64,000 nt of DNA from Prevotella sp. (GTDB lineage: Bacteria; Bacteroidota; Bacteroidia; Bacteroidales; Bacteroidaceae). The notes beneath the pieces are model-generated. The model did no database searches. It saw only the letters and a program-made list of their open reading frames with translations, and was not told the origin of the DNA. Numbering within the stretch: position 1 is the stretch's first letter; each line of letters starts with the position of its first letter. Shown piece after piece: positions 1 through 64,000 of this stretch. The position numbers and the translations under genes were made by a program. Location: assembly GCA_017458125.1 (NCBI GenBank), contig JAFTGB010000041.1, positions 1 to 64,000 on the forward strand, written 5' to 3'.

Positions 1-189
1 GGCGGTGAAGAACGAGGGCACGCGGACAACGTAGTCATAGTCCTTATCCTTGTATTCGTACATATCGGCATATGTAAGGTAACGCCCGAATACCTCCTTG
101 TGTGACTTCAACTCGGCACAAGAATGAATCCAGTCGATGCTCGCAGCCACAAGGATGATGGCAATGAATATGAAGATGGCCTTTCTCAT
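1..189 (-). CDS. Small secreted or anchored protein of unknown function (C-terminus outside window)
   Basis: Sixty-three codons are visible and the frame stays open to the left edge. The ATG (189-187) overlaps the TGA of the upstream receptor gene in an ATGA arrangement, so the two are probably translationally coupled. Residues 4-17 form a hydrophobic stretch (AIFIFIAIILVAAS), followed by a single Cys at residue 24, so it is either exported or anchored by its N-terminus. The rest is polar and rich in Lys, Asp and Tyr. I do not recognise the family. Coupling to the receptor suggests a cell-envelope role, but that is inference. Confidence 0.6.
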   Translation of the reverse strand, partial: MRKAIFIFIAIILVAASIDWIHSCAELKSHKEVFGRYLTYADMYEYKDKDYDYVVRVPSFFTA

Positions 190-2255
190 TTGCTTAGTAA
201 GATTCCTGTTTCTGTGTCCCGATGGTTCATGCTACGCTGAATGTCACGATATTTGCGACCAGACGAGAGATGCCATGTAAGGTTGAGTGTCAGCATATTG
301 CCGTAGTCACGACTATGCTGCGATACTTCCTTGTGGATATAGCGGCTAAGCACCTCTGTCTGATTGGTAAGCGGACGGGCACAGAAGGGATGCTGGGCGT
401 AGAGGGATAGGGTGATATTCTTCATCTGATAAGAAGCCGTGAGATACCATGCGGGGGCCTGATGTCCCCGATGCTCGCCCTCCATGAAGTTCCAGCCATT
501 ATCCGCGTATGCTGTCAGCGTCCATCGGCCAAGATAGGCTTCGACGCTGCCACCACCGTTGAATGCCGTATAGGTATGGCGATAGTCGTCCGTGAAATTG
601 AAGAAACGGTAGATGCCTCCATAGAGGGTGACGGACAAACGCTCTGGTATAGCCTCCCAGCGGTTATAGCTCTGGATGAAGAAGAAACTGCATTCGTTAT
701 CGGCATTAGTCTGTGTCTGATAGAAATGTCCGTCCCTGCGGGTGTATTTCTCCATGTTGCAGTTGGCATTCAGTCGCCAGTAGCCTTGTAACTCGCTCAT
801 GATTCTTGGCGTGGAGTAGGTCAGACGGAGATCGTGCGAGGTAACGCGATTGGGAGTAATTTCAGGATTGCCCACAAGAGTCTCCATTGCGTTCTGCTTG
901 ATAGATACATTGCTGACGAGTGCAATCTGCGATACGTGCTGCGATATCTCGAAGTCATATTTCGCCTTCAAGTTCCTGGCCAACGGATAGGAAACAGTTA
1001 GTTTAGGACGGAACAGCAGAAAACGGTCATTCCATTCTGCTTGTCGATAGTAGCGTGTACTCACACCCAGTCCTCCCATATAGCCAAGTTTGCCAAGACG
1101 GCCTTTCAACTGCCCGAAGAAATAAAGCATTGATGAACGCATGGAATTGTTAGCATTGGCATCACCCGAATACACATTATTAATATATTTCTGCCCATAC
1201 TGAGTACCCAAGGAGAGTGTGAAGGGCTTCAGACGGTTCTCATAGATGGCCTCTGTCCAGAGCGAATAGGTCTTACCTGTCACGTTGTAGGCATAACTGC
1301 CACCCTCGTTATGTTCTGCATGGCTGTCGGTCTTGATATATGTTCCCACGGCATTGGCCGTCAAAGACTGATGACGGCGGAAGTCGCGATGGAAATAGAG
1401 GTCGAGCACAGGCGATGAGGTACGGGACGAGGAATGGTCTTCGTAGGTCTCAAACTTAGTCCACGACCTGTGGGGCTGAATGTCGCGACGGGCTGAGAGT
1501 TTCGATTGGAACACATAGTTGGAGTCACTCAGGCTATAGGTGAGTTGGATGTTGTGATTAAGACTTTTGTTTTGCCCATCTAATTGCTGACGCAAAATGC
1601 TTCGTTTCTCCCCTGACTCCAGTTCGTATGTAGCCTGTTCTTCATATTCCATCCCCTTGAAGTTTTGGTAGCCCAGAGAGTAGTTCGATCCAAGCTCGCT
1701 CTTTCCATAGTTGAACTTCCCATAGACGGTCTCATCACCATTCACAGCAGTGAGTGTATTCGTGAGGTCTGCCCCGATATCGTAACCGCTGACGGGTTTC
1801 TTCACGATGATGTTGACAACATAGGCAATACCCTCACCATATCTGACTCCAGGATTGTCGATATAGTCGATATGCTGCACCGCCTTCATGTCGAGCGCCA
1901 ACAGGTCCTCTTTCGATGCCACGATGTCGTTGATGCGCACCTGCACGCTTCCAAGATTGGAGAGTGCCGTAATGGTATGCATCACTGGGTCGATACGCAG
2001 ATGAGGAAGTGTCAGTTTCGACAACAGCGAGTAGCCATTCGTTGAACTCTCTAATTGCTGGCGTGTGGGATAGATGGTTTGCCCATCCACTCGTTGTACG
2101 ACCTTCGAACCTTTTACAGTAACCTCTTGCAGCGTTTCTCCCTCCTTGATGTTCCTTCCCACGGAGTCATTTGCCACCTCCAGGGTCTCATTCTGTGCCT
2201 GTATTGTTATTATGGTCATCAGGCAAACCATTGAAATTAGAATCAGTCTTTTCAT
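186..2255 (-). CDS. TonB-dependent receptor-like outer-membrane beta-barrel protein
   Basis: 689 residues. There is a signal peptide (about residues 1-20), a short segment ending in ETLQEVTVKG (40-49) as is typical just before a plug domain, a plug region to about residue 150, then a long barrel of alternating aromatic/polar strands ending in a strand-like LTLNLTWHL segment near the C-terminus. Unlike the two receptors upstream it has no carboxypeptidase-regulatory-like domain before the plug. The family imports or displays substrates in the Bacteroidetes outer membrane; the substrate is not evident and no SusD partner is adjacent. It appears to have its own promoter (TACCTTTG on the minus strand, 2330-2337) and is followed by a 4-nt overlapping small gene. 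Confidence 0.85.
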   Translation of the reverse strand: MKRLILISMVCLMTIITIQAQNETLEVANDSVGRNIKEGETLQEVTVKGSKVVQRVDGQTIYPTRQQLESSTNGYSLLSKLTLPHLRIDPVMHTITALSNLGSVQVRINDIVASKEDLLALDMKAVQHIDYIDNPGVRYGEGIAYVVNIIVKKPVSGYDIGADLTNTLTAVNGDETVYGKFNYGKSELGSNYSLGYQNFKGMEYEEQATYELESGEKRSILRQQLDGQNKSLNHNIQLTYSLSDSNYVFQSKLSARRDIQPHRSWTKFETYEDHSSSRTSSPVLDLYFHRDFRRHQSLTANAVGTYIKTDSHAEHNEGGSYAYNVTGKTYSLWTEAIYENRLKPFTLSLGTQYGQKYINNVYSGDANANNSMRSSMLYFFGQLKGRLGKLGYMGGLGVSTRYYRQAEWNDRFLLFRPKLTVSYPLARNLKAKYDFEISQHVSQIALVSNVSIKQNAMETLVGNPEITPNRVTSHDLRLTYSTPRIMSELQGYWRLNANCNMEKYTRRDGHFYQTQTNADNECSFFFIQSYNRWEAIPERLSVTLYGGIYRFFNFTDDYRHTYTAFNGGGSVEAYLGRWTLTAYADNGWNFMEGEHRGHQAPAWYLTASYQMKNITLSLYAQHPFCARPLTNQTEVLSRYIHKEVSQHSRDYGNMLTLNLTWHLSSGRKYRDIQRSMNHRDTETGILLSK

Positions 2256-2329
2256 TTTAATATGATGTTTTAATCATTATAGCATACACACTTCCTTAGG
2301 AATCGTTCAGGCTTTAACATTCGCGAGTG

Positions 2330-2337
2330 CAAAGGTA
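2330..2337 (-). promoter_or_regulatory. Putative -7 box upstream of the 689-aa receptor
   Basis: Reads TACCTTTG on the minus strand, a perfect TAnnTTTG match. TTTG lies upstream at 2358-2355 with a 17-bp spacer, slightly short for the consensus. It would give a leader of about 70 nt. Confidence 0.5.
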
Positions 2338-2350
2338 CTGTCATTTATGC

Positions 2351-2391
2351 CTGACAAACGAATTTCTTTCCTGACATTTGTCTGACATTTG
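2351..2391 (-). promoter_or_regulatory. Candidate operator: CTGACA direct repeats
   Basis: CTGACATTTG occurs at 2371-2380 and again at 2382-2391 (11 bp apart, one helical turn). A third related copy, CTGACAAACG, lies at 2351-2360. The group overlaps and lies just upstream of the putative -33/-7 promoter elements of the receptor gene. Direct repeats at one-turn spacing are typical of activator sites such as those of LytTR response regulators. The regulator is unknown. Confidence 0.35.
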
Positions 2392-2397
2392 CCTATT

Positions 2398-2748
2398 TCA
2401 CATCTGATACACGCGGCTCATTTCGTCGGGTTCCATCGGGGCGATGGGTTGGCGAAGAAGAACGAGGTAGAAGCGGGGGAAAGTCTCTACGGGTGGATGG
2501 TCGGCAATGTAGTGGTCTATCTTCTTTCGGGCCTCGGTGCGCAGCACGTCGTCGTGGCAGGGCACGAGGCGTTCTTCATCCACAAAGGCGATGTGCCAGA
2601 AGGCCATGTAGCCGATGACGTAATGCTCTACGGCTGCAGCCTCGTCATTGTCGATGCCGGGGATGCAGGACAAGAGGGGCTGGCGAGCATTTTCACAAAT
2701 GCCCACCACTGCCCAAGAGAGATTTATGTATCTAAGATTGTTCTGCAT
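2398..2748 (-). CDS. Conserved 116-aa protein, copy 1 of a duplicated pair
   Basis: 116 residues, 12 nt downstream of the 769-aa receptor and in the same orientation. It is nearly identical to the protein at 5095-5445 over almost its full length (shared NLSWAVVGICEN, SCIPGIDNDEAAAVEHYV, FPRFYLVLLRQPIAPME). No signal peptide, membrane segment or familiar motif is visible, so it is probably cytoplasmic. Its repeated position directly after a receptor argues that receptor and small protein form one functional unit. Function unknown. Confidence 0.75.
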   Translation of the reverse strand: MQNNLRYINLSWAVVGICENARQPLLSCIPGIDNDEAAAVEHYVIGYMAFWHIAFVDEERLVPCHDDVLRTEARKKIDHYIADHPPVETFPRFYLVLLRQPIAPMEPDEMSRVYQM

Positions 2749-2760
2749 AGTTGGGATGTT

Positions 2761-5070
2761 TTAGAGCCTGTTCTTTTCCGCATTACCAGCACCCGTACCT
2801 TTGTACTTACTTCGGGTAGCGTTGAAGTTATACGTGAGTGATGCACCGATGTACTGCGTATATACATAGGCATCCTTGCCCATCGTGGTGACGGGATAGT
2901 AGCCCGTCCAGCGTTCACGGAGATTGCGGAAGATGTCGTTGGCAAAGAGGGCGGCGGTAAGGTTGCCGTCGAGGAAGGTTTTCTGCACACGGGCGTTGAC
3001 GTTGAACTCGTGGGCATAATGGTTGAAGCCGTAGTCGTGGCTGGTGGAATAGTGCAGATAGAGCATCGCCTTCGTGGTCTTGTCAATGGTGAACCAGTTG
3101 CGGAAGTTTATCTGCCATTCAGGTTCGTTGCGTTTTGTGGCGAGGCCGTATGCCTGCGTATCGAAGTTCTGCTGAAAGTAACTGAGGGTCAGCGTTGGGC
3201 TGTAAAAACCGAACTTGGGCGAGGCCGTCAGCGAGGCGTGGTAACTCTCGAACTTGTCGAAGTTACGGTTGGTCCAGATGGTAATCTCCGTTCCCTCCTG
3301 ATACAGACTGCCAAAGTTCAGACGCATATCCTTACTGTGGCTGTATCCTGCCGTGAAGTTCAGCCATGAGTAGGTGACATTGAGGTCGATGTTCTGCTTG
3401 ATGGATGGACGAAGCAGAGGATTTCCGCCCTCGTACTCATAACGATTGTCGTATTGCACGTTAGAGTTCAGAGACTGATAGTTGGGGCGATTGATGCGCT
3501 TGTCATAACCCAGCTGGATGCCCCATTTGTTCTTTTGCCAGCCGACGGAGAGATTAGGAAACAGGTCGTGGTATTTGCGGCTTGGCTCGGTCTGGTACTG
3601 ACTGAAAGAATAGTAGTCGGACGTGACGGTCTCGTAGCGCAGTCCGCCGTTGAGACTCCAATCGCCCAACTTCATCTTGTATTCGGCAAATCCCGCAATG
3701 TTGCTTTCCTTGATCTCATCATTGGACGGAGCCACTACCTGCTCCACATTGTCATAGATGCCGTGGCTGTTGGAGCGTGACATTTCCGTGCCAGCACTCA
3801 ATTCGCCCTTCCATATCGGATAGGTCAGAACCAGTTTCCCGGCCAACATATGGTTGCGGTTCTCGTTGTGGGTAGTCACGGTACGGTCGGCCAGTTGCAG
3901 ACTATGTTCAAAGGATGCTTGGTCGCGCACGTTTTTCTTCCAAATCCACGAGCCATTGAAGTCGATGCCGAGTTTGCCAACCTTGCCGACATAGTAGATG
4001 TTGGTTTCGTGCTGCGGACGGTCACTTATATTCATTTCAATAAATTGGTCAACCATTCCTTCGAAGGCGTTGTTTCGTGTGATGGTCTGCCGTGCCTGAA
4101 CCGTTCCACCCTCATAGAGCGAGCCGCTTAAAGTGTAGGAGAAACCGATGGAGTTTTCATCGTTGAAGTCGTAACTGGCTCCAATCTGCCCGCCAAGCAT
4201 GGTGTACCAGAAGTTGTTGGGACATACTTGTATGATGTTTACGTGATTACCGTTTGCCCTGATGTCAGTCGTTACTGTATTGTCCTCGGAATGGTTGCCG
4301 TTATTGATCATCATGTTTCCGAACACTTCCAAACCGCCCGTGTGGTATTTCACTGTGACATCATCGTAGGTTGTCCACTTCTCATTATATTTTACTTGGC
4401 TATATGCTTCCATGCTCACTCCATCGCCCTGATGCTTCTTCGTCTTGATGCGAATGACAGCCCCGACTTCCGCATTGTACTTAGCACCTGGTGACGTAAT
4501 CACATCCACGCTCTTGATGTCGGTGGACTTTAACTGTTTCAGTTCACGGGCGTTCTGCACCTTCTTGTTGTTGATGTAGATTTCAGGCGTACCCTTTGCA
4601 AAGACGGTGAAGTTACCGTCGCTGCCTTGTACTTGTGGTAGCATCGACAGCACATCGTCAGCAGTGCCGACATCCTTCAGCAGTGAGTTCTGAATATCGA
4701 CGGTCATACCTCCCGTGGTCATTTTGTATTGTGGACGTTCGCCCTTCACTACGACCTCACCGAGTGTTTGCGTGTCGGGCTGCATCAGGATGTCCCCCAC
4801 GTTACCCTGCCGTGCGTCTATATACCTTATTATGTAGCCTATGCTCGACACTTTTAGTAGCCCATTGTTGCGGTCGGTCTCAATAGTGAAAGTACCGTCA
4901 TCCTTAGTTACTGCTCCCGCAATGAAAGCAGAGTCGGAACGATTAAGAAATACGACATTAGCAAACGGCATCGGCTGGGTTTGCTCGTCAGTCACCCGTC
5001 CGCTGATGCTCTGTGCTGTCGAAGCTATCGCCACGAGGCACATCATGGAAAATAGAATCAGTCTTTTCAT
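2761..5070 (-). CDS. Outer-membrane beta-barrel receptor with carboxypeptidase-regulatory-like domain (copy 1)
   Basis: 769 residues. A signal peptide (1-19) is followed by a carboxypeptidase-regulatory-like beta-sandwich (about 21-98, ISGRVTDEQTQPMPFANVVF onward), the LGEVVVKG link to a plug (about 105-220, with DVLSMLPQVQ and INNKKV), and a TonB-receptor-type barrel. The first 110 residues and the last 20 are almost the same as in the paralogue at 5447-7753, while plug and barrel diverge strongly. This suggests that the ends are conserved or converted while the ligand-binding part diversifies. No SusD-like partner is present. The substrate is unknown. Confidence 0.85.
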   Translation of the reverse strand: MKRLILFSMMCLVAIASTAQSISGRVTDEQTQPMPFANVVFLNRSDSAFIAGAVTKDDGTFTIETDRNNGLLKVSSIGYIIRYIDARQGNVGDILMQPDTQTLGEVVVKGERPQYKMTTGGMTVDIQNSLLKDVGTADDVLSMLPQVQGSDGNFTVFAKGTPEIYINNKKVQNARELKQLKSTDIKSVDVITSPGAKYNAEVGAVIRIKTKKHQGDGVSMEAYSQVKYNEKWTTYDDVTVKYHTGGLEVFGNMMINNGNHSEDNTVTTDIRANGNHVNIIQVCPNNFWYTMLGGQIGASYDFNDENSIGFSYTLSGSLYEGGTVQARQTITRNNAFEGMVDQFIEMNISDRPQHETNIYYVGKVGKLGIDFNGSWIWKKNVRDQASFEHSLQLADRTVTTHNENRNHMLAGKLVLTYPIWKGELSAGTEMSRSNSHGIYDNVEQVVAPSNDEIKESNIAGFAEYKMKLGDWSLNGGLRYETVTSDYYSFSQYQTEPSRKYHDLFPNLSVGWQKNKWGIQLGYDKRINRPNYQSLNSNVQYDNRYEYEGGNPLLRPSIKQNIDLNVTYSWLNFTAGYSHSKDMRLNFGSLYQEGTEITIWTNRNFDKFESYHASLTASPKFGFYSPTLTLSYFQQNFDTQAYGLATKRNEPEWQINFRNWFTIDKTTKAMLYLHYSTSHDYGFNHYAHEFNVNARVQKTFLDGNLTAALFANDIFRNLRERWTGYYPVTTMGKDAYVYTQYIGASLTYNFNATRSKYKGTGAGNAEKNRL

Positions 5071-5094
5071 TTTGCTATTGAGTTTTAACCATTG

Positions 5095-5445
5095 TTACAT
5101 TTGATACATCCGGCTCATGCCGTCGGCTTCCATCGGGGCGATGGGTTGGCGAAGAAGAACGAGGTAGAAGCGGGGGAAGGTCTCGACGGGGGGATGGCTG
5201 GCGATGTAGCGGTCTATCTTCTGTCGGGCCTCGTTGCGCAGCGCGTCGTCGTGGCAGGGCACGAGGCGGCTCTCGTCGACAAAGGCGATGTGCCAGAAGG
5301 CCATGTAGCCGATGACGTAGTGCTCCACGGCTGCAGCCTCGTCATTGTCGATGCCGGGGATGCAGGACAAGAGGGGCTGGTGGGGATTTTCGCAAATGCC
5401 CACCACAGCCCAAGAGAGATTTCTGTAATGATGAACAGGTCTCAT
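5095..5445 (-). CDS. Conserved 116-aa protein, copy 2 of a duplicated pair
   Basis: I place the start at ATG 5445-5443, one nucleotide after the TGA of the 768-aa receptor. This gives exactly the same length (116 aa) as the copy at 2398-2748, whereas longer upstream starts would run into the receptor reading frame. The two copies differ at only a few positions (for example VDESRL against VDEERL, and MSRMYQM against MSRVYQM). No recognisable domain. Confidence 0.75.
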   Translation of the reverse strand: MRPVHHYRNLSWAVVGICENPHQPLLSCIPGIDNDEAAAVEHYVIGYMAFWHIAFVDESRLVPCHDDALRNEARQKIDRYIASHPPVETFPRFYLVLLRQPIAPMEADGMSRMYQM

Positions 5446-5446
5446 A

Positions 5447-7753
5447 TCAGAAGCGGTTTTTCTCGTCGTTTCCGGCACCCGTTCCCTTGTACTTCGAGTT
5501 GGTGGCGTTAAAGTTGTAGCGGACGGATAACTCAAACTTGCGGGAGTCATTGTGGGTTTCCTGATAGAGGGAGCGAAGGCCGTAGCGAATGTTGATGTGC
5601 TGCTGCGAGTTGAACAGGTTGCGACCACCGAGCCTCACCGACAGGCGGTTGTCGAAGAACGTCTTTGTAACACTCACGTCGGCCACGTATCCGGGCTTGG
5701 TAACGGTCATATTCTGCTGGTCACCCGTGGTCGTCACTTGCAGACAGACCGAGGCGGTGAGGGTTGGCGACAGTTGGAAGTTGTTGTTCGACTGGATGAG
5801 GCCGATAGGGTTCTTCGGGCTGAGATTGCCTACTGGTGACGGAATTTTGATCCAGTCCTTTATCACGCCAACGGTGAGTGACGGCTGATAGAGGCCAAAG
5901 CGGGGCGAGAGGGTGAGCATGGCACGGAGGCCGTCGGAGCGATGGACGTTGGCGCGGGTGATGATGGTGGTGGCCTCGTTGCCCGCTACGGTCTCAGCCA
6001 CATTTACAATCTCGTCGGTGGTATGCTTGTAATCGACGGCCAAGCGCATCCACTTGTACATCGCCATCAGCCCCACCTCGTTGCGTATGGTGGGCTGCAG
6101 CATTGGGTTGCCACTTTCCCAAGTAAAACGGTTGGCGTAGGCCACGTTGCTGCTCAGCATCCAATAGTAGGGTCGCTGAATCTTCATGGCATAGTTGACC
6201 ATCAACTGCACTTTGCCCGCCTTGGCCATCAGTGCGGCGGTAGGGAAGAAATGGTGATACGAGCGGCTCTGCTCGGGCTGATGAACGCCACGGAGATAGT
6301 AGTCTGTGCTGACGTTCTCGTTGCGAAGTCCCAAGCGCATCTGACCGAAGGGCAGCGAGCGACTGTACTCGGCGAAGAAGATGTAGTTCCACTCGCGCTG
6401 TTCCGTCTGTGACGTGGGTACTACCTGCTCGGGGTTCACATAGTCGTCGTTACGGTTGGTAATGTCGTATTCGGTACCCGCCTGTAGGTTGCCTTTCCAA
6501 AGCGGCCACGACAGCACGAGTTTCGATGCCCAGAGTTGGTTGCGTACGACGTTGGTGCTGGTCACAGTGCGACTCGTGCGCTCCTGACTCACCTCGTTAG
6601 TGAATTGCGACGTGCGGTCTTTGTGGAAAATGTAATCTGTGTTGAAGTCAATCGTTGTTTTGCCCACTCGTCCGTTATAATAAGCGTTGAGCGTATGCGG
6701 CATGTTAGAAGTCGTCTCCTGTTCGAGCTTGTTGTCGAGGTGGTCGTAGAAAGCCCCGTCGGCAGTCACGTCGGCAATGAAACTGCCCGTCATCTTGGGT
6801 TTCAGCCACGCCTTTGTATCGTAGCGGAAGCCCATCGAGTGCTGGTCATTGAACACGTAGTTCACGCCCGCCGAGACGTAGAACGAGCGGTGGTGTGTGT
6901 CGGAATTGAGTTGTTCGGTCATGTGCCAGAGCGTGTCGGCCACGACATCGAGGGTGATTGGGTTGCGCTGACGGTTTTGGTCATCGTTGTACCACACGCT
7001 GCCGAATACATCAAGACCATTGTGGCGGTAGTTCAGGTTCAGTCCGAGGTCGAGGTCGGGATTGTAGCCCTGGCGGTAATGGCTCTGCACGTCGCCACTC
7101 CAGCCCTCGCCCTGCTGGCGGCGGGTCTTGATGAGGATGACCGACTCCACCTGCGCGTCGTACTTCGCCCCGGGGGTGGTAATGAGTTCCACGCTCTTGA
7201 CGCTCTCACTACTGATTCTGTCTAGTTCGGATTTGTCGCGCAACTGCCGCCCGTTGATGTAGATGAGCGGTGTACCCTTGCCGAACACCTCTATGCCGTC
7301 GCCCTTCTTCTGCACGCCGGGCAGTTGCTGCAGCACGTCGTTGGCTGTTCCCGCCTTGCTCAGCAGCGTGTTCTCCACTGTGGTCAGCATGCCCTCAGTG
7401 GTCATCTTGTGCGTCGGCATCTGGCCTTTCACCACGACCTCGCCCAACGTCTGCGTGTCGGGTTGCATCTGGATGTCACCGATGTTGCCCTGTCGTGCGT
7501 CGATACACTTTGTTATATATCCTATACTCGATACTTTCAGCAGACCGTCTTGTTTGTCGGTGCTGATGCTGAAAGTTCCGTCATCCTTCGTTACGGCTCC
7601 AGCAATGAAAGCGGAATCGGTACGGTTGACGAGCACTACGTTGGCAAATGGCATCGGCTGGGCCTGCTCGTCAATCACCCGTCCGCTGATGCACTGTGCA
7701 GTCGAGGCTATCGCCACGAGGCACATCATTGAAACTAATACAATCCTTTTCAT
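5447..7753 (-). CDS. Outer-membrane beta-barrel receptor with carboxypeptidase-regulatory-like domain (copy 2)
   Basis: The chosen start is ATG 7753-7751 (MKRIVLVSMM), which begins a clean signal peptide and gives 768 residues, matching the 769-aa paralogue downstream. The frame stays open for another 67 codons, but those encode no signal-like sequence. Domains in order: signal peptide, carboxypeptidase-regulatory-like domain (about 21-98), plug (VLQQLPGVQK, INGRQLRDKS), and barrel ending YNFNATNSKYKG. Upstream lie two inverted copies of a 16-bp semi-palindrome (7842-7896), a likely operator. It probably heads the receptor / small protein / receptor / small protein transcript. Confidence 0.85.
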   Translation of the reverse strand: MKRIVLVSMMCLVAIASTAQCISGRVIDEQAQPMPFANVVLVNRTDSAFIAGAVTKDDGTFSISTDKQDGLLKVSSIGYITKCIDARQGNIGDIQMQPDTQTLGEVVVKGQMPTHKMTTEGMLTTVENTLLSKAGTANDVLQQLPGVQKKGDGIEVFGKGTPLIYINGRQLRDKSELDRISSESVKSVELITTPGAKYDAQVESVILIKTRRQQGEGWSGDVQSHYRQGYNPDLDLGLNLNYRHNGLDVFGSVWYNDDQNRQRNPITLDVVADTLWHMTEQLNSDTHHRSFYVSAGVNYVFNDQHSMGFRYDTKAWLKPKMTGSFIADVTADGAFYDHLDNKLEQETTSNMPHTLNAYYNGRVGKTTIDFNTDYIFHKDRTSQFTNEVSQERTSRTVTSTNVVRNQLWASKLVLSWPLWKGNLQAGTEYDITNRNDDYVNPEQVVPTSQTEQREWNYIFFAEYSRSLPFGQMRLGLRNENVSTDYYLRGVHQPEQSRSYHHFFPTAALMAKAGKVQLMVNYAMKIQRPYYWMLSSNVAYANRFTWESGNPMLQPTIRNEVGLMAMYKWMRLAVDYKHTTDEIVNVAETVAGNEATTIITRANVHRSDGLRAMLTLSPRFGLYQPSLTVGVIKDWIKIPSPVGNLSPKNPIGLIQSNNNFQLSPTLTASVCLQVTTTGDQQNMTVTKPGYVADVSVTKTFFDNRLSVRLGGRNLFNSQQHINIRYGLRSLYQETHNDSRKFELSVRYNFNATNSKYKGTGAGNDEKNRF

Positions 7754-7841
7754 TATTCTTGCGATTTTATTACGTTTGACATTTTTACTTGTTTGATATT
7801 CTTTTTCGATGCAAAGAATGTAAGAATCAAAGAGAAATCCA

Positions 7842-7896
7842 CTACCCAAATGGGTAATTCTGACAAACTTGTACGAAAAATTACCCATTTGGGTAG
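7842..7896 (-). promoter_or_regulatory. Candidate operator: two inverted 16-bp semi-palindromes
   Basis: CTACCCAAATGGGTAA at 7842-7857 and its exact reverse complement TTACCCATTTGGGTAG at 7881-7896, centres 39 bp apart. Each site is itself nearly palindromic (TACCC..GGGTA). They lie about 90-140 bp upstream of the 768-aa receptor start, directly upstream of where a promoter would sit. This is typical of a dimeric activator or repressor binding twice; no cognate regulator can be named. Confidence 0.5.
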
Positions 7897-7950
7897 CAAA
7901 AGAAGTTGATAACATAGGGATTTCATCAGAGATTGGGCTTGTTGAATTGT

Positions 7951-8301
7951 TCATTTACCAGTGATGTCCTTCCACTCGATGATTCTGTCTTTGTCTTCGT
8001 TACATACGATATGGGCGGTATGTTTCTCTTTTGTACCATCCGCAGAAACAACATAATAAATGACATTGGCAGAAAAACGTACTTCACCATTCTCTTTATA
8101 GTCTTCACAAAGGTACTTGCAGACAAATTCAACCATTCCGCCATCGGCATGCAGGGAAGCAGCATGCTTTACGACGGCTTCCTCAAGATTTTTGTTTTCT
8201 CTGTTACCATGACCAGGCATATTGATATGTCCGCTTTTCGCATACGCCCAGAGCATCACTATGGCGAAGCAACAGATAATATAAAACCACTTTCTTTTCA
8301 T
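7951..8301 (-). CDS. Small exported protein of unknown function
   Basis: 116 residues with an N-terminal hydrophobic segment (residues 4-20, KWFYIICCFAIVMLWAYA), so it is exported or membrane-anchored. The remainder is a small soluble domain (VVKHAASLHADGGMVEFVCK, YYVVSADGTKEKHTAHIV) with a beta-rich look. No family recognised. It lies upstream of the receptor block in the same orientation, but the operators at 7842-7896 separate the two. Confidence 0.6.
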   Translation of the reverse strand: MKRKWFYIICCFAIVMLWAYAKSGHINMPGHGNRENKNLEEAVVKHAASLHADGGMVEFVCKYLCEDYKENGEVRFSANVIYYVVSADGTKEKHTAHIVCNEDKDRIIEWKDITGK

Positions 8302-8565
8302 ACGCTTTTTATTTGATTATTGTCGGTGCAAAATTACCATGCAAATGCACCTTAAAACGACTAAATCGTCAAATAAAAAGTCTTAATGCAAGAAACGTAA
8401 CGCATTGGAAATCAATGGTTACGTTTCTCAAAAATCTTAATGATGACTCTCGGAATCTTAAACAACCCTTAATGTCTTTGATTCACGCTTCATCCATCAC
8501 GTTTCGGCCTTTATCCAACCAACTCGTCGGCGGGAGAATGTATAATCTTCAATTTTCAATCTTTC

Positions 8566-10260
8566 TCATATCTGTTCGTTCACGCAGGCTACAATATCTT
8601 GCCCCTCTGCTGCTCTTATCTTCTTTCGGATAGAGGTCTTGCGAACGTATATTGTCGCGTCAGACTGTTGTGTGATGACACCTATCTCCTTCGTCGAGAA
8701 TCCCGCACAGAGCAGACAGCAGATTTGCTCCTCTTTTTCTGTGAGTGCATCGCCATATTGCTCCATTAGCCGAGTATGGAAATTGTCATACAGCCGGTCA
8801 ATGACGGGGTAGAGGTCTGACCAAACAAGTAGGCTGTTAGTAGGTATCTCACCACCACTGATGCCTGAAATGCGTTTCAGAAGAGCCTGGTTCTGATTGG
8901 TTGGGGTGCTGGCTACCAGTCGAATGATTCCCAACTGTTGCAATAGGATTTTCTTGAAGAAAGCATCATCGTCTGACTTGGGACGCTCCAACTCTTCTGC
9001 ATTGCTCGATATGGACTTCATGTCGGACTCTTCTTCTGCTATGGTTTTCTGTGCTTCTTCCAGCATTCGTGCCAGTGTGTCTATCCTGTCCTCTGCCTCT
9101 GCCGATTGCTTGATTTTGTTCCTGCGGTATAGCCAGCCACCTATGCCGCCGCCAATCAACAGCAGTGTAGCCACCGACAACAACCATCCCATCCGCTGTT
9201 GGTTGAGTTTCAGTTCGTAATTGGCTGTCTGGAGACGGTTCTTGGCTTCCAGTCGTCGAGTGGAAGTGTTCTCTTTCATTTGCATGTCCATCGTGATAGA
9301 GTCGCAATAGCGAGCAAAATCCACAAACGACACGGCTTTCCCATCAGTATAGTCAAGTATGACGCGCTCTTGTTCCAACTCAGCCTTTCGTGCGATGTCG
9401 GTAAAGCCTTGTGCATCCAATTCTGTCTCACTCTTGATGGCCTTGTCGTGGCATATTCGGGCGGAGTCAAGACGATGAAGATTGATGTAGTTGCCCGCCA
9501 TGGCCATTTGAATGGCCGATAATTCTGCCACTTGTGGCAGAATACGACTTATACGATGGTAAATGTCGTTGGAACGACGGTATTGGCCGTTGTTGGCCAA
9601 ATAGTCGGCATGGTTGCGCATGAATTCACACGCCATGGCCGTATCGCTGTTCTCCATGGCTTGTTGGATGCTTTTTTCATAGAACTGTTCTGATAGGCTG
9701 TCGCCCATCAGAGATAGGTTCAGTCCTATCTTGTAGTTGAAAATGGCCTGTTCACGCTTTGTCAAACCACTCTTTAATATTTCTTTCAGCACATTTACAG
9801 TTTGGCCGTATTTCCGCTGGTGTTCAAAGATGCTTGCTTTTGCTGCCAACAGTTGGACTCGTTTCGCCGAGTCTGAAATTGCTGCGATTCCTTTTTCTAT
9901 TGTCTTGATGGCATCCTCATCCTTGCCAGCCCAGTTCAGATAAGAAGCTTCCAAAAGATAACTGTCCGCCTGTTTCTCTTTATCTTCTCTAAAGTAGGCT
10001 ATTGCTTCTTGCAACTGTTCGTCCTCGGCCATCGACATTCCCAAAGCCCTGTGTGCCAAGGCTCGGTTCCAAACCAGATGTAGCCGTTCTTTTTTTCCTA
10101 AATTACTTGTATTTTCTATGGAATCCAAGATGGTCAAAACCTGTTTCGGGTTGGTCATAACCAAAGAGTCTGTATCTGATATGATGTTCGCGCTTCTGTT
10201 CCCATTACAAGATAAAAGAGCAGAAATCAGGATTAGCAATAATACTCTTGTCAATTTCAT
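8566..10260 (-). CDS. TPR / transmembrane / LuxR-type HTH regulator
   Basis: 564 residues. The N-terminus has a lipoprotein-like signal with a candidate lipobox Cys at residue 18 (LISALLSC). Residues 30-340 are helical repeats of TPR type, residues 358-378 form one transmembrane segment (WLLSVATLLLIGGGIGGWLY), residues 385-425 look like a coiled coil, and about residues 503-564 form a LuxR/GerE-type helix-turn-helix (ALTEKEEQICCLLCAGFSTK). The layout matches the Bacteroidetes class of membrane sensors that keep a DNA-binding domain in the cytoplasm. Its targets may be the neighbouring receptor genes, which is inferred from proximity only. Confidence 0.8.
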   Translation of the reverse strand: MKLTRVLLLILISALLSCNGNRSANIISDTDSLVMTNPKQVLTILDSIENTSNLGKKERLHLVWNRALAHRALGMSMAEDEQLQEAIAYFREDKEKQADSYLLEASYLNWAGKDEDAIKTIEKGIAAISDSAKRVQLLAAKASIFEHQRKYGQTVNVLKEILKSGLTKREQAIFNYKIGLNLSLMGDSLSEQFYEKSIQQAMENSDTAMACEFMRNHADYLANNGQYRRSNDIYHRISRILPQVAELSAIQMAMAGNYINLHRLDSARICHDKAIKSETELDAQGFTDIARKAELEQERVILDYTDGKAVSFVDFARYCDSITMDMQMKENTSTRRLEAKNRLQTANYELKLNQQRMGWLLSVATLLLIGGGIGGWLYRRNKIKQSAEAEDRIDTLARMLEEAQKTIAEEESDMKSISSNAEELERPKSDDDAFFKKILLQQLGIIRLVASTPTNQNQALLKRISGISGGEIPTNSLLVWSDLYPVIDRLYDNFHTRLMEQYGDALTEKEEQICCLLCAGFSTKEIGVITQQSDATIYVRKTSIRKKIRAAEGQDIVACVNEQI

Positions 10261-10309
10261 CTTACTTTGGCTTTTGGGGATGGAAAAAACTCAAATAAGG
10301 TTAGGCTAC

Positions 10310-11065
10310 TCAGACCAAGCCGTAGTTGGTGGCAAGTGACAGGGCTTCTGTGATGTTCTTTACGTTGAGTTTCTCGAAAATCTGGCGGCGATAGAATTTC
10401 ACAGTGTCAACAGAATGGAACATTTTCTCGGCAATCTCCTTCATCGTGAAGCCTTGGGCCGAGAGTGTCAGAATCTGTTTTTCTTTAGGCTTCAAAGTGA
10501 TGGTCTCACGGTTCTTCCAACGATGACCCTCCAAAGAGTACTCACGCTTCTCTCCAGTAAGGAATTGAATGAACTCAATATGTCCTGCCTCTTTATGTGG
10601 TGAGAGCGAAACGGTACAGAGGGCAAGCCACACTCTTCCATTGGTGGTCATGGCAAGGGGGGTGATCTTGTGGTTGACGAGCAACAGGCGGTTGCCGTGG
10701 GCAATGTGGAAGTCGTAGGACATCATGCATTGGCGGCGGTTTTCCTTAGGCTCGTCATAAAAGGCACGGAAACCGGAGCGATTCAGTTCAGTAAGCATCG
10801 GCACCTCGTCCTCGGGCACATGGCTCAGGTAGAAGCCATAGCCCATCTGACGCACCTCGTCGGCAGTATGGCCGCAGAGGAAGAGCGGATTGTCCGACAC
10901 ATAGAGGAAATCCTTGCGGAAGTAGTCGATGATGTAGATGCTCTGGTAGGTGGTCTGTGCGAATGCCTGCGCCGCCTCCACATAAGGCTGCGCCCGCTGG
11001 TAGTCGGCATCGGTGATGCCCTCCACGCGGTTCTCGTACATAAAGAAATCGTCTATCTGTGCCAT
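10310..11065 (-). CDS. LuxR-family transcriptional regulator with N-terminal PAS-like sensor region
   Basis: 251 residues. The C-terminus (about 188-251) is a typical LuxR HTH: LKPKEKQILTLSAQGFTMKE, then a recognition helix SVDTVKFYRRQIFEKL. Residues 35-150 resemble a PAS-like fold (SIYIIDYFRKDFLYVSDNPLF, GYGFYLSHVPEDEVPML). No receiver domain or membrane segment is present, so it probably senses a cytoplasmic signal. A good -7 box lies 23 nt upstream of the ATG. It is divergent from the peptide-modification operon that begins at 11442. Confidence 0.8.
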   Translation of the reverse strand: MAQIDDFFMYENRVEGITDADYQRAQPYVEAAQAFAQTTYQSIYIIDYFRKDFLYVSDNPLFLCGHTADEVRQMGYGFYLSHVPEDEVPMLTELNRSGFRAFYDEPKENRRQCMMSYDFHIAHGNRLLLVNHKITPLAMTTNGRVWLALCTVSLSPHKEAGHIEFIQFLTGEKREYSLEGHRWKNRETITLKPKEKQILTLSAQGFTMKEIAEKMFHSVDTVKFYRRQIFEKLNVKNITEALSLATNYGLV

Positions 11066-11087
11066 ATTGCTGTTCCAAACTTGGATG

Positions 11088-11095
11088 CAAAGGTA
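11088..11095 (-). promoter_or_regulatory. Putative -7 box of the LuxR/PAS regulator
   Basis: TACCTTTG on the minus strand, a perfect TAnnTTTG match 23 nt before the ATG at 11065. No clear TTTG -33 element at the usual distance. Confidence 0.45.
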
Positions 11096-11393
11096 CGAAT
11101 TTTATGCGAGATAAGGGAATGTTGAAGGATATTTCCTTAATTCTGGCTGATTCTGCCCCATCTTGCCTATCCGATTAATGAAGTTTAACTGGCTCCAAAG
11201 ACCGTCTCACGGGTTCTTGCTCTGGCAAGCGGCAAAGCCGAGTCCGGATAAGAAACCTAACTACTTCTTCATTCCTCCCAGATTTGCATTCAGCCTAAAA
11301 CTGAACTTCCTCGTTTTTCCCCGTCTTGCCTTTTATTTACGGTCATTCTGCGTTAATTCTCCCAAATCCGTCTTTCGTTACAGACTTTTTTCG
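11096..11393. other. Intergenic region between divergent LuxR regulator and peptide operon
   Basis: No convincing gene. A 77-codon plus-strand frame (11163-11396) is rich in Phe, Pro and Ser, runs into the promoter and has no family likeness, so I leave it out. The right end carries the operon promoter. Confidence 0.4.
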
Positions 11394-11401
11394 TAACTTT
11401 G
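11394..11401 (+). promoter_or_regulatory. Putative -7 box of the peptide-modification operon
   Basis: TAACTTTG, a perfect TAnnTTTG match. A TTTC lies upstream at 11373-11376 (17-bp spacer). Transcription would start near 11407, giving a leader of about 35 nt before the precursor ATG at 11442. Confidence 0.5.
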
Positions 11402-11441
11402 CAGCCACACAAGATTTTGTTTAACAATTATTTTTTTAATT

Positions 11442-11552
11442 ATGAGTAAGAATCCATTTGCAATCAGAAAGTCGCCAGTGAACAAGGCTACAGTTGAGAC
11501 ATCTACGGGTGTTCGCGTGAGAAGTGGGTGTGATATGTTTGTCGTCTGTTAA
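11442..11552 (+). CDS. Candidate RiPP precursor peptide (36 aa)
   Basis: ATG at 11442, TAA at 11550-11552, 36 codons. The N-terminus (MSKNPFAIRKSPVNKATVE) is polar and basic like a leader. The C-terminus reads RVRSGCDMFVVC, with the only two cysteines at residues 30 and 36 (C-x5-C) and the last residue Cys. It is the first gene after a good promoter and sits 25 nt before a gene set that includes a radical SAM/SPASM enzyme with a leader-binding-type N-terminus and an exporter. That context is the main argument for its being a modified-peptide precursor. No known precursor family can be matched by eye. A chance short ORF is the alternative. Confidence 0.65.
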   Translation: MSKNPFAIRKSPVNKATVETSTGVRVRSGCDMFVVC

Positions 11553-11577
11553 GCTTAGAAAACCAGACACCGTAAAG

Positions 11578-12963
11578 ATGAGGTTTGTCCAGCTGTACAA
11601 CGACAGCTTGCGTGAGCAGTCAGGCCTTCAGGCTCCTTCCGACCTGAAGGCCTGTCTGGTTTTAGGTGCCAAGCTAAGGCCCGACTATACGCTGACACCT
11701 ATTCTGCAACTGCGGGTGAGGCTGGTCAGCATCCTGGCCCGCACTTATCCTGATTGGCTCTTCTACATCTCTGGATGCAGGGCGGACACCTGCGTCATCT
11801 ACCGCACGCTGGTGGAACAATACCACATTCCCGAAGAACGGTTCGTGATAGACTCATGTGGCTATAACACCTTCCGCTCGATACGGAACATGAAGGATTA
11901 TTATGGCCAGAAGCGCTTCTACGTGCTGACCAGCAGTTTCCACATCGTGCGGGCGCTGCGGGTGGCCGGATGGCTGGGACTGGAGGCCTGGGGTATAGAC
12001 ATCAGTGCCTACGAGCAAGTGAAAACCAATCACTACTATTGGCGCGAGCGGCTGGCTACGGTGAAATCGCTGTTGTCGGTCATTATAGCCAGGATGCATA
12101 TCGACTACATGGCACGGCGACTCATACCGAAAGGGAATGAGTGGTACTTGCGCTACAAGCAGAATCGGGCCGAAGCACGTAACGGACTTTTGATGCAGCG
12201 GATGATGGCCAACGTGGATGAAACGGTGCCTCTGACAGAATATTTCTTCGTGCAGATGATGGCTGCGGGAGTCCGCACCGGCTATACACAGACGATGGGC
12301 GAAGAGCGACTCTTGGTCATGCTAGACCGCGTGGACTGCACCACCGTCATGGAAAACGCGCTGGCATTGGCGCTGTGCTATAAAAACGGACACGCCACGC
12401 TGGAGCACCTAAAAGACTACTACCGGCGAATGCATTATCTGGACGGCATTGTCGCATACGCCACCCGCAACCATTATTTCACCTGGATCATGCAGTCGGC
12501 CATCAGTGAGGGTTTCGTGGAACGTATCGGCCCCGCCGAGCCAGCCTTTCCCTTCACGGGACTGGTAGATATGCAACCGTCGTATATGACCGCCAACCGT
12601 CACCTATATCAAGACTTCGGGCTGGCAGACGATGAAACCTTCAGGGTCATCAGTCAGCGTGAACAGCAGGGGGTGCGATTCACCTATGTCCCGCGTGAAC
12701 TGCTCAATATGCCGCAAGAGTCTGAGTTGGGTGTCATCCGTGATGGTGACGTGCTGGCAGTGGTCTGCCACCAGCACAGTTGGGCGCACGGGCTCGAAAT
12801 CAAGCACCTGTTGATGGCGAAGTGGCAGCAGGGGCGCTTGTTCTTCTATCATGTAGGAGCCGGCGAGAAGGGACTGAGCCCAGTGGATGCCTTCACCTAT
12901 ATGAAAGACAAGTTCACCATGATAGGCGTGGCGGTTTACAGATTGAAGTATTTAAAAGATTGA
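11578..12963 (+). CDS. SanA-like DUF218 domain fused to DUF1460 (NlpC/P60-like amidase) domain
   Basis: I choose ATG 11578 (MRFVQLYND), 461 aa, because the frame upstream overlaps the precursor gene. Residues 20-170 match the SanA/YdcF (DUF218) pattern: CLVLGAKLRPDYTLTPILQL, a SGCRAD segment, NTFRSIRNMKDYYG, VLTSSFHIVRAL, and a YYWRERLATVKSLL end. Residues about 215-461 match DUF1460, a cysteine amidase family: VDCTTVMENALALAL with the likely catalytic Cys254, VPRELL, GDVLAVV, GLEIKH with His410 and FFYHVG with His425. No signal peptide or membrane segment is evident. In this operon a Cys-His hydrolase could cut the leader or act on the modified peptide; that is inference. I know of no described protein with this domain pair. 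Confidence 0.75.
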   Translation: MRFVQLYNDSLREQSGLQAPSDLKACLVLGAKLRPDYTLTPILQLRVRLVSILARTYPDWLFYISGCRADTCVIYRTLVEQYHIPEERFVIDSCGYNTFRSIRNMKDYYGQKRFYVLTSSFHIVRALRVAGWLGLEAWGIDISAYEQVKTNHYYWRERLATVKSLLSVIIARMHIDYMARRLIPKGNEWYLRYKQNRAEARNGLLMQRMMANVDETVPLTEYFFVQMMAAGVRTGYTQTMGEERLLVMLDRVDCTTVMENALALALCYKNGHATLEHLKDYYRRMHYLDGIVAYATRNHYFTWIMQSAISEGFVERIGPAEPAFPFTGLVDMQPSYMTANRHLYQDFGLADDETFRVISQREQQGVRFTYVPRELLNMPQESELGVIRDGDVLAVVCHQHSWAHGLEIKHLLMAKWQQGRLFFYHVGAGEKGLSPVDAFTYMKDKFTMIGVAVYRLKYLKD

Positions 12964-12967
12964 AGAT

Positions 12968-14476
12968 ATGACACAGTTTGTTCGTCCGCTATTTACTTGT
13001 GGTGCCTACAACCCTCAGGCGCAGCGTGCCGTCATGTATAACACGGCCAACGCCACCTGCTACACCTTCGACGGTCTGTCTGCCCTGCTGGTGAGCGAGC
13101 TGTTAGCGGTAAAGAGAGAAACTCCGATTAATACGACGCATCTCGCAGAGGTAACGGGGGTAGCCGCCGAACAGGTTGAGGCGTTCTGCCGTGAGCAGCT
13201 GATGCCTGTCGGACTGGTACACGACCGCGTGTTCAGCGACGACGATTGGCAACGGTACCGACAGAAGAATCCGCCCTGCTTGCGTGCTACGGGCTATGAG
13301 CCTCAGCGCGACTATATGGACAGTCTGCCCAAGGACGAACAGGTAAACCTGGTGCTGGAACTGACCTACGCCTGCAGCGAGCGTTGTCTGCATTGCTTTA
13401 ACGAAGGTGCTGCCCGTGGCGACCTGCACGAGGAGAACCGGCTAAGCAGGGGCATGCTGAACCTCGCGGACTATCAGCGGATCATCGACGAAGCGGCGGC
13501 GTTGGGAATACCTGAGGTGACCCTCACCGGCGGTGACCCGTTCTGCCATCCCGACTGCTGGGCTATTCTCGACTATCTGCACGAGCGTAACATCGCAGTC
13601 AACCTTCAGACCAATGCCCTCGCACTGAACAGCCGTGAGAAGATACGCCGTATAGCCCGCATGGGACTGAAGCAGCTGAACGTCTCGATTTACAGTGCCG
13701 ATGCTGCCGTACACGACCGGATAACGCGCCGTCAGGGGTCGTGGGAACAGTCGGTGCATGTGCTGAAGGAGCTGGCGTTATGGCCAGTGCCGCTGAGCAT
13801 CAAGACCCCTGTATTCAGGTTGAACTCCCGTACCTATTATAGCATCCGTCATCTGGCCCGTGAACTGGGTGCCGAGACGGATATTTCATGTATGTTGATG
13901 CCGGGTGCCGACGGTGATGTGTCGGTTATCGAGCATCTGCAAACCCGGCCCGAGGCCCTGCGCCTGATACTGAACGACCCGATGGTCCGAGGCTGTGTGC
14001 GCACCGACGGCAAGGCTGACGGCTACGATATCGGACAGCGGCGGGGTATGCCTTGCAGTGCCAATCAGAATATCATCGTTTCGCCCACAGGCATTGCCAG
14101 GTGTTGCACCAATCTGAACATCAGCTACGGCCAGCTGCCCCATACGCCGCTAAGAAATATCATACTGAGCCCGAAGCGCATGCAGCTGTTGCAGGGTGAT
14201 CAGAGAAAGATGTTCCCCACATGTGGCCGGTATGACTATTGCCGGTATTGTCCCTTGCCGTGTTTCGCTGGCGAAAGACTGGAACAGGCGGAGGATGGCA
14301 CTTGGGTGCTTCATGAGATAAAGGGTGATGCCTGTCTGATAGCAAAAACGCGCATGGAGGTGAGTCGCCAGATAGGGCAGGGTACCGACCCGCTTGGGGG
14401 AAAGAGCATTGAAGCATGCCTGACAGCCCTGCCTGAAGAAGAAGTTCCTGTGTTCTGCAAAAAAATCAGAAAATGA
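12968..14476 (+). CDS. Radical SAM/SPASM peptide-modifying enzyme with PqqD-like N-terminal domain
   Basis: 502 aa, starting 4 nt after the preceding stop. Residues about 15-85 have the pattern of a PqqD-like RiPP recognition element (YTFDGLSALLVSELLAVKRE, then VEAFCREQLMPVGLV). The radical SAM core begins near residue 128 with C136-x3-C140-x2-C143 (ACSERCLHC) and continues with TLTGGDPFCHPD (the SAM-binding GGD) and LNVSIYSA. The C-terminal part carries SPASM-type cysteines: C363, C379, C380, C419, C425, C428, C432, C456. Such enzymes install carbon-carbon, thioether or epimerised residues in short peptides. The likely substrate is the 36-aa peptide at 11442. Which bond is made cannot be read from the sequence. 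Confidence 0.85.
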   Translation: MTQFVRPLFTCGAYNPQAQRAVMYNTANATCYTFDGLSALLVSELLAVKRETPINTTHLAEVTGVAAEQVEAFCREQLMPVGLVHDRVFSDDDWQRYRQKNPPCLRATGYEPQRDYMDSLPKDEQVNLVLELTYACSERCLHCFNEGAARGDLHEENRLSRGMLNLADYQRIIDEAAALGIPEVTLTGGDPFCHPDCWAILDYLHERNIAVNLQTNALALNSREKIRRIARMGLKQLNVSIYSADAAVHDRITRRQGSWEQSVHVLKELALWPVPLSIKTPVFRLNSRTYYSIRHLARELGAETDISCMLMPGADGDVSVIEHLQTRPEALRLILNDPMVRGCVRTDGKADGYDIGQRRGMPCSANQNIIVSPTGIARCCTNLNISYGQLPHTPLRNIILSPKRMQLLQGDQRKMFPTCGRYDYCRYCPLPCFAGERLEQAEDGTWVLHEIKGDACLIAKTRMEVSRQIGQGTDPLGGKSIEACLTALPEEEVPVFCKKIRK

Positions 14477-16236
14477 TGCAGCGTAATGAATTTGTCTTGA
14501 AGAATATGTTCGGGTCGTTCTTTCTGGCGACCGTCGTATCGTCTCTGATGGGACAGTTAGGAGGTATCACCGACTCTATCCTGGTGGGGCAGTTGGTGTC
14601 GCCTGATGCCTTGTCGGCAGTCCGTGTCTGGCAACCTGTGGCCGGCATCATGTTTATCATCATCGGCTTGATGAGTGCAGGTGCCGGCTTCCTGAGTGCA
14701 CGCGGCATTGGCGGACAGAACTATGACAAAGTGAACCGCGTGTTCAATCATCATCTCTATTACGTCATAGCCTCAACCGTGCTGCTGATAGCCCTGATAT
14801 TTCCTTTCCTCGACACTGTGGCTCCGCTGCTTACTACAGACGAGCGGCTGCTGCCCATGCTCAAGCCTTATATACATGCCGACCTGCTGTGTATCTTCGT
14901 GGCAGCAGTGTGTGGCGTTCCGCTGTCTTACATCATCGCGAACGGCAACCCGCAGCTCATTACGCGACGCATCATCATCTCGCAGGTGCTCAATGCCGCT
15001 CTCGACGTGCTGCTGTGCGGTGTGCTTGATATGGGACTGCCCGGTGCCTCATACGCTACGGCATTCAGCAATCTGCTGGCCTTCACATCGCTGTTTGACT
15101 ATATGCGCAAGAACAGCAGCATCTTCCACCTGCAGTCTCCGCTGAAGGTGTGTTCCATAAAGCAGTACCGCGAGTGCTTCGTCATCGGCATGCCCATGCT
15201 TCTGACAGCACTGTTAGGGCCTGTCATCTCATACCTGATGAACTCATTGGTGGTAGACAAACTGGGGGCAGACGGTATGTATACCTTTACCATCTACTTC
15301 CAGATTAACAATATCTGTATGCTGGTATTAGCCGGTACGAATGCGGCTATTATCAATATCGGGGGCATACTGACGGGCGAGGAAGACTACGACAGTTTCC
15401 GTTTGCTCATGCGCAGGATATTCCGCATACTGACAGTAACGATGGTGGTGGTCAGTGTACTGGTATTCCTCTTTCCCGACTTGCTGGCCCGGCTCTACGG
15501 TGCCAGTGGCAGTCTGGCAGACCAGTGCCGCACGCCGTTTCGGCTGATGACGCTGGGCTTTCTGCCCAACGCAATAGCCGCAACGCTGATGGTGACCTAT
15601 TTTGTGCAGGGACATCACAGGCTCTGCCGGTGGCTAAAGATTGTTACCAATCTGGTGTCCATTCTGATGATTGTACTGATGGCCGTCTACACCCCTCAAC
15701 TCATCTGGTACATCCTGCCTGCCTCCTCCTGGCTGGTGCTGCTGGTGATGGCGGTGATGGCCTACGTGGTACACCGCAGGAACCCGTTGCTCAGCTGGCC
15801 CACGCTGCAGAGCACAGTGCCCTCCGACCCCGCTGTCACCTTCTCGGTGCCTTATACCGCCGAGGGGGTACAGCAGTTTCTCGCTAATGTCCAGCCGTTT
15901 GTAGGAGCCTGTGAACTGGAGGACGGCATGGCGGTGGAGATTGCTTTGGAGGAACTGCTCAATGAAATCGTGGAAAGCAACACCGAACGTAAGGAGAGCG
16001 ACACCTTTGATGTGAGAATCATCGACAAGGAAAATGAATTCATGGTGGTACTGAAGAGCAAGGGCCCCCTGCGGAATCCAATTTACAAATATACCGACAG
16101 CGAGTTGGAGGACATCGATGTCAGCAACCTGCGGCGTGCCATATTGACACGACTGTGCAAGAACATCAACCACAAGTACATGAACGGCATCAACTGCATC
16201 TATCTGAATTACAGACACCAGCATTCGGACTGCTGA
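14473..16236 (+). CDS. MATE-family exporter with C-terminal RsbW/HATPase-like domain
   Basis: 587 aa; its ATG overlaps the radical SAM stop (ATGA), so the genes are coupled. Residues 1 to about 440 form a MATE transporter with about 12 membrane segments (GGITDSILVGQLVSPDALSA, LPGASYATAFSNLLAF). After the last membrane segment, residues about 455-580 are soluble and resemble an anti-sigma-factor-type GHKL ATPase: VEIALEELLNEIVE has the N-box look, followed by VRIIDKENEFMVVLKSKGP. MATE proteins are cation-coupled efflux pumps of about 450 aa and do not normally carry this domain. It probably exports the mature peptide. What the extra domain does is unknown. Confidence 0.8.
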   Translation: MMQRNEFVLKNMFGSFFLATVVSSLMGQLGGITDSILVGQLVSPDALSAVRVWQPVAGIMFIIIGLMSAGAGFLSARGIGGQNYDKVNRVFNHHLYYVIASTVLLIALIFPFLDTVAPLLTTDERLLPMLKPYIHADLLCIFVAAVCGVPLSYIIANGNPQLITRRIIISQVLNAALDVLLCGVLDMGLPGASYATAFSNLLAFTSLFDYMRKNSSIFHLQSPLKVCSIKQYRECFVIGMPMLLTALLGPVISYLMNSLVVDKLGADGMYTFTIYFQINNICMLVLAGTNAAIINIGGILTGEEDYDSFRLLMRRIFRILTVTMVVVSVLVFLFPDLLARLYGASGSLADQCRTPFRLMTLGFLPNAIAATLMVTYFVQGHHRLCRWLKIVTNLVSILMIVLMAVYTPQLIWYILPASSWLVLLVMAVMAYVVHRRNPLLSWPTLQSTVPSDPAVTFSVPYTAEGVQQFLANVQPFVGACELEDGMAVEIALEELLNEIVESNTERKESDTFDVRIIDKENEFMVVLKSKGPLRNPIYKYTDSELEDIDVSNLRRAILTRLCKNINHKYMNGINCIYLNYRHQHSDC

Positions 16237-16260
16237 AGTTTTTGTAGTGATATGATAAAA

Positions 16261-16292
16261 AGGAGGGCAGTTCAAAAAAGAACTGTCCTCCT
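16261..16292. terminator. Bidirectional hairpin terminator between MATE exporter and rubrerythrin
   Basis: AGGAGGGCAGTTC pairs with GAACTGTCCTCCT (13 bp, one G-T) across a 6-nt A loop. It lies 25 nt after the exporter stop and 40 nt after the convergent rubrerythrin stop, with A/T runs on both sides. Confidence 0.7.
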
Positions 16293-16332
16293 ATTATTCC
16301 CATGACTCAATAGGGAAGGCTGGTCTTGAACG

Positions 16333-16875
16333 TTAGTAGTTCTCGGCCTTGACCTGGAAGTATGACTGCGGATGGTTGCAGACGGGGCACTCCTCGGGTG
16401 CTTTCTTGCCTACGACGATGTGGCCGCAGTTGGCACACTGCCAGATGACGTCGCCGTCCTTGGAGAAGACACGCTCCTTCTTCACATTGTCCAGGAGCTT
16501 GCGGTAACGCTCCTCGTGGGCTTTCTCGATGGCGGCCACGCCCTCGAACTTCTCGGCAATCTCAGGGAAACCCTCCTCGCGGGCTTCGCGGGCCATGCGG
16601 GCATACATGTCCGTCCACTCGAAGTTCTCGCCTCCGGCGGCAGCTTCTAAGTTGCTGGCCGTGTCCTTGATGGCACCGCCCTCCAAGAGTTTGAACCACA
16701 TCTTGGCATGCTCTTTCTCGTTGGCTGCAGTCTCCTCGAAGATGGCTGCTATCTGCACGTAGCCGTCCTTCTTGGCTTTCGATGCCCAGTACGAATACTT
16801 GTTGCGTGCCATGGACTCACCTGCAAAAGCCTCCTGCAGGTTTTTCTCTGTCTTTGTTCCTTTCAGTTCTTTCAT
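16333..16875 (-). CDS. rbr: Rubrerythrin
   Basis: 180 aa, full length for the family. The N-terminal ferritin-like di-iron four-helix domain has the metal ligands E20, the E53-x2-H56 region (NEKEH) and E117-x2-H120 (IEKAH). The C-terminal rubredoxin-like domain has C147-x2-C150 and C163-x2-C166. The enzyme reduces hydrogen peroxide in the cytoplasm of anaerobes. Transcribed alone, convergent with the peptide operon. Confidence 0.95.
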
Positions 16876-16921
16876 AATTTTGTTTGTTTAGTAAGGGTTA
16901 ATAAATGATTTATACAATATC

Positions 16922-17950
<1,029 letters not shown>

Positions 17951-17959
17951 GGCTCTGCG

Positions 17960-18838
17960 TTAGGATTGGTTTTGTGACTCGTACTTGTCAATGGCCTTCT
18001 GCGCGTAGCGGTGCCCTATGGCTATGAGTTTCTCAGACTTGTCGTAGTCGAAGCCGCCGTAGCGCCGCAGCTGAATGTCGATAAGCATGTCTGGATGAGT
18101 GAGTTGCGCCATCAGCTTGGAGTTCTGCCTGATCATGATGGAGCTGGTGCGCGAGAGCAGGGTGTAGTAGTTGAACTCCAGATTGTCGGGAATGATTTTG
18201 TTGAGTATCTGCTGGCTCAGCGACTTGCCGCTCTTGCGGCGGGCGTCGATGAAGTGCTGTAGCATGCTCTGTCCGTGGTAGTCGTGGCCGCTGACGTCGA
18301 CGCCCACCAGCAGGTCGCCGTTGTGGCGGGCCACACGGTTCAGGGGTATGGGGTTCACGATGCCGCCATCTATGAGCACCATGTCATTGATGCGCACGGG
18401 CTCATAGTAGGCAGGCAGCGAGATACTGGCGCGGATGGCTCCGAAGAGGCTTCCCTTCCGGAAGGTCACCTCGCGCCCGTTCTCCCAGTCGGTAGCTACG
18501 GCACAGTAGGGTATTGGCAAGTCCTCGATGAGCGTGTCGGGCACTATCGCCTTGATGGCATCGATGATGCGCTCGCCCTTTACCAGATGGTTCAGGCTGA
18601 ACGAGAAATCGGTGAGCTCCACCATCTTGCGACGGTCGATGGTCTTCATCCACTCGCGGAACTCCTGCAGCTTGCCAGCGGCATAGACTCCGCCGATGAG
18701 TGCACCCATGGACGCCCCCGCCACGGAGACGATGCGGTAGCCGCGTGCCTCCAGTTCCTCGATGACCCCGATGTGCACCAAGCCGCGTGCTCCGCCACTT
18801 GACAGTACCAACGCTACGTTTTTTGCCATAACTCTCAA
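17960..18838 (-). CDS. Patatin-like phospholipase family protein
   Basis: 292 aa as drawn; a start three codons later (18829, MAKNVALVLS) is as likely. The oxyanion motif SGGARG, the nucleophile elbow GASMG and the IDGG segment supplying the catalytic Asp are all present, so the Ser-Asp dyad is complete. About 250-300 aa is typical for the bacterial RssA-like group. No signal peptide, so it is probably a cytoplasmic lipid hydrolase. The asparaginase gene follows after 9 nt. Confidence 0.88.
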   Translation of the reverse strand: MRVMAKNVALVLSSGGARGLVHIGVIEELEARGYRIVSVAGASMGALIGGVYAAGKLQEFREWMKTIDRRKMVELTDFSFSLNHLVKGERIIDAIKAIVPDTLIEDLPIPYCAVATDWENGREVTFRKGSLFGAIRASISLPAYYEPVRINDMVLIDGGIVNPIPLNRVARHNGDLLVGVDVSGHDYHGQSMLQHFIDARRKSGKSLSQQILNKIIPDNLEFNYYTLLSRTSSIMIRQNSKLMAQLTHPDMLIDIQLRRYGGFDYDKSEKLIAIGHRYAQKAIDKYESQNQS

Positions 18839-18866
18839 CTATTCACTATAATCTATACACTAAATG

Positions 18867-20453
18867 CTACTTCACCGTCAGCACGACGATACTCTTGGCC
18901 GGAAGTTTGACCGTCAGCACACCCTTCTTCAGCTTGGCGTCGCGGAAGTCGGCGGGAGCCACCTTGTCAGGGTTAGTGAAGTCGTTGTAGTCGGCAACGT
19001 TCTTCGAGGTCAGGATGCGACCGCTGACCGTCTTTGCCGTGCAACCCTGAAGGGCGATGTCCAGCGTCTCGGACTCGTCGAGCGACACGTTGGTCAGCGC
19101 GAGGACGATGCTGCCGTCCTTGGCTTTGGCTGCCGAGGCAGAGATGAGGGGCAGGGTGCGCTCGCCGGCATCCTTGTCGGCCTTGTCCTTGAAGTAAGCC
19201 TTGCTGACCTTCATCGTCTTGCTCTCGATGTCGATGGGCAGGAAGGTGGCGTCCTGGAACGGGGTGTACATCTGGAATACGTGGTAGGTCGGCGTGAGCA
19301 CCATGTGGCCGGTGCCTTTCTGGTCGGTCAGTATCATGGACTGCAGCACGTTGACCACCTGTGCGATGTTAGCCATCTTGACACGGTCGGTATGGCGGTG
19401 GAAGACGTTCAGCGACAGAGCGGCCACAAAGGCGTCGCGCAGGGCGTTCTGCTGATACAGGTGTCCGCGGATGGTGCCCGGCTCTTCGTCCCACCAGGTG
19501 CCCCATTCGTCAACCAGCAGACCCACCTTTCCCTTCGGGTCTTTCTCGTCCATAATCTTCTTATGCTTCTTGATGACGTCCTCTATCTCCAGACACTTGG
19601 CCAGCGCCCAGTAATACTGGTCGTTGTCAAACTGAGTGGCTGAGCCCTTGGAGCCCGTCCAGCCCACGCAGGTGTAGTAGTGCAGCGACAAGCCGTCCAT
19701 GCGGTGTCCCACGCGCTCCATGAGCACTTTGGTCCAGTCGTAGTCATAATCGGAGGCACCGCTGGCTATCTTGTAGAGTCTGTTGCCGTCGTAGTTGCGG
19801 CAGTAGGTGGAGTAGCGGCGGTAGAGGTCGGAGTAATACTCGGGGCGCATGTTGCCACCGCAGCCCCACGACTCGTTGCCCACGCCCAGGTACTTGACCT
19901 TCCAGGGCTTCTCGCGGCCGTTCTGTTTGCGCAGGTTAGCCATGGGTGTGCCCTCCTCAGAGGTCATGTATTCCACCCACTTGGCCAGCTCCTCAACGGT
20001 GCCGCTGCCCACGTTGCCGCTGATGTAGGGTTCGCAACCCAGCATCTCGCACAGGTTCAGGAACTCGTGTGTGCCGAAGGAGTTGTCCTCGATGGTGCCG
20101 CCCCAGTTGTTGTTCTTCATCGACGGACGCTTGTCGCGCGGGCCAATGCCGTCGCGCCAGTGGTACTCGTCGGCAAAGCAGCCGCCGGGCCAGCGCAGCA
20201 CGGGGATTTGCAGTGCCTTCAGGGCTTCAAAGACGTCCTTGCGGTAACCGTTGATGTTAGGAATGGGGGAATTCTCGCCCACCCACAGGCCTCCGTAGAT
20301 GCACGAGCCGAGGTGCTCGGCAAACTGGCCGTAGATTTCCTTGTTGATGGTCGACTTCCCCTGGTCAGCGTGCAGCGTGGCCTTGGTGTTCTCTGCGTTG
20401 ACTGTGGTGGCCATAGCCAGCGACACGGTCAGGATGGATAGGAATTTTCTCAT
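18867..20453 (-). CDS. abfA: Secreted alpha-L-arabinofuranosidase, GH51
   Basis: 528 aa with a signal peptide (1-20, ending TVNAE). The catalytic domain follows with [37 protein letters not shown], the acid/base Glu194 in GVGNESWG and the nucleophile Glu316 in LLVDEWGTW. The last 120 residues form a beta-sandwich ending in the usual SIVVLTV strand. The enzyme removes arabinofuranose side chains from arabinan or arabinoxylan, probably in the periplasm. It stands next to the arabinose operon and supplies its substrate. Confidence 0.93.
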
Positions 20454-20478
20454 TTAATAATATAGTTATAGGGTTTGA

Positions 20479-21639
20479 TTAAAATCTCATGCCTAATGAT
20501 GCGTTGACGTACCAGTCGGTCAGTCGCAGCGTGCTTTCGTCAATGCTGTTGCGGTAGTTGTTGAGTTGTCCGTAGACGTTGAGGAAGTAGCGGTCGAAGT
20601 TGTAGGTGACTGATGCGCGGGCATTGATGTTGAACGACACCTTGCCGTACTTCACCTGGCTTCCCGTTTTCTCCAGCGTGATGTCTTCCTGCCACGATTG
20701 GTCGTCGGGCACGCGCTTCTTGCCCGTCGGCGACACCTCGGCGTCTTCTAAGAAGATATCGTAGTTGGAGTCGTAGAGGTCTATTTTTGTGCGGTTCAGC
20801 AGTGCCAGCATGGGCATTGCCGTGACGTTGACGAGCAGGTTCTTCATCGGCACCCAGTTGTAGGCGTAGCCTATGCCGATGCTTCCCTCCTGGATTTTGA
20901 TGCGGCCGATGTCGCCCAGCACCTGAATGAGTAGGGCGTTTTTGCGTGCGGCGTAGTCGAGCGATGTCTGGAACCACATGGCTCCTATCACTAATGAGCC
21001 TGCCGAGCGTATCTGCTTGACTGACTGGTCGTAGGCTGCGGCATGTGAGAAGCGCTTGCCATTGAGCAGGTAGAAGCCGTCGATGATGGTTCTTCTGACC
21101 TCAACGTCGTCCCACGTCTCTATGGTACCCTCCGGTATTTCCGTGTATCCGTCCTCGTCATAGCCCCAGATGCTGGTGTCGAGCTCGCGGGTGGAGAACT
21201 TGCGTGAGCGGAGGTTGATGCTGTAGTTCGACCCTGTGGCACCTATGGAGAAGTTGCGCCCGTTGTTCTTGGTCAACGACAGGCTGTAGCCCCATCCGTA
21301 GCCCCGGTAGCCTATCCACGCGCCTATGGATGCTGTCATTGTGGGTTTGAATGACGACTCCATATTGATTTCGCCATAGTAGCCTTTGCGACTGATGTAC
21401 TCGCTGCTCATGTGCGACTTGGACTTCAGGTCCATGTCGTTGGCGTTGAATTTCAGCACCAGCTGCCACGGTTTCTCAGGCACCTCGATGTATCGGCTGT
21501 CAATGCCCTTGATGGTCAGGGTGTCAATAAATGCTCCTAATTTGTTGACGGTACGTACAACCCACGGCTTACGCTCTTGTCCCCACAACTGCAGGCAACA
21601 GAAAAGGATAATACAGAGAATGGGCTGTCTTCGTTTCAT
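20479..21639 (-). CDS. DUF4421 family outer-membrane protein
   Basis: 386 aa from ATG 21639 (MKRRQPILCIILFCCLQLWG), which starts a good signal peptide; the longer frame from 21684 would start upstream of the promoter. The body has the Bacteroidetes DUF4421 look: RKGYYGEINMESSF, WIGYRGYGWGYSLSL, GATGSNYSINLRS, and a final strand YVNASLGMRF, which suggests a beta-barrel. Function unknown. It lies 25 nt upstream of the arabinofuranosidase in the same direction. Confidence 0.75.
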   Translation of the reverse strand: MKRRQPILCIILFCCLQLWGQERKPWVVRTVNKLGAFIDTLTIKGIDSRYIEVPEKPWQLVLKFNANDMDLKSKSHMSSEYISRKGYYGEINMESSFKPTMTASIGAWIGYRGYGWGYSLSLTKNNGRNFSIGATGSNYSINLRSRKFSTRELDTSIWGYDEDGYTEIPEGTIETWDDVEVRRTIIDGFYLLNGKRFSHAAAYDQSVKQIRSAGSLVIGAMWFQTSLDYAARKNALLIQVLGDIGRIKIQEGSIGIGYAYNWVPMKNLLVNVTAMPMLALLNRTKIDLYDSNYDIFLEDAEVSPTGKKRVPDDQSWQEDITLEKTGSQVKYGKVSFNINARASVTYNFDRYFLNVYGQLNNYRNSIDESTLRLTDWYVNASLGMRF

Positions 21640-21644
21640 GCTTA

Positions 21645-21652
21645 CAAAGGTA
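21645..21652 (-). promoter_or_regulatory. Putative -7 box of the DUF4421 / arabinofuranosidase transcript
   Basis: TACCTTTG on the minus strand, perfect match. It ends only five nucleotides before the ATG at 21639, so the mRNA would be nearly leaderless if this box is used. Confidence 0.45.
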
Positions 21653-21748
21653 CAAAATAAGCCAGTAAAAGCAGGGAACTCCAAGCATATTTAACGGGCT
21701 TTAACTTACCTTTAGTTTCTGTGCGGGGCGAGAAAAAAGGTTAAAAAA

Positions 21749-21780
21749 TTTGGAGGCATCAAAAAATTTGTCTATCTTTG
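21749..21780 (+). promoter_or_regulatory. Promoter of the aldehyde dehydrogenase gene
   Basis: -33 TTTG (21749-21752), 20-bp spacer, -7 TATCTTTG (21773-21780). This fits the Bacteroidetes consensus TTTG / TAnnTTTG with normal spacing and gives a leader of about 65 nt. Confidence 0.7.
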
Positions 21781-21851
21781 CTTCGCATCAGCATACTACC
21801 CGGATGCATTACATCCTAAAACTAATTATAAACTAAAGCAAAGCTACACGT

Positions 21852-23291
21852 ATGAAAGACTTGAAAATGTTCATTGATGGCCAGTTCTGCCAGAGCAGTG
21901 ACGGCCAGTGGATTGACGTATTGAACCCGTCGACGGAGGAAGTCATCTCCCGACAGCCCAACGGAACCATTGCCGATGTCAACCGTGCCTTGGACGCTGC
22001 ACGCAAGGCTCAGAAACAGTGGGCCAAGACACCTGCCATTGAGCGTGCGGCATGGCTCAAGAAACTGGCTGACGGCATCCGTGAGCGCCGTGAAGAGTTC
22101 ATCGACATCATCATGCGCGAACAGGGAAAGACGCTCAACTGGGCTACCGTGGAGGTGGATGTGACAGCTGAGTATTTTGACTATATGGCCTCCTTCGCCC
22201 GCCACATCGAAGGAGAGATTATCCCCTCAGACCGTCCCAACGAGACCATCTTCCTGAGCAAGAAACCTATTGGCGTGGTGGCAGGCATCCTGCCTTGGAA
22301 CTTCCCCTTCTTCCTCATTGCACGCAAGGCCGGTGCTGCCCTCATTGCCGGATGTACCATCGTCATCAAGCCTTCGCAGCTGACTCCCGAGAACTGCACA
22401 ACTTTTGGCGAGGTGGTCGACAAGGTGGGACTGCCCAAGGGCGTCATCAACATTGTGACGGGTAAGGGTTCGGTCATCGGCAACGAGATGGCTGGTTCGC
22501 CTAAGATTGATATTGTCAGCGTGACGGGTAGCGTCTCGGCTGGCGAGAGCATCATGGCAGCAGCCTCGAAGAACATCACCAAGGTCAGCCTGGAGTTAGG
22601 CGGCAAGGCTCCGGCCATCGTCTGCAAGGATGCCGACTTGGAGAAAGCTGCCCAGTGGATTGTTGACAGCCGTATAGGCAACAACGGCCAGATATGCAAC
22701 AATGCCGAGCGTGTCTACGTGCAGAAGGAAGTCAAGGCCGAGTTCACCAGAATTCTGGTTGAGAAGATGAAGGCTGTGCGTGTGGGCGATGTCTGTCAGG
22801 ATCACACCGTCGACATGGGTCCGCTGGTAGAGGCTCGTGCCCTGGAGAGTGTCACCGAGAAGGTGGAGCGTGCCATCAAACAGGGTGCCAAGCTGCTCTG
22901 CGGCGGTCACCGTGTGGGCGAGAAGGGTTACTTCTATGCTGCCACCGTGCTTGACGACTGCCGTCAGGACATGGACATCATTCATGAGGAGACCTTCGGC
23001 CCTGTCATTCCGCTGGTGGAGTTTGACACCATTGAGCAGGCCATCGAGTGGTCTAACGACTGTGAGTACGGTCTGGCCTCGTCAGTGTTCACCAAAGACA
23101 TTGATACCGCCACGCGGGTGGCCCGTGAGTTGGAGTTCGGCGAGACCTACATCAACCGCGAGCACTTCGAGGCCATGCAGGGCTTCCATGCCGGCGTCAA
23201 GAAGTCGGGCATCGGAGGTGCCGACGGCAAGCACGGTGTTGAGGAGTATTTAGTGACTCATGTCACCTATCTCGACACGCATTACGAGTAA
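21852..23291 (+). CDS. aldA: Lactaldehyde/glycolaldehyde dehydrogenase (AldA type)
   Basis: 479 aa. It closely follows E. coli AldA along its length: FIDGQF near the N-terminus, GILPWNFPFFLIARK, the LELGGKAPAIV block with the general-base Glu, NNGQICNNAERVYVQK with the nucleophilic Cys, HEETFGPVIPLVEFDT, and GFHAGVKKSGIGGADGKHG. The enzyme oxidises lactaldehyde or glycolaldehyde to the acid using NAD+. These aldehydes arise from fucose, rhamnose or pentose breakdown. It is divergent from the DUF4421 gene and convergent with araB, sharing a terminator with it. Confidence 0.88.
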   Translation: MKDLKMFIDGQFCQSSDGQWIDVLNPSTEEVISRQPNGTIADVNRALDAARKAQKQWAKTPAIERAAWLKKLADGIRERREEFIDIIMREQGKTLNWATVEVDVTAEYFDYMASFARHIEGEIIPSDRPNETIFLSKKPIGVVAGILPWNFPFFLIARKAGAALIAGCTIVIKPSQLTPENCTTFGEVVDKVGLPKGVINIVTGKGSVIGNEMAGSPKIDIVSVTGSVSAGESIMAAASKNITKVSLELGGKAPAIVCKDADLEKAAQWIVDSRIGNNGQICNNAERVYVQKEVKAEFTRILVEKMKAVRVGDVCQDHTVDMGPLVEARALESVTEKVERAIKQGAKLLCGGHRVGEKGYFYAATVLDDCRQDMDIIHEETFGPVIPLVEFDTIEQAIEWSNDCEYGLASSVFTKDIDTATRVARELEFGETYINREHFEAMQGFHAGVKKSGIGGADGKHGVEEYLVTHVTYLDTHYE

Positions 23292-23304
23292 GAAAAGACA
23301 GAAT

Positions 23305-23345
23305 AAAAAAAGCCCCTTCCTCGCGAAAGGAAGGGGCTTTTTTTA
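23305..23345. terminator. Bidirectional terminator between aldA and araB
   Basis: A long GC stem (AAAGCCCCTTCC pairing with GGAAGGGGCTTT) with A-runs on the left and T-runs on the right, ending at the araB stop codon. It serves both convergent genes. Confidence 0.9.
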
Positions 23346-24938
23346 TTACTTGTGTTCGGCAGCACACTGCTCGATGGGGATGCAGCGCTTGTAGTTGCTG
23401 ATATACCGCTCGAAACCGGCGACATCCTCTTCCACAGGGTCTACGGATATGCCGCTGTTGCCTGCAAAGACGACCTGCTCCAGATAGTCGGCCAAGGTCA
23501 TGCCTTGCTTGTTGACCATGTAGGCGGCGAGCAGGGCAATGCCCCATGCTCCACCTTCGCCTGCCGTCTCCATGACGGAGATGGGCGAGTTGAGGGCTGC
23601 TGCCAGCATGCGCTGTCCGACGCCGGCCGTCTTGAAGTAGCCTCCGTGTCCTGTGATGCGGTCTACCTTGACATGCTCTTCCTTCAGCAGGATGTCGTTG
23701 CCCAGCTTGAGTACGCCGATGGCTCCATAGAGGTGGGCGCGCATGAAGTTGGCCAGCGTGAACTTGTCGTTGGCAGAGCGGACGAAGAGGGGACGGCCCT
23801 CCTGGAGTCCGGTGACGGGTTCGCCACTGACGTAGTTGTAGCTGATGAGTCCGCCGCAGTCGGCATCGCCCTCAAGGGCTTTGTTGAAGAGGCGGCCGTA
23901 AAGCTCGTTCATGTCAACGGGCAGGCCCAGAAGCTGTTGGTACTCCTTGAAGAGCGACACCCATGCGTTGATGTCTGACGTGCAGTTGTTGCAGTGAACC
24001 ATGGCAACGAGTGAACCGTCAGGAGTCGTCACCATGTCAATCATCTCGTACGGCTTCGACAGGGGCTTCTCCAGAACAATCATGGAGAAGCTGGAGGTTC
24101 CTGCTGATACGTTGCCCGTGCGCTGCTTGACGGCATTGGTGGCAGCCATGCCCGTGCCTGCATCGCCCTCGGGCGGACAGACGGGGATGCCGGCTTTCAG
24201 GTGTCCGGAGACATCGAGACGCTGGGCACCCTCAGGAGTCAGGAAACCTGCACTCTCACCGGCAACGAGCACTTTGGGCAGGATGTCGAGCAACTGCCAT
24301 GAGAAGCCCTTGGGGGCTATGAGCTTGTTGAACTTGTCAACCATGGTGGCATCGTAGGTCTTCGTGACCGGGTCGACGGGTATCATGCCCGAGGCATCGC
24401 CCACGCCTAAGACGAATTTTCCGGTGACCTGCCAGTGGACGTAGCCAGCCAGTGTGGTCAGGAATTTGATGTCCGACACGTGCTCTTCGTTGTCGAGTAT
24501 GGCCTCGTAGAGGTGGCTGATGCTCCAGCGCAGGGGGATGTTGTAGTTGAAGAGTTCGGAGAGTTTGGCTGCGGCCTTGCCCGTATTGGTGTTGCGCCAT
24601 GTGCGGAAGGGCACGAGGATTTGCTGCTTCTCGTTGAAAGCCATGTAGCCGTGCATCATGGCGGAGAACCCGATGGCGGCCAGCGACTCTATCTCGCAGT
24701 CGTACTGCTTCAGCACGTCCTTGCGCAGTTCGGCATAGCAGTCCTGCAGTCCGTACCATACGGCTTCGGTAGAGTAAGTCCAGAGTCCGTCGACGAGCTG
24801 GTTTTCCCACTCGTGCGAACCCTGCGCTATGGGCTTGTTGTCCTGGTCGATGAGGACAGCCTTGATGCGGGTAGAGCCAAACTCGATGCCGAGAATGGCT
24901 TTACCTGCTTCTATGGTTTGTTTTGCGTTCATCATCAT
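23346..24938 (-). CDS. araB: FGGY carbohydrate kinase, ribulokinase of the arabinose operon
   Basis: 530 aa with both FGGY actin-like ATPase halves: [16 protein letters not shown] at the N-terminus (phosphate-binding loop), [38 protein letters not shown] and the C-terminal [20 protein letters not shown]. By sequence alone it could be called xylulokinase-like. Position as last gene after araD and araA makes L-ribulose the likely substrate: it phosphorylates L-ribulose to L-ribulose-5-phosphate. Confidence 0.85.
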
Positions 24939-24962
24939 TGTCTGTTAATGGCCGGTTGTCAA

Positions 24963-26504
24963 TTACTTGAGTGCCTTGTTCAGCATGTAGTACACCTCGT
25001 TGTACTGCAGCTGGTGACGGAACGAGCCATAGGTGGTGTCCTTGTCGATGCGCAGCATCTCGATACCGGCAATCTCGGCATAGTCAATCCAGAACTCGGG
25101 CGTAATGTCGTATGAGAAACAGCTGTGGTGCGTACCACCGGCCAATATCCATGCAGCGGTGCCAATCTCGAAGTTGGGCATGGGTATCCACAGGGCGTTG
25201 GCCACGGGCAGCTTGGGCAGGGCCTTTGGCTTGATGCACTCCACGTCGTTGACGATGAGGCGGAAGCGGTTGCCCATATCGACGACGGTAGCAGTGACGC
25301 CATTGCCCACCTTGGAGTCGAAGACCAGACGGGCGGTGAACTCCTTACGCACGCCGATGCCCAGGAAGTGAACCTCCAGGCGGGGCTTGTCGGCGGCAAT
25401 GAGCGGGCAAACCTCCAGCATGTGCGACTGTAGGATGCTTGACTTCTCGCCGTCGAAGTTGAGTGTGTAGTCCTCCAGGAACGAGCAGCCGTTAGGCATG
25501 CCCTGAGTCATGAACCACACCGTGCGGTAGAGCGCTGCCGACTTCCAGTCGCCCTCGGCACCGAAGCCATAGCCTTCGGCCATGAGGCGCTGCGAGGCCA
25601 GACCGGGTATCTGGTCAAAGCCCAGGAAGTTGGGGTCGTTGATGTCCCAGTCGCCCAGGTCGTCGAAGTTGGTGGTGAAGCCCTTGGCTCCAGTGTCCTT
25701 CAGCACGCGGCGGAGAGCTATCTCCTGCTTGGCGGCGTTGTGTACCTTCTGCCAGTAGACTTCCTCGCCACTCTCGTCAATCTTGATGGTGTAGAGCTTC
25801 TTGTACTCTTCGACCAGTTCGTCGGCTTCGGCGTCGGTCACCTTCTTCAGGTAGTCCATCAGCTTGCTTACGGGGTAGTAGTCTACATGGTAGCCCAGAC
25901 GCATCTCAGCCTCCACCTTGTCGCCGTCGGTCACGGCCACGTTGTTCATCTGGTCGCCGAAGCGGATGATGCGCATGTCGTGGGCATCGGCCCAGGCAGC
26001 AGCGACGCGAGCCCATACGGCAATCTGCTTCTGGGGCTTCTCGTCTTTCCAGTAGCCGCTGACTACTTTGCGCGGAATGCGCAGGCGGGCACAAATGTGA
26101 CCGAACTCGCGGTCGCCATGGGCACTCTGGTTCAGGTTCATGAAGTCCATGTCCATGGTGTCCCAGGGGATCTCGGCGTTGTACTGAGTGTGGAAGTGGA
26201 GTAGGGGCTTGTTGAGCTCCTGAAGTCCGTGTATCCACATCTTGGCAGGCGAGAAGGTGTGCATCCAGGTCATCACGCCAATGCACTTCTTGTCGTTGTT
26301 GGCCTCCTTCATGACGTCCAGAACCTCCTTGGAACTGTTCACGGTGCCCTTGTAGACTATCTTGACGGGGATGATTCCCTTGTCATTCAGTCCGTCAACC
26401 ATCTCTTGTGAGTGTCCGTCAACGATTTTCACGGTCTCACCTCCGTAGAGCAACTGTGCGCCAGTTACCCACCAAATCTCAAAATTTTCAAATGCCTTTA
26501 TCAT
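24963..26504 (-). CDS. araA: L-arabinose isomerase
   Basis: 513 aa, full length. Diagnostic AraA features: WWVTGAQLLYGGE at the N-terminus, GVMTWMHTFSPAKMWI, PLLHFHTQYNAEIPWDTMDM, EGYGFGAEGDWKSAAL with a metal-binding Glu, and the late HHSCFSYD. It interconverts L-arabinose and L-ribulose in the cytoplasm with a divalent metal. The next gene downstream is araB, 24 nt away. An 83-bp gap separates it from araD. Confidence 0.96.
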   Translation of the reverse strand: MIKAFENFEIWWVTGAQLLYGGETVKIVDGHSQEMVDGLNDKGIIPVKIVYKGTVNSSKEVLDVMKEANNDKKCIGVMTWMHTFSPAKMWIHGLQELNKPLLHFHTQYNAEIPWDTMDMDFMNLNQSAHGDREFGHICARLRIPRKVVSGYWKDEKPQKQIAVWARVAAAWADAHDMRIIRFGDQMNNVAVTDGDKVEAEMRLGYHVDYYPVSKLMDYLKKVTDAEADELVEEYKKLYTIKIDESGEEVYWQKVHNAAKQEIALRRVLKDTGAKGFTTNFDDLGDWDINDPNFLGFDQIPGLASQRLMAEGYGFGAEGDWKSAALYRTVWFMTQGMPNGCSFLEDYTLNFDGEKSSILQSHMLEVCPLIAADKPRLEVHFLGIGVRKEFTARLVFDSKVGNGVTATVVDMGNRFRLIVNDVECIKPKALPKLPVANALWIPMPNFEIGTAAWILAGGTHHSCFSYDITPEFWIDYAEIAGIEMLRIDKDTTYGSFRHQLQYNEVYYMLNKALK

Positions 26505-26587
26505 AGTTGTATCTTTAATGTTTGATGTTTTACAGTTCTATCTATAATGTTTTAACCCTCAAAGTATTATGTTTTAATCTTTAAAGT

Positions 26588-27289
26588 TTAATCTTTCTTC
26601 TTCTGTCCGTAATAGGCGTTGGGACCGTGCTTGCGTGAGAAGTGCTTCTCGACGAGCAGGGGATTCATCGTGGTGTCAGGGTTGACACAGAAAGAGACGA
26701 AGGCCATCTTGGCTACCTGTTCGGCAACGACGGCGTGGTAGACAGCCTGGTCGGCATCCTTTCCCCATGCAAAGGGACCGTGGTTCTTGACCAGCACGGC
26801 GGGGGTATGCACGGGGTTGATGTTGTCTTTGCGGAAGCGGTCGACAATGACCACTCCGGTCTTCTTCTCATACTCGGGCATCTGGTCTTCCGTCATCGAG
26901 TCGGTGCACGGTATGCAGTCGTGGAAGTAGTCGGCATGGGTGGTGCCGATGTTGGGGATGTCCTTGCCGGCCTGTGCCCATGCGGTAGCATAGGTGGAGT
27001 GGGTGTGGACGATGCCTCCCAACTCGGGGAATGCTTTATATAATATAAGGTGTGTGGGCGTGTCCGACGAGGGGTTGAGGTCGCCCTCTACCACCTTGCC
27101 AGTCTCCAGGTCGACGACCACCATGTCGCTTGCTTTCATCACGTCGTACTCAACACCGGAGGGCTTGATGACGACGAGGCCTTTCTCGCGGTCGATAGCC
27201 GACACGTTGCCCCAGGTGAATATCACGAGGTTGTGCTTTACCAGGTCCAGGTTGGCACGGAACACTTTTTCTTTCAGTTCTTCTAACAT
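26588..27289 (-). CDS. araD: L-ribulose-5-phosphate 4-epimerase
   Basis: 233 aa, usual length for class II aldolase-type AraD. Seen: [40 protein letters not shown] and the zinc-binding [14 protein letters not shown] and TTHADYFH histidines. It converts L-ribulose-5-phosphate to D-xylulose-5-phosphate, the last step before the pentose phosphate pathway. The regulator gene ends 11 nt upstream of its start. Confidence 0.95.
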
Positions 27290-27300
27290 AGTAGTTTCTG

Positions 27301-27978
27301 TTACAGTTTAAAATTAGGGTCTTCCTTGTATGCGTTCTTGTTAAATCGGTAGAGTGCTGCTCCGCGCTTTGACGAGGCTTTGTCTATGAGTTCAGTCTTC
27401 TCGATGAAGTCCATCTCTTTGATGCGCTTGCGGAAGTTCCGCTTGTCGACCTCCTCGCCGTTGACGGCTTCGTAAAGGCGTTGCAGCTGGGTGAGTGTGA
27501 ACAACTGCGGCAGCAGCTGGAAACTGATGGGTTGCGTCTTGATTTTCTGCTTCATCAGCCTGCGTGCCTTCAGCACCATGTCGTTGTGGTCGGAGAACAT
27601 CTTGGGCATCTGTTCGATGTCTACCCATTCCACTTCGTGCTCCTGACGCAGTTTGTCATCATAGTTGCTGACGTTGATAAGTGCGTAATAAGCAATGGAA
27701 ACGACACGCTCACCGGGGTCACGGTCGACAGAGCCGAAGGCACCTACCTGGCGCATGTAGACGTTGCGCATGCCCGTCAGCTCGAAGAGGGTACGGTCGG
27801 CAGCCTCGTCGACGCTCTCGTTATTGCGAACGAAGCCTCCGTAGAGACTCCATTCGCCATAACCGGGATTCATCTTACGCCGTCCGATGAGTATCTTCAG
27901 CTTGTTATCGTCAAAGCCGAAGATAATGCAGTCGACAGCCAGGAAGATTTTCTGATGTTCAAAATAGTAAGATGTCAT
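27301..27978 (-). CDS. araR: AraR-type Nudix-domain transcriptional regulator of arabinose use
   Basis: 225 aa. The N-terminal Nudix-like domain (about 8-140) shows [20 protein letters not shown]. In the Nudix box the usual REUxEE is replaced (RTLFEL), so the catalytic glutamates are missing, as in the NrtR/AraR regulators that use the fold only to bind an effector. The C-terminal 80 residues form a winged helix ([20 protein letters not shown]). In Bacteroides the equivalent protein is known to repress the arabinose operon and respond to L-arabinose. It sits inside the operon it probably controls. Confidence 0.88.
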
Positions 27979-27990
27979 TTCCTTAGCTCA

Positions 27991-29670
27991 TTACCAGAAG
28001 TAGATGTAGAATGCGACGGTGATGCCCAGGATGATGCAGGAGTGGATGACGTCCCACTTGTTCCACGAGGCACGAGTGGCAGCACGCTGCTCCGGTGTGG
28101 AGGTACCGAATACCAGTCCGCGTATCTTCTCTTCGCTGGGTGCCTCGGTGCAGAGCGACACGATGATGACTACCAGGCAGCAGAACACCAGCATGACACC
28201 ACAGAAGTAGAGCCAGTTGAAGTCGTAGAACACAGCCTTGAACCATGAGTCAGCAGCGTCGGGCACATTGCTGTAGTACACCTTGGCACCCAGACGGGTC
28301 AGACCGATGATGATGCCGGACAGCAGGCCCCACATGCCACCCTTGGCCGAGGCGCGTTTCCAGCAGATACCCAGCAGGAAAGCCGAGGCAATGCCAGGAG
28401 CCAGCACCGACTGCACGTCCTGCAGGTAATTGTAGAGCACGTCGCCTACGGAGCGCATGATGGGAATCCACAGGATGCCGAGTATGACGATGACCACGGT
28501 GGCTATCTGGCCGATGGTGACCAGCTGCTTCTCGGGGGTCTCAGGCTTCAGTCGCTTCCAGAAGTCGATGGTGAAGAGCATGGCCGACGAGTTGAACAGC
28601 GAGGCCAGCGACGACATCAGGGCAGCCAGAATACCGCACACCACAAGGCCCTTGACACCGGCCGGCAGTATCTTTGCCACGAGGGTGGGGAAGGCTGCGT
28701 CGGGAGTGCTCAGCATGAACACTTCGCCATTGGGCAGCGTGATGCCCTTGGTGCTCATGGCGTAGGCTATCATGCCGGGGATGAGGAACAGGAACACGGG
28801 GGTCAGCTTCAGGTAGGCACCGAAGATGGTACCGCGGCGGCTCTCCTTTTCGTCCTTACCCGAAAGCACACGCTGCACGATGAACTGGTCAGTACACCAG
28901 TACCAGAAACCGATGACGGCCGAGCCTACCAGCGCACCGAGCCACGGATACTGCGGGTCGCGCAGGTCACGCATCAGGTTGGTCATGTGGTCACCGTACT
29001 CATTGACGGTCTGAACGGAGCATACAGCCATCATCTCATCCCATCCGCCCAGGGCCTTGAGGCCAAGCACGAGGATGATGAGCGAGCCTAATAATAAGAT
29101 AGGTGTCTGCAGCACGCTGGTGTAAAGCACCGACTTCATGCCACCGAAGATGGTATAGAGGGCGGTGATGACCACCAGGCCGATAGCAGCAATCCAGAAG
29201 AAGTCGATGCCCCACAGCTCCTTGATGCCAAAGACCTGCTGGAACACCAGACCACCGGCATACACCGTTACGGCCACCTTGGTGAGCACATAGCTGATGA
29301 GCGAGATGACGGAGAGGATGGTGCGGCTCTCCTTGTTGAAGCGGCGCTCCAGGAACTCCGGCATGGTGTAGACCATCGAACGCGTGTAGAAGGGTACGAA
29401 GACCCAGCCCAGAATCAGGATCATCCATCCCTGTATCTCCCAGTGGGCCATAGCCATGCCTGACGAGGCACCGGCACCGGCCAGACCGATGAGGTGTTCG
29501 GAACCGATGTTTGATGCGAAGATGGATGCACCGATGGCAATCCATGTGGCGTCTTTACCGCCCAAGAAGTAGTCTGCCGAGTTGTCGTTCTTTTGTGATA
29601 CGACCCAAATTACAATGCCAATGAGCGCTAAGCAGAAGACGCCAATGACAATCCAGTCTAATAATGCCAT
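27991..29670 (-). CDS. SSS-family sodium/sugar symporter, probable L-arabinose transporter
   Basis: 559 aa, about 14 membrane segments. SSS marks include NSADYFLGGKDATWIAIGAS, SNIGSEHLIGLAGAGASSGM near the N-terminus, GGMKSVLYTSVLQTPIL, and WYWCTDQFIVQRVLSGKDEK. This is the inner-membrane uptake step. Its place between galM and araR, same as in characterised Bacteroides arabinose operons, supports arabinose as substrate. Confidence 0.88.
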   Translation of the reverse strand: MALLDWIVIGVFCLALIGIVIWVVSQKNDNSADYFLGGKDATWIAIGASIFASNIGSEHLIGLAGAGASSGMAMAHWEIQGWMILILGWVFVPFYTRSMVYTMPEFLERRFNKESRTILSVISLISYVLTKVAVTVYAGGLVFQQVFGIKELWGIDFFWIAAIGLVVITALYTIFGGMKSVLYTSVLQTPILLLGSLIILVLGLKALGGWDEMMAVCSVQTVNEYGDHMTNLMRDLRDPQYPWLGALVGSAVIGFWYWCTDQFIVQRVLSGKDEKESRRGTIFGAYLKLTPVFLFLIPGMIAYAMSTKGITLPNGEVFMLSTPDAAFPTLVAKILPAGVKGLVVCGILAALMSSLASLFNSSAMLFTIDFWKRLKPETPEKQLVTIGQIATVVIVILGILWIPIMRSVGDVLYNYLQDVQSVLAPGIASAFLLGICWKRASAKGGMWGLLSGIIIGLTRLGAKVYYSNVPDAADSWFKAVFYDFNWLYFCGVMLVFCCLVVIIVSLCTEAPSEEKIRGLVFGTSTPEQRAATRASWNKWDVIHSCIILGITVAFYIYFW

Positions 29671-29715
29671 GAGTATTTACTATTTAACGGTTTACAATTT
29701 TCGATTTAACATTTC

Positions 29716-30888
29716 TCACTTCTTCACACTGAACTTGTAGGCAGCGTGGCTGAAGTATTTCTCGCCCGGCTTGAGCACGGGGCTGGCCCACTCGGGATGA
29801 TTGGGGGAGTCAGGATACTTCTGGCTCTCCAGGCATACGCTGACATGCTTCGGGTATTTCAGACCGTGCTTGCGAATGATGTCGGCGTCGCGGCCGACAC
29901 CCTGGAAGTTGCCGGAGTAAACCTGAAGACCGGGCTCGTTGGTGAACATCTCCATGAAGATGCCCGTCTTCGGCGAATAGAGGGAGGCGCACACCTTGGT
30001 GTCGTCGCCTGCCGTGTTCAGGCAGAAGTTGTGGTCGTAGCCCGTAGCATTCTGTATCTGGTCGTACTTCGACAGGATGCTGTCGCCGATGGCGTGGGGT
30101 GTGCGGAAGTCGAAGGGCGTGCCCTCTACGTTGCGCACCTCGCCGGTGGGAATGTACTTGGCATCGCTGGCCGTAAACTTGTCGGCATCCACAAACAGCA
30201 CCTGGTCATAACCGGCCTGTGTGAAGTCGCCGCTGAGGTTGTAGTAGTTGTGGTTTGTCTGGTTAATGATGGTCGGCTTGTCGGTCGTAGCCTCCCACGT
30301 GATGTCTAACGTGTTGTCGGCCGTAACCTTGTACGTCGTCGTTGCCGTCACCGTGCCGGGGAACCCGTTCTCTCCGTCTTCGGCTACGATGGTCAGCCGC
30401 AGTATGCTGTCGCCTATCTGCTCGGCATCGTACACCTGGTTCATCCATCCCGTCGTACCGCCGCCGTGCAGGCAGTTCTCGTTGTCGTTGACCTTCAGCC
30501 GGTAGACGCTGTCGTTCAGCGTGAACGAGGCGTTCTTGATGCGGTTCGCATAGCGGCCCACGCTGCTGCCGTAGTCGGTGGGCGAGTTCAGCGTGTCAGC
30601 ATACTGGCGGATGTTGTCGAAGCCCAGCACCACGTCGGTGGGCTTGTTGTCCCTGTCTGGTACGACGAGGCTGACCACGCGACCGCCATAGTTGGTGATA
30701 CACACTTCCATGCCGCTTGCGTTCTTCAGCGTGTAGAGCTTCACGGGCTTTTCGTTAATCAGTGTGTCAAACTTCTCCGGCGACAGTCCCGACACCGTCA
30801 GTGTCTCCTGTTGTCCGGAGCTGGTGCAGCCTGCCAGCATGGCACCTGCAAGGCCGGCCACAGCAATAAATGCTTTCATTCTTTCCAT
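29716..30888 (-). CDS. galM: Lipoprotein aldose 1-epimerase (mutarotase)
   Basis: 390 aa. A lipoprotein signal with lipobox LAGC (about residue 20) places it in the periplasm or on the outer membrane. Epimerase marks: NYGGRVVSLVVPDRD, GRYANRIKNASF, NQTNHNYYNLSG with the catalytic His, and GYDHNFCLN. It interconverts alpha and beta anomers of the sugar before uptake. It is the first gene of the arabinose operon; the candidate operator at 30972-30996 is about 85 bp upstream. Confidence 0.9.
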   Translation of the reverse strand: MERMKAFIAVAGLAGAMLAGCTSSGQQETLTVSGLSPEKFDTLINEKPVKLYTLKNASGMEVCITNYGGRVVSLVVPDRDNKPTDVVLGFDNIRQYADTLNSPTDYGSSVGRYANRIKNASFTLNDSVYRLKVNDNENCLHGGGTTGWMNQVYDAEQIGDSILRLTIVAEDGENGFPGTVTATTTYKVTADNTLDITWEATTDKPTIINQTNHNYYNLSGDFTQAGYDQVLFVDADKFTASDAKYIPTGEVRNVEGTPFDFRTPHAIGDSILSKYDQIQNATGYDHNFCLNTAGDDTKVCASLYSPKTGIFMEMFTNEPGLQVYSGNFQGVGRDADIIRKHGLKYPKHVSVCLESQKYPDSPNHPEWASPVLKPGEKYFSHAAYKFSVKK

Positions 30889-30971
30889 ATTGATGAATAG
30901 TTTTTAGTTATTATTGGAATTTGGTTGTAAAATTACAACATTCTTTTGAAACCGCCATACTTTTGAGCGTA

Positions 30972-30996
30972 AAAAACACAATAAAAGTGTGTTTTT
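30972..30996 (-). promoter_or_regulatory. Candidate AraR operator: 9-bp inverted repeat
   Basis: AAAAACACA at 30972-30980 and TGTGTTTTT at 30988-30996, a perfect inverted repeat with a 7-bp spacer, centred 96 bp upstream of the galM ATG. It is the clearest dyad in the operon's promoter region. That AraR binds here is inferred from context; I did not compare it with a curated motif. Confidence 0.45.
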
Positions 30997-31059
30997 GACA
31001 CTGCTAATGTATTTTTAACCTTTTTTTACGTAGCTGGCAGTTCTTTCGCTGATGCCATC

Positions 31060-31188
31060 AAAAAGTATCAGCGACGGTGGTAAAAAGTATCAGCGACGGT
31101 AGCGAATTTGATGCCCCGCGGTTCCAAATTTGATTACCCGATTTACCAAAACGGCTGATACTTTTTGGTACCGCGGGGCATCAAATTC
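31060..31188. repeat. Nested direct and inverted repeats between the arabinose operon and uvrA
   Basis: Two direct copies of AAAAAGTATCAGCGACGGT (31060-31078 and 31082-31100, period 22). The core AAAAAGTATCAGC recurs inverted at 31166-31154. A separate 19-bp perfect inverted repeat is formed by 31104-31122 (GAATTTGATGCCCCGCGGT) and 31170-31188, with 47 bp between the arms. No reading frame explains it. Together the arms could fold a large structure in RNA or DNA. Confidence 0.7.
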
Positions 31189-31266
31189 AGTATCGTCAGG
31201 CATAAGTTCCCCTTGCCGGGAGTTTCGGAAAGAACTGGAACCCCCTTCTTTTTAATAGGCTTTTTC

Positions 31267-31297
31267 TTTGCCGTCTCAATAATTTTAGTTATTTTTG
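31267..31297 (+). promoter_or_regulatory. Promoter of uvrA
   Basis: -33 TTTG (31267-31270), 19-bp spacer, -7 TATTTTTG (31290-31297). Consensus boxes and spacing; about 22 nt of leader before the ATG at 31325. Confidence 0.75.
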
Positions 31298-31324
31298 CAG
31301 GCCAAAAAAATCAGATGTACGCGT

Positions 31325-34135
31325 ATGAGTGAATATATCGAGATACGGGGTGCCAGGGTCAACAATCTGAAGAATGTCAGTGTCAAGATACCGCGCAACC
31401 AGCTGGTCGTGGTGGCTGGCGTGTCGGGCAGCGGCAAGTCGTCGCTGGCCTTCGATACGCTTTATGCCGAAGGACAGCGGCGTTACGTGGAAAGCCTGTC
31501 AAGCTATGCCCGGCAGTTTCTGGGACGCATGAACAAACCCGAGTGCGACTTCATCAAGGGCATTCCGCCGGCCATAGCCATAGAGCAAAAGGTCATCTCA
31601 AGAAATCCGCGAAGCACCGTGGGCACGACGACGGAGATATACGAGTACATGCGGCTGCTCTATGCTCGCATCGGGCGTACCTATTCGCCCATCAGCGGTC
31701 AGGAGGTGAAGAAACACACCACGGAGGATGTCATCAACTGCACGCGGCAGTACCAGAACGGCACGCGCTTTGTGGTGATGGCGCCCATACGTCCCGTGGA
31801 AGGACGTACGCTGGAGAAGCAGCTGAAGACGTACATTCAAAGCGGATATACGCGCATGGCCGTCAACGGCAGTATTGTGCGCATGGATGAGTGGCTGGAC
31901 GAGCATGCTGACAGTAACGAGCAGTTGTATCTGGTGATAGACCGCCTGGCAGTGGACGATGCCAAAGACGCCATTTCGCGACTTGTGGACTCGGCCGAGA
32001 CGGCTTTCTATGAAGGGCGGGGCGAGTGTCGTCTGATGTTTCTGCCGTCCAACATCTGCTACGACTTCTCTACGCGCTTCGAGGCCGACGGCATCACGTT
32101 CGAGGAACTGTCCGACCAGCTCTTCTCGTTCAACTCACCTGTCGGAGCATGTCCCGAGTGTCAGGGCTTTGGCAAGATTATCGGCATCGACGAGCATCTG
32201 GTCATACCCAATACGACGCTCTCGGTCTACGACGGTTGCGTGGTGTGCTGGCATGGCGAGAAGATGAGCATGTGGAAGGACGAGTTCTGCCGCAGGGCGG
32301 CAAAGGACGACTTTCCCATCTTCGAACCTTACTACAACCTGACGCAGCGGCAGAAAGACATGCTGTGGCACGGGCTGCCATCAGAACGCCACAGGGACAT
32401 TCACGAACAGGTGTCGATAGATGCCTTCTTCCAGATGGTGAAGGAGAGCCAGTACAAGATTCAGTACCGTGTGATGTTGAGCCGCTATCGCGGTAAGACG
32501 ACGTGTCCCGTCTGTCATGGCACCAGACTGAAGACCGAAGCCGAGTATGTCAAGATAGGGGGGAGGAGTATTACCGACCTGGTGCAGATGCCTGTGGTCA
32601 GACTGAAACAGTGGTTCGACCAGTTGCAGCTGACGGAACAGGAACAGCAGATAGGGCGCAGGCTGCTGACCGAAATCAATTCGCGCCTGCAGTTCCTGGT
32701 GGATGTCGGACTGGGGTACCTGACGCTCAACCGCATGTCGAACACGCTGTCGGGCGGCGAGAGTCAGCGCATTAACCTCACCACGTCGTTAGGGTCGTCA
32801 CTGGTAGGGTCGCTGTATATACTCGACGAGCCCAGCATAGGTCTGCACTCTCGCGATACGGACCGCCTGGTCAGGGTGCTCAAGGAGTTGAGGGACATCG
32901 GCAATACAGTCGTCATCGTCGAACATGACGAGGACATCATGCGTGCTGCTGACTACCTGATAGACGTAGGACCTGACGCGGGACGGCTGGGCGGCGAGAT
33001 TGTCTTTGAAGGCAAGGTGCCCGATGATGCCGCGCTCGCCTCGTCACAGGTCGCCCAGTACCCTAAAAGCTATACCGTACGCTACCTGACCCATCTCGAC
33101 CAGATACCTGTTCCGGCAAGTCGCAGGCCTTGGAACCGCAAGATTACGGTGAAAGGGGCACGAATGAACAACCTGCAGGGCATTGACGTCAGTTTCCCCT
33201 TGAATGTCATGACGGTGGTGACCGGCGTGTCGGGCAGCGGCAAGTCGTCGTTGGTTAAGGGCATACTCTATCCAGCCCTCAAGCGCCACATTGGCGATGT
33301 GTGCGACGCACCAGGAGAGTATCGCGGGTTGGAAGGCGACTACCAGGCCGTGAAACACGTGGAGTTCGTTGACCAGAACCCCATTGGCAAGTCGACACGC
33401 TCTAACCCCGCAACATACGTTAAGGCTTACGATGCCATCAGAGACCTCTTTGCCGAGCAGACGCTGTCGAAACAGATGGGGTTCACCTCGCAATACTTTT
33501 CGTTCAATGCCGACGGGGGACGCTGCGATGAGTGTAAGGGGGCGGGTGTCATCACCGTCGAGATGCAGTTCATGGCCGACCTTGTGTTGCAGTGCGAAGC
33601 CTGTCATGGCCACCGCTTCAAGCACGACATTCTGGACGTGCGTTTTGAAGGCAAGAACATCGACGACGTGCTGAACATGACCATCTCGGAGGCCATACAG
33701 TTCTTTGGCGAACACGGTCAGAAAACCATCGTCAACCGTCTGCGCCCGCTTGAGGACGTGGGACTGGGCTACATCAAGCTGGGACAAAACTCGTCAACGC
33801 TCTCGGGCGGCGAGAACCAGCGCGTGAAGCTGGCCTATTATATAGGACAGGAGAAACAGGAACCAACGCTCTTCATCTTCGACGAACCCACCACGGGCCT
33901 CCACTTCCACGACATAGAACGGCTGTTGGCATCCTTCAGCGCACTGATAGAACGCGGACACTCCATCCTCATCATTGAGCACAACATGGAAATCATCAAA
34001 TGTGCAGACTACGTCATCGACATGGGACCTGACGGAGGAGACAGGGGAGGACAGCTCGTAGCGTGCGGAACACCGGAGGAAATAGCCGCAAACAGCAAAA
34101 GTGTCACAGGAAAATACCTAAAAGACAAACTTTAA
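31325..34135 (+). CDS. uvrA: UvrA, excinuclease ABC subunit A
   Basis: I use ATG 31325 ([17 protein letters not shown]), 936 aa; the open frame upstream would need a TTG inside the promoter. Two ABC ATPase modules are present, with Walker [11 protein letters not shown] in each, signatures LSGGESQRI and LSGGENQRV, and Walker [10 protein letters not shown] and FDEPTTGLH. Zinc-finger cysteine pairs lie in each half ([28 protein letters not shown]). UvrA recognises damaged DNA in nucleotide excision repair with UvrB and UvrC. Monocistronic, followed by tRNA genes. Confidence 0.97.
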
Positions 34136-34146
34136 CACGAAAATAT

Positions 34147-34177
34147 TTTGCAGTTACAAAAAAAAGCATTACCTTTG
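34147..34177 (+). promoter_or_regulatory. Promoter of the tRNA-Thr / tRNA-Gly pair
   Basis: -33 TTTG (34147-34150), 19-bp spacer, -7 TACCTTTG (34170-34177), a perfect consensus promoter 36 bp before tRNA-Thr. Confidence 0.7.
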
Positions 34178-34212
34178 CACTCGCTTTTAGCAAAAGTGTT
34201 CTTTGAAAGGCT

Positions 34213-34285
<73 letters not shown>

Positions 34286-34335
34286 CTTTTACCCTGGAGT
34301 CAGAATACAGTTCTGACTCCTTTTTGTTTCTCCAA

Positions 34336-34408
34336 GCGGAATTAGCTCAGTTGGTAGAGCATTGGCTTCCCAAGCCGAGGGTCGCGGGTTCGAGTCCCGT
34401 ATTCCGCT
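34336..34408 (+). tRNA. tRNA-Gly (CCC), likely prophage attachment site
   Basis: 73 nt. Acceptor GCGGAAT pairs with ATTCCGC. D-arm GCTCAGTTGGTAGAGC, anticodon loop TTCCCAA (anticodon CCC) and T-arm GCGGG-TTCGAGT-CCCGT (last pair G-T) are all present. A tyrosine recombinase gene starts 184 bp after its 3' end, so this tRNA is the likely bacterial attachment site. The matching right-end repeat lies outside the window. Confidence 0.92.
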
Positions 34409-34410
34409 CA

Positions 34411-34434
34411 ATGCTGATAATCAGCAATTTAGGC
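34411..34434 (+). repeat. Imperfect direct repeat next to tRNA-Gly (left copy)
   Basis: CTGATAATCAGCAATTTAGG and neighbours match 37172-37195 at 20 of 24 positions in the same orientation. The copies bracket the recombinase pair and may be old attachment-site remnants. Confidence 0.4.
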
Positions 34435-34482
34435 TTATGAAATATAATTCTGAGTTGAGGAAATTCCTGTAGCGATTAAGAG

Positions 34483-34511
34483 AAATCGCGGCTTTTGCAG
34501 GCTTTTGAGGG
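34483..34511. repeat. 29-bp inverted repeat flanking the recombinase pair (left arm)
   Basis: Exact reverse complement of 37054-37082 over 29 bp. It contains two copies of GGCTTTTG internally. The arms enclose the two convergent tyrosine recombinase genes, 2.54 kb apart. Confidence 0.85.
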
Positions 34512-34592
34512 TTTATTTGGTGTAGCAGACAGTGTAGCAACACTGATGATGCACAAATCTTAGTGTAACAAACCAATTAAACTCAACTCGTA

Positions 34593-35816
34593 ATGAAGAT
34601 TTATCCTTATGTAAACACGACCAGGGCCAATAAAGACGGCTCGTTCCCTGTGTACTTTATCATCAGTACGAAGCAGGGCAGATTTTTCGTGAACACTGGC
34701 ATCACTACATGTGACAAGCTGGTTGAAATGTCGTTTCCAAAGGCTGATGCTAACTGGAAGCGTAAGACCGTACTATTGGGCAAATACTTCGCCTCTGTGA
34801 CCTCGCTGTGCCTTGATGGGGATATTGCAGGCATAAGCAATGAAGAGCTCAAGAGAAGGATTCTAAGTGAGGTTTTCGGCATTCAGAAGAAAGCCAAGTC
34901 GCTCACCCTGTCAGATACCATCCTATTGTTTGCCGACACAAAAAGGGAACAAACGGCTGTACTCTATCGGATAACAGCGAGAAGGGTTGAATCGTTCGAC
35001 AAGAATGCTGATTTCTCCATCGAAAAAGACTGGCTTGACTCGTTCTATGACCACTGCATCAAGCGGGGCATGAAGATAAATGGCGTGGCCAAGGAACTGA
35101 GGAATATCAGAGCCGTGTTCAACTGGGCCAGACGCAGAGGGATGACAGACAAGTACCCTTTCCAGGACTATCACATCAGAGAGGAGGAAACGACACCTAA
35201 CAATCTTTCCGTTGAGGACCTGAGAAGGCTCAGAGATTATCCTTGTGAGCCGTGGCAGAAGATTTACGTTGACTTCTTCTTCCTATCGTTCTACCTTGCA
35301 GGCATCAATCCCGTGGACTTGCTATCGCTCAAAGCAGACTGCATCAAGGATGGTCACCTGTCGTTCGTCAGAAAGAAAACCAACAAGGAAGGTGTGACAA
35401 AGGTACGTATTATTACGCTGCCCGTCGTTACCGAGGCACAGGAAATCATTGACCGCTACCCATCGAGAGAGGGTTGGCTCGTCAGTTTCATGGACTGCAG
35501 GAATGACTATCATTCGTTCGCCAGACAAGCCAACGAAGCCTTGCAGAAGGTTGGTCCAAGCTGGAAGGTGAAGGATAAGGTAGGAAAACTCCGTAAGATG
35601 GAGTATGCACCGATTTGTTCCGGCATCACCCTATACTCAGCGAGATACAGCTTTGGGTCAATAGCCGCCAACGACCTCGACATATCCGAGAGAACCATAG
35701 GCCAGTGCCTTGGTCACTCATGGAGCAAGCATGTTACCGCAAGATACATTGCAGCAGACCAGCGAAAGATTGATAATGCTGTCAAAAGAGTGGTTGAATT
35801 TGTGGCAGGGAAATAA
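34593..35816 (+). CDS. Tyrosine recombinase / phage integrase with altered first catalytic Arg
   Basis: 407 aa with an N-terminal arm-binding-like region (1-100), a SAM-like core-binding domain (104-200) and a catalytic domain. The position normally held by the first catalytic Arg is Asn239 (LAGINPVDLL) and the usual H of HxxR is Tyr348 (LYSARYS). Arg351, His375 (LGHS) and the nucleophile Tyr385 (TARYI) are present. IntDOT of Bacteroides conjugative elements also lacks the first Arg, so the enzyme may still be active. As the gene next to the tRNA it is the most likely prophage integrase. Confidence 0.85.
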   Translation: MKIYPYVNTTRANKDGSFPVYFIISTKQGRFFVNTGITTCDKLVEMSFPKADANWKRKTVLLGKYFASVTSLCLDGDIAGISNEELKRRILSEVFGIQKKAKSLTLSDTILLFADTKREQTAVLYRITARRVESFDKNADFSIEKDWLDSFYDHCIKRGMKINGVAKELRNIRAVFNWARRRGMTDKYPFQDYHIREEETTPNNLSVEDLRRLRDYPCEPWQKIYVDFFFLSFYLAGINPVDLLSLKADCIKDGHLSFVRKKTNKEGVTKVRIITLPVVTEAQEIIDRYPSREGWLVSFMDCRNDYHSFARQANEALQKVGPSWKVKDKVGKLRKMEYAPICSGITLYSARYSFGSIAANDLDISERTIGQCLGHSWSKHVTARYIAADQRKIDNAVKRVVEFVAGK

Positions 35817-35831
35817 CTCCCTGTCTTTAGA

Positions 35832-36809
35832 CTACCCGACCAATGTTACTGCCTCGGTAGTGGTTGGTGGCTGCTGTTGGAAATAGGACATGACATTAGG
35901 ATTGAGCGCACGTTCAGCACAGATATACCGTTTTGTTGTCTCGATATTCTTGCCGTGGCCCATCATCATGGCTATATCCTCAAGTGCCACACCAGATATG
36001 TAAAGGTTGGTTGCAAAAGAGCGACGTGCCGTGTGAGAGCTGACAAGCTCCCATTTCTCAGCCGTCATATTCTTTCCTGCCTTTACGACATTGCAGACGG
36101 TGTTGATACCTACGCACTTGCAGATACCTCGCAGTATCTCGTTGTAGGTATCAAGGCATCGTTCGTACTTGCATACGTCAGCAAGGAACGTTCGCAGGTG
36201 GTGACGTTCGTCAACAGGAACATGCACCACAATGCCAGGAGTTTTCTGAGGCACATACGACAGCATGTTTGTCTCGATGTCACAATTACTGATGGTTAGC
36301 TTCAAAGTATCAACAAGCCTTGCACCTGTGAGCATAGACACGCAGAAGTTTCGGTGTACATAGTGCTCTGTGTCAGTACGAGGCTTGAAAGCCAGCAGAA
36401 GTTCCATTTCCTGACTTGTAAGATAGACTGACTTTGTTGCCGTTCCCTTTACGGAAAGGATTTTAGCAAAGGAAGTTGACTGTACATGCTGAATGTTCTC
36501 GTTCAGAACGGCTTTCAGCTCTGCACACATCGTTCTAATGGAAGATGTTGCAAGGCCCTGCTCTGTCATTTCATCTACGAGGTCACGCAATGTCTCATCA
36601 GTCAGATCGCTCCACTCAGGAATGGTTCCTAAAATATCCTTGAGGATATTAAGGAGTTTTACCCTTGATGGATATTTCCATAGGAATGCGCCTACGAATG
36701 AGTGTTTCCATTTTCGAGGGTCCTGCTCCCATGTGTCGAAATATCCGCATTCTATAGCGAATTGGAATTTCTTGTTTCGCTCATAGCTGAGTCCTCTTAG
36801 TTCTTTCAT
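35832..36809 (-). CDS. Tyrosine recombinase with complete catalytic set
   Basis: 325 aa, ending 16 bp from the end of the other recombinase (convergent). A core-binding domain (about 40-130) precedes a catalytic domain with the Arg of TGARLVDTLKL, the HTARRSFATNLY box (His and Arg), MMGHGKNIETTKRYI (His and Tyr). No arm-binding domain is obvious. Two recombinases of different design side by side, enclosed by 29-bp inverted repeats, could mean an inversion switch or the remains of a second element. Confidence 0.85.
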   Translation of the reverse strand: MKELRGLSYERNKKFQFAIECGYFDTWEQDPRKWKHSFVGAFLWKYPSRVKLLNILKDILGTIPEWSDLTDETLRDLVDEMTEQGLATSSIRTMCAELKAVLNENIQHVQSTSFAKILSVKGTATKSVYLTSQEMELLLAFKPRTDTEHYVHRNFCVSMLTGARLVDTLKLTISNCDIETNMLSYVPQKTPGIVVHVPVDERHHLRTFLADVCKYERCLDTYNEILRGICKCVGINTVCNVVKAGKNMTAEKWELVSSHTARRSFATNLYISGVALEDIAMMMGHGKNIETTKRYICAERALNPNVMSYFQQQPPTTTEAVTLVG

Positions 36810-36977
36810 AATGCAAAGATAATAATTTTGGTTTATAATATAGGCTGCTTTTATAAATTTAACAGCAGAGACGAATTTTCTTTTTTAACTTTTTCTTTAA
36901 TATATATATTATTTATAACTAACAATATCGCGCATGGGTGCAGGTGTGCGCCCGTACATTATATATACACGCGCGAT

Positions 36978-37052
36978 TGTGTGAGATGGTGTGTGAGCAA
37001 ATAGTCTAACACTATGTGTATCAATACATTAAGTGTGTGAGTTGCTGTGTGA
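36978..37052. repeat. GTGTGTGAG-type repeats next to the recombinase
   Basis: TGTGTGAGATGGTGTGTGAG (36978-36997) and TGTGTGAGTTGCTGTGTGA (37034-37052). Both are inverted relatives of the AACTCACACAGCAATTC repeats at 37144-37221. They look like arm-type recombinase binding sites. Confidence 0.5.
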
Positions 37053-37053
37053 C

Positions 37054-37082
37054 CCCTCAAAAGCCTGCAAAAGCCGCGATTT
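37054..37082. repeat. 29-bp inverted repeat flanking the recombinase pair (right arm)
   Basis: Exact reverse complement of 34483-34511 over 29 bp; homology stops sharply on both sides. Confidence 0.85.
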
Positions 37083-37143
37083 TTGGCGTTTTTTCATGAA
37101 AAAAGTATAAGTAATTTTGTGCTTATTGTAAAATAAACTTACC

Positions 37144-37221
37144 AACTCACACAGCAATTCACACACCAAACATACTGATAACCAATAATTTAGGCATAAA
37201 ACTCACACAGCAATTCACACA
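37144..37221 (+). repeat. Two identical 22-bp direct repeats (candidate arm-type sites)
   Basis: 37144-37165 and 37200-37221 are identical over 22 bp (AACTCACACAGCAATTCACA and two more bases), period 56. Between them lies the right copy of the tRNA-proximal repeat (37172-37195). No gene is present between 36810 and 37304 apart from these repeats. Confidence 0.7.
37172..37195 (+). repeat. Imperfect direct repeat (right copy of 34411-34434)
   Basis: 20 of 24 positions match the sequence just 3' of tRNA-Gly, in the same orientation. Confidence 0.4.
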
Positions 37222-37263
37222 GCAGTTTGTTTTTCTTATTTTTTTGACATGATTTTGTTGGTA

Positions 37264-37299
37264 TTGGTGAATAGTACGGCGAGGCTTTTACTCGCCGTA
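37264..37299 (-). promoter_or_regulatory. Leader module without a gene behind it (scar)
   Basis: Box TTGGTGAATAG (37264-37274) and a 9-bp stem TACGGCGAG/CTCGCCGTA (37275-37299) follow the radC-like stop. The ATG at 37250 opens only four codons (MSKK), so the gene this module served has been lost. Confidence 0.6.
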
Positions 37300-37304
37300 T
37301 AAGA

Positions 37305-37997
37305 CTAAATCCTTCCGTTCTCATGATAGCTGTAGTAAGCCCCATCAGTCACAATAACATGGTCGGAGAAGTGGATGCGCATAACTTCGCATGCTTTCTT
37401 GATACTGTTCGTCAGGTCATCATCACACTTGCTTGGTCTTATGGAACCAGACGGGTGGTTGTGGCATACAGCAATGACGGTGGCGTTATTCAGAACAGCC
37501 TCCTTGATGATGATGCGAACGTCCACACACGTCTCAGAGATGCCTCCCTGTGACAATCTGAACTTCTTTATCAGTTTCCAATTATGATTCATGAGAATCA
37601 CCCAAAACTCTTCTTTCTCCAAGTCGGCCATGATAGGGTGCATCATATTATAAATGCGTACAGCCGTACACAAGTCTGGCTTTTCAACGGCCTGCTCTTC
37701 CTGACGGCGACGGCCAAGTTCGATAGCTGCTATAATCTTAGCAGCTTTCTGCTTGCCTACACCGTGCATGTACGTGAGCTTGTTAGGAGTCATCTTTGCC
37801 AGCTCTGATATACGATTGTTGCATTCCATAAGGATGCGACGTGCAAGTTCGACACTATTCTCTTTGTTGGAGCCAGCACCAAGAATGATAGAAAGCAACT
37901 CGGTATTGCTCAGAAACTCAGGATTAGCGTCAATCAGTTTGTTGGACGGAATATCTTCCGCTGCCCAACAGTTTACAGGTATAAAATCTCTTTTCAT
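37305..37997 (-). CDS. radC: RadC-family JAB/MPN-domain protein
   Basis: 230 aa. A helix-hairpin-helix region (LTYMHGVGKQKAAKIIAAIE) is followed by the RadC JAB domain with the HNHPSG motif, a later Asp (SKCDDDL) and FSDHVIVTDGAYYSYHENG. The metal-binding His-x-His...Asp set is complete. RadC-like proteins are common on phages and conjugative elements; their molecular role is not settled. Last intact gene of the small-gene array. Confidence 0.9.
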   Translation of the reverse strand: MKRDFIPVNCWAAEDIPSNKLIDANPEFLSNTELLSIILGAGSNKENSVELARRILMECNNRISELAKMTPNKLTYMHGVGKQKAAKIIAAIELGRRRQEEQAVEKPDLCTAVRIYNMMHPIMADLEKEEFWVILMNHNWKLIKKFRLSQGGISETCVDVRIIIKEAVLNNATVIAVCHNHPSGSIRPSKCDDDLTNSIKKACEVMRIHFSDHVIVTDGAYYSYHENGRI

Positions 37998-38010
37998 AAT
38001 GATGATGTTG

Positions 38011-38045
38011 TTTGGTTAATAAGGACCCGACGGAAAACCGTCGGG
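38011..38045 (-). promoter_or_regulatory. Leader module before the RadC-like gene
   Basis: Box TTTGGTTAATA (38011-38021) and a perfect 8-bp stem CCCGACGG/CCGTCGGG with an AAAA (plus) / TTTT (minus) loop (38026-38045). Confidence 0.65.
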
Positions 38046-38053
38046 AACAGAGA

Positions 38054-38716
38054 CTATGAGCATATCCTTTCGATGTTCTCCCGCTTCTTTGAGACCTTAA
38101 AGCGGTACACCCAACGGGCCTCAGAGTATTCGTTGTAATACTCAACGTTTCGTTCTTTCATGATTTGTTCAACCTGAGCAATGTGCTTTTCGGCACTGAA
38201 ATTGTAGAACAACCAGACACCAATACCGTATGTGGTGGGATAGACGTGGAAGCCGTTAAAACCTTTTTCCTTGCAGAGACGCTGCATGGCAATAGCGAAT
38301 TGTCCGTAGGTGCCTGCATATACCTTGCGGTCTTTCTCTACAAGCTTCAGAACGTACTCGACGGTGATTTGCTTTGATTTCACGTTTTCTTTCTTGACAA
38401 GCATCTGTTCGCCGTCGTGAGTGACGTACAGCGTATCGTACTCGTAGGGGTCGCAATGGCGTTCGATGATTTGGTCGCAGAACTTCTTGATGTACTCTTC
38501 GTACTCTGCAAGCGTCTCGTAGTTATAGCTGTAATATGCACCATCATTCTTTGGTGGATTCAGCTCCTTGCAAGAAGACTTGCTATATTCAAACCATCGT
38601 TTGTACTCTCTTTGCCATTGAGCCTGTTTGAACTCTTCGTAGGTTTCTTCGGGAAACCAACGAACGATGATACCCTGAGCTTTCAGGGCGTTGATAGTTT
38701 CTTTGCTGATTCTCAT
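38054..38716 (-). CDS. Prophage protein of unknown function (220 aa)
   Basis: No recognised domain. The N-terminal half is rich in Tyr, Glu and Lys; the C-terminal half (residues 125-210) alternates strands and helices (KVYAGTYGQFAIAMQRLCKE, GIGVWLFYNFSAEKHIAQVE). Its ATG overlaps the stop of the 61-aa gene before it (ATGA). Last of a five-gene coupled group. Confidence 0.7.
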   Translation of the reverse strand: MRISKETINALKAQGIIVRWFPEETYEEFKQAQWQREYKRWFEYSKSSCKELNPPKNDGAYYSYNYETLAEYEEYIKKFCDQIIERHCDPYEYDTLYVTHDGEQMLVKKENVKSKQITVEYVLKLVEKDRKVYAGTYGQFAIAMQRLCKEKGFNGFHVYPTTYGIGVWLFYNFSAEKHIAQVEQIMKERNVEYYNEYSEARWVYRFKVSKKRENIERICS

Positions 38717-38898
38717 AATAACTGAAATTTGGTTAGTTGATGGTTGTGGTGGCTATCATAGCCACATACACAACCTAAAGAGACGAGAAACGGACAGGAA
38801 CGGGTGGCGGGTCCAATCTTATTGCCATTATAATACGCACCAACACTACGACCACCATATTCGTCACTACCCTCATTAAACTCAACATCATTGTTCAT
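38713..38898 (-). CDS. Small Gly/Tyr/His-containing protein (61 aa)
   Basis: Overlaps its neighbours by 4 nt on both sides (ATGA at 38895-38898 and at 38713-38716), which is strong evidence that it is a real gene. Composition is odd: DEYGGRSVGAYYNGNKIGP, three cysteines and a DSHHNHQ segment. Function unknown. Confidence 0.6.
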   Translation of the reverse strand: MNNDVEFNEGSDEYGGRSVGAYYNGNKIGPATRSCPFLVSLGCVCGYDSHHNHQLTKFQLL

Positions 38899-39317
38899 GC
38901 CATCATATATATATGGGAATGAACAGATAAATCACTTGAGTCTCTTTTAGACCCTTTATAAACAATTTTAATCGCTGAAATAGGTATCGGAATATCATAA
39001 GCAAGACACCCTTTCATTGATTTATCTGGGTCTCTGAATATATGTTTTTTATCTAATTGCGAAACATCAACTGCGTAAATATCATCATCGTAAGTTGAAT
39101 CATATTCACCATTATTAACTGTATTATGGTCATATAAGAAAACGTAAGGTTTTAAATCTTCTCTGTCACCCCAATGTGCTTTATATGAATCGCCAACAGA
39201 AGGAATTAACCCGTTTTTCATAATAGACTGTCTAACAGCAATAGGTGCTTTATGATAAAGAAGTCTGGGAAGCTTATGTCTAATGGTTTCTGTTAATTTG
39301 ATTATTGATTTTCTCAT
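38895..39317 (-). CDS. Prophage protein, possible ADP-ribosyltransferase-like fold (140 aa)
   Basis: I use ATG 39317, one nucleotide after the previous stop, rather than 39341. The layout LLYHKAPIAVRQSIMKNGLI ... KPYVFLYDHN ... DDDIYAVDVSQLD ... IPISAIKIVYKGS resembles small ART/KptA-like proteins of phages (an H near the N-terminus, an [F/L]LY strand, a late acidic segment). This is a by-eye resemblance only. It may modify a host target or be a structural protein instead. Confidence 0.5.
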   Translation of the reverse strand: MRKSIIKLTETIRHKLPRLLYHKAPIAVRQSIMKNGLIPSVGDSYKAHWGDREDLKPYVFLYDHNTVNNGEYDSTYDDDIYAVDVSQLDKKHIFRDPDKSMKGCLAYDIPIPISAIKIVYKGSKRDSSDLSVHSHIYMMA

Positions 39318-39318
39318 A

Positions 39319-39525
39319 CTATTTTTTGATATTTGGGTCAACTTCTATGTTATTGCCATCTTTAATAGCCATAGCATGACCATTTTTCACAAGTTTTGGA
39401 GATACCACATCGAAACGTTCAAGTGGGATGCGGTCAACACGCAGGGATTCTTCAAGAATCTTACGACTGCCCGCATCCGTTGGATAGAAGTAGCCATTGA
39501 TAAGCTGCAAGCGGATGATTGCCAT
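39319..39525 (-). CDS. Small prophage protein (68 aa)
   Basis: Start ATG 39525 (MAIIRLQLINGYFYPTDAG), 4 nt after the previous stop. No recognised domain. The C-terminus is basic and polar. The longer frame to 39609 would overlap the 176-aa gene. Confidence 0.6.
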   Translation of the reverse strand: MAIIRLQLINGYFYPTDAGSRKILEESLRVDRIPLERFDVVSPKLVKNGHAMAIKDGNNIEVDPNIKK

Positions 39526-39529
39526 AATC

Positions 39530-40060
39530 CTACTTCTTTGGTATTCCCATACTCTCGGCAATGATGTCGAGTGAAACCCAAAAGAGTTGTTCGCAATAAT
39601 CATCACCAAGTTTGTCAGCGAGATGCTGCATCATCTTATCATCCACGTTGGACGTGTCGAAGCCTTGCTGTTCAAGGTCTTCACGGCTAAGTTGAGAGAT
39701 GGAGAAAGAATCTTGTGAGAACGAGCGGACAGGAATAGAGTCTGTGATAAACTCGATGTTACCATAGGCAATATCGTCAATCTTGATTTCAGAAGGATAG
39801 TCCTCTTCGACCAATACGCTGCCTAATATTGTGAGGTGGTCATTCTCGTCAAGGCTTACCGCATGGATGCGAACATCATACGGGCCACTGTCAGAGTGAA
39901 CACACACAAATGGCATATCGTTGCCTGTAGCACCCTCTCCGGTGTAGTCAGGCCCGAAATGAGCCGCACCACCAAAGTTCTTTAACTTCTCTTTCAGTTC
40001 ACTGATTTCACGCTGCTTGATTTCCTCATAGCAGGCGTAGATAGATTTGTCGTTGTTCAT
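39530..40060 (-). CDS. Prophage protein of unknown function (176 aa)
   Basis: Acidic protein, no membrane segment. It contains HFGPDYTGEGATGNDMPFV and a C-terminal helix DDKMMQHLADKLGDDYCEQL. Preceded by a stem-loop module (40089-40110). First gene of the five-gene coupled group down to 38054. Confidence 0.65.
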   Translation of the reverse strand: MNNDKSIYACYEEIKQREISELKEKLKNFGGAAHFGPDYTGEGATGNDMPFVCVHSDSGPYDVRIHAVSLDENDHLTILGSVLVEEDYPSEIKIDDIAYGNIEFITDSIPVRSFSQDSFSISQLSREDLEQQGFDTSNVDDKMMQHLADKLGDDYCEQLFWVSLDIIAESMGIPKK

Positions 40061-40119
40061 ATTCTGATGTTTTATAAGTTGGTGGTGAGCCTTGCAGAAA
40101 TCCGCAAGGCACGATAAGA

Positions 40120-40338
40120 CTAACTGTAGAGTTCAACCGTCATAACGGAACGGCCAAGTTGTTTGTGTTCCATTTGTCGCTGTTGTGTCTCACGTACCCA
40201 AGCATTGGTGCCGGGGTGCGTGGTACGCCAAATCTGACAAAATAGGTCGGCACATTCTCGGTCTTGAAATTCAATCACGGTGTCAGTATCCGTATTGCCT
40301 GATTCGCAGACGGCTTCGTACTTGATGATACGCTTCAT
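40120..40338 (-). CDS. Small prophage protein (72 aa)
   Basis: Starts 2 nt after the preceding stop. Sequence MKRIIKYEAVCESGNTDTDT... has a beta-hairpin then helix appearance (ECADLFCQIWRTTHPGTNAW). Function unknown. Confidence 0.6.
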   Translation of the reverse strand: MKRIIKYEAVCESGNTDTDTVIEFQDRECADLFCQIWRTTHPGTNAWVRETQQRQMEHKQLGRSVMTVELYS

Positions 40339-40340
40339 AG

Positions 40341-40544
40341 TCAGCTGATTTCATCAATATTGATTCCGTATTCACGGAAAAGGCCATACCATTGTGCATA
40401 GGTGTAAATTCCATACTTGCGCCTGCATTCATTAACATCAGAATTGATGCGAAGCGTTGCAATGGATAGCAGTTCACTATAATGTGAAGCGGTTGCAATT
40501 ACATCGACCTGCTTCACCAATAATTCTTTCAGTCTGTTGCTCAT
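40341..40544 (-). CDS. Small prophage protein (67 aa)
   Basis: Helical, with a RINSDVNECRRKYGIYTYAQ segment; no family recognised. Preceded by the module at 40558-40590 and followed 2 nt later by the 72-aa gene. Confidence 0.6.
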   Translation of the reverse strand: MSNRLKELLVKQVDVIATASHYSELLSIATLRINSDVNECRRKYGIYTYAQWYGLFREYGINIDEIS

Positions 40545-40579
40545 AACTATGTGGGTATTGGTTAATAGTACTCTCCGTG

Positions 40580-41098
40580 TTACTGGAGAGCAAGAGACTG
40601 TTCGTAGAGGTTGATAGGATAATTGAAATGCAGGAAGTTGTGCGTGTTGCCCAGCACAACAACGTAGAGAGTCCTGTTCAATGCCTGTAAGGCTGACATG
40701 ATGGTAGTACCCGTGTCGAGAACGTTATCTATGAGGATTGGGATAACGTCTGACGGAACGTCCATAGTGGTAGAGAAATCCATTGTACGCATACTGTCAA
40801 TGCCATAGCGTAGCTTTCTGAGATACTGAGTCATGTGTGGCTTGCACTTGAGGCAATCCATTACACGTACTCCCGTCAGCTCAGAGATACGTTCAGCGAG
40901 AACCTTGGTATAAAGAGCGACACCTGTACGTCCGGGAACAGGAACGATAACGCACCGCTCGTCGGCGATACACGACACAAGATGTGCCATGTAACAAGCT
41001 GCACGACTGATGCTGCTGTCGTTTCCATCCTTCACTTGGTGAGCGAGGAAACGGACAGAGTTATAGTCGGCAAACGAATAGACGTTTAACTTTGCCAT
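40580..41098 (-). CDS. Phosphoribosyltransferase-like protein
   Basis: 172 aa from ATG 41098, which lies at the usual distance from the leader box (TTGGTTAATAG, 41111-41121); the longer frame to 41266 crosses that module. The PRPP-binding loop IPILIDNVLDTGTTIMSALQ is clear, and CVIVPVPGRTGVALY is the N-terminal PRTase segment. No hood domain identifies a base. It could salvage a purine or pyrimidine base or nucleotide for phage DNA synthesis, or modify another substrate. Confidence 0.75.
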   Translation of the reverse strand: MAKLNVYSFADYNSVRFLAHQVKDGNDSSISRAACYMAHLVSCIADERCVIVPVPGRTGVALYTKVLAERISELTGVRVMDCLKCKPHMTQYLRKLRYGIDSMRTMDFSTTMDVPSDVIPILIDNVLDTGTTIMSALQALNRTLYVVVLGNTHNFLHFNYPINLYEQSLALQ

Positions 41099-41145
41099 AA
41101 TCTTGTGTAGTTGGTTAATAGAAGGGAATGTGCGTCCACATTCCC

Positions 41146-41577
41146 CAAAAGACTTTTTTGCCAATTCCAACACGAAATTTCGTGAAGAGTTTTTCCATGG
41201 CTTACGCTTCGCATTATCGTCCAATGGTAGCCTTTGTTTTTCTTTGGAAGTTGTGGTCTTCCGCACCCGCTCCCTTGAGGCTCGGTGGGCTGCCCTGCTT
41301 TTCCTTCATCAGCCGATGTTACTCACTTGGTGGTTGCATACCCCCACTGCCTTTACGTCCCTAAGTGGCATCGACGTGTTTTATGCCTCTTTTCTTTGAG
41401 CCGCCTGCCGCACACGATTGTACTTCTCATTGGTGACACAGGACCGCACCACGTGGTTTCAGGCCGGTACATGGTGGAGAACTGACCTCGGTTGTTACGT
41501 CATCAGAACCTTTCGCGCCCACTAAATGGCAACTGACAGGCGTGGGCACCTGCAGCGAACAAAACTTGGTTTGTTGT
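41146..41577. other. Gene-poor stretch inside the array, probably a decayed gene
   Basis: Modules exist on both sides (41124-41145 and 41578-41596), but there is no intact gene between them. The only minus-strand frames are short and Arg/Cys/Pro-rich (for example 39 codons from the ATG complementary to 41451-41453). Base composition is more GC-rich than the array. Either a broken gene or a structured RNA. Confidence 0.4.
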
Positions 41578-41603
41578 GCCGTGTCCTTTGCACGGCTTTA
41601 AGA

Positions 41604-41747
41604 CTAAAAATGTTTCAACCAATCGGGCTTGAACAGACGCACAAGCCCAAGACAGACGAGGTAGATTCCGAGGATGACAAACAGCCACCATCCGAAATAG
41701 AGGACACAGAGGATGGCAATCCAGAACCATTTGGCCAGTTCGTTCAT
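41604..41747 (-). CDS. Small membrane protein (47 aa)
   Basis: ATG 41747 overlaps the TGA of the upstream gene (ATGA), TAG at 41604-41606. Residues 8-37 are one or two hydrophobic segments (WIAILCVLYFGWWLFVILGI, YLVCLGLV), ending RLFKPDWLKHF. An inner-membrane microprotein of unknown role. Confidence 0.65.
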   Translation of the reverse strand: MNELAKWFWIAILCVLYFGWWLFVILGIYLVCLGLVRLFKPDWLKHF

Positions 41748-42064
41748 GCCACGTAGCTCTTGAAGTTAACCTTCTTGAAGGAACGCCATGCCTGAGCCTC
41801 AGTATCAAAGTACGTTACGAGGTCAGGGTTTGGTTCCTTGGAAGGCTGACTTGTCACATGAGCAATGACAACTTCATGCTGAAGCGTACCGAAAGCCTGT
41901 CGTGTTGTTCCGTCCTTCTTGAGGTAGAAGAACTCCACCACGCTGTCACACATTTCACGTACACACTCGGCAATCTGCTTTGCCTGCTCTTCACACTCAG
42001 CCATTGGTCGGCCTGTCACTTCGTGGATGCGCTTAGCATCTTTTTCTACTGCATTTGTTTCCAT
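41744..42064 (-). CDS. DUF2693-like (SH3 beta-barrel) prophage protein
   Basis: 106 aa. An N-terminal helix is followed by VEFFYLKKDGTTRQAFGTLQ, VVIAHVTSQ and YFDTEAQAWRSFKKVNFKS, the pattern of the small beta-barrel DUF2693 proteins carried by Bacteroidetes phages and conjugative elements. Role unknown. Overlaps the 47-aa membrane protein gene by 4 nt. Confidence 0.7.
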   Translation of the reverse strand: METNAVEKDAKRIHEVTGRPMAECEEQAKQIAECVREMCDSVVEFFYLKKDGTTRQAFGTLQHEVVIAHVTSQPSKEPNPDLVTYFDTEAQAWRSFKKVNFKSYVA

Positions 42065-42117
42065 ATTCCTATAAGTTTAGGGGTTAATAGTGCTTTGGGC
42101 GATTGTCGCCCGAAAGC

Positions 42118-42609
42118 TTAGAGATTGAGCATCTTGTCAAGCCAAGTCGATTCGTCTAAGATGTCTGCCATGGCATAATAGTATTTGCCCGTGGCTTTGT
42201 TGTAGAGATACTGACCGAAGAAAGACATTGTTGTGCATTCTCCAATAAAGAACATGGAATAACGCTCGTTGTTATGCCATTTCTTTGGTGGCAGAACGTT
42301 TAGAGCGTAGTCATATTCTTCCTGTGTAATCTCCTTTGGCTCTTTGCTCAGCCACTTCTCACGCTGCAGCTTTTTGTACTCTTCCCATGTGACGGCACGA
42401 AAGCCGGACTCGAGAACTTTCTTAACTTTGTCGAGTTGCCCCTGCCAATATTCTGCATTGTCAGGATATTCCACAAGATGACTCTCGTAGCATTTCTTAT
42501 CTCGCTCGTAGTACTCTTTAGCTCGCTCGATGTTTGCACTAACTTCTGATTCCTTACAGTTAGTGAAGCACTCAGCGTAAGCATTGTCGATAATCATTAA
42601 ATCTTCCAT
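42118..42609 (-). CDS. DUF1419-like prophage protein
   Basis: 163 aa. A helical N-terminal half (about 20-95, with Glu/Lys-rich helices) and a C-terminal part KKWHNNERYSMFFIGECTTM, FGQYLYNKATGKYYYAMADI that recalls DUF1419. Function unknown. Confidence 0.6.
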   Translation of the reverse strand: MEDLMIIDNAYAECFTNCKESEVSANIERAKEYYERDKKCYESHLVEYPDNAEYWQGQLDKVKKVLESGFRAVTWEEYKKLQREKWLSKEPKEITQEEYDYALNVLPPKKWHNNERYSMFFIGECTTMSFFGQYLYNKATGKYYYAMADILDESTWLDKMLNL

Positions 42610-42672
42610 AATCTGTGTAATTTAGAATTTATCGTACTCTCTACGTTTTGTAAGACCGTAGGGAGTGAGAGG

Positions 42673-43215
42673 TTAGAACGGCATCTTGTCGCAGGCTTTC
42701 TGCAACTTTTCCAGATAGGCTTCGTAGTCTTCGTAATGATCTTTCACGTTGTCGAACGGGACTTTTTTCTCTTTTCTTTGTTCGTCGGATAAATCTCGCC
42801 ACCATATCAGAACATTCTCGTTGATGTCGAAGTTGTCAATGTACTCTTGCAGATTCTTTTTCCGTATCTTGTCAAGCGAGATAATCATGTCTTCGCCTGC
42901 ATCGGTATAGCACTCAAGTTCTCCGTTGCCTTGTGATGTGATGTCTAAGTCTTCAAGATAGAGTTCGTTGATGTAGTCTCTCCACGGTTCTTCATCAATC
43001 GTGAGCTTACCTAAATCTCCATCCCATTCTACATCACAGAAATGACTTCCGTTCAAGTCATAGACAGAAACGGTGAATCCGATTGTTCCATAGGAACAGA
43101 ACAATGGCTGTGTCTCGATTTCACGACCATACCATGAATTTCTTCTTCTGTAATTCTCGTCGTTGAATCTGTCTTCGAGAATTGCCTTGCATAGTCTGAT
43201 TAAATACTTTTCCAT
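42673..43215 (-). CDS. Prophage protein of unknown function (180 aa)
   Basis: A beta-rich N-terminal half (SYGTIGFTVSVYDLNGSHFC) and an acidic helical C-terminus (DHYEDYEAYLEKLQKACDKM). Flanked by modules on both sides. Reading on past its TAA, the same frame stays open 16 more codons through the following stem-loop and ends in EYDKF. Confidence 0.6.
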   Translation of the reverse strand: MEKYLIRLCKAILEDRFNDENYRRRNSWYGREIETQPLFCSYGTIGFTVSVYDLNGSHFCDVEWDGDLGKLTIDEEPWRDYINELYLEDLDITSQGNGELECYTDAGEDMIISLDKIRKKNLQEYIDNFDINENVLIWWRDLSDEQRKEKKVPFDNVKDHYEDYEAYLEKLQKACDKMPF

Positions 43216-43268
43216 AATCTTTGAATTTTGGGTGAATAGTAAAGAGTCGGGTTGCTAAGCCCAACTCT

Positions 43269-43490
43269 TTAAAGAAGTTCTACGCTCTTATATCCTCGAT
43301 GTGGAAAGACCTCAACCTCGTAGATAATGGTTGCAGCAGTCGAAGCATTGTTTTCACGAAAACCTTTGCAGTCAACACCACTCTTCAGAATGGCCTTTGC
43401 GAAGTCAAGGCCAGAAACTTTCCCCTTGCCTTTGATAAGGTAGCCAAAATTGCAGATAACTTCTGACGTTGGAATGAAAGTACTAAACAT
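43269..43490 (-). CDS. Small prophage protein (73 aa)
   Basis: Sequence includes NFGYLIKGKGKVSGLDFAKA and a beta-rich C-terminus (ATIIYEVEVFPHRGYKSVEL). No family recognised. The preceding leader diverges from the box consensus, but a good stem is present (43517-43544). Confidence 0.5.
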   Translation of the reverse strand: MFSTFIPTSEVICNFGYLIKGKGKVSGLDFAKAILKSGVDCKGFRENNASTAATIIYEVEVFPHRGYKSVELL

Positions 43491-43553
43491 AATCGTAATT
43501 TATAATAGTTATTGTAGTGGCTGTGAAGATTGGTTCACAACCACCAAAGAGAG

Positions 43554-43808
43554 TCAGATGTTGGCGTAGATGTTCTTTGCATCTTTTTCAATCTGCTTTT
43601 TGTACCGAGAGAATTGTGAGGGCTGAAACTCTCTCATTTCTTCTTTTAGCAGAGCCAGCATGATGGCGGTTGGCAGAACGTAGTTGTCTTCATAGGCAGG
43701 AAGGTTTACCGCTCCACTTAAAAAGACTTTCTCAATGTTCTTGCGCATACGGTCAGCACTTCGTCTGATAAGTTCGCGCGTCTTCTTTCTTGCTTCTTTC
43801 TTTGTCAT
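43554..43808 (-). CDS. Small basic helical prophage protein (84 aa)
   Basis: Start ATG 43808 (MTKKEARKKTRELIRRSADR), just behind the box TTGGTTAATA (43821-43830). Basic amphipathic helices, then NYVLPTAIMLALLKEEMREF. Could bind nucleic acid; function unknown. Confidence 0.6.
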   Translation of the reverse strand: MTKKEARKKTRELIRRSADRMRKNIEKVFLSGAVNLPAYEDNYVLPTAIMLALLKEEMREFQPSQFSRYKKQIEKDAKNIYANI

Positions 43809-43863
43809 AACTGAATAGGATTGGTTAATATACTTCGCAGGGGTGTTGCGCCATGCAAAGTGT

Positions 43864-44304
43864 TTAGACTGCAAATTTCTTCTCGTACTCAATAATCTCT
43901 TCCCAAGAGATCCATTCGGGCTTGAGGTCTTCGGGGAACTTCTTCCAGATTTCTTTCATGCTCTCAATGGTCTGCTTGATGGTTGAGCAATGTGCTCGGT
44001 TGAAGTGTTCGGCAGAGTTGTAGTATTTGCAATCTGCCTGCATCCGAGAAAGCATCATGTAATCCTGGCGAAACCAACGCATGCGCTTTTCTTTCTCCGT
44101 GAAAGGATTCGTTATTACTATGTTACACGTTATCGGAAAGTCCGGCTCTCCGTCAGGTTCTAATGGTGGCGATAACCGATACACCACTGATGGCGAATCT
44201 GGAACAGGACTCTGAAAATCGTCAACGTAATACTTACCTTCCTTGTCTTGATAGAGATTGCCGCTCATGTGTTCGCCTACTCTTGTAAGTTCTAAAGTCT
44301 TCAT
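43864..44304 (-). CDS. Prophage protein of unknown function (146 aa)
   Basis: Start ATG 44304 (MKTLELTRVGEHMSGNLYQD), 10 nt behind the box at 44315-44326; the longer frame crosses the module. Middle part SVVYRLSPPLEPDGEPDFP, C-terminal helices with IESMKEIWKKFPEDLKPEWI. No domain recognised. Confidence 0.65.
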   Translation of the reverse strand: MKTLELTRVGEHMSGNLYQDKEGKYYVDDFQSPVPDSPSVVYRLSPPLEPDGEPDFPITCNIVITNPFTEKEKRMRWFRQDYMMLSRMQADCKYYNSAEHFNRAHCSTIKQTIESMKEIWKKFPEDLKPEWISWEEIIEYEKKFAV

Positions 44305-44314
44305 ACGTACAATA

Positions 44315-44341
44315 TTTGGTGAATAGTGCTCCCGAAGGAGC
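44315..44341 (-). promoter_or_regulatory. Leader module with a UUCG tetraloop hairpin
   Basis: Box TTTGGTGAATAG (44315-44326) and stem GCTCC/GGAGC (44328-44341). On the minus strand the loop reads TTCG closed by C-G, the extra-stable RNA tetraloop; on the plus strand it would be CGAA. This favours folding in minus-strand RNA. Confidence 0.7.
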
Positions 44342-44347
44342 GAGAGA

Positions 44348-44518
44348 CTACAGCCTGCCAAAATGTGCATCAGCAGCACGCTTAGCAGACAGACAACTGC
44401 CATAGCCGGAGGCATGGACCAACATTTTCCCGTCATTTTGGACTGTGCCAACATGCCAGTTAGGACGGCCAAACGTCGTTGGCTCGTTCCAAATGGAATA
44501 ACCTTTGTACTTTACCAT
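44348..44518 (-). CDS. Small prophage protein (56 aa)
   Basis: ATG 44518, TAG 44348-44350. Sequence MVKYKGYSIWNEPTTFGRPN, then a short helix SCLSAKRAADAHFGRL. Third of a tight three-gene group (44690-44532 before it, 13-nt gap). It looks like a small beta-sheet domain related in layout to the 52-aa protein upstream. Confidence 0.6.
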   Translation of the reverse strand: MVKYKGYSIWNEPTTFGRPNWHVGTVQNDGKMLVHASGYGSCLSAKRAADAHFGRL

Positions 44519-44531
44519 AGCGCATCAGAGA

Positions 44532-44690
44532 TTACTTGAATTTTACTCTTCGTTCAACAACGAACTTACCTTTGTTTGCTGCCTTACCTTTGTCGATAGC
44601 TTCACTCCGTGAGTCACTTTCTCCAATGAAGTAACGGCCCCACATCGGATTGTCCGTAAATGTGAGCCACTTGACCTTACCCTTTGGCAT
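44532..44690 (-). CDS. Small prophage protein (52 aa)
   Basis: Start ATG 44690 (MPKGKVKWLTFTDNPMWGRY), 2 nt after the previous stop. Residues 25-40 (SRSEAIDKGKAANKGKFVVE) form a helix-strand end. A beta-beta-alpha-beta layout similar to the next gene suggests a shared small fold. Confidence 0.6.
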   Translation of the reverse strand: MPKGKVKWLTFTDNPMWGRYFIGESDSRSEAIDKGKAANKGKFVVERRVKFK

Positions 44691-44692
44691 AG

Positions 44693-44932
44693 CTATTGCT
44701 CTTTGATTCTGAAAAGAGAACAACGTACCTTGGTCTGAATGATTACCATGTCAGGAACGAGGCCGTTGAGATTGCTCACATCGTACACCTTACCCATCCG
44801 GGACTCGTAGCGTGTACTCTCAGAGGTAAAAATCTGCGCCCAATAAAGACGCTGCTTAGCGAACGCACAAAGATGCTCCAAGTTGCCAGCTGAGCCGACA
44901 AGATGAAGATTTGACCTTAATAATTTCTCCAT
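44693..44932 (-). CDS. Small prophage protein (79 aa)
   Basis: Start ATG 44932 (MEKLLRSNLHLVGSAGNLEH), 11 nt behind the box at 44944-44955. Contains FAKQRLYWAQIFTSESTRYE and GLVPDMVIIQTKVRC. No family recognised. Confidence 0.6.
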   Translation of the reverse strand: MEKLLRSNLHLVGSAGNLEHLCAFAKQRLYWAQIFTSESTRYESRMGKVYDVSNLNGLVPDMVIIQTKVRCSLFRIKEQ

Positions 44933-44980
44933 ATTCTTTGATATTTGGTGAATAGCGGAGCCTTTCAAGACTCCCGAAGG

Positions 44981-45406
44981 CTACAGCTTCTTAACAAGAT
45001 GCTCTCGCTCATGTGAATCGAGGTCCATATTGTTCTCTAACTTCACCTTGCAGATGAAATCAAGCCCAAACTCTTCCTCGCAAACGTCATAGATACGTGT
45101 GTCATCCTCGAAATTGGAGATAATCTTACGACCAAACTCCTGAATGCGCTCTTCGTTCTCTTTCTGTACCTTCTGTAGAAGTTTGTCGAAGCCCTCAGAG
45201 CGTTTCTCTAAATCGTACAGCTTCTTCTCATTGCCCATGATATACGTCATCAGCTCTGCAATGATTTTGTTGTCACGATTCTTGAGCCACAGCTGGCAAA
45301 ACTCGTCTTTGTCCATCTGCAACCGATTGTAGATGTTCTCTACCTTGCCGTATTCCTCTGCTGAGAGAGAAACATGCGTCCTGTCATAAAATTCTGATTG
45401 TAACAT
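44981..45406 (-). CDS. Prophage coiled-coil protein (141 aa)
   Basis: Start 10 nt behind the box at 45417-45429. Residues 55-100 form a charged coiled coil (YDLEKRSEGFDKLLQKVQKE). The C-terminus is acidic then basic. N-terminal part (SLSAEEYGKVENIYNRL...MDKDEF) may be a helix-turn-helix. Function unknown. Confidence 0.6.
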   Translation of the reverse strand: MLQSEFYDRTHVSLSAEEYGKVENIYNRLQMDKDEFCQLWLKNRDNKIIAELMTYIMGNEKKLYDLEKRSEGFDKLLQKVQKENEERIQEFGRKIISNFEDDTRIYDVCEEEFGLDFICKVKLENNMDLDSHEREHLVKKL

Positions 45407-45416
45407 ACTCGTATTG

Positions 45417-45455
45417 TTTTGGTGAATAGTTCAGTTTAGTGTGCGCTAAACTGAA
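45417..45455 (-). promoter_or_regulatory. Leader module with 10-bp perfect stem
   Basis: Box TTTTGGTGAATAG (45417-45429) and stem TTCAGTTTAG/CTAAACTGAA with a 6-nt loop (45430-45455). It lies between the 58-aa gene stop and the 141-aa gene start. Confidence 0.7.
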
Positions 45456-45462
45456 AAGAGAG

Positions 45463-45639
45463 CTACATCTGAATAATGTTCAGTGTGAACGTAGCAAGAT
45501 CGTCAGCTTTCTGACGTGCTTCTTTCTCGGAAGGGAAAATGTGCGCTTTCTCCTTATGCGGAGTAAACGTCGGTCCCCAGCAAGGAGGCTCTGTCGTGTA
45601 AAACAAATCCTCGTACTTGATAGCAAATCCTTTTGGCAT
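45463..45639 (-). CDS. Small prophage protein (58 aa)
   Basis: ATG 45639, TAG 45463-45465. MPKGFAIKYEDLFYTTEPPC, then a C-terminal helix PSEKEARQKADDLATFTLNI. It begins 3 nt after the preceding stop. Small strand/helix protein, function unknown. Confidence 0.6.
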   Translation of the reverse strand: MPKGFAIKYEDLFYTTEPPCWGPTFTPHKEKAHIFPSEKEARQKADDLATFTLNIIQM

Positions 45640-45642
45640 AAT

Positions 45643-45774
45643 CTATCTATATTCGTTAAGTGATTCTACTTTACGTTTACAGAACTTCTTCCCCTTTCCA
45701 ATAAAAGAGTAAGTCCGGCTTGCTTTGTCGAAAACAGCCCATTTTCCGTGATACTTTGCTAATTCATAATCCAT
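45643..45774 (-). CDS. Small basic prophage protein (43 aa)
   Basis: ATG 45774 lies 10 nt behind the box TTTTGGTGAATAG (45785-45797), TAG at 45643-45645. MDYELAKYHGKWAVFDKASR, then a basic stretch (GKGKKFCKRK). Same start-to-box distance as its neighbours, which supports it as a gene. Confidence 0.55.
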   Translation of the reverse strand: MDYELAKYHGKWAVFDKASRTYSFIGKGKKFCKRKVESLNEYR

Positions 45775-45784
45775 ATTCGTAATG

Positions 45785-45814
45785 TTTTGGTGAATAGCGC
45801 AGCCGTTCGGCTGC
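45785..45814 (-). promoter_or_regulatory. Leader module with 7-bp GC stem
   Basis: Box TTTTGGTGAATAG (45785-45797) and stem GCAGCCG/CGGCTGC (45799-45814), with GAGAGACTA (stop of the previous gene) directly after. Confidence 0.7.
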
Positions 45815-45821
45815 TGAGAGA

Positions 45822-46163
45822 CTAATTATTCCAAGCGTACCACGCTTCATTCATCATATCAACGAGGTTCTTGCAGCATTCCTTGAGGTCGTGCTCCCCA
45901 TCATTAGGGAATGGCTTGTATAACGTGTCGCTCACCGTTGTATAGTCGTGGTGTGAGCAACTGACAGAACCACCAACACGATTGATGACTTTGAACTGAT
46001 AACCACCAAGCATGAAAACAATAGTTCTCATTCCCTTGGAGAGATTCAAAGCCACAGTAGTAACGCTACTGATGATAGCATCCTGCTTAATCTCGTCACA
46101 GATGTCATAGATTTCGTCCTCGAAAATCTCAGTGAGGACTTCCTGCAATTCTTGTTTATTCAT
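45822..46163 (-). CDS. Prophage protein of unknown function (113 aa)
   Basis: Acidic helical N-terminus (LQEVLTEIFEDEIYDICDEI), then a beta-hairpin region MRTIVFMLGGYQFKVINRVG and a C-terminal helix DLKECCKNLVDMMNEAWYAW. No family recognised. Confidence 0.6.
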   Translation of the reverse strand: MNKQELQEVLTEIFEDEIYDICDEIKQDAIISSVTTVALNLSKGMRTIVFMLGGYQFKVINRVGGSVSCSHHDYTTVSDTLYKPFPNDGEHDLKECCKNLVDMMNEAWYAWNN

Positions 46164-46237
46164 ATTCGTTCGATATTAGTTAATAGCAGCACAGGCAGGC
46201 GAACGAACGAATAAAAACCCACCCATGCCAAAAGACT

Positions 46238-46420
46238 CTACGAATCGTAATTGATTGGCTGTATCTTCATACGCCTGCAGAATGCCTGCGCCCAGCCACG
46301 GAAGGAATAGTGATTGCTGACGCGACGGTAGATTTGCTCTCCATCCTCATTGACACGCACAAGACGGCCAACACACCAAAAACCACAATCCTTGATGATT
46401 TTGTAAGTTCCGTAAATCAT
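46238..46420 (-). CDS. Small prophage protein (60 aa)
   Basis: MIYGTYKIIKDCGFWCVGRL, then NHYSFRGWAQAFCRRMKIQP: a strand-strand-helix layout, basic. Function unknown. Confidence 0.55.
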   Translation of the reverse strand: MIYGTYKIIKDCGFWCVGRLVRVNEDGEQIYRRVSNHYSFRGWAQAFCRRMKIQPINYDS

Positions 46421-46468
46421 AATTTATTCACTTTGGTTTGTGGTGGTGGCCGTTCAGCCACCGAGAGA

Positions 46469-46726
46469 CTAAAGTGAGAGCAATTCCTGGCCCGTACGCT
46501 CGTTGATGAAACGGCATCCGGCAATCTGATAGGCTTGTATCTCCAACTGTTTCAGAAGGTCAACGTGACGCTTACTGACGATTCCTACATTCTTGAGGTC
46601 ACGGACAGCACAGATGACAGAGGCAACCTTGTCAATGGTCATGCGCACAATCTTATGCGCTCCATTCTTGAGAGTGATGATACACTTGAAAATTGCAGTC
46701 GTTTTAAATAACTTGTTCTGTTTCAT
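46469..46726 (-). CDS. Small basic prophage protein (85 aa)
   Basis: Two beta strands (FKTTAIFKCIITLKNGAHKI) followed by helices (VISAVRDLK-like segment, KRHVDLLKQLEIQAYQIAGC). Could bind nucleic acid; not recognised. Preceded by a leader module (46741-46774). Confidence 0.6.
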   Translation of the reverse strand: MKQNKLFKTTAIFKCIITLKNGAHKIVRMTIDKVASVICAVRDLKNVGIVSKRHVDLLKQLEIQAYQIAGCRFINERTGQELLSL

Positions 46727-46781
46727 AATTCATTCGTTTTTAGGGTTAATGATTATGTGGCTCCATCAGGAACCGAGAGAC

Positions 46782-47057
46782 TTAGTAGATGCGCAACACC
46801 ACCTCTTTGAGGTCAAATTGGTCATAGGTAATGTAATGATTCAGACCCAAGCCGTGACACAGCTCGATAAGCTCAGGCCACAGGAAGAGATTTGTACCCT
46901 TCTCTGCATTATAGATGTCAATACTCGGATCACCGATGTCATCCTTCTTAAACTTGAAGTTAAACCTGTTGGAATAGTCTGACTCTTTGTTACCTTTGTA
47001 GCCGGGGTGCTCTCTGAGAACACGGGCTAACATCTGCAATTTCTTTAACTTATCCAT
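46782..47057 (-). CDS. Prophage protein of unknown function (91 aa)
   Basis: Start ATG 47057 (MDKLKKLQMLARVLREHPGY) chosen for its 13-nt distance to the box (47071-47079); ATG 47066 is only 4 nt away. Contains FNFKFKKDDIGDPSIDIYNA and ELIELCHGLGLNHYI. No family recognised. Confidence 0.55.
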   Translation of the reverse strand: MDKLKKLQMLARVLREHPGYKGNKESDYSNRFNFKFKKDDIGDPSIDIYNAEKGTNLFLWPELIELCHGLGLNHYITYDQFDLKEVVLRIY

Positions 47058-47128
47058 ATCGTTCATTCTATTTGGTGAAACATGAGCGATTTTTGCAGCT
47101 TTTTGCCACAAAAATCAATGAGACTTTG

Positions 47129-47326
47129 TTAATCAAATGCTCCAAGAATGATAGCAACGAGGATGGTGCCAAAGAACAGGATGCTTACACATGCCCTGAT
47201 GGTGTCATCGTTCAGCCCGAAGATATACAACACTGTCAAAGCAAAAGCAGCACAGATGGCAAAACTAATCAGAGTAATAATACTCAGACTCAAGATTGTT
47301 CTTGAGATTTGCAGGAATTTCTTCAT
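47129..47326 (-). CDS. Small membrane protein (65 aa)
   Basis: Start ATG 47326 (MKKFLQISRTILSLSIITLI). Two transmembrane segments (about 8-33 and 43-62) with a short polar turn FGLNDDTIRA. Inner-membrane protein of unknown role; holin-like size but no other support for that. Confidence 0.6.
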   Translation of the reverse strand: MKKFLQISRTILSLSIITLISFAICAAFALTVLYIFGLNDDTIRACVSILFFGTILVAIILGAFD

Positions 47327-47566
47327 AGTCGTAAAATGTTTGTAAATAGTAAGAGAGAGCGGAGGTAATTCCACTCTCTCCCGTAGTCTCAGACCCTTCG
47401 TTCATTTATCGTACTCGTTCACCTGTGACTTTCCATCCTCACGGACGGGCATCTTTGCCACAACCGGGTCTTTACAATCGTGCTCTTCACACGAAGGGGC
47501 AGAGTTTATGAATCCTCTCTGCCAAAACCGTTCTTTATGCTATGGGTCTTGCACCCGTAATATCTT

Positions 47567-47662
47567 TCATTGCAGCCGTTCATCGTACTCTGTCGCAAGA
47601 TTCCCACATCCGTCCAGACCAACATCTAATTGCTCTATGGCGGTGGGGTAATCGTACTCCAT
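47567..47662 (-). CDS. Putative micropeptide with two EYD motifs (31 aa)
   Basis: ATG 47662, TGA 47567-47569; begins MEYDYPTAIEQLDVGLDGCG and has a second EYD five residues before the end. It sits 16 nt after the preceding 26-aa frame. Size alone makes this uncertain. Confidence 0.35.
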   Translation of the reverse strand: MEYDYPTAIEQLDVGLDGCGNLATEYDERLQ

Positions 47663-47678
47663 AAGCACACGGCCCGAT

Positions 47679-47759
47679 TCATCCTAAAGTGATTAAATGT
47701 GTTATCGTACCTTTCGACGGGAACCACCACGAATTATCCTCTGATAAATCGTACTGCAT
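47679..47759 (-). CDS. Putative micropeptide beginning MQYD (26 aa)
   Basis: ATG 47759, TGA 47679-47681, sequence begins MQYDLSEDNSWWFPSKG. Same MQYD start as the 103-aa gene at 48161, which supports common origin. Uncertain because of size. Confidence 0.35.
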   Translation of the reverse strand: MQYDLSEDNSWWFPSKGTITHLITLG

Positions 47760-47849
47760 TTCTACAGTCGTACTGGAGATAGGTAGCCAACTCTATATCG
47801 TACTCGCAATCAACTGCGAGAATCAATCGTAATATATGAATATGATTTT

Positions 47850-48161
47850 TTACTCTTTTAGTCGGGTGGTTACTGCCTGTAGCCCGTTGCGTCGCTCTTT
47901 CCCTTTTGGGCGGCGATACCGTCTCACGTCCTGACGGCTGACGTTCATTCTGCTATTTCCTCGTTCGGCTCCTCCGTTCTTATACGCTGATAAGTCATCG
48001 TACTCGTTCGGTCTCCGATAAGCAAAACGTCCAGACTTTGGTTCCTGTTCTCTCGAAGATGGCAGCAGTTCTGTTCTCTGCTGTGAATGTTGTTCACACG
48101 GGCTTGCAACCGTTACCGATTGCTCGGTAGCCACATTACATGCAGCACAATCGTACTGCAT
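47850..48161 (-). CDS. Prophage protein of unknown function (103 aa), begins MQYD
   Basis: Starts 10 nt after the stop of the 94-aa gene. The N-terminal part has C5, C8 and C22 in a short span (YDCAACNVA), then a polar stretch and a strongly basic C-terminus (DVRRYRRPKGKERRNG). QYD and EYD tripeptides occur at residues 2-4 and near residue 53. May bind nucleic acid through its basic tail; not recognised. Confidence 0.5.
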   Translation of the reverse strand: MQYDCAACNVATEQSVTVASPCEQHSQQRTELLPSSREQEPKSGRFAYRRPNEYDDLSAYKNGGAERGNSRMNVSRQDVRRYRRPKGKERRNGLQAVTTRLKE

Positions 48162-48171
48162 GTGCTCTGTG

Positions 48172-48456
48172 TTAATTGTTCGACCATATTTCTATTCTCG
48201 TGGCTGCATCCAGTAAGCGCACCTCAAACTCTGGTGCCTCGGCAGATACTTTGTGTGCCCAAAACTTTGCAAAGTTCAGACTTCCCTCAATATCCAGCCA
48301 GCCAAATCTGTAGAATATCGTCCACTTTGGCAAATCGTTCTCCTGTCGTTCGGCTCTCAGATTTCTGAGCCAGTCGATTCTCTGACTCTCAGCCGTTCGG
48401 CCTCTCCTGCTGACAAACGTCATTCGTTCGTTCATCAATCGTTCGCTCTTGTTCAT
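48172..48456 (-). CDS. Prophage protein of unknown function (94 aa)
   Basis: Begins in a TTCG repeat tract (MNKSERLMNERMTF); the ATG at 48435 is an alternative start. The second half (DLPKWTIFYRFGWLDIEGSL, NFAKFWAHKVSAE) has the composition of a folded domain. Upstream end of the minus-strand array. Function unknown. Confidence 0.55.
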   Translation of the reverse strand: MNKSERLMNERMTFVSRRGRTAESQRIDWLRNLRAERQENDLPKWTIFYRFGWLDIEGSLNFAKFWAHKVSAEAPEFEVRLLDAATRIEIWSNN

Positions 48457-48497
48457 CGTTCGTTCGTTTTATTCGTTCGTTCGGGCTGTTCGTTCGG
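48423..48497. repeat. TTCG-rich simple repeat tract
   Basis: About seven clustered CGTTCG units (ATTCGTTCGTTCATC, TCGTTCGTTCG and similar) in 75 bp. The start codons of the 94-aa gene fall inside it. A related word, CGAACGAACGAATAAAA, recurs in the opposite orientation at about 46201-46217. Confidence 0.6.
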
Positions 48498-48586
48498 CTC
48501 GTCCGTTTCTCCGTGCTCTGTATTTGTGGAGGCTTGCAACTCCCAGGCGATCTGCTCGTCTGGCTACATTACGGATGGAATAGGGA

Positions 48587-48620
48587 TAAAAAAGATAGGG
48601 CCGGAATTTCTTCCGGTCCC
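48587..48620 (-). terminator. Terminator of the 176-aa gene
   Basis: Minus-strand hairpin GGGACCGGAA/TTCCGGCCC (48620-48598, GAAA-like loop, one bulge) followed by TATCTTTTTT. It separates the 176-aa gene from the array below. Confidence 0.7.
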
Positions 48621-48642
48621 ATCATTTCGGGATGTGGGGGAA

Positions 48643-49173
48643 TTACTCGCCCAGCAGGGCCTGTAATTTGGCAAGATAGGCGGCTTGCTCCTCTTTCGTC
48701 ATCGTAGCGAAAGCGGTCAAACCGCCCTCCGCCATGTTGGCAACCTTCTTCTTAGCTCCGGCCTTTGCGTCTTGGTAGCGGTCGAAAGCGTTAACCACTG
48801 ACTTAACACCGCGAGCGTCACCGATAACAAACGGGCGCTTGTACCACTGCTTGCCTGCGAGATTGTCAACCTTTACGGCCTCGGGATTGAGTCTTTCCCA
48901 TTCTTCGCTCGTAGGTAGGTCGGTTCCGTCTGACTTCTTGCCGTCGATGGCGGGCTGGGTAAACAGCCAGTAGATACCCTCCTCTTTCTTGCACTCTGCG
49001 AGAATTGCGCTCACCTCTTCTTCGTTCTCGTTCAGTGCAGCACAAAAGTGCTCTACTGCATGGTTGGCCAGGTAAGCATTGAGGATTTCGGACTGCGAAA
49101 GCTCGTTACCGCTTTCGATTGCGTTCTTTACGTTCTCGATGTTCTCGACTACGTTTTCACTCTTCTTTGCCAT
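48643..49173 (-). CDS. Prophage protein of unknown function (176 aa)
   Basis: Start ATG 49173 (MAKKSENVVENIENVKNAIE). Helical acidic N-terminus; middle part KEEGIYWLFTQPAIDGKKSD, LAGKQWYKRPFVIGDARGVK; C-terminus of Lys/Ala-rich helices ending MTKEEQAAYLAKLQALLGE. First minus-strand gene beyond the divergent control region, so probably an early gene. Not recognised. Confidence 0.65.
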   Translation of the reverse strand: MAKKSENVVENIENVKNAIESGNELSQSEILNAYLANHAVEHFCAALNENEEEVSAILAECKKEEGIYWLFTQPAIDGKKSDGTDLPTSEEWERLNPEAVKVDNLAGKQWYKRPFVIGDARGVKSVVNAFDRYQDAKAGAKKKVANMAEGGLTAFATMTKEEQAAYLAKLQALLGE

Positions 49174-49255
49174 AATATTCGTGCTGCTCCTTGCCTCCTC
49201 CCTATAGCAGCTGGCGGGGGACGTGGTTAATAATAAATATTCATCTTTTGTACCA

Positions 49256-49263
49256 CAAAGGTA
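49256..49263 (-). promoter_or_regulatory. Putative -7 box for leftward transcription
   Basis: TACCTTTG on the minus strand, perfect match, 83 nt before the ATG at 49173. No TTTG at standard spacing. Confidence 0.45.
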
Positions 49264-49430
49264 CGAAAAAATCCTGACAATCACGTTAAAACTTTTTACT
49301 TTATTTGTTAAGCATTTTTTTGCGTTAACACCCTTTTAGTATAAATATTCATGTTGGCGGACACAATCTATAATGTTTGTTAATATTACCACTATATTAG
49401 TTAATAATATTAACAGATTAAGAAAATTTT

Positions 49431-49448
49431 TTACCATAAATATGGTAA
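49431..49448. promoter_or_regulatory. Candidate prophage operator 1
   Basis: TTACCATA-AA-TATGGTAA, 8-bp arms. Same arm pattern (TTAxCATA ... TATGxTAA) as the palindrome 112 bp to the right. Confidence 0.5.
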
Positions 49449-49542
49449 TATACAAATGGCAAAAAGTGTGTCAGTATGTCGTCATTATTTTTCATAGCTG
49501 ACAAGGTGGCGCGAAATCTAAAAATTTGTTAAACCAAATTAT

Positions 49543-49561
49543 TTAACATAAAATATGTTAA
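49543..49561. promoter_or_regulatory. Candidate prophage operator 2
   Basis: TTAACATA-AAA-TATGTTAA, 8-bp arms, differing from operator 1 by one compensating base per arm and a one-base longer centre. Confidence 0.5.
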
Positions 49562-49981
49562 CGGGCAACCTATGTTATTATGTATAATATAGCAGGATAT
49601 TTTGTGTAACTGCCTGAAAATTAGGCAAATATGGTGATAATCAGTGTGTTATGGATTTTTAAGTTAAAGAACCTTTCTTAAAATCAGTTAATTTAATCAA
49701 AATTAACAATGAATGTTAAATACTCTTTAATACCCACCACCCCCTTTTTTGGCACGACATTTGCGTCCCAGTCACCTCAAAAAAATTTTTTCCCTATTTT
49801 TTTAGCTCCTTTTAACAATTCTGAGCATGAACGATACCGAAATTTTTACATTTTTAATGATGTCACGATTTCGTTCATAAAAATGAGGCAAAAACATGAG
49901 TGTAGAGAATATCGTTCATTAAAAAATCCTAATATTTATGGGGTTTTGTGAATAAAAATGTATGATATGAAAGATTTTGTG

Positions 49982-49989
49982 TATTTTTG
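49982..49989 (+). promoter_or_regulatory. Putative -7 box for rightward transcription
   Basis: TATTTTTG matches TAnnTTTG; no clear -33 TTTG. It would give a leader of about 115 nt before the gene at 50112. Confidence 0.35.
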
Positions 49990-50111
49990 CATCGGGTTTA
50001 GTTATGTTAAGATAGGAATATATAGCGAGAGGGGCTTAGTTCCCGGTATTATCCTTCAAATCGTCCTTATCGTTCATTATTGTCTATCTGTTGTTCTGTA
50101 TTCGCTAAGTA

Positions 50112-50822
50112 ATGGCCAAGTTTGGTATTGGCGAATCAGTGCGTTTCCGTGATTCTGGGATAAGAGTCTCAGTTATTCCCTGTATGTCAGTAACGATGAA
50201 GACGGCTAATCTGTCTGGTAAAGTTACTGGTGTTGTTGATTGTGGCAATGAGGAAACGGAGTATTATGTTGACGTGATGATGCCTGCAAAGGGTGTCGTT
50301 CTCAAGGTCAAGGTAAAGGAGTCCGCATTATTATCTCTCTCTGAGTATGCTCAGAAGGTCATTGATGACATGATAAAGAAGACCGAAGAGTTCAGGAAGA
50401 AGATTCTGCGTACTGACAATCCTAATCCTTACGGTTGGTTGAAGGGTTTTCTGAATCCCACCCCTCTCAAGGGCATCACTGAGGAAACCGCGAAGGAGTT
50501 GACCGACAGGCTTATTGCTATCCGTTCTTTCGCATTCCCCACGACCAAAGACGTGATTGAGGAATACGAGAAGAAGTTTAACGAGTACGCCCGTAATATC
50601 ATGAAGGGTGTAGATCCTGCTGTGCCTGGTGTCGATAAGAACGGTGTGAGTGTTGTAGATGGTAAGATGTCGAAGTCTCGCTGCGTCAAGTTACTGGAGT
50701 CTTATCGTGCCGAGCGTGATAAGTTGAAGAATGGCCGCAAGTTCGAGCGTTGTCTTCGTGACAGTGTAGTTGACGAGGCTTTGGAGCGTGCCATTGAGTT
50801 ATTGAAGGGAGGTGCGGAATGA
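50112..50822 (+). CDS. Prophage early protein of unknown function (236 aa)
   Basis: Begins MAKFGIGESVRFRDSGIRVS with an SH3-like beta-rich start (TANLSGKVTGVVDCGNEETE), followed by helices. The stop overlaps the next start (ATGA). First gene of the replication operon. No family recognised. Confidence 0.7.
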   Translation: MAKFGIGESVRFRDSGIRVSVIPCMSVTMKTANLSGKVTGVVDCGNEETEYYVDVMMPAKGVVLKVKVKESALLSLSEYAQKVIDDMIKKTEEFRKKILRTDNPNPYGWLKGFLNPTPLKGITEETAKELTDRLIAIRSFAFPTTKDVIEEYEKKFNEYARNIMKGVDPAVPGVDKNGVSVVDGKMSKSRCVKLLESYRAERDKLKNGRKFERCLRDSVVDEALERAIELLKGGAE

Positions 50823-51100
50823 AGCCAGTCGAGTTTGCCGAAGCGAACGCTACGTTTGGTGCCAATCAGCCGGAGTACCAGCCTTTACCTGCTATGGTTA
50901 TTGGTGATGCTGTTGTTTCCTGTTGGGAACTGACTGATGAAGAGAAGCAGCAGGTGATGAAGGAAGGAAAGATTTGGTTGGGAGTGATGACTTTCGGGCA
51001 GGCTTTGCAGCCAGTGTTGCTTACCTGCAACAAGTCTGATGTCATTATCGACCCGAACGGAACTGTATCATTAAATACCGAGGACGATGGCAAGCAGTAA
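50819..51100 (+). CDS. Small prophage protein (93 aa)
   Basis: MKPVEFAEANATFGANQPEY, then a short strand-rich part ELTDEEKQQVMKEGKIWLGV. It resembles small proteins often seen in Bacteroidetes phage operons but has no assigned function. Overlaps its neighbours on both sides. Confidence 0.65.
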   Translation: MKPVEFAEANATFGANQPEYQPLPAMVIGDAVVSCWELTDEEKQQVMKEGKIWLGVMTFGQALQPVLLTCNKSDVIIDPNGTVSLNTEDDGKQ

Positions 51101-51311
51101 AGATTTCATAGAAGTCCATGCGTTGGTTGACGGCTGCATTTGTGCCATTCGGTCCGAGTGTATAGAGTCCGTAGAGTCCTACAATGAAGAGAAGTGAGAG
51201 TATGGCGCGGTGAAGCCAGCGAATACTGAGATTCATTATAGCGGCCACAGTCTTGAAGTTGTGGAGAGTTACGAAGAAGTGATGAACATGATTTGGAAAG
51301 CGGAGCTATGA
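51087..51311 (+). pseudogene. FlbD-like small protein gene with an in-frame TGA at codon 37
   Basis: ATG 51087. After 36 codons (MASSKDFIEVHALVDGCICA, then IRSECIESVESYNEEK) there is TGA at 51195-51197. The same frame goes on 37 more codons (EYGAVKPANTEIHYSGHSLE, then VVESYEEVMNMIWKAEL) to TGA at 51309-51311. The two parts fit one FlbD-like domain: strand RxxxIESVE, strand, then VxESYEEVxxMI. The final stop overlaps the next ATG, as between its neighbours. Either a nonsense mutation or a recoded stop. Confidence 0.6.
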
Positions 51312-51466
51312 GGGTACGTAATCAAGACTTTACCGCCTACACCATCGAGGGTCTTAGTGAAGATGACCTTCGCGGCATTGTGAAGATGATAGACGGAGCC
51401 TGTTTGCCAGAGCGCAGACAGTTCCAAGAGTTAAAGACCGAAATCAAAGAAGTGATAGAATTATGA
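51308..51466 (+). CDS. Small prophage protein (52 aa)
   Basis: ATG 51308 overlaps the preceding stop, and its TGA (51464-51466) overlaps the next ATG (51463). MRVRNQDFTAYTIEGLSEDD, then helices ending KTEIKEVIEL. Coupling on both sides supports a real gene. Confidence 0.65.
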   Translation: MRVRNQDFTAYTIEGLSEDDLRGIVKMIDGACLPERRQFQELKTEIKEVIEL

Positions 51467-52200
51467 TCGCGAAAGAGAGAATTTTCAAGAAAGGTGATGT
51501 GATTGTCAATAGATTCGGCAATGTCCGTATCTTAGTAGGTGAAACAGGCGGCGGCAAGGCAGGTGATGGTGCCGAGGGAGTGTTCTACGATGCCGTTCCT
51601 CCTTATTGTACGTCCGATGCTCCTGCCGGAACTGATATGCGCTATGCGCGTCATGCCACCGAGCGTGAGAAGAAGTGTTTCTTCGACGTACTGGAGTCCA
51701 ACGGCCTTGTGTATGATGCCAAGTCTTGCACCATTACGGCTGGCGAGGACTACGACCCGGAAGACGCAGAGAGCTATCGAGTCCGCAAGAGCACGAAAGG
51801 CCCTCAGCCTTATAAGGTGTTGAAGAAGCGTGTCCGTCCTACCAAGGGTCAAATTCGCTTGTTGGAAGAGAAGGTTGCGTTGCTTGACGAGATTATCAAC
51901 ACCCACCACAAGGAGAAGGCCGAGTTGAAGGACCACTTGGATGACGTAAAGGGTTGCAACGAGAAGATGTACAAAGACATATCCATTCTTCAAGAGGCCA
52001 ACAAGAAACTGAAAGAGCAGAATGCCGCCCTTGAGCAGTCTAACAGGCTTCTGAACGCAGAGCTGGACCTTCAGAAAGGCCGTGCCGCCAAATTTGAGGC
52101 CCAGATTACCAAGTTGTCACAGTCAGACAGGGAAGGTAAGGCGTATATCGACCACCTGTTGAACCGTAACATCTTTGCCCGGCTTCTCAATAAGAAATAA
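51463..52200 (+). CDS. Prophage coiled-coil protein (245 aa)
   Basis: The N-terminal 90 residues are globular (KKGDVIVNRFGNVRILVGET). Residues 125-225 are a long coiled coil (KGQIRLLEEKVALLDEIINT, EANKKLKEQNAALEQSNRLL). It lies directly before the tRNA-like element and the helicase gene. A role in replication is possible by position only. Confidence 0.65.
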   Translation: MIAKERIFKKGDVIVNRFGNVRILVGETGGGKAGDGAEGVFYDAVPPYCTSDAPAGTDMRYARHATEREKKCFFDVLESNGLVYDAKSCTITAGEDYDPEDAESYRVRKSTKGPQPYKVLKKRVRPTKGQIRLLEEKVALLDEIINTHHKEKAELKDHLDDVKGCNEKMYKDISILQEANKKLKEQNAALEQSNRLLNAELDLQKGRAAKFEAQITKLSQSDREGKAYIDHLLNRNIFARLLNKK

Positions 52201-52208
52201 CAATCGGT

Positions 52209-52294
52209 ATGGAAGTAGCTATAATTCGGTAGTCTGACACTGGTAGAGCGACGTCGTGCACGTCAGGTTGGGAGTTCGAGTCTCCCCTTCCATA
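52209..52294 (+). tRNA. Degenerate tRNA or tRNA-like element with expanded D-loop
   Basis: Acceptor ATGGAAG pairs with CTTCCAT (7 bp), and the T-arm GGGAG-TTCGAGT-CTCCC is perfect. The D-arm is enlarged (about 14 extra nt, as if GGTAG were duplicated) and the anticodon arm GACG-TCGTGCA-CGTC has only four pairs and C instead of U33. If read as loop 32-38 the anticodon is GTG (His), but this is doubtful. A phage tRNA in decay, a tRNA mimic, or part of a control structure just 15 nt before the helicase ATG. Confidence 0.45.
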
Positions 52295-52309
52295 CGAAAT
52301 GATAAAGAA

Positions 52310-53839
52310 ATGACAGATAGTACAGTTATCAATCAGATATTTGCGAGTCTTCTGGCACTTGTGACGAGTACTGGCGGCGACTATAACTTTGAGAAGTTCA
52401 AGGGTAGCTGGGGCTACAGGACTTCCGAGCGTTACCAAGAGAATAAGCTGGACTTCATTGAGAAGATTAGGAAGATGGCCAAGGAGGCCGCTATCAAGTA
52501 TTACGATGGCGGCTTCTACCTCTTTGACGGCAAGATATATGTTACCATACGTGAAGAGCTTGTAGTGACAGCCTATGACCTTCTTTTGGAGCACCTGAGG
52601 ATTGTTCCTATGATTGGCGATAAGACTGTCTGCAAGAAATACTTCATTGACATTATCAGATATTACAACATTCTTGTTCCGAGGCCGGACCTGATAGCTT
52701 TCAAGAATGGTGTGTTGGATTTGCGCGAGTACAGGCTGTTTCCTTTCAGTCCTGAGTATCATGTGACCTACTACCACCCTTACGATTACAAGGAGAATGC
52801 CAAGTGTAATAAGTGGAACAACTTCTTGCATGAGGTGTTGCCCGATAAGAACAGCCGCCTGATACTACAGATGTTTTTGGGTCTTGGGCTGATGGAGCGT
52901 GGTACGGTATACAATCCCTATGAGGGCAAGAATGCCGCAAAGATAGAGTTGTGCCTGATACTCCTTGGTGCAGGAGCCAACGGCAAGAGCACCATCTACG
53001 ATACTGCGATAGGTATCTTTGGAAAGGAGCGTATCAGCGGACTCGACTACGACGACCTGACGGCCACAGGTGACGAAGGTATGCGTGCGCGTCGGCTGTT
53101 GCGTGATGCTATCTTCAACTGGTCATCAGACTCAGACCAGCGTACCTTTGGCAGAAAGCGCACGGGAGTATTCAAGCGCATCGTGTCTGGTGAGAGTGTT
53201 ACGGACAGGAAGCTTGGCGAGGATGTTCGTGAGAACTACAATATCCCCTTCCTTATCTTCAACCTCAATGAGTTGCCGTATTCTGATGACCAAAGTCTTG
53301 GTTTTATCAGACGCTTGCAGTTCATCAGCTTCGAGATTACCATTCCGAAGGAAAAGCAGAATCCTGCTTTGAGTCGTGAGTTAGTTGCAGAGTACCCCGG
53401 CATCTTCAACTGGATATTGCGAGGCAGCAGAGAGTTGAAGCGTAGGAAGTTCGTATTCCCATCGAGTGAGGGCAACCGTAGGCAGATATTGTTGGCACAG
53501 CTGCAGATGAATCCTGTGTTGGCTTGGGTCAACAGCTATCAGATGCGCAAGGAGGCCCATGCAGTACATGAAGAGTACACCCTTATTCCTTCATCGGAAA
53601 TGATTGAAAGCCTCAATCGTTTCTGTATGGACAATGAAGTGGAGCCTGTTACTGGTCAGAAGTTCGGGCATACCATGAGCAAGCTTGGCTTTGGCAAGAA
53701 ACGCTCCCAGGACGGCAACAGCTATATCGTCTATGGCTGCAATGCCGAACGCTTGAAGGAGAAGTTTGTCATCAACGATGCCAACCTTCAGGTAGACTAC
53801 GTAGAAGAAAAAGGAACATTCATAAAAGAAGACGATTAG
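52310..53839 (+). CDS. D5/P4-type phage helicase-primase (replicative helicase)
   Basis: 509 aa from ATG 52310 (MTDSTVINQIF); the frame upstream runs through the tRNA-like element. Domains: N-terminal D5-N-like region (about 60-200, FKNGVLDLREYRLFPFSPEY), SF3 ATPase with Walker A LLGAGANGKST (218-228), RRLLRDAIFNW, FKRIVSGESVTDRK, sensor strand FLIFNLNELPY and FIRRLQFISFE. The C-terminal winged-helix region carries SYIVYGCNAE. It unwinds and primes phage DNA replication. Followed one nucleotide later by the next gene. Confidence 0.9.
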   Translation: MTDSTVINQIFASLLALVTSTGGDYNFEKFKGSWGYRTSERYQENKLDFIEKIRKMAKEAAIKYYDGGFYLFDGKIYVTIREELVVTAYDLLLEHLRIVPMIGDKTVCKKYFIDIIRYYNILVPRPDLIAFKNGVLDLREYRLFPFSPEYHVTYYHPYDYKENAKCNKWNNFLHEVLPDKNSRLILQMFLGLGLMERGTVYNPYEGKNAAKIELCLILLGAGANGKSTIYDTAIGIFGKERISGLDYDDLTATGDEGMRARRLLRDAIFNWSSDSDQRTFGRKRTGVFKRIVSGESVTDRKLGEDVRENYNIPFLIFNLNELPYSDDQSLGFIRRLQFISFEITIPKEKQNPALSRELVAEYPGIFNWILRGSRELKRRKFVFPSSEGNRRQILLAQLQMNPVLAWVNSYQMRKEAHAVHEEYTLIPSSEMIESLNRFCMDNEVEPVTGQKFGHTMSKLGFGKKRSQDGNSYIVYGCNAERLKEKFVINDANLQVDYVEEKGTFIKEDD

Positions 53840-53840
53840 C

Positions 53841-54311
53841 ATGACAGAGAGAGAACTGAGTATAGTGTTGCGTGAGCTGGCTTGCAGCCAGCCGACTCCG
53901 CTATGCGGGAAGTGGACTGAGGAATGGAAGGATGATGCGGACATTGATGAGTTGCTTGACAAGTTCATCCGCGGATTTGACTTCTGTGTGAAGAATGACT
54001 ATCCACCACTCGACTTCTGCCGAAGGAACTTCAAGAAAGAGGACCTGCACAGGCATAACATCTTCATTGACGAAGAAGTGCAGGTTGCCGATGCCGAGAA
54101 CGGTTACTATGTATTCTTGGGAGAGTGCAGAGGTACTGTTTGGGTTAACGGCTTGAAGGCAGTGACCATATTTGTCCGTCACGGCAGCCGTATAGATGTC
54201 TGTGCTTACGACGGTGCGCGGGTGCAGGTGCGCTACTACGACCACAGCGAAGGAGTCTGCAAGAGCGACGGGTACAGTAAAATCAAGAAATGTAATAATC
54301 AAAAAGCATAG
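53841..54311 (+). CDS. Prophage protein of unknown function (156 aa)
   Basis: A helical N-terminus (LSIVLRELACSQPTPLCGKW) and a beta-rich C-terminal half of short repeats (YYVFLGECRGTVWVNGLKAV, RIDVCAYDGARVQVRYYDHS) like a small beta-helix or left-handed repeat. Not recognised. Confidence 0.6.
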   Translation: MTERELSIVLRELACSQPTPLCGKWTEEWKDDADIDELLDKFIRGFDFCVKNDYPPLDFCRRNFKKEDLHRHNIFIDEEVQVADAENGYYVFLGECRGTVWVNGLKAVTIFVRHGSRIDVCAYDGARVQVRYYDHSEGVCKSDGYSKIKKCNNQKA

Positions 54312-54315
54312 GACT

Positions 54316-54891
54316 ATGGAAGAAAAGAAAGAAAGACCCTCTTTGCCATTTGGTAAGGAAATTAAAATCGGGAACTATAAAGTTCTCAAGTTCACGAAGT
54401 CGCTGAGTAAGAGCCAGCTCAAGGGCTTGCGTGCCGACGCGAACATACCTGACGACTTGAAGAAGCAATTATCGCGTGCTGGCATCCCTTATATTAAGGT
54501 CGAGGCCATCAGTGGTATCTTTGCCCTGACGTTCTGCTTCAACACACAGGTATTCCGTTGGCTTGACTACTGCATCCCTGCAGCTCTCGAAGCCCAAGAG
54601 AATGGTGAGACGCTTTCTCAGAACAGTGTTGCCGACATTCTTCATGTCTTTGGCATGTGGATGACTGATGTGTGTACCACTGGCGACCAGAAGTATTACG
54701 AGGACAAGGCCAATGCCCTGAAAGCCCTCATTGAGCGTCGGAAAGCATTTGCTGGTGCTGCTGAAACTGCCGAAGAGAAGGCAGAGGATGACAAGATTCT
54801 CGAAGAGGTGAAGGCTAATGAAGAAGCCAAGGCCAAGCTTCGCGAAATGGCAAAGGAGTTAGAGGAAGGAGGCGAACATGAAGGTGAATAA
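54316..54891 (+). CDS. Prophage replication-region protein (191 aa)
   Basis: Start ATG 54316 (MEEKKERPSLPFGKEIKIGN), 4 nt after the preceding stop. Central helical part with FALTFCFNTQVFRWLDYCIP; the last 50 residues are a charged Glu/Lys/Ala coiled coil. Overlaps the next gene by 14 nt. Function unknown. Confidence 0.65.
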   Translation: MEEKKERPSLPFGKEIKIGNYKVLKFTKSLSKSQLKGLRADANIPDDLKKQLSRAGIPYIKVEAISGIFALTFCFNTQVFRWLDYCIPAALEAQENGETLSQNSVADILHVFGMWMTDVCTTGDQKYYEDKANALKALIERRKAFAGAAETAEEKAEDDKILEEVKANEEAKAKLREMAKELEEGGEHEGE

Positions 54892-55078
54892 GGAGGTACT
54901 GGAGATTATTCAGGACCATACACGGGTGACGGATTTTCTCGATGCACTGTGTTGCTCCATTGAAAACCCAAAGGTAGAGTTACCAAACTTTATCCCTGTC
55001 TGCAATGACAGTCTGGTAACAGACCGTCTGACTACGATTACCGAATATATCAAGGAGTTAAGAAAGAAGCTGTTATGA
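54878..55078 (+). CDS. Small prophage protein (66 aa)
   Basis: Helical, MKVNKEVLEIIQDHTRVTDF...; its TGA overlaps the ATG of the resolvase gene. No family recognised. Confidence 0.6.
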   Translation: MKVNKEVLEIIQDHTRVTDFLDALCCSIENPKVELPNFIPVCNDSLVTDRLTTITEYIKELRKKLL

Positions 55079-55581
55079 AGTATATTATCGGGATTGATCC
55101 AGGAAAGAAGGGAGGCATTGCCATGCTCGACCAAGACGGTAAAGTTGTCGACGTTGAAAAAATGCCAGAGACTCCACAAGACCTGCTATCGCATCTGCTT
55201 AAACTGACAGAATCGGGTTTTGACATGATTAACGGCAAAAGGGCAGACTTCGTGGTTTACATTGAGAAAGTCGGAGGAATACCGGGCCAAGGTGCATCGT
55301 CGGCATTCAGTTTCGGTAAGGGATGCGGCCATCTTGAAATGGCCCTGCTCGCATTGAAGTTGCCGACAAACGATGTGACACCTCAGAAATGGCAGAAGTT
55401 GTATTCTGTAGGTCATTCGAGTATCACAAAATCGACGGCAGCGGAGAAGAAGGAACACAAGTTGAAACTCAAAGCCAAGTCCCAGGCTTTGTTTCCTTCT
55501 CTTGGCAAGAAGATTACCAATGAAACCTGTGACGCTCTGCTGATAGCAGAATATGGGCGTAAGATGGAGATAGGTTTATAG
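55075..55581 (+). CDS. RuvC-like Holliday junction resolvase
   Basis: 168 aa. An RNase H fold with the first catalytic Asp in IIGIDPGKKGGIAMLD, a Glu in VVYIEKVGGIPGQGASSAFS, and a late acidic residue in TNETCDALLIAEYG. The GIDPG start and the spacing fit phage RuvC-type resolvases. It cuts recombination intermediates or branched replication products before packaging. Confidence 0.85.
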   Translation: MKYIIGIDPGKKGGIAMLDQDGKVVDVEKMPETPQDLLSHLLKLTESGFDMINGKRADFVVYIEKVGGIPGQGASSAFSFGKGCGHLEMALLALKLPTNDVTPQKWQKLYSVGHSSITKSTAAEKKEHKLKLKAKSQALFPSLGKKITNETCDALLIAEYGRKMEIGL

Positions 55582-55582
55582 T

Positions 55583-55804
55583 ATGGCTGTCTACAGGAGG
55601 CCCAATCCGCTACCAAGACCCGGACAGCCAAAGAAATGGGTAGGTAGGAAGTGTGGCGAATGTAAGAACTGCACCCCAGAGACTTCCCACCATACGCTGA
55701 GTGTTCACGGACGCAAGCCAACCATGGGAAGATGCCCTTGGTATAAAGACGGAAAGTTTTGTGTCCTACTTAGCGACAGAGCTTGTGAGCATTTTGACGA
55801 ATGA
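55583..55804 (+). CDS. Small Cys-rich, probably zinc-binding protein (73 aa)
   Basis: Basic Pro-rich start (MAVYRRPNPLPRPGQPKKWV), then C-x2-C-x2-C (KCGECKNC), and later Cys in GRCPWY, KFCVLL, RACEHF with a conserved-looking His. Likely binds a metal; phage packaging or recombination accessory is possible by position. Confidence 0.6.
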   Translation: MAVYRRPNPLPRPGQPKKWVGRKCGECKNCTPETSHHTLSVHGRKPTMGRCPWYKDGKFCVLLSDRACEHFDE

Positions 55805-55832
55805 TTGTCGTAACACGGCAATAGACACAACA

Positions 55833-55864
55833 AAGGGGAGCTGCTTTCACAAGTGGCTCCCCTT
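55833..55864. terminator. Terminator between convergent replication and packaging genes
   Basis: AAGGGGAGC pairs with GCTCCCCTT around a loop of about 14 nt, 29 nt after the Cys-rich protein stop and 60 nt from the convergent terminase small subunit stop. Confidence 0.7.
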
Positions 55865-55923
55865 CTCTCTCTTCGTACGATACAAAATCAAAAGTTTTAA
55901 CGTTGGCTTTATAAGAAGTGTTG

Positions 55924-56490
55924 TTATTCCTCGATTTTCTTTCTTTCTTCGCATTCTCGCTTATACTGACATTCGTTGCATCGAGAATACAGGCAGTCAT
56001 GACAGCCAGTAGGGTATGAGACAGGCAGGTAGTAGTGGATGGTCTTGTCATCCGTCTTTACCTCATTCTGCTTCATGCGAGAGATATTGATAATCTGGTC
56101 ATTGACCTTGTTGTACTCCGTGGAGCCAGGCTTTAGTCCTTTAAGAATAGTCTGCAGCTCTATCAGCTTTTTCTCCTTATTGGTAGCCAGTTCAAGAAGT
56201 TCGTCGGCATTCTCCTTCATATCCTTCTGAATCTTCTTCACCTGTGACTCTCGAAGTACATCTTTGTTGGCAGCGATACGCTTCTGTACGGCAACAGAAG
56301 AAAGAATCTTTGCCACTTCATCCTTGATAGCTGCACGGTTCCATGTTGCCATGCCGGTACGGATAGCTACGGCATACGCATCTTCCTCCGGCCATCCTTG
56401 CGTTATGAGGTCAGCGAAAGCCATCTGCTCAGGAGTAAGGCCCAATGAGCGAGCAAGCTTGTTAGTCTTTGATGATACTGTTACGTCCAT
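55924..56490 (-). CDS. Probable terminase small subunit
   Basis: 188 aa. A helix-turn-helix-like N-terminal part (LGLTPEQMAFADLITQGWPE, DAYAVAIRTGMATWNRAAIK) as in small terminases, a coiled coil (about 90-140), and a C-terminal Cys cluster HDCLYSRCNECQYKRECEE. Small terminases recognise the phage packaging site and recruit the large subunit. Here it lies after the portal rather than before the large subunit, which lowers confidence slightly. Confidence 0.65.
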   Translation of the reverse strand: MDVTVSSKTNKLARSLGLTPEQMAFADLITQGWPEEDAYAVAIRTGMATWNRAAIKDEVAKILSSVAVQKRIAANKDVLRESQVKKIQKDMKENADELLELATNKEKKLIELQTILKGLKPGSTEYNKVNDQIINISRMKQNEVKTDDKTIHYYLPVSYPTGCHDCLYSRCNECQYKRECEERKKIEE

Positions 56491-56493
56491 GTC

Positions 56494-58158
56494 TTAATGT
56501 GTTCTGTCCCATGTGTCCCAATTATTCTCTCCTTCGTGGTTACCGTTCTCGTCAGTGGTACGAGTACGTCCGTTACCAGTGCGGACATTACCCTGCTTGG
56601 CTTGAATCTTCGATGTCTGCTTGAGCTTTTCAATCTCAGCCTCCACCTCAGCCTTCTTCTTTTTGATTTCATAGAGAAGGTCGAGTTCCTGCTTCTGCTT
56701 ATACTCTTTCAGCAGACGATCCATTTCATCATTCTTCGTGTACTTAGAAGCACGCTCTGATGCTGTCTGCTTGGAAATGAAGCCCTGCAGTACGCCAGTA
56801 GCGAGGTTTGTCATCAGCTCGCTATCATTCTGATGAATGTATGGCTCAATCCACGACTTGATAGGCAGAGCCATGAGTGTAGCCGGATGGTTGAGCTTAT
56901 ATCCCCAAGCATACTTGACGATACGTACCAGCTGTTCCACGAACGGCTGCAGATGTTCAGCATCACCAATAGCTTGCTCGATGGCAGGAGAGAACAACAG
57001 CTTAACGGCTACTCCTGGCAAGTCGCCAGACTTCAATTCAGGCGGCTTGACGGCAAACGACTGCTCGTAGATAAGGTCGTAGAGCTTGATAAGGAGTGTG
57101 TTGTAAGAGTTTGAAACATCCTCTTGCTTGAGGAATCCAGCTTCACCCTTGGGGTCACTGATGGCCACCGCCTTGACAGCGCCATTCATATTGCCGCTGA
57201 GCTTCACACCCTTGCCCTTAGCATAGAATATCGGGAAAGCGTATGCCTTGTTGTTCTCGAAGAAATACGACATAGCCTCTTCGTATTTCTCAATAGTGTC
57301 CTGCGAGAAAGCCCATGCCGGACCTTCGGGATTGACATGATAGGCAACAGGAATGAATGGAAATCCGTGCTTATGAGGTTCACCCACCTGCTTGAATCCG
57401 TTGAGTCCGAAGATGTCAAGAATGGTAGCCGATATGCCCTTCACGTCACGCTTGAAGCGATACAGGTATTCGTCATCCCACACCTCTACCCATTCAGTGG
57501 TGTGCTTTCCGTCTTCATCAAGGTCGTAATACTTACGTGCAAAGAGTCTCATGCGTCCCGTGATGGGGTCGTAGTGCGGATAGAGCTTATCGCCGTTGAT
57601 GAAGGAGAATGTGCGCGTCTGAGGCTCGCCGTTTTCATCAAAGAAGCCAACCACGGCAGCGTCCGCAACGGTGTTGATAGAGTCAACAGCCTCATAGAAA
57701 CGCTCTTCCATTCCCATTGTCAGCCAGCCTTCCTTGAAGTCCAGCAACGACAGCGTGTCTTGGAGCGTTTTCTTTTCGTCACGACTCTTGGATGCCAACT
57801 CAAACTGCATATCGTTACCACACACATGCGTATTACGTTTGATTTTGATGACGCGCTGGAAAGCCAGAGCGGTACGAGTGATGGGCTGACGGAAATACCT
57901 CTTTTGATTCGGCTTTCCCGGTACTGGCATTTCCTTCCACACATCGGGATATAGAACAGGATTGTTGATATTGTGAGCCGACGGGTAGTATTCACGTAAC
58001 ATCTGTGACTGCGTATATACCTGTAGCTTGAGAGGGTCATCAGGTTCCGACATGTCGCTACCCTGATAGGTCTCAAACTTTAAATTCGTTTCGCTTGGTA
58101 AGACTTTGTAGATAGGCTTGCGAACGAGAACTTCCTTGAAATCAAATCTCTTTGCCAT
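56494..58158 (-). CDS. Phage portal protein
   Basis: 554 aa. SPP1-type portal look: FDENGEPQTRTFSFINGDKL, EVWDDEYLYRFKRDVKG, KHGFPFIPVAYHVNPEGPAW, a central helix with SYFFENNKAYAFPI, and a C-terminal charged coiled coil (KQELDLLYEIKKKKAEVEAE) with a polar tail. It forms the ring at the capsid vertex through which DNA is packaged. The large terminase gene lies 14 nt upstream in the same direction. Confidence 0.85.
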   Translation of the reverse strand: MAKRFDFKEVLVRKPIYKVLPSETNLKFETYQGSDMSEPDDPLKLQVYTQSQMLREYYPSAHNINNPVLYPDVWKEMPVPGKPNQKRYFRQPITRTALAFQRVIKIKRNTHVCGNDMQFELASKSRDEKKTLQDTLSLLDFKEGWLTMGMEERFYEAVDSINTVADAAVVGFFDENGEPQTRTFSFINGDKLYPHYDPITGRMRLFARKYYDLDEDGKHTTEWVEVWDDEYLYRFKRDVKGISATILDIFGLNGFKQVGEPHKHGFPFIPVAYHVNPEGPAWAFSQDTIEKYEEAMSYFFENNKAYAFPIFYAKGKGVKLSGNMNGAVKAVAISDPKGEAGFLKQEDVSNSYNTLLIKLYDLIYEQSFAVKPPELKSGDLPGVAVKLLFSPAIEQAIGDAEHLQPFVEQLVRIVKYAWGYKLNHPATLMALPIKSWIEPYIHQNDSELMTNLATGVLQGFISKQTASERASKYTKNDEMDRLLKEYKQKQELDLLYEIKKKKAEVEAEIEKLKQTSKIQAKQGNVRTGNGRTRTTDENGNHEGENNWDTWDRTH

Positions 58159-58172
58159 ATTGTTATCCTGTT

Positions 58173-59843
58173 TTAATTAAACTCCATATCAAAATTCATT
58201 TCCATGTCCGCCCCCAGCATCCATGAGTTTTCTACTTCCATCTGTACGGGTTCTGCAATGTCAAAGTATGCTCGGAAATACAGAGACTCCCACCAGTCAG
58301 GCGAGTGTCCTACTATTACCTTCGATTTTTTCTTTGGCATCAGACAGAAACCCTTGTCCTTTGTATCTGGGTCACGACGCAATGACATACGCTCCTTCTG
58401 TAACACATCTCGAAGCATAATATCCTCGTAGCCATTACCAGACACCTTCCTGTCAAGCAGGCTTGCGTCGAAAGATATGTTCAGCTCCTTGAGCTTGCGG
58501 TAGGTGAGATATGCACACTGCGATTTAAGGTCTTTGTAAAGATACTTCACCCCATCGTCATAGTCATCATCCTCGTCAGCAATAGGAGCTGCTTGGTTGT
58601 TGAATGGTATGGCTTCTGGGAAGAATCCCTTTACGAGCTGTCCTACACCCTGCAGGTCATAGCAGAAATTCTCTTCCAGCACTCCCCATTCCTTCAACTT
58701 ATGCTGAATGACAGAAACAGCCGTCTTGGAATTGACGTTGACGCAACAGAAGTCAGCAATATGCCATCCTATCCACAGATACATGACAAGATTATCACCA
58801 CCTTCAAGCGCAATATCAGCCGTGCATCGTCTGATGCCATCACCATACTGGTAAGCATTGGCGAACACAGATTCAAGCTCGTCGTAGGAAATCATGTCAT
58901 CACCAGCCTCAGAAGCATTCCAGTTGGCTTTAAGGTCTCGTAACACCTGTCCTTTGTCCTGCTGTGCCAGACGTGCAAGATACGTTGGGTCAGAGAGAAG
59001 AAGCATGGGGTTCTGTGACAGGTCAGCACGTACGAAAGCCACCGACATTACCATCTGCTCCTTCGTCATGCCGTATTCGTCAAACTTAGGATTCCATACT
59101 TCATCAATTTCATCCTTACACTTGAGATACACCTCTTCGCGAGTATCACCCCAGACAATCTGATTGATGCGGTCACCCTTCATGAAGCAGTAGCGTACCT
59201 TTCCGTCACGTTCCGGGTCGATATACCCGTCTTTGTCAATCCACCAGTCAATGAACTGACGTACCCATGAGCGAGGGTCAGGGTTACAAGTACCCCAAAA
59301 GCGGTTGCGAATGCCATAGGCATTACGGTTACACGTCGTGAGGTATTTGAACTTGTTATATTCGATGTGTGTTATCTCGTCTATGAAGATGTAGGCGTAT
59401 TCCTGACCTTGGAAGCGTTCTTTGAAATCCTCATAGCTGTCATCATGGTAGTAGAAGCCAAGGGTGCCGCCTGCAGAGAAGTTCCAAGTCATATCAGACT
59501 GAGACTTGTTGTAAGTGCCAAATTGTGAAAATAGTTTACGTGAGTCACGTATCAGTTTTTCCATGGCTTTCTTGTTGTTTCTGAATACGGCTGCATGGAA
59601 ATCGGGGTTTAGTATATCTTTTTGTGCTTCCATCAATCCCGAAAAACTTTTACTTCCACCGCGTGAACCACCACAAATCAGTATATCCACATTGGTAGCG
59701 AGCATGTTTTCTTGCCCTCCAGCCTGTGGCACGATTGCATTTTTGAGTTTCTTTGCAATCGCCTGCTGCTGGAGGGTATTGATGTACTCTTGAGTCAGAA
59801 TCGGCTCACCATCGGGCATTTTAAGTCCTGAAAACTTTTCCAT
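58173..59843 (-). CDS. Terminase large subunit
   Basis: 556 aa. Walker A ICGGSRGGSKSF (57-68), Walker B YIFIDEITHIEY (about 153), WGTCNPDPRSWVRQFIDWW, then the nuclease half with DIALEGGDNLVMYLWIGWH (first catalytic Asp) and a late Asp in KVSGNGYEDIMLRD. The ATPase drives DNA into the head and the nuclease cuts the concatemer. First gene of the packaging transcript, 37 bp before a likely promoter. Confidence 0.9.
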   Translation of the reverse strand: MEKFSGLKMPDGEPILTQEYINTLQQQAIAKKLKNAIVPQAGGQENMLATNVDILICGGSRGGSKSFSGLMEAQKDILNPDFHAAVFRNNKKAMEKLIRDSRKLFSQFGTYNKSQSDMTWNFSAGGTLGFYYHDDSYEDFKERFQGQEYAYIFIDEITHIEYNKFKYLTTCNRNAYGIRNRFWGTCNPDPRSWVRQFIDWWIDKDGYIDPERDGKVRYCFMKGDRINQIVWGDTREEVYLKCKDEIDEVWNPKFDEYGMTKEQMVMSVAFVRADLSQNPMLLLSDPTYLARLAQQDKGQVLRDLKANWNASEAGDDMISYDELESVFANAYQYGDGIRRCTADIALEGGDNLVMYLWIGWHIADFCCVNVNSKTAVSVIQHKLKEWGVLEENFCYDLQGVGQLVKGFFPEAIPFNNQAAPIADEDDDYDDGVKYLYKDLKSQCAYLTYRKLKELNISFDASLLDRKVSGNGYEDIMLRDVLQKERMSLRRDPDTKDKGFCLMPKKKSKVIVGHSPDWWESLYFRAYFDIAEPVQMEVENSWMLGADMEMNFDMEFN

Positions 59844-59879
59844 CTACCCCGAAATCGAATAATTATTCATATTTCTCTG

Positions 59880-59897
59880 CAAAAATACGCAAAAATA
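59880..59897 (-). promoter_or_regulatory. Putative promoter boxes for the packaging genes
   Basis: Two minus-strand TATTTTTG boxes (59887-59880 and 59897-59890), each fitting TAnnTTTG. A near-TTTG (ATTG) lies 21 bp upstream of the first. Confidence 0.5.
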
Positions 59898-59929
59898 TTT
59901 GTTTTATACAATTTTTATTCGTATTTTTG
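59898..59929 (+). promoter_or_regulatory. Promoter of the prophage tRNA and head genes
   Basis: -33 TTTG (59898-59901), 20-bp spacer, -7 TATTTTTG (59922-59929). A consensus host-type promoter, back to back with the packaging promoter. Confidence 0.65.
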
Positions 59930-60042
59930 CAGAAAATTAGTATATTTATACAAGCAAGCACCTGTGAAGGTTCTGATTTCTTGTGAGTTTCCTCTATTTT
60001 TTATCACATTGTTATTTTTATGGCCCGAAGCGTCGGGTACAT

Positions 60043-60115
60043 TGCGGAATAGAGCAGTTGGTAGCTCGCTACGCTCATAACGTAGAGGTCGCAGGTTCGA
60101 GTCCCGCTTCCGCAA
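60043..60115 (+). tRNA. Prophage tRNA with CAT anticodon (tRNA-Met or Ile2)
   Basis: 73 nt. Acceptor TGCGGAA pairs with TTCCGCA, discriminator A. D-arm AGAGCAGTTGGTAGCTC, anticodon arm CTACG-CTCATAA-CGTAG (anticodon CAT), T-arm GCAGG-TTCGAGT-CCCGC with one A-C mismatch. The first acceptor pair T-A is intact, unlike bacterial initiator tRNA. Encoded at the head of the structural operon. Confidence 0.85.
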
Positions 60116-60158
60116 CAAAGGATAACGATTGAAATCATCAATTTTAAACTTTAAAACC

Positions 60159-60863
60159 ATGGATAGGGAATCACTCAGACCATTAGTAGAGGCACAGTAT
60201 GGCGAATCACGCATTACCGTGCTCAGTGAAGAGACTATTAACGCCGAGTTGGACGCGGAACTGGAAGGAATCACCGAAGACAGTCAGGCCGACGAAGCAT
60301 TCTGCAAACGGATAGCCCAGCGTCTGCTCCGTATGAACGGAAACGTTGCGAAAGAGGCAGGCACCCAGATTAACGACTGGAAGAAAAAGCATCCTACGCA
60401 GACCCCTCCGAAGAAGACCCCCAAGATCGAAGAAGAGGATGAAGATGACCCGAAAATCAAAGCCTTGAAGGATGAGGTTGAAGGTCTGAAAAAGTCTCTC
60501 AAAGAAAAGGACGAAAAGGCAGCAAATGATGCTGTTATCGACAAGGTCCGCAACAAGCTTAATGAGACGTTCAAGGAAGGGAAAATCACCCCTAACTCGT
60601 ATTTCGTCAACGCCGTTATTGCCAAGATTAAGCTCCCCACGCTCGAAGAAGGTCAGACTCACGACATTGCCAAGCTGGCAAAGGACGCAGAGGAAGCCTA
60701 CTATCAGGAGTTGAAGGATGCAGGCATCAAGTTCGAGCGTCCCCGGAAGGGTCAGGAGCATCGTACCGACGGACCAGACAAGGAAGCTCTCGCGAAGCGT
60801 GAGGCCTTCAAAGCCAAGATGCGTGCTCGCGGCAAGCTCCCAAAGCCCGAAGAGAAGAAATAG
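60159..60863 (+). CDS. Probable capsid scaffolding protein
   Basis: 234 aa from ATG 60159 (MDRESLRPLVEAQYGESRIT). Acidic and Lys-rich, with a Pro/Lys linker (KKHPTQTPPKKTPKIEEEDE) and a coiled coil (KIKALKDEVEGLKKSLKEKD) followed by helices. Position two genes before the major capsid protein, together with this composition, fits a scaffold protein. No protease motif seen. Confidence 0.6.
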   Translation: MDRESLRPLVEAQYGESRITVLSEETINAELDAELEGITEDSQADEAFCKRIAQRLLRMNGNVAKEAGTQINDWKKKHPTQTPPKKTPKIEEEDEDDPKIKALKDEVEGLKKSLKEKDEKAANDAVIDKVRNKLNETFKEGKITPNSYFVNAVIAKIKLPTLEEGQTHDIAKLAKDAEEAYYQELKDAGIKFERPRKGQEHRTDGPDKEALAKREAFKAKMRARGKLPKPEEKK

Positions 60864-60916
60864 TTCTTTAGGGTAAAAAGAGTTTTCAGGTAACATTATT
60901 CATTAACATTTTAGTT

Positions 60917-61345
60917 ATGGGCTATTACAACAGAGGAACGGACAATACCATGACTCGGCAGAAGCACGAAATCGGTGGTGCAAACGTTGAGTGCTGGATT
61001 GACGTTGACAAGATTATCCATATTGGTCGTAAGATCAATCTGGAGGGCTTGGCACCTGGTACTGTTATTCCAGCCGGAACGATGGTACACTTCGATAACC
61101 TGAGCGACTTCGCCGAGATTATCAAGGCCGACGCTGGCTCCGCCAAGCTTGCTACTGTGAATGGCCTTACCCGCCATGACATCAAGGTTGTTGAAGGCAC
61201 GTTCTACGCCTCCGTGGCCATTGTCACATCGGGTAAGTGCTGGGGTGATGCCACTGACGTTCCTGCCAGTGTCGAGGCACAGCTGCCGAACATTGAGTTC
61301 GTCCGCTTGCGCAAAGACGCTCGCGAGGCATACGGCATCGAGTAA
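60917..61345 (+). CDS. Head decoration-like protein
   Basis: 142 aa. Beta-rich: VECWIDVDKIIHIGRKINLE, PGTVIPAGTMVHFDNL, GTFYASVAIVTSGKCW. Directly before the major capsid gene, where phages often place a capsid-stabilising or head-fibre protein. No firm family assignment. Confidence 0.55.
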   Translation: MGYYNRGTDNTMTRQKHEIGGANVECWIDVDKIIHIGRKINLEGLAPGTVIPAGTMVHFDNLSDFAEIIKADAGSAKLATVNGLTRHDIKVVEGTFYASVAIVTSGKCWGDATDVPASVEAQLPNIEFVRLRKDAREAYGIE

Positions 61346-61370
61346 TTAACTCTCTAAAAGGTATTCAATT

Positions 61371-62738
61371 ATGATACGCGACGCACAATTTTACGATTTT
61401 ATTGCTCAGGGCTTAGCCTCCTTGGGTTATGTCGAAGGTGGACGCGCTTCGCTGCAGATGTATCTTGACGATATGTTTGCCGAGAAGTGGAATGCCGAGA
61501 AGACGTATGCCCAGATGGGTTTCCCTCTGGATCCGGACATTCGTCTGAATCCCACCTATGAGCAGATAGAGGCCGTCATCCGTCCCTACACGATGGCAGC
61601 CTATGTGGACTACGACTCCGACGGTCCCTCCAAGAGTGTTGACGGTGCCACCATCGCGACAGGCGAGATTAACATCTTCAAGCATGAGGTGTACCTTGAC
61701 CGTAAGAAGATTCGTGAGAAGATAGCTCTCGTTGACATGCTGGGTGGCATGCGCTCCGATATTGTTGACGCAGTGATGAACCTGTTCTTCACTTCCGTCG
61801 ACTCTCTGATTGGCGGTAACTTCAACACCGTTCAGTTCCAGCGTCACCAGATTGTCGGCAACGAGGGCAAGCTGGTTATCGACGGTACCAACAACCCCTA
61901 TGGTCTTCCGTTCGAGATAGACTTCGAGGTTCCTGCCAAGAACAAGAACACGTCGACCTGGTACTACAAGGATGCCGGCGGCAACGTTGTTCAGGTATCA
62001 GGCATCGGCAAGGGTGTGAACCCCATCACCGTTGCCCAGAAGATTGTCGAGAATGCAGAGGAGAACGATGCCATGCCTGCCGGTCACTGGGAATGCTCCA
62101 AGCAGACCAAACGCGACCTGCTGGCCATGCCCTTCTTCCGCGAGCTGTTTGCCGTAGCCACCCGTCCCGACATCAACAAGGACGCGCTTCGCCTGTCGTG
62201 GTCTTACACGCAGGACGATGAAGTTATCTGGAACTATATCCAGCAGCGCATCGGCCGCATCGAGGTTATCGACAAGCGCGGTGCCGTGGAGTTCATCGAC
62301 CCCCGCACCCGCAAAGCTGCATACCACAACCTTCAGGCTTTCCGCGAGGGCGTGCTGGTCTACGTTCCCGACGGCGACATCGGTACCGTTCAGAGCGGCA
62401 AGCTGGTAGCCATTGACGACGGCAGTACCCGTACAGCCTACTTCGATGATGGCCGCACGATGATACGCGAGGTGCGTAACGGTGAGAAGATGACCATCAA
62501 GGTCAAGTCAGAGTCTCAGACCGTGTGTGTGCCCAATGCCACGCGCTGGTTCTACTACTTGAACGTGATGGGTGACGCTCCCACAGAGCCGACCTACACC
62601 TACACCAAGGTAACGCCAGAAGCAGGTGACAATCCTTCCGAGAAGGGCTGGTACGTACAGTCTGACGGTGGTTTCATCCTGTCGACCGACACCGAGGTAC
62701 AGGAGGGTACTGACTACTATACCCGCAGCGAGGCATAG
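61371..62738 (+). CDS. Major capsid protein
   Basis: 455 aa. N-terminal DFIAQGLASLGYVEGGRA, a central part with FKHEVYLDRKKIREKIALVD and VMNLFFTSVDSLIGGNFNTV, and strand-rich P/A-domain-like segments (VEFIDPRTRKAAYHNLQAFR). The last 50 residues (PTYTYTKVTPEAGDNPSEKG onward) look like an added beta domain. Size and place in the head cluster support the HK97-fold shell protein of this prophage. Confidence 0.75.
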   Translation: MIRDAQFYDFIAQGLASLGYVEGGRASLQMYLDDMFAEKWNAEKTYAQMGFPLDPDIRLNPTYEQIEAVIRPYTMAAYVDYDSDGPSKSVDGATIATGEINIFKHEVYLDRKKIREKIALVDMLGGMRSDIVDAVMNLFFTSVDSLIGGNFNTVQFQRHQIVGNEGKLVIDGTNNPYGLPFEIDFEVPAKNKNTSTWYYKDAGGNVVQVSGIGKGVNPITVAQKIVENAEENDAMPAGHWECSKQTKRDLLAMPFFRELFAVATRPDINKDALRLSWSYTQDDEVIWNYIQQRIGRIEVIDKRGAVEFIDPRTRKAAYHNLQAFREGVLVYVPDGDIGTVQSGKLVAIDDGSTRTAYFDDGRTMIREVRNGEKMTIKVKSESQTVCVPNATRWFYYLNVMGDAPTEPTYTYTKVTPEAGDNPSEKGWYVQSDGGFILSTDTEVQEGTDYYTRSEA

Positions 62739-62748
62739 ACAACGGATA

Positions 62749-62774
62749 AGGCAGGCCCCTCGGAGTCTGCCTTA
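62749..62774 (+). terminator. Hairpin after the major capsid gene
   Basis: AAGGCAG pairs with CTGCCTT around a 12-nt loop, 11 nt after the capsid stop. Only a weak T stretch follows, so it may lower rather than end transcription. Confidence 0.5.
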
Positions 62775-62794
62775 CTCTTAAAATCTTTGCGTGT

Positions 62795-63241
62795 ATGAAT
62801 GATATGAGCGGAGCGACTAAGGAGAAGACGGTTAGGGACTACCTGTTTGGCTGTGTCAACTTTCCCGTGCCTGACGACTGTGTGGAGTGCATACTCAAAG
62901 ACCGTGAGGAACTGGTGAGCGGCGACGATAAGTTGTCCGATACCGACCTGATGGTTCGTCATCTCCTTAAGGCTGACCTGTATGTTTGGATTTGCATGGG
63001 TCCGACAAAGGTCAACTCCACTTCTGACTCCGATAACGGTTGGAGCCATTCCGAGGGCGGCTATCAGTTGACGGATGAAGACAAAGACCGTATGCTGGCT
63101 TATGCCAAGACCATCTACGACAAGTATGGTGAAGAGTTCGACTACGATGACTCTGTAGAGGTGACAGTAAGCAGCTTTGGGATTCAGCCCTGTGACTACA
63201 ATGAGGCAGGCATCCCACTTCCACACGAAGTATCACTATGA
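62795..63241 (+). CDS. Putative head-tail connector protein
   Basis: 148 aa. Helical N-terminus (REELVSGDDKLSDTDLMVRH) and a mixed C-terminal part (EDKDRMLAYAKTIYDKYGEE). The stop overlaps the next start (ATGA). Function taken from position between capsid and head-closure genes; no sequence motif proves it. Confidence 0.5.
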   Translation: MNDMSGATKEKTVRDYLFGCVNFPVPDDCVECILKDREELVSGDDKLSDTDLMVRHLLKADLYVWICMGPTKVNSTSDSDNGWSHSEGGYQLTDEDKDRMLAYAKTIYDKYGEEFDYDDSVEVTVSSFGIQPCDYNEAGIPLPHEVSL

Positions 63242-63591
63242 GGAAGGTTAAGGTCAGTAATCCGCGATACCCTCACACTATCAAGATAGTGAGGCGCGAA
63301 GTGCCAGACAGGTACTCCGAAGGAGAGCTTTCAGAGCAAATCGTCTATGAGGGTATAGGCCGCAGCTATACAGACACCACGACAACGGGAGACGCTAAAG
63401 TCGACAGCAACAAGCGCAAAGCCAGCATTCCCGTCCGTTTTGACGAATGGGATGGCTTAGTACCAATGTCTGGTGATGTTCTTATAGCGGTAAAAGGTAA
63501 TATCGCCGAGGAATGGGAAGTCAAAGACTTCGAGCCGGACAACAACCGCAGCGTGGTTTACGGTCAGATGAACAGGAACAGTAACATGTAG
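63238..63591 (+). CDS. Putative head closure / head-tail joining protein
   Basis: 117 aa, beta-rich: YPHTIKIVRREVPDRYSEGE, ASIPVRFDEWDGLVPMSGDV, AEEWEVKDFEPDNNRSVVYG. The size and the GDVLIAVKGNIAEEWEVKD segment fit the small beta-barrel joining proteins of siphophages. Confidence 0.6.
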   Translation: MRKVKVSNPRYPHTIKIVRREVPDRYSEGELSEQIVYEGIGRSYTDTTTTGDAKVDSNKRKASIPVRFDEWDGLVPMSGDVLIAVKGNIAEEWEVKDFEPDNNRSVVYGQMNRNSNM

Positions 63592-63595
63592 TGCC

Positions 63596-64000
63596 ATGGC
63601 AGTCAAGAGAAGCAACATCAAGCACGTATTCTACCATCTCCGCAAGAACGGCTACAACAAAGCCCAGCGTGAGATGGTCAAGAGTCTGCCCGGAGTGATG
63701 AACAAGGTACATCAGCTTATCCGCGACAAGATGGCTGAGCTGAAGAAGTCCGACATGACGGGTAACTACATCAACTCCTTCGGCATTGCCCTGTACCGAA
63801 ACGGGCAGTTTGTAGCCTGTGCCACCACCAACGACATAGAAGGCGAGGAGCCCTATCAGGTGACCCTTGCAAGCGGTGACATTTTTCAGAAGGGACGCAG
63901 CCGTTACGACGGAAGTTTTCAGAAGAAAACCTTCAAGGCTCCCGAAGGAAGCATGCGCAGGATTCTTGCCAACGAAGAAGTTGTGCGGTGGCTTAGACGG
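63596..64000 (+). CDS. Putative phage neck/tail-completion protein (C-terminus outside window)
   Basis: ATG 63596, 4 nt after the previous stop; 135 codons visible and open at the right edge. MAVKRSNIKHVFYHLRKNGY, MTGNYINSFGIALYRNGQFV, SGDIFQKGRSRYDGSFQKKT. Basic, in the position of the HK97 gp10-like neck protein. It could also be a minor tail protein. Confidence 0.55.
   Translation, partial: MAVKRSNIKHVFYHLRKNGYNKAQREMVKSLPGVMNKVHQLIRDKMAELKKSDMTGNYINSFGIALYRNGQFVACATTNDIEGEEPYQVTLASGDIFQKGRSRYDGSFQKKTFKAPEGSMRRILANEEVVRWLRR

Follow-up and report, generated by a model that had tools for sequence, protein, structure and literature searches.

A candidate radical SAM RiPP pathway with a DUF218-AmiA fusion protein in a four-gene operon of Prevotella

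In the pathways of sactipeptides and ranthipeptides, a short cysteine-containing precursor adjoins a radical SAM enzyme, and the maturases carry seven further conserved cysteines besides the three of the SAM cluster. The tryglysin (wgk) RaS-RiPP operon of streptococci combines a short precursor, a radical SAM enzyme and an exporter that is named MATE in NCBIfam. For Bacteroidales, PMC10352776 describes radical SAM RiPP clusters in which the precursors bear a GG motif and the transporter is a PCAT. The locus analysed here resembles the first two systems in all of these features and the third in taxonomic order and enzyme superfamily. One of its proteins contains a domain homologous to the DUF1460 amidase AmiA (PDB 2p1g, 4h4j), including the Cys-His-His triad.

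The window, i.e. the whole analysed stretch of 64,000 nucleotides from a Prevotella genome, harbours a four-gene operon (Table 1). As described in an earlier sequence-only reading of this DNA, all four open reading frames are present; the first three are separated by 25 nt and 4 nt, and the last two overlap by 4 nt. Pfam matches above the respective cut-offs were obtained for the maturase (Radical_SAM, 73.6 bits, cut-off 29.5), the exporter (MatE, 94.6 bits, cut-off 24.9) and both halves of the fusion protein (DUF218/PF02698, 39.9 bits, cut-off 27.6; AmiA-like/PF07313, 63.3 bits, cut-off 27), in agreement with the SanA/DUF218-DUF1460 fusion of that reading. The terminator postulated there was recovered as a hairpin. 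As to the single promoter, a sigma-70 scan found none at the operon start, whereas an element matching the Bacteroidales promoter consensus is located there. Of 20 precursor genes examined, 18 have the motif TANNTTTGC in the 120 nt before them, compared to an average of 0.2 and at most 2 in 500 mononucleotide shuffles, these upstream regions being related and hence not independent. Horizontal gain was considered on the basis of base composition, which gave no signal (G + C content of 54.9% in the operon, 48.8% upstream and 56.4% downstream).

Table 1 Features of the operon and its flanks, in window coordinates
Feature	Position	Strand	Remarks
Bacteroidales-type -7 element TAACTTTG	11394-11401	+	41 to 48 nt 5' of the precursor ATG
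Precursor peptide gene, 36 aa, MSKNPFAIRKSPVNKATVETSTGVRVRSGCDMFVVC	11442-11552	+	NPF[AGS]IRKSP[VA] also found in 20 distinct peptides from relatives
Conserved leader motif NPFAIRKSPV	11451-11480	+	pS 0.55-0.57; pN 0.016-0.022, a lower bound, as the motif itself served to find the peptides
Putative core SGCDMFVVC (C-x5-C)	11523-11549	+	Predicted; similar cores in relatives and in the sister group
DUF218/SanA-type + AmiA-like (DUF1460) fusion, 461 aa	11578-12963	+	Pfam matches; conserved triad
Radical SAM / SPASM-type maturase, 502 aa	12968-14476	+	Cys motifs in 10/10 close sequences
MATE exporter; its C-terminal HATPase-like domain (15811-16233) looks degenerate	14473-16236	+	MatE match
Terminator hairpin, 13 bp	16261-16292	+	z -4.83; 0/200 shuffles equally good

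The precursors of related genomes share the leader consensus NPFAIRKSPVxIIxAQALxLDDYV and end in variable, Cys-containing tails. Judged by its substitutions, the leader is conserved at the protein level: changes in the NPFAIRKSPV stretch between the window and its relatives are almost all synonymous, and the 15 leader codons outside the search motif yielded a pS of 0.29 and a pN of 0.12 (55 pairs, 11 peptides). Mean pairwise identity is 0.83 for the leader (24 aa) compared to 0.43 for the core (153 pairs, 18 peptides). Cysteine was found in 18/18 of these cores, in 0/18 leaders and also in the core of the window peptide. The comparison omitted two of the 20 distinct non-window peptides, namely one at locus L087, which comprises 24 residues and stops before DDY, and one at L103, which is cut by a contig end. 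Several precursors with differing cores are present per genome in the relatives. RiPP clusters are marked by a ribosomal precursor whose leader is conserved and whose core varies, next to modifying enzymes; these loci show this arrangement, with only half of the leader conserved in the window itself.

A scan of 84,980 species for the leader pattern yielded 27 stretches, 17 of which were judged genuine; all 17 are labelled Prevotella, Prevotellaceae or Bacteroidales. The other ten were dropped as chance matches, either belonging to other phyla or having, beside genes of the set, no short ORF that carries the motif near its start (two of them, L095 and L109, have no NPF.IRKSP frame at all). One match in viral contigs was likewise judged to be due to chance. 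At least one further gene of the set or a fragment of one, counting the DUF6169-like gene, accompanies the leader in 16 of the 17 stretches, with the fusion in 11 and a whole or partial radical SAM gene in nine; the remaining stretch is the locus of genome G281, whose operon lies just outside. The DUF6169 label is weak, because the protein scores 16.1 bits against a Pfam cut-off of 27 and only 3/10 members match at all. Carriers of the leader family include the named strains tc2-28, ne3005 and MA2016, presumably of rumen origin as their isolate names suggest.

Within the genus, a radical SAM match was found in 28 of 398 genomes (nine complete close loci including the window, five fragmentary close, 13 distant and one distant fragment). 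The two scans overlap, since at least eight of the 17 leader loci also appear in the genus scan. The leader ORF lies on the same stretch in eight of the nine complete close loci; in the ninth, G414, the contig begins within the fusion gene. Among the five fragmentary loci, the leader gene is intact in one (G480), truncated in another (G757) and missing at contig ends in three. NPF.IRKSP was detected in 8/15 close loci fetched via the enzymes, several of which are contig fragments, and in 0/58 control loci (349 kb). Of ten leader genomes searched among the 17, four, of unstated completeness, yielded no close match to the radical SAM protein at E ≤ 1e-20. Prevotella sp. ne3005 carries the radical SAM gene on a different contig from the leader gene, and no leader gene was found in the 14 kb of the former contig. 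Apart from these exceptions, enzymes without a short ORF, or a short ORF lacking conservation at the protein level, are not what most relatives show, and the claim of a conserved short ORF beside the enzymes stands for them.

The window peptide itself differs from the others in its second half and carries the tail C-x5-C; the leader half II.AQAL.LDDYV present in nearly all relatives is missing. A frameshift as the cause was rejected, the LDDYV half being absent from both other frames. Similar cores are SGCVKSGVC in four leader loci (L071, L072, L093, L099) and ACAYQSSCP in sister loci. It is conceivable that decay or recombination has left only a remnant of the pathway in the window, from which no product is made any longer: besides the missing leader half, it has no DUF6169-like gene, a different gene order and a long branch, and broken copies are known in relatives (L048, L074, L079). 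However, the four reading frames are intact, the promoter motif and terminator are retained, and comparison of the three enzymes with G281 resulted in pN values (0.17-0.22) well below pS (0.64-0.69). A diverged enzyme together with a diverged leader is also expected from co-evolution, and we regard decay as quite unlikely.

The maturase has the cysteine motifs CxxxCxxC, C363-x11-G-x4-C380, C419-x5-C425-x2-C428-x3-C432 and C456, which identify it as a radical SAM enzyme with SPASM-type cysteines, as claimed earlier. SPASM domains have the pattern C-x2-C-x5-C-x3-C, which differs from the spacing C-x5-C-x2-C-x3-C found here. The Pfam SPASM model matched above its cut-off of 21.5 bits in L115 (22.5) and L041 (34.8), fell below it in L040 (17.5) and was not listed for the window enzyme. 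The PqqD-like label given to the N-terminus was not confirmed. Pfam PqqD did not match any of seven N-terminal segments, four of which, all from the sister group described below, gave weak matches below cut-off including winged-helix/HTH families; hhalign against three PqqD sequences gave P 0.009 at a probability of 4.5%, compared to P 0.48 and 0.87 for two controls.

Among the best 25 of 52 NCBIfam matches of the window enzyme, AlbA and StsB are far below cut-off, and the same holds for AlbA, PapB and SkfB when two enzymes of the sister group are compared; curated sactipeptide and ranthipeptide models were all below cut-off among the matches listed for the three enzymes (best 25 of 52, 65 and 51). 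The best family models of the window enzyme include mycofactocin MftC, AhbD and PqqE, which would fit a different biological role, the product being a peptide-derived cofactor or signal similar to PQQ or mycofactocin instead of an antibacterial. However, all of these models score far under their cut-offs, and multiple precursors with differing cores per genome and an adjoining MATE exporter, as seen here, are unlike cofactor pathways, in which precursors are as a rule invariant. We consider such a product very unlikely. The radical SAM enzyme probably cross-links the Cys tail.

A sister group of radical SAM genes in Prevotella is accompanied by peptides of the type MKVDLNVSAASK...CP-x6-CGIxYR beside the maturase. 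Short two-Cys peptides were found at 19 of 21 loci (13/14 via clustering, 6/7 by visual inspection of the listed ORFs). At L130 a comparable peptide has one Cys, and at L047 the radical SAM match is truncated and the peptide was not found. As in the window, a short peptide adjoins a homologous maturase (28-36% identity) with the same SPASM-like region; unlike in the window, the peptide is encoded downstream and its leader shows no visible similarity. No homolog of the fusion or of the MATE protein was detected among ORFs of at least 100 aa in 14 wider loci. With this group, the genus and its taxonomic family have a second set of radical SAM enzymes paired with short peptides.

For the exporter, the sequence-only reading had claimed an extra ATPase-like domain on a MATE protein. 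The MATE assignment holds, whereas the extra domain scores 13.9 bits against a Pfam cut-off of 27.4. GHKL ATPases carry an ATP-binding motif, and the domain looks degenerate here. Two paralogs in the same genome pass the cut-off (34.3 and 45.4 bits), and the domain is not RiPP-specific, because ordinary MATE proteins of this genome carry one. A sequence search of the PDB with the C-terminal domain of the MATE protein was negative at E ≤ 1.

The triad of the fusion protein (C254, H410, H425) is invariant in 10/10 sequences and aligns to C and H residues of 2p1g and 4h4j, which together with the PF07313 match places this half in the DUF1460/AmiA family. The other half belongs to the DUF218 family and is not SanA itself, because the SanA equivalog model, whose cut-off is 363 bits, reaches only 21. 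T118 and H122 of its TSSFH motif are invariant; a Thr-His-Glu triad is reported for SanA (PMC12176290). At E ≤ 1e-45 the fusion was found in the window genome only, out of 393 genomes sampled in the order, a sample that missed known carriers of the genus too. Among the matches listed for 201 genomes of the family, strong ones covering the DUF218 half came only from the window and from G024, where the copy is truncated. No PHROG matched the fusion at E ≤ 0.01.

Hydropathy revealed neither a signal nor a transmembrane segment, and the fusion is probably cytoplasmic. Most likely it trims the leader. The DUF1460 family acts on a muramyl-peptide bond. A serious rival, which we judge unlikely on balance, is that the fusion confers producer immunity within a RiPP pathway, as a cytoplasmic enzyme with peptidoglycan precursors or recycled muropeptides as substrates; the peptide would then attack cell-wall synthesis, and a protease outside the operon would remove the leader. 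Both halves stem from cell-wall families: SanA/DUF218 has an effect on the synthesis of peptidoglycan in E. coli (PMC12176290), and a Cys-His-His triad is present in DUF1460, an amidase (PMC10318531). In addition, the fusion occurs in three leader loci whose examined stretch contains no radical SAM gene (L089, L096, L105), and no other candidate immunity gene was recognised in the operon. On the other hand, E. coli SanA is reported to act in the periplasm, unlike a protein devoid of signal and transmembrane segments, and a DUF1460 paralog of the same genome, unlike the fusion, has a signal-like N-terminus. Should the immunity reading apply, a cell-wall target would be indicated; should the fusion cut the leader, it would be a kind of leader protease not turned up by a word search of the RiPP-protease review PMC10885120, where 'NlpC' and 'amidase' occur 0 times. 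Extremely unlikely, in our view, is that the fusion is itself a maturase, its amidase domain coupling the radical-SAM-modified peptide to a cell-wall fragment and the MATE protein exporting the peptide-muropeptide hybrid. In this scheme, which would represent a new RiPP class, the amidase domain would exchange or form an amide bond.

With moderate confidence we favour a RiPP pathway of leader-guided radical SAM modification, processing by the fusion and MATE export. In the 36-residue peptide, KNPFAIRKSPV... at the N-terminus would serve as recognition leader and SGCDMFVVC at the C-terminus as Cys core. The maturase would bind the leader, possibly via its own N-terminal segment, and modify the core through radicals derived from SAM and with the help of auxiliary clusters of the SPASM type, most likely introducing thioether cross-links from the cysteines. 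The probably cytoplasmic DUF218-AmiA cysteine hydrolase may then take off the leader or otherwise process the peptide, and the MATE protein would export it. Of the earlier proposal that the operon makes, trims and exports a peptide, precursor, radical SAM maturase and exporter are well supported, while trimming is a prediction.

The best reading of these sequences is a new precursor family of radical SAM RiPPs. We could not match the peptide family to a described one: no Pfam or NCBIfam model matched the window ORF, and four precursors of relatives and the sister peptide had no meaningful match in NCBIfam (the single hit, PrpR at E 0.24, was taken as chance). Among the matches listed in the open-access literature, the gene set is not described. 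As three of the Prevotella carriers are named strains, the precursor family defined here, together with its maturase and exporter, is directly testable.

Compared to sactipeptide and ranthipeptide pathways, the window enzyme reaches no curated maturase model among the matches listed, and the precursors, the chance hit aside, belong to no NCBIfam family. The tryglysin operon differs by its separate RRE protein, quorum-sensing control and a different core, and the window MATE protein scores 34.6 bits against the cut-off of 510 of the WgkD model. The fusion is distinguishable from AmiA of the DUF1460 family by the joined DUF218 domain, the absence of a signal-like segment and its peptide-operon context. 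In comparison with the GG-motif/PCAT clusters, the window operon lacks a double-Gly motif and a peptidase-containing ABC transporter, and features a MATE exporter and the DUF218-AmiA fusion instead.

The four genes are arranged head to tail with intergenic spacings of +25, +4 and -4 nt. Together with the ORF positions, Pfam domains and 3' hairpin listed in the table, this bears out the compact four-gene operon proposed in the sequence-only reading. The motif TANNTTTGC was found upstream of 18 of the 20 collected precursor genes (shuffle mean 0.2). A LuxR-type regulator is encoded divergently at 10310-11065 of the window, 376 nt before the precursor start; none was seen by eye among the neighbours of the relatives' clusters.

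Features of the operon in the window and of an additional gene in relatives
Feature	Position	Strand or location	Basis
Precursor ORF	11442-11552	+	ORF call
DUF218 + AmiA-like (PF07313, formerly DUF1460) fusion ORF	11578-12963	+	Pfam, both domains above cut-off
Radical SAM ORF	12968-14476	+	Pfam Radical_SAM above cut-off
MATE ORF	14473-16236	+	Pfam MatE above cut-off
13-bp hairpin	16261-16292	after MATE ORF	z -4.8
TAACTTTG box	11394-11401	5' of precursor ORF	
DUF6169-like gene of relatives	L040:12962-13489; also L088, L089, L092, L093, L096, L102, L105, L113, L087		

Sequence comparison shows that the short ORF encodes a conserved protein. A scan of 398 genus genomes (E ≤ 1e-30) yielded a radical SAM match in 28, of which 14 are close relatives and nine are complete, including the window. 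The same enzymes without a short ORF, named beforehand as evidence against the reading, were looked for; the leader ORF was present on the same stretch as the radical SAM gene in 8 of the 9 complete close loci (window counted). In genome G281 of the same genus, the same enzymes are preceded by MEKKNNPFAIRKSPASIITAQALNLDDYVQRILDDDDRVSICATTNKK. Scanning contigs of 84,980 species for the leader pattern returned 27 stretches, 17 judged genuine and 10 chance matches. All genuine ones are labelled Prevotella, Prevotellaceae or Bacteroidales and include Prevotella sp. tc2-28, ne3005 and MA2016. The motif occurred in none of 58 other loci (349 kb). Changes in NPFAIRKSPV between the window and the others are almost exclusively synonymous (pS 0.55, pN 0.022; against loci fetched through the enzymes, 0.57 and 0.016), pN being a lower bound because the peptides were collected by that motif. 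For the 15 leader codons outside it, pS was 0.29 and pN 0.12 among relatives. Conservation at the protein level is thus upheld by these values and the motif-free control loci.

The 21 distinct peptides, the window's included, are 24-51 residues long and look like a leader followed by a core. Among 18 of the non-window peptides, mean pairwise identity is 0.83 for the 24-residue leader versus 0.43 for the tail, with the leader higher in 140 of 153 pairs; Cys is found in every one of the 18 tails and in no leader. Some genomes encode two or three precursors with differing tails. SGCVKSGVC, the sequence in four loci (L071, L072, L093, L099), is similar to the window tail SGCDMFVVC. The window peptide is devoid of the II.AQAL.LDDYV half of the leader. 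Compared with G281, the three window enzymes show pN (0.17-0.22) well below pS (0.64-0.69); therefore, the peptide may have decayed, but the enzymes show no sign of it.

The most likely role of the radical SAM protein is to modify the Cys core of the leader-bound precursor, with thioether cross-links as the putative bond type. It carries CxxxCxxC and a SPASM-like set (C363-x11-G-x4-C380, C419-x5-C425-x2-C428-x3-C432, C456), both found in the 10 close sequences, so that the radical SAM/SPASM assignment stands, while a PqqD-like N-terminus is just weakly suggested. The protein scored below cut-off for every NCBIfam model among the best 25 of 52 and forms a long branch within a 10-row clade (support 100/100).

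Trimming of the precursor by a presumed cleavage is the most likely next step for the fusion. The triad of DUF1460 is of the Cys-His-His type (PMC10318531), and the fusion keeps it, with C254, H410 and H425 invariant in 10/10 fusions; T118/H122 are kept in the DUF218 half. As the main rival explanation, the fusion would protect the producer itself, since SanA/DUF218 (PMC12176290) and DUF1460 are both cell-wall families. The fusion is probably cytoplasmic, because it has no strongly hydrophobic segment (19-residue maximum ≤1.32 in four fusions tested), whereas the DUF1460 paralog of the window genome has a signal-like N-terminus (1.88).

Following modification and trimming, the MATE protein most likely exports the peptide. 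Its extra C-terminal domain is shared with two other MATE proteins of the genome (L124:145-1896, L125:127-1902), whose HATPase domains contain KDAG and exceed the Pfam cut-off (34.3 and 45.4 bits). Three operon-type MATEs gave 13.9, 14.1 and no hit, and KSKG replaces KDAG in 8/8 aligned; therefore, the ATP-binding motif is probably lost. The ATPase-like domain claimed earlier stays below the Pfam cut-off in the operon's own MATE (13.9 bits).

G281, G731, G615 and G521, the simplest of the complete relatives, all have the gene order precursor, DUF6169-like, fusion, MATE, radical SAM. In the window, by contrast, radical SAM comes ahead of MATE and a DUF6169-like gene is lacking. The relatives' DUF6169-like protein, whose gene lies close to the precursor and precedes the fusion, is conserved (172-176 residues aligned, start codon unsure); the word DUF6169 did not occur in the open-access literature searched. 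In ne3005, the precursor/DUF6169-like/fusion/MATE module (L089) and the radical SAM gene (L115) are on different contigs, with no leader gene within 14 kb of the latter. No close radical SAM match was found in 4 of 10 leader genomes searched. In L040, L070, L072 and L089 the cluster is flanked by the same two housekeeping genes, which we take to be trmD- and trpS-like, and the window copy is located elsewhere. The site between them is a possible integration site.

Sister radical SAM proteins share 28-36% identity with that of the operon. Downstream of their genes lies a short two-Cys peptide of type MKVDLNVSAASKVVTMAHCPREFQSTCGIAYRSS or MKEELKASKVSSVIEMNACAYQSSCPDVLVKFNQ (13/14 and 6/7 loci), with a one-Cys form in one further locus. 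This sister system strengthens the peptide-maturase reading of the operon. The second radical SAM-peptide family, from Prevotella and its family (L041-L046, L080-L086, L126-L129, L131, L132), comprises CP-x6-CGIxYR and ACAYQSSCP types, with three tandem copies in L131. Among the papers listed in searches of open-access literature, none was seen to describe the operon's gene set. On the best reading, its precursor family and its set of genes are both new, while the type of pathway, radical SAM RiPPs, is a known one.
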